Of a stretch of 6,768 nt of DNA, positions 1 through 6,768 are shown piece by piece. Below the pieces are notes generated by a model that was not told where the DNA came from, made no database searches, and worked only from the letters and a program-made list of their open reading frames with translations. This DNA is from Deltaproteobacteria bacterium (GTDB lineage: Bacteria; Desulfobacterota_B; Binatia; UBA9968). The position numbers and the translations under genes are program-made. How positions within the stretch are numbered: position 1 is the stretch's first letter; every line of letters starts with the position of its first letter. The stretch covers positions 1 to 6,768 of the forward strand of contig JAPUHZ010000332.1 in assembly GCA_027297485.1 (NCBI GenBank), written 5' to 3'.

Positions 1-1
1 C

Positions 2-274
2 AACCGCCATCTCAACCTTAAACCCGAGCTCGGTGACTTGGCAAAGGATATGGGCCTGGTCTCCCTCGTGCAGGGTGATCGAAAAATTAGTGAGGCTGAG
101 AAAAAGAGGGGCAAGGCGGCATCTACGTGGGCGGTCATGGCCCGCCGGAGTGCTGATCTCGGCAAAATGGCTCAGGATCCGAGATGGAAACCGTTGGCGG
201 GCCGGTCTGTAGCAGAGCTATGGACCGATGATTTCTCAAACATCCTCAGTGTTTTCAATTGGCAGGGACGCTGA
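2..274 (+). CDS. C-terminal fragment of a probable spermidine synthase-like protein (5' end outside window)
   Basis: The reading frame is open from the window edge to TGA at 272-274, giving about 90 residues. The start lies upstream of the window. The visible part has the ending I associate with spermidine-synthase-like proteins, including those fused to a membrane transporter domain: a stretch like STWAVMAR (a beta strand of the methyltransferase-like fold) and a final WTDDFSNILSVFNW, where the family usually has a conserved T-D-D-[FY] near its C-terminus. Members transfer aminopropyl groups or act as related SAM-fold enzymes. Catalytic residues and any membrane segments would lie outside the window, so neither substrate nor localisation can be judged. 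The gene converges on gatB with a 78-base gap. The family call rests on the C-terminal motif only and is moderately sure; that it is a real coding end is more certain. Confidence 0.6.
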   Translation, partial: NRHLNLKPELGDLAKDMGLVSLVQGDRKISEAEKKRGKAASTWAVMARRSADLGKMAQDPRWKPLAGRSVAELWTDDFSNILSVFNWQGR

Positions 275-278
275 ACTT

Positions 279-300
279 AAAGAGCTTTGTGAAGTTCTTT
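279..300. terminator. AT-rich stem-loop between convergent genes, possible weak terminator
   Basis: AAAGAGCTT (279-287) pairs with AAGTTCTTT (292-300) around a four-base loop, giving nine base pairs with one G-T wobble. It starts five bases after the stop of the upstream plus-strand gene and lies in the gap before the convergent gatB end. There is no clean run of T after the stem on either strand, so it would be a weak intrinsic terminator at best. Confidence 0.35.
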
Positions 301-352
301 CAGTGCTGTGCTCCCAAACTTACAACGGGAATCGATAGGCAGGACCCTTTAT

Positions 353-1801
353 TCAGCCTTTCCCCGCCAGTTTTTTTTGTAAGATTTCGTTAACTTTTTT
401 TGGGTTTGCCCTTCCCTGAGTGACTTTCATAACTTGACCGACCAAAAAGCCAAAAACCTGTTCTTTGCCGGCTCGGTAGTCTGAAACTTGCTGAGAGTGG
501 GCAGCCAATACCTGGTCTACGGTCTTTTCAATGCTGGCAAGGTCAGTGACCTGTTCCAGGCCTTTTTCTCGAACGATCTTTTCCGGTGAATCTCCCGTTT
601 TTAACATATCCTCGAAAAGAGCCTTAGCCATCCTACTGCTGATTTTTTCCTCATCGATCATCCACACCATCCGGGCTAAATGCTCAGGGGTGATAGGCCA
701 TGTGGCGATGCAGAGCTGTTCATCCAATTTTCTCTGCTTAATGACACGGAAGAGGTCCCCCATAACCCAGTTGCTGATAGCCTTGGGGTTGGAGTGGACT
801 TTTACCGCTGCTTCAAAATAGTCCGCGACATCTCTCCGGCTGGTGAGGAGTTCCGCATCATAGAGTGGGAGACCATACGCAGAGACAAAACGTCCTCTGC
901 GTTCCTCCGGAAGTTCTGGCAGGTTCGATTTAATCTCATCGATCCATTTCTTATCAATGACCAGGGGGAGCAAATCCGGATCGGGGAAATAGCGGTAGTT
1001 ATGGGCATCCTCCTTGGATCGCATGGAGCGAGTGACTTCTTGATCCGCATCCCACAGGCGGGTCTCCTGGGTGAGCTTATCTCCCGCCGATAGAGCCTCG
1101 ATTTGCCGTCGGATCTCATATTCCAAGGCCTTTTCCACTGCCTTAAAGGAGTTCATATTCTTAAGCTCAGTTTTAACTCCCAAAGGTGTACTCCCTTCGG
1201 GCCGAATTGAGATGTTCGCGTCGCAGCGGAAGCTCCCCTCCTCCATGTTGCCATCACAGACTTCCAGATATCGTAGAATGGCTCTCAGGCTTTTCAGGTA
1301 GCGTCCGGCCTCCTCGGTATTGCGGATGTCAGGTTCGCTGACGATCTCTACGAGCGGAACCCCGGTTCGATTCAAATCCACAAGACTGTAGTCTCCCCGG
1401 ACATCATGGATGTTTTTACCAGCATCTTCTTCCATATGAATGCGGGTGAGTCGGATTCTCTTCTTCGTCCCGTTTACTTCGATATCGATGTATCCATTGC
1501 GGCAGAGGGGAAGTTCGTACTGGCTGATCTGGTAGCCCTTGGGAAGGTCAGGATAGAAGTAGTTCTTCCGTGCCCAGCGACTATAGTGGGCGATTTCACA
1601 GTGAGTGGCTAGTCCTGTGCGGATAGTGAACTCCACGACTTTTTTATTCAGCACGGGTAGAACGCCGGGAAATCCCATGCAGACCGGGCAAGTGTTTTCG
1701 TTGGGTTTATCCCCGAAGCGGGTCGGGCAGCCGCAGAAGATCTTGGATTCAGTTAAGAGCTGGGCATGGACCTCTAAGCCGATGACGGTTTCGTATTTCA
1801 T
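353..1801 (-). CDS. gatB: Aspartyl/glutamyl-tRNA amidotransferase subunit B (GatB)
   Basis: GatB is the tRNA-binding and kinase subunit of GatCAB. It phosphorylates the side chain of misacylated Asp-tRNA(Asn) or Glu-tRNA(Gln), and ammonia from GatA then converts it to Asn- or Gln-tRNA in the cytoplasm. The 482-residue product has the normal length. It begins with the family signature [10 protein letters not shown]. Cysteines at residues 23, 25, 38 and 41 form the CxC...CxxC zinc-type site seen in many GatB proteins. Further family motifs are [16 protein letters not shown] (about 82-97), MEEDAGK, the [18 protein letters not shown] block, MEEGSFRCD and ELKNMNSF. The C-terminal third is the helical GatB/YqeY tRNA-tail domain. 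It is the last gene of gatCAB, six bases after the gatA stop. No Shine-Dalgarno stands at a normal distance from the ATG, so coupled translation from gatA is likely. No truncation or frameshift was seen. Confidence 0.97.
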
Positions 1802-1807
1802 AGCGGG

Positions 1808-3265
1808 TTATAAGTTGGGTTTCCTCTTGTGCCACTCTGTGGCCTGCTCGTAGGCAAAGGCTATCCGCAAGATCGTGGCCTCGTCAAAATGTTTCCCTAT
1901 GATCTGCATCCCAATGGGCAAACCTTCGGAGTCAAAACCACAGGGCAGGGAAAGCCCGGGGAGCCCTGCCAGGTTAATCGAGACTGTGAAGATGTCCGAA
2001 AGATACATCTGCAGGGGATCTTTGGTTTTCTCTCCAATCTTAAAGGCTGTGGTCGGCGTCGTAGGGGTGATGATGGCATCACATTTTTTGAAGGCCTCTT
2101 CGAAGTCCTCTTTGATTAAGGCCCTAACCTTCTGGGCCTTCAGGTAGTAAGCGTCATAGTAGCCGGCAGAGAGCGCATAGGTTCCCAGCATGATCCGTCT
2201 TTTCACTTCTGCTCCAAACCCTTGTTCTCTGCTCTTCATGTAGGTCTCAGTGAGGTCTTTGGCCGGTGCACGATACCCGTACTTCATGCCGTCATAACGG
2301 GCCAGGTTGGAGCTGGCCTCGGCCGGGGCAATAATATAGTAGGCCGCAACCGCATACTCCGTGTGCGGAAGGGAAATATCTTCTATTTCAACCCCGCTTT
2401 TTTCCAGCACTCGGATTCCTTCCCTTACGGCCTGTTCTACTTCGGGTTGTATTCCGGGGATAAAATACTCTTTGGGAATTCCTACTCTCAACCCTTTGAC
2501 CTCGCCGTTCAGATAACTGGCATAAGGGGAAACAGGGATTTTGACCGAGGTCGAGTCTGAGGAATCGTGGCCGGCAACCGCCTCCAGCACCAGAGCGCAG
2601 TCGGTTACATCTTTGGTGATCGGACCAACCTGGTCTAGAGACGAAGCAAAGGCGATAATACCGAAGCGGCTGACGCGACCATAGGTGGGCTTGAGCCCTA
2701 CGATACCGCAGCAGGCTGCGGGTTGACGGATGGAACCTCCGGTATCCGTGCCCAAGGAAGCAATGCATTGATCTGCAGCCACCGCTGTGGCCGAGCCTCC
2801 GGAAGATCCCCCGGGGACCCGATCCAATTTCCAGGGATTACGGGTTATTGAGAAGGCCGAATGCTCCGTCGAGGATCCCATTGCGAACTCATCCATGTTG
2901 GTTTTTCCTGTTATGACCGCCCCGGCCTCCTTCAGTTTTTTGACCGTGGTGCTGTCATAGGGTGGGATGAAGTTGCCCAGAATCTTGGAGGCACAGGTCG
3001 TCAGCACCCCTTGGGTGAGGAAGATATCCTTTAAGGCAATTGGAATGCCCAGCAGCGGAGACCCTTCTCCTCCTGTCCTTAGGCGTTCGTCGGCTCTCTT
3101 CGCCTCTTCCAAAGCGATTTCATGGCAAAGGGTGATATAGGCGTGCACCTTGTCTTCAGTGGCGGAGATCCTGCGGAAGACCGACTCTATAAGTTCTTCG
3201 GAGGAGATCTCGTGCCTTTTGAGTTTCCCGTGCAGTTCGTGAAGGGTTAGGGAGTGGGGGTTCAT
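1808..3265 (-). CDS. gatA: Aspartyl/glutamyl-tRNA amidotransferase subunit A (GatA), glutaminase
   Basis: GatA hydrolyses glutamine (or asparagine) and passes the ammonia through a tunnel to GatB. The 485-residue product belongs to the amidase-signature family. The Lys-cisSer-Ser triad is intact: K79 in IPIALKD, S154 in PGGSSGGSA and the nucleophile S178 in [12 protein letters not shown]. These are the same positions I recall for Staphylococcus aureus GatA. The region after the triad ([14 protein letters not shown]) and the C-terminal [12 protein letters not shown] / [14 protein letters not shown] blocks are typical of GatA rather than of generic amidases. Its ATG overlaps the gatC stop by four bases (ATGA, 3265-3262) and its stop lies six bases before gatB, so the three genes form one operon. 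No clear Shine-Dalgarno is visible upstream of the ATG, which fits translational coupling to gatC. Confidence 0.98.
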
Positions 3266-3549
3266 TCAATGATCTTGGGAACTTTGAAAAAGTTTCTTTC
3301 CCTTGCCGGGGCGTTGGTCAGGAGGGCCTCGGTATTGCGCTGCTGGGTAATTTTATCTTCCCGAAAGGCATTGACGATATCCATTACATGGGCGAGTGGC
3401 TCTACGTTTGCGGTGTCGAGCTGGTCTAGCTTCTCCATGTATTGGAGGGTCTTGTCGAGCTGCCTGGTTAGGTGCTCTGCCTCTTCTGGAGAGAATTGCA
3501 AGCGGGCCAGTGCCGCCACTCGTTTGACCTCTTCCGGCGTAATTTTCAT
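3262..3549 (-). CDS. gatC: Aspartyl/glutamyl-tRNA amidotransferase subunit C (GatC)
   Basis: GatC is the small subunit that wraps around GatA and GatB and stabilises the complex. The 95-residue product has the normal length. It starts with the family pattern [17 protein letters not shown] and continues with the helix ...[28 protein letters not shown]. The central VEPLAHVM is followed by FREDK and the C-terminal FFKVPKIIE, which are the strongest GatC hallmarks (P-L-x-H and [FV]-K-V-P-K-[IV]-[IL]). The ATG at 3549-3547 is the only reasonable start, because a stop lies in frame four codons upstream. No Shine-Dalgarno is evident (the preceding bases read roughly aaaaacttctt). It is first gene of the minus-strand operon and is divergent from rnhB, so the gatCAB promoter should lie in 3550-3739. 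I could not identify one confidently. Confidence 0.96.
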
Positions 3550-3598
3550 AAGAAGTTTTTAACATAACCAGCTAGGGATTGGCAATCCACTTAGGCTG

Positions 3599-3655
3599 AA
3601 GGCGGGAGGCAATAGGCAACGGTCTGCGAACCTTTCGCCTCATGCCTGTTGTCTT
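3599..3655. repeat. Degenerate palindromic repeat in the gatC/rnhB divergent intergenic region
   Basis: The left arm (3599-3622, AAGGCGGGAGGC followed by AATAGGCAACGG) is an imperfect inverted copy of the right arm (3631-3655, containing CGCCTCATGCCTGTTG). The inverted left arm and the right arm agree at roughly 17 of 24 aligned positions, notably GCCT..TGCCT. Nested inside is a perfect GCGAA-CCT-TTCGC hairpin (3626-3638). CAACGGTC (3617-3624) also has an exact inverted partner, GACCGTTG, at 3659-3666. The rest of the 190-base divergent gap must hold the two promoters; no consensus -35/-10 pair stood out. The repeat matters because three of its blocks recur inside rnhB. Confidence 0.55.
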
Positions 3656-3727
3656 TCTGACCGTTGGGGGCTTTTCGTTCTATGCTATTTGCAGTTCGGG
3701 CCTTTTTTGCTACAAAGGTCTTTTATG

Positions 3728-3739
3728 AAGGAGAGTCAG
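3728..3739 (+). promoter_or_regulatory. Ribosome-binding site deciding the rnhB start
   Basis: AAGGAG (3728-3733) stands six bases before ATG 3740, which is ideal spacing. A weaker AAAGG (3714-3718) precedes an in-frame ATG at 3725, and a TTG at 3689 lies further upstream in the same frame. The 3740 start has the best site, but 3725 (five residues longer) cannot be excluded. Confidence 0.6.
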
Positions 3740-4531
3740 ATGTGGCTGTCGGGAGAGATGGGGGGGACTGTGCAGCCCGGTGAAATAGAGGAAGAAGGTT
3801 ACTCCGCCGGTTTTAAGTGTATTGCAGGGTTGGATGAAGTGGGTAGGGGGCCTTTGGCTGGGCCGGTTGTGGCTGCTGCCGTGATTCTTCCCAGAGAATT
3901 TCTGGTTTCTAGTTCCGGGTTGCGAGTTGACTCGAGAGTCAAAACTCCAGACCCGGAACTGGAGATCAAAGACTCCAAGCTCCTGACATTCAAGGAGCGC
4001 GAGGCGTTGGCGCCTTGGATTAAGGAAAAAGCCCTGGCTTGGGGGTTGGGGATGGTCGCTTCCAAGGAGATAGACCGTATGAATATCTTAAAAGCCAGCC
4101 TTCTGGCTATGGCCCATGCCTTCAGGCAGCTTCAGCCGGCGCCGGATTACCTCTTGATTGACGGACCCTATGAAATTCCTCTGACCTTCTTCAAAGCGGG
4201 AGGCGGGAGAAAAATTCCTTCTACCCCATGCCTTGCGGCTCACATCTTTCCTCACCAAAGGGCCATCAAGAAAGGTGATCGTCTATGCCTTTCGATTGCC
4301 GCGGCATCCATTGTGGCCAAGGTTGCGCGGGATCAGATGATGATAGAGTATGATAAGCTCTATCCCAAATACGGATTTGCGCAGCATAAGGGCTATGGTA
4401 GTCCCTTGCATCTGGCTGCGCTCAGGCGCTATGGTCCGTCACCGATTCATCGCAGGAGCTTCAGGCCGGTCCGAGAGCTATTGGCTCCAGCATGCGATGT
4501 CGGTCCTGTTCCTCTTTTCCCCGAGGAGTAA
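3740..4531 (+). CDS. rnhB: Ribonuclease HII with two extra internal segments
   Basis: RNase HII cuts the RNA strand of RNA-DNA hybrids and nicks at single ribonucleotides in DNA, starting ribonucleotide excision repair in the cytoplasm. From ATG 3740 the product has 263 residues. All hallmarks are visible. LDEVGRGPLAGPVV carries catalytic D32 and E33. DSKLL is at 78-82. LIDG carries D141, and KKGD carries D180. SIAAASIVAKVARD follows, and the C-terminal YGFAQHKGYG and HRRSFRPV are typical. Catalysis should be intact. It is longer than the roughly 200-residue E. coli form for three reasons. There is an extra N-terminal stretch of about 15 residues. There are about 17 extra residues between E33 and D78. 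There are about 21 more between D141 and D180 (39 residues against 18 in E. coli, as I recall it). Both inserts fall between conserved blocks, probably in surface loops, and both are encoded by repeat-like DNA. yraN follows after two bases. Confidence 0.95.
   Translation: MWLSGEMGGTVQPGEIEEEGYSAGFKCIAGLDEVGRGPLAGPVVAAAVILPREFLVSSSGLRVDSRVKTPDPELEIKDSKLLTFKEREALAPWIKEKALAWGLGMVASKEIDRMNILKASLLAMAHAFRQLQPAPDYLLIDGPYEIPLTFFKAGGGRKIPSTPCLAAHIFPHQRAIKKGDRLCLSIAAASIVAKVARDQMMIEYDKLYPKYGFAQHKGYGSPLHLAALRRYGPSPIHRRSFRPVRELLAPACDVGPVPLFPEE
3903..3968 (+). repeat. 66-base palindrome embedded in frame in rnhB
   Basis: Bases 3903-3920 pair continuously with 3951-3968: 18 pairs with three G-T wobbles, including a perfect ten-base core AGTTCCGGGT (3911-3920) / ACCCGGAACT (3951-3960). 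Inside, GAGTT (3924-3928) pairs with AACTC (3943-3947), and GACT (3929-3932) pairs with AGTC (3937-3940), leaving the loop CGAG. The whole hairpin is 66 bases, exactly 22 codons. It covers residues 55-77 of the protein (from LVSSSGL to LEIK), just the stretch that is extra between the conserved AAVILP and DSKLL blocks. The structure is read directly from the sequence. That it is an inserted mobile-type repeat is inference. Confidence 0.75.
4193..4250 (+). repeat. Second repeat-like in-frame segment in rnhB, related to the upstream intergenic repeat
   Basis: This stretch encodes the extra residues between catalytic D141 and D180 (from about F151 to F170, including KAGGGRKIPSTPC). It shares three blocks, in the same order, with the intergenic repeat at 3599-3657: GCGGGAGGC (4196-4204 and 3602-3610), CATGCCT (4227-4233 and 3641-3647) and TCTTTC (4245-4250 and 3652-3657). 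The spacing differs by eight bases in one interval and by seven in the other. Its own inverted symmetry is poor. The insertion relative to the family is clear; the shared origin with the intergenic repeat is plausible but unproven. Confidence 0.4.
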
Positions 4532-4533
4532 GC

Positions 4534-4902
4534 GTGCAGAATCAAAAGCAGGTTTTAGGGAGAGAGGGTGAACTCATTGCGGAGAAATATCTCAGAAAAA
4601 AAGGCTATAAGCTCGTCGAGAGGAATTTTCGGTGTCCTTTGGGGGAACTGGATCTTATCGTCTTGGATCGTCGTGTGATAGTTTTTGTAGAGGTGAAAAC
4701 GCGCTCCGACGATCGCTTTGGGGTGCCGCTGGAATCGGTGCATCGACACAAGCAACAGAGAATGATTAAGGCAGCGCTTTTTTTCCTCAGTCGGCACCGC
4801 CTACATCACCGTGATGCAAGATTTGATGTCATCGGTATTTCATTTGCGGGTCGAGAGCCCATGGTGAGACATATCGAAAATGCCTTTGATATCACTTACT
4901 AA
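4534..4902 (+). CDS. yraN: YraN / UPF0102 family endonuclease-like protein, GTG start
   Basis: This is a small nuclease-fold protein of the UPF0102 family, found next to rnhB in very many bacteria. Its function is not firmly established, and a role in DNA processing or repair is usually suggested from the fold. From GTG 4534 the product has 122 residues, the usual length. Family features are the N-terminal G-x-x-G-E-x-x-A-E-x-Y-L pattern (residues 9-20), GELDLI (37-42, with E38 and D40) and VFVEVKTR (50-57, with E53 and K55). The last two together form the D...ExK active-site pattern of Holliday-resolvase/restriction-type nucleases. The start is chosen because GAGGAG (4523-4528) lies five bases upstream and the family consensus begins here. 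An in-frame ATG at 4492 would lie inside rnhB. The Shine-Dalgarno overlaps the last rnhB codons, so the two genes are almost certainly co-transcribed and translationally linked. Confidence 0.92.
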   Translation: MQNQKQVLGREGELIAEKYLRKKGYKLVERNFRCPLGELDLIVLDRRVIVFVEVKTRSDDRFGVPLESVHRHKQQRMIKAALFFLSRHRLHHRDARFDVIGISFAGREPMVRHIENAFDITY

Positions 4903-4921
4903 GGAGTTCATTAGTAAGGTG
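4893..4921 (+). repeat. Stem-loop overlapping the yraN stop codon
   Basis: CTTACTAA (4895-4902) pairs perfectly with TTAGTAAG (4911-4918) around the loop GGAGTTCA. With a bulged G at 4919 the stem extends by two more pairs (CA at 4893-4894 with TG at 4920-4921). The yraN TAA is part of the left arm. No T-run follows, so it is not a standard terminator. It could protect a 3' end or slow ribosomes. Confidence 0.45.
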
Positions 4922-4929
4922 TCATCAGG

Positions 4930-5026
4930 CGACCGAGGGGCGAGTCCTGGAGAGCGCGGGCACAGGGACGTGAAGGTTGCGTTCTGGCCCGGGCGGTGGG
5001 AATAGCCACCCTATACCCTGCGGTCG
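4930..5026 (+). ncRNA. Candidate structured RNA or leader between yraN and serS, unidentified
   Basis: This non-coding stretch is clearly more GC-rich than its surroundings. It folds into a closed structure. CGACCG-AGGG (4930-4939) pairs with CCCT-CGGTCG (5016-5026, one bulged G), closing the element. Inside, CGGGC-CAG (4957-4965, one bulged A) pairs with CTG-GCCCG (4984-4991). GTCC (4944-4947) can pair with GGAC (4966-4969) as an alternative or pseudoknot. GGTGG (4995-4999) and CCACC (5006-5010) form a hairpin with the loop GAATAG. I compared it by memory with SRP RNA, tmRNA, RNase P, 6S and the common riboswitches and recognised none. It may be the serS leader or an independent small RNA. 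Strand is assumed from the flanking genes. The pairing is seen; the function is unknown. Confidence 0.45.
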
Positions 5027-5027
5027 A

Positions 5028-5033
5028 TATAAT
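5028..5033 (+). promoter_or_regulatory. Perfect -10 hexamer TATAAT upstream of serS
   Basis: TATAAT lies 60 bases before the serS ATG, directly after the closing stem of the candidate RNA. No recognisable TTGACA-like -35 sits at 16-18 bases upstream (that segment reads around AGCCACCC), and there is no extended TG. It is a candidate serS promoter only. If it is used, the structured region upstream would not be part of the serS mRNA. Confidence 0.35.
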
Positions 5034-5053
5034 TTGAGTCTGACCTGACGGTT

Positions 5054-6382
<1,329 letters not shown>

Positions 6383-6387
6383 TCCCC

Positions 6388-6458
6388 AGCGGTCAGCTTG
6401 AATTCCGGACAGGATTAAAGTTAGCTTATAAACTGAGAGCCAACGGCTATAAGCTGAT
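6388..6458 (+). repeat. TAGC/TCAGC-type repeat and hairpin between serS and tRNA-Ser(UGA)
   Basis: AGCGGTCAGC (6388-6397) recurs exactly at 6579-6588. AGCTTATA (6423-6430) pairs perfectly with TATAAGCT (6448-6455), extended to eleven pairs with wobbles (6420-6430 / 6448-6458). A competing small hairpin AGCC-AAC-GGCT lies at 6438-6448. TATAAA at 6427-6432 could serve as a -10 for the tRNAs, but no good -35 accompanies it, and co-transcription with serS is equally possible. Confidence 0.4.
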
Positions 6459-6470
6459 CGCTGTGAAAAT

Positions 6471-6559
6471 GGAGGGGTGGCCGAGCGGTTTAAGGCACCG
6501 GTCTTGAAAACCGGCGTCCACTGCGTGGACCGCGAGTTCGAATCTCGCCCCCTCCGCCA
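6471..6559 (+). tRNA. tRNA-Ser, anticodon UGA (reads UCA codons)
   Basis: This is a complete 89-base class II tRNA. Acceptor GGAGGGG (6471-6477) pairs with CCCCTCC (6549-6555), followed by discriminator G and an encoded CCA (6557-6559). Anticodon stem CCGGT/ACCGG (6498-6502 / 6510-6514) encloses the loop CTTGAAA, with anticodon TGA at 6505-6507. The long variable arm GTCCAC-TGC-GTGGAC (6516-6530) is the serine identity feature recognised by the SerRS coiled coil. T arm GCGAG-TTCGAAT-CTCGC is at 6532-6548. It is a direct substrate of the upstream serS product. Confidence 0.98.
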
Positions 6560-6569
6560 AAAATTGCAC

Positions 6570-6648
6570 TCAGCAGTTAGCGGTCAGCCAGAAAAAAGAT
6601 AATGCTCGAAAGTTCTTTGCTGAGCAAAGATGGCTAAGAGCTATCAGA
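6570..6648 (+). repeat. Degenerate palindromic spacer between the two tRNA-Ser genes
   Basis: CAGTTAGCGG (6574-6583) matches in inverted form the serS leader (5057-5066), and AGCGGTCAGC (6579-6588) matches 6388-6397. The ends are inverted with respect to each other: AGCCA (6586-6590) pairs with TGGCT (6631-6635), and TAGC (6578-6581) pairs with GCTA (6640-6643). CTTTGCT-G-AGCAAAG (6615-6629) is a central palindrome. Nothing here looks coding. Confidence 0.45.
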
Positions 6649-6649
6649 C

Positions 6650-6740
6650 GGAGAGATGGCCGAGCGGTCGAAGGCGCGCGCCTGCTAAGCGCGTGTACCC
6701 CAAAAGGGTACCGAGGGTTCGAATCCCTCTCTCTCCGCCA
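6650..6740 (+). tRNA. tRNA-Ser, anticodon GCU (reads AGC/AGU codons)
   Basis: This is a complete 91-base class II tRNA. Acceptor GGAGAGA (6650-6656) pairs with TCTCTCC (6730-6736), with discriminator G and an encoded CCA (6738-6740). Anticodon stem CGCGC/GCGCG (6677-6681 / 6689-6693) encloses the loop CTGCTAA, with anticodon GCT at 6684-6686. The long variable arm GTACCC-CAAAA-GGGTAC (6695-6711) and T arm GAGGG-TTCGAAT-CCCTC (6713-6729) are intact. Together with the UGA tRNA it gives two serine acceptors next to serS. Confidence 0.98.
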
Positions 6741-6749
6741 GTTTTTTAG

Positions 6750-6768
6750 GCGCCCGTAGCTCAATTGG
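6750..6768 (+). tRNA. 5' end of a further tRNA, probably tRNA-Arg, cut by the window
   Basis: GCGCCCG followed by TAGCTCAATTGG is an acceptor 5' strand plus the start of a D arm. GCGCCCGTAGCTCA is the opening I associate with bacterial tRNA-Arg. It starts nine bases after the CCA of tRNA-Ser(GCU), with only a T-rich linker between, so the tRNAs are probably processed from one transcript. The anticodon is outside the window, so the identity is a guess from the first 19 bases. Confidence 0.75.

Follow-up and report, generated by a model that had tools for sequence, protein, structure and literature searches.

The window, by which we mean the whole 6,768-nucleotide stretch of DNA that was analysed, has gatB, gatA and gatC as its minus-strand genes; the plus strand has rnhB, a UPF0102 gene that we take to be yraN, and serS, and two tRNA-Ser genes come after serS. 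Analysis of rnhB (3725..4531, plus strand), which encodes the DNA-repair enzyme ribonuclease HII in 268 codons plus a stop from an ATG at 3725, revealed an intact gene whose product matched Pfam RNase_HII (PF01351) in a profile search (E 3.9e-37), and whose predicted fold matched RNase HII of E. coli and T. maritima in a structure comparison. Residues D37, E38, D146 and D185, presumably the catalytic carboxylates, were invariant in a 42-row RnhB alignment, in agreement with an earlier note on this DNA, made from its letters alone, that all catalytic residues are intact on either side of the feature considered here. The roughly 160-nt gap that separates yraN from serS (4903-5065) is moderately structured (fold z −1.77 for 4900-5095). 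An Rfam scan of the window matched only the two tRNAs, with nothing at the rnhB hairpin or at 4903-5065.

The hairpin that the earlier note placed at 3903-3968 is present there, and is contained in a larger palindromic element at 3896..3975, which was delimited by its inverted repeat and its fold and consists of 33-nt arms, 73% complementary and 14 nt apart, with mismatches in the outer part. The region 3890-3980 had a folding energy of −21.5, compared to a mean of −9.68 for shuffled sequences (z −5.05), and none of 200 shuffles folded as well. Among 2,234 overlapping 66-nt windows (step 3), the hairpin was the most stable and took all of the top seven places. Some details of the earlier description needed correction. 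The 18 outer pairs do run without a break, but only 15 are Watson-Crick and three are G.T; the palindrome is in frame, but its 66 bases start in mid-codon rather than forming 22 whole codons, and the net gain is 17 residues; and the palindrome overlaps the extra residues of the protein without coinciding with them. In an alignment of 120 homologs, the inserted residues are codons 58-80 (EFLVSSSGLRVDSRVKTPDPELE; 3896..3964, plus strand), with 23 residues replacing the six found in insert-free relatives.

Placement of the element in a loop was borne out by the predicted structure, in which the loop appears unstructured. The RnhB model of the window had a mean pLDDT of 81.6, with 128 of 268 residues at 90 or above, compared to means of 52 for residues 61-70 and 53 for residues 71-80 and values under 50 for residues 66-75. 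The position of the insert in a low-confidence part of the RNase HII model makes it likely that this is a tolerated loop. RnhB has a second variable loop (4172..4255, plus strand), which ranged from 12 to 65 residues in the homologs measured and which relatives fill with different repeat-like peptides. Repeat-like second-loop peptides seen in closely similar RnhB proteins included VQKVQDVQNDLNDLN, GERQQAEDRREATGNRQ and EYTGNEYTNN; the corresponding stretch of the window showed no unusual folding (z +0.78).

Heptamer construction of the element and neighbouring repeats

The arms of the rnhB element are inverted arrays of 7-base units, reading TTTCRRG forward and CYYGAAA back. The left arm (3896..3928, plus strand) comprises the heptamers TTTCTGG, TTTCTAG, TTCCGGG and TTGCGAG, and the right arm (3943..3975, plus strand) the reverse heptamers AACTCCA, GACCCGG, AACTGGA and GATCAAA, the units of the window copy being degenerate. 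Identity at lag 7 was 0.64 in the left arm (3896-3930), with 0.62 at lag 14, compared to a lag-7 mean of 0.26 (sd 0.09) for the window; the right arm was weak at lag 7 (0.38) and reached 0.58 at lag 14. When 35-nt windows were ranked by lag-7 identity, counting places separately if more than 30 bases apart, a site at 3593 came first and the left arm (3895) second, both at 0.64, followed by 6565 (intergenic), 3928 (the right arm), 4017 (coding sequence) and 6361 (intergenic). The peak at 4017 is probably due to chance. No second copy of the TTTCRRG-type unit was found within the 6.8-kb window.

The first-ranked site proved to be an intergenic palindrome (3593..3654) in the gap between gatC and rnhB, about 240 bases upstream of the rnhB element, which was recognised from pattern matches and lag-7 identity and is built of AGGCNNN heptamers in a forward and then a reverse array. 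Five of the six matches to AGGCNNN in the window fall within it, compared to 0.82 expected in the whole window, and lag-7 identity was 0.65 over 3593-3625; its fold was weakly better than chance (z −1.68). This palindrome and the rnhB element share an architecture but differ in their unit.

A further set of heptamer repeats, of AGCTNAT type, lies in intergenic DNA at 6358-6465, 5057-5083 and 6565-6600, with strong hairpins after serS (fold z −3.77 for 6360-6475, with one of 200 shuffles as good). The AGCTNAT-type pattern matched 18 times in the window, some of these in coding sequence, compared to 5.55 expected.

Arrays of TTTCGAG or of TTTCGGG are free of stop codons in all six frames, a property held by 8,264 of the 16,384 possible heptamers, and arrays of TTTCAAG or TTTCAGG have stops on one strand. 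Because three 7-base units make up 21 bases, the heptapeptide is the same whichever frame of an array is read; the copy in the window, being degenerate, contains stops in two of six frames. The conserved DSK codons that follow the insert begin with GACTCCA (3971..3977, plus strand), which lies in the heptamer phase of the right arm and matches AACTCCA at six of seven positions, a grade of match reached by 74 of the 13,522 heptads of the window. This in-phase match, a single case chosen after looking, is suggestive of seeding by microhomology, with the DSK codons as a possible seed site.

Carriers, non-carriers and nested inserts

Comparison with the best 120 RnhB relatives of at least 7,998 scored candidates revealed an insert at this place in 17; the other 103 had a short loop, mostly RGxxHPx before DSKLL. 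RNase HII of E. coli likewise showed a 17-residue gap relative to the window protein at this point. The clean absence of the extra residues that the earlier note proposed to look for in orthologues, which amounts to about 17 net residues, is therefore common among these best-listed relatives. The occurrence of the short loop also in distant rows, together with the gap in E. coli, indicates that the short form is most likely ancestral. The nine organisms named among the 120 were five Candidatus Binatota or Binatia, three 'Deltaproteobacteria' and one Acidoferrales, which points to Binatota as the probable host of the window.

Carriers were interleaved with non-carriers. A quick tree, computed with the insert columns removed beforehand, required 12 changes of state, eight of them forced by starred (well-supported) branches, and a tree with the 17 carriers as a single clade was rejected (p-AU 1.6e-36). 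For example, P0005 and P0060 are alike almost throughout, including a long second loop, and differ at the insert loop, and eight of the ten members of the starred group that contains P0006 and P0011 are non-carriers, P0042 among them. A clade of P0005, P0008 and P0010 that leaves out P0060 was not rejected against five other rows (p 0.658; the constrained tree scored higher). A reversion in P0060 is therefore not required, and the 12 changes may be an overcount. Across 51 pairs the insert had a mean identity of 0.63, compared to 0.65 for the core, and of all 55 pairs it was higher than the core in 23 and lower in 32. The insert is thus about as conserved as the core, which is slower change than would be expected for a useless loop, if the insert is old.

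A query with the insert region of P0006 returned seven proteins, of which one, the partial P0138, was a new carrier. The window RnhB matched five loci in genome contigs at 37-45% identity, none of them informative on the insert, and 30 loci in viral contigs, where identity was 33-46% except for a 33-residue match in L134. L134 was considered as a viral carrier and rejected, its match merely ending near the insert loop.

To look for traces of the palindrome in the carrier peptides, the best hairpin over all synonymous codons of each insert was compared with 100 shuffles of the same peptide. Whole inserts were tested for 13 of 18 carriers (the 17 and P0138, leaving out P0004, P0007, P0013, P0014 and P0138). 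For all ten tested inserts from P0001-P0017 the score exceeded the mean of the shuffles, of which between 0 and 8 in 100 did as well; the insert of the window (P0001) was the weakest of the ten, at 8. The 22- and 23-residue inserts of P0025, P0034 and P0069 were not outstanding (26, 15 and 88 of 100, respectively), nor were two of four nested peptides (90 and 45 of 100), and the other two were borderline (7 and 8 of 100). Ten 29-residue segments of P0001, including two that overlap the insert, served as controls; their lowest values were 4 of 50, in a segment that overlaps the second loop, and 7 of 50. The palindrome in the other carriers is a putative one deduced from their peptides, DNA having been read for the window carrier.

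Several inserts appear to contain others. P0009 has a plain insert, and in P0013 and P0014, with flanks much alike, GTTRSFDGLRIDPEQGRR replaces part of it; P0138, compared by reading, has an insert of the P0013/P0014 type with two further stretches inside, PSINSGPELVEG and ASTELSRMS. P0004 and P0007 hold another nested stretch, which includes DPSMNSGSTR. These nested pieces may derive from widespread TTCGACRRGCTCAGG-type palindromes. Together, the interleaved alleles and the nested inserts suggest that this working gene continues to receive small repeats.

Peptides of the same units were also found in other proteins. A query for insert-like peptides returned 20 proteins at E values up to 10 from 1,662 candidates, three of them the RnhB carriers P0006, P0009 and P0011. 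Most of the matches in other genes were weak by score, and their repeats were evident by reading. These included a PrmC (E 0.21, a weak score) in which 33 residues containing heptamer peptides immediately precede the SAM motif, compared to three residues in E. coli; an NAD epimerase with heptamer-peptide insertions at two places; and, by reading, a partial FlhF-like GTPase, a glycosyltransferase and an Lnt fragment with such peptides inside. In P0125 (CheR) and P0131 (MurF) the peptides were at the C-terminus, and in P0127 (AroA), P0128, P0130 and P0137 they were near the N-terminus and might reflect a wrongly assigned start. The remaining matches were hypothetical proteins, some of them largely repeat. 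The named sources of the matches were a Planctomycetota and a Desulfobacterales. In addition, these peptides point to a source of odd sequence in protein predictions, as SKLETRN- and FRVSSFE-type segments resemble translated repeats.

In contigs of a viral collection, the strict heptamer pattern had no match and a looser pattern matched 99 stretches, in 32 of which the tract lay within a stop-to-stop frame of at least 200 codons. Five of the 99 loci (L015, L033, L046, L068 and L081) had inverted TTTCRRG arrays within 160 nt, and in all of these except L033 the loop started and ended with GGCAAAGCC- or GGCTTGGCC-like sequence.

Origin of the insert

We consider it probable that the rnhB insert is a coding palindromic repeat that works in the manner of the Rickettsia palindromic elements (RPEs), belongs to a separate, heptamer-built family and occupies a loop that is used recurrently, its spread being a matter of inference. 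On this reading, an 80-base repeat element with inverted arms of 7-base units would have inserted in frame in the RNase HII loop that connects the second strand to the DSK motif, where it would be translated as about 23 unstructured, tolerated residues of no apparent use to the enzyme. The element could have spread as a DNA hairpin, through strand slippage or template switching, with seeding favoured where the host sequence already resembles a heptamer, such as the GACTCCA of the DSK codons. Closely similar genes would then differ at the loop through recent insertion or through exchange of short tracts between related strains.

A plausible though somewhat doubtful alternative is that a single ancient insertion was inherited and then scattered in Binatota by homologous recombination of rnhB alleles, without any further insertion of repeats at this loop. 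The boundaries PR-E..LE-IKD, or close variants of them (PAE..LGIND in P0017), are common to the carriers, and of the 17 inserts 11 have 23 residues, those of P0025 and P0069 have 22, and the four longer ones hold nested stretches. Furthermore, P0006 and P0009 have identical inserts at a core identity of 80%, indicating that exchange of allele tracts explains some of the scatter, and deletion of a repeat could not restore the GxSHPx loop of the close relatives P0060 and P0042. However, the nested inserts of P0004, P0007, P0013, P0014 and P0138 suggest new insertions at the loop, and the insert variants differ from clade to clade.

Mobilisation in trans by a transposase, as for a MITE- or REPIN-like element, appears unlikely. 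Two studies do describe REPs as short intragenic elements with inverted repeats (PMC3733652) and link REPINs to RAYT transposases (PMC3116915). In the rnhB element, however, each arm is an array of heptamers whose unit sequence varies and not a fixed end, 3896-3975 lacks a GTAG or CGTC end tag, and about six target residues were replaced.

There is still less to recommend selection for a longer loop, for instance for contact with a partner or substrate, with the palindrome as a by-product. The conservation of the insert at about the level of the core would fit such selection, but insert-free close relatives are common, disorder is predicted for the loop, the heptamer periodicity is a property of the DNA that is common to the intergenic palindrome, and unrelated proteins hold peptides of the same units. 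Finally, it is very improbable that the hairpin regulates the rnhB message as an RNA structure, through attenuation or mRNA stability. Its rank as the most stable fold of the window would suit such a role, but it matches no Rfam family, lies well within the coding region and goes with an insert that most of the best-listed relatives (103 of 120) lack.

As an extension of the preferred reading of a heptamer-built coding repeat, we tentatively raise the rather speculative idea that heptamer palindromes are active, tiny in-frame insertions in housekeeping genes of several phyla. Arrays free of stops in six frames (TTTCGAG, TTTCGGG) would help such insertions, and seeding at unit-like codons would make the DSK loop a recurrent landing site, with several repeat families piled inside one another.

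Relation to known repeats

The best-known protein-coding palindromes are those of Rickettsia, and to our knowledge their mode of spread is not settled. The comparison with RPEs drawn in the earlier note is apt as an analogy, since the rnhB element is likewise an in-frame palindrome in a conserved protein gene and is absent from close relatives; that note does not cover the heptamer-built arms, the intermingling of carriers and non-carriers, or the further inserts nested in some carriers. In PMC2229807, RPEs are described as Rickettsia-specific palindromes of 105-146 bp that sit in frame within conserved protein genes and are translated, and the gmk product with an RPE insert stays active with a changed substrate affinity. 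REP-like RPE-4 and RPE-6, which may be shorter than 105-146 bp, are mentioned in PMC3733652. In contrast to RPEs as described in PMC2229807, the rnhB element spans 66-80 bp, has heptamer arms, probably belongs to Binatota and shows interleaved presence and absence at one site.

PMC3733652 also reports intragenic REPs with GTAG or CGTC tags as short palindromes in ORFs, including many genes of DNA synthesis and repair, with dimers or groups coding for 20-30 residues and some ORFs hit twice. The rnhB element resembles these as a short palindrome in the ORF of a DNA-repair gene, but differs from REPs and REPINs, which are palindromes of 20-40 bp with a GTAG or CGTC tag at one end, in that 3896-3975 has neither tag and the arms are tandem heptamers. 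REPINs go with a RAYT transposase gene; the six window proteins that were searched included none.

The 7-base periodicity of the rnhB element, with its left-arm lag-7 identity well above the window mean, is a feature of heptanucleotide repeats. According to PMC4679880, PMC4692102 and PMC2700814, the repeats TAACTGA and GGGNATC and the heptamers of Geobacter metallireducens lie between and sometimes within genes and form mainly direct arrays; the cyanobacterial STRR likewise count among heptanucleotide repeats. A forward array of TAACTGA stops all frames, and most of its intragenic copies are described as lying at protein ends (PMC4679880), while for Geobacter a number of the heptamer sites are depicted as loops on two strands as well (PMC2700814). 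The arrays of the rnhB element, in contrast, are inverted and interior to the protein. PARCELs, as presented in PMC2996958, are palindromic coding sequences spread across unrelated lineages; unlike the single insert in a housekeeping enzyme seen here, they are tandem domain repeats, many of them in membrane proteins.

In searches of the open PMC literature, the rnhB element was not found by name, with a query of sequence words matching only plant telomere work, nor was the combination of inverted heptamer arrays with a recurrently occupied loop, interleaved alleles and nesting. In sum, coding palindromes (RPEs), intragenic REPs and heptanucleotide repeats are each known separately; at the rnhB loop, closely similar alleles with and without the insert, together with a nested series, would make the steps of insertion reconstructable from DNA.
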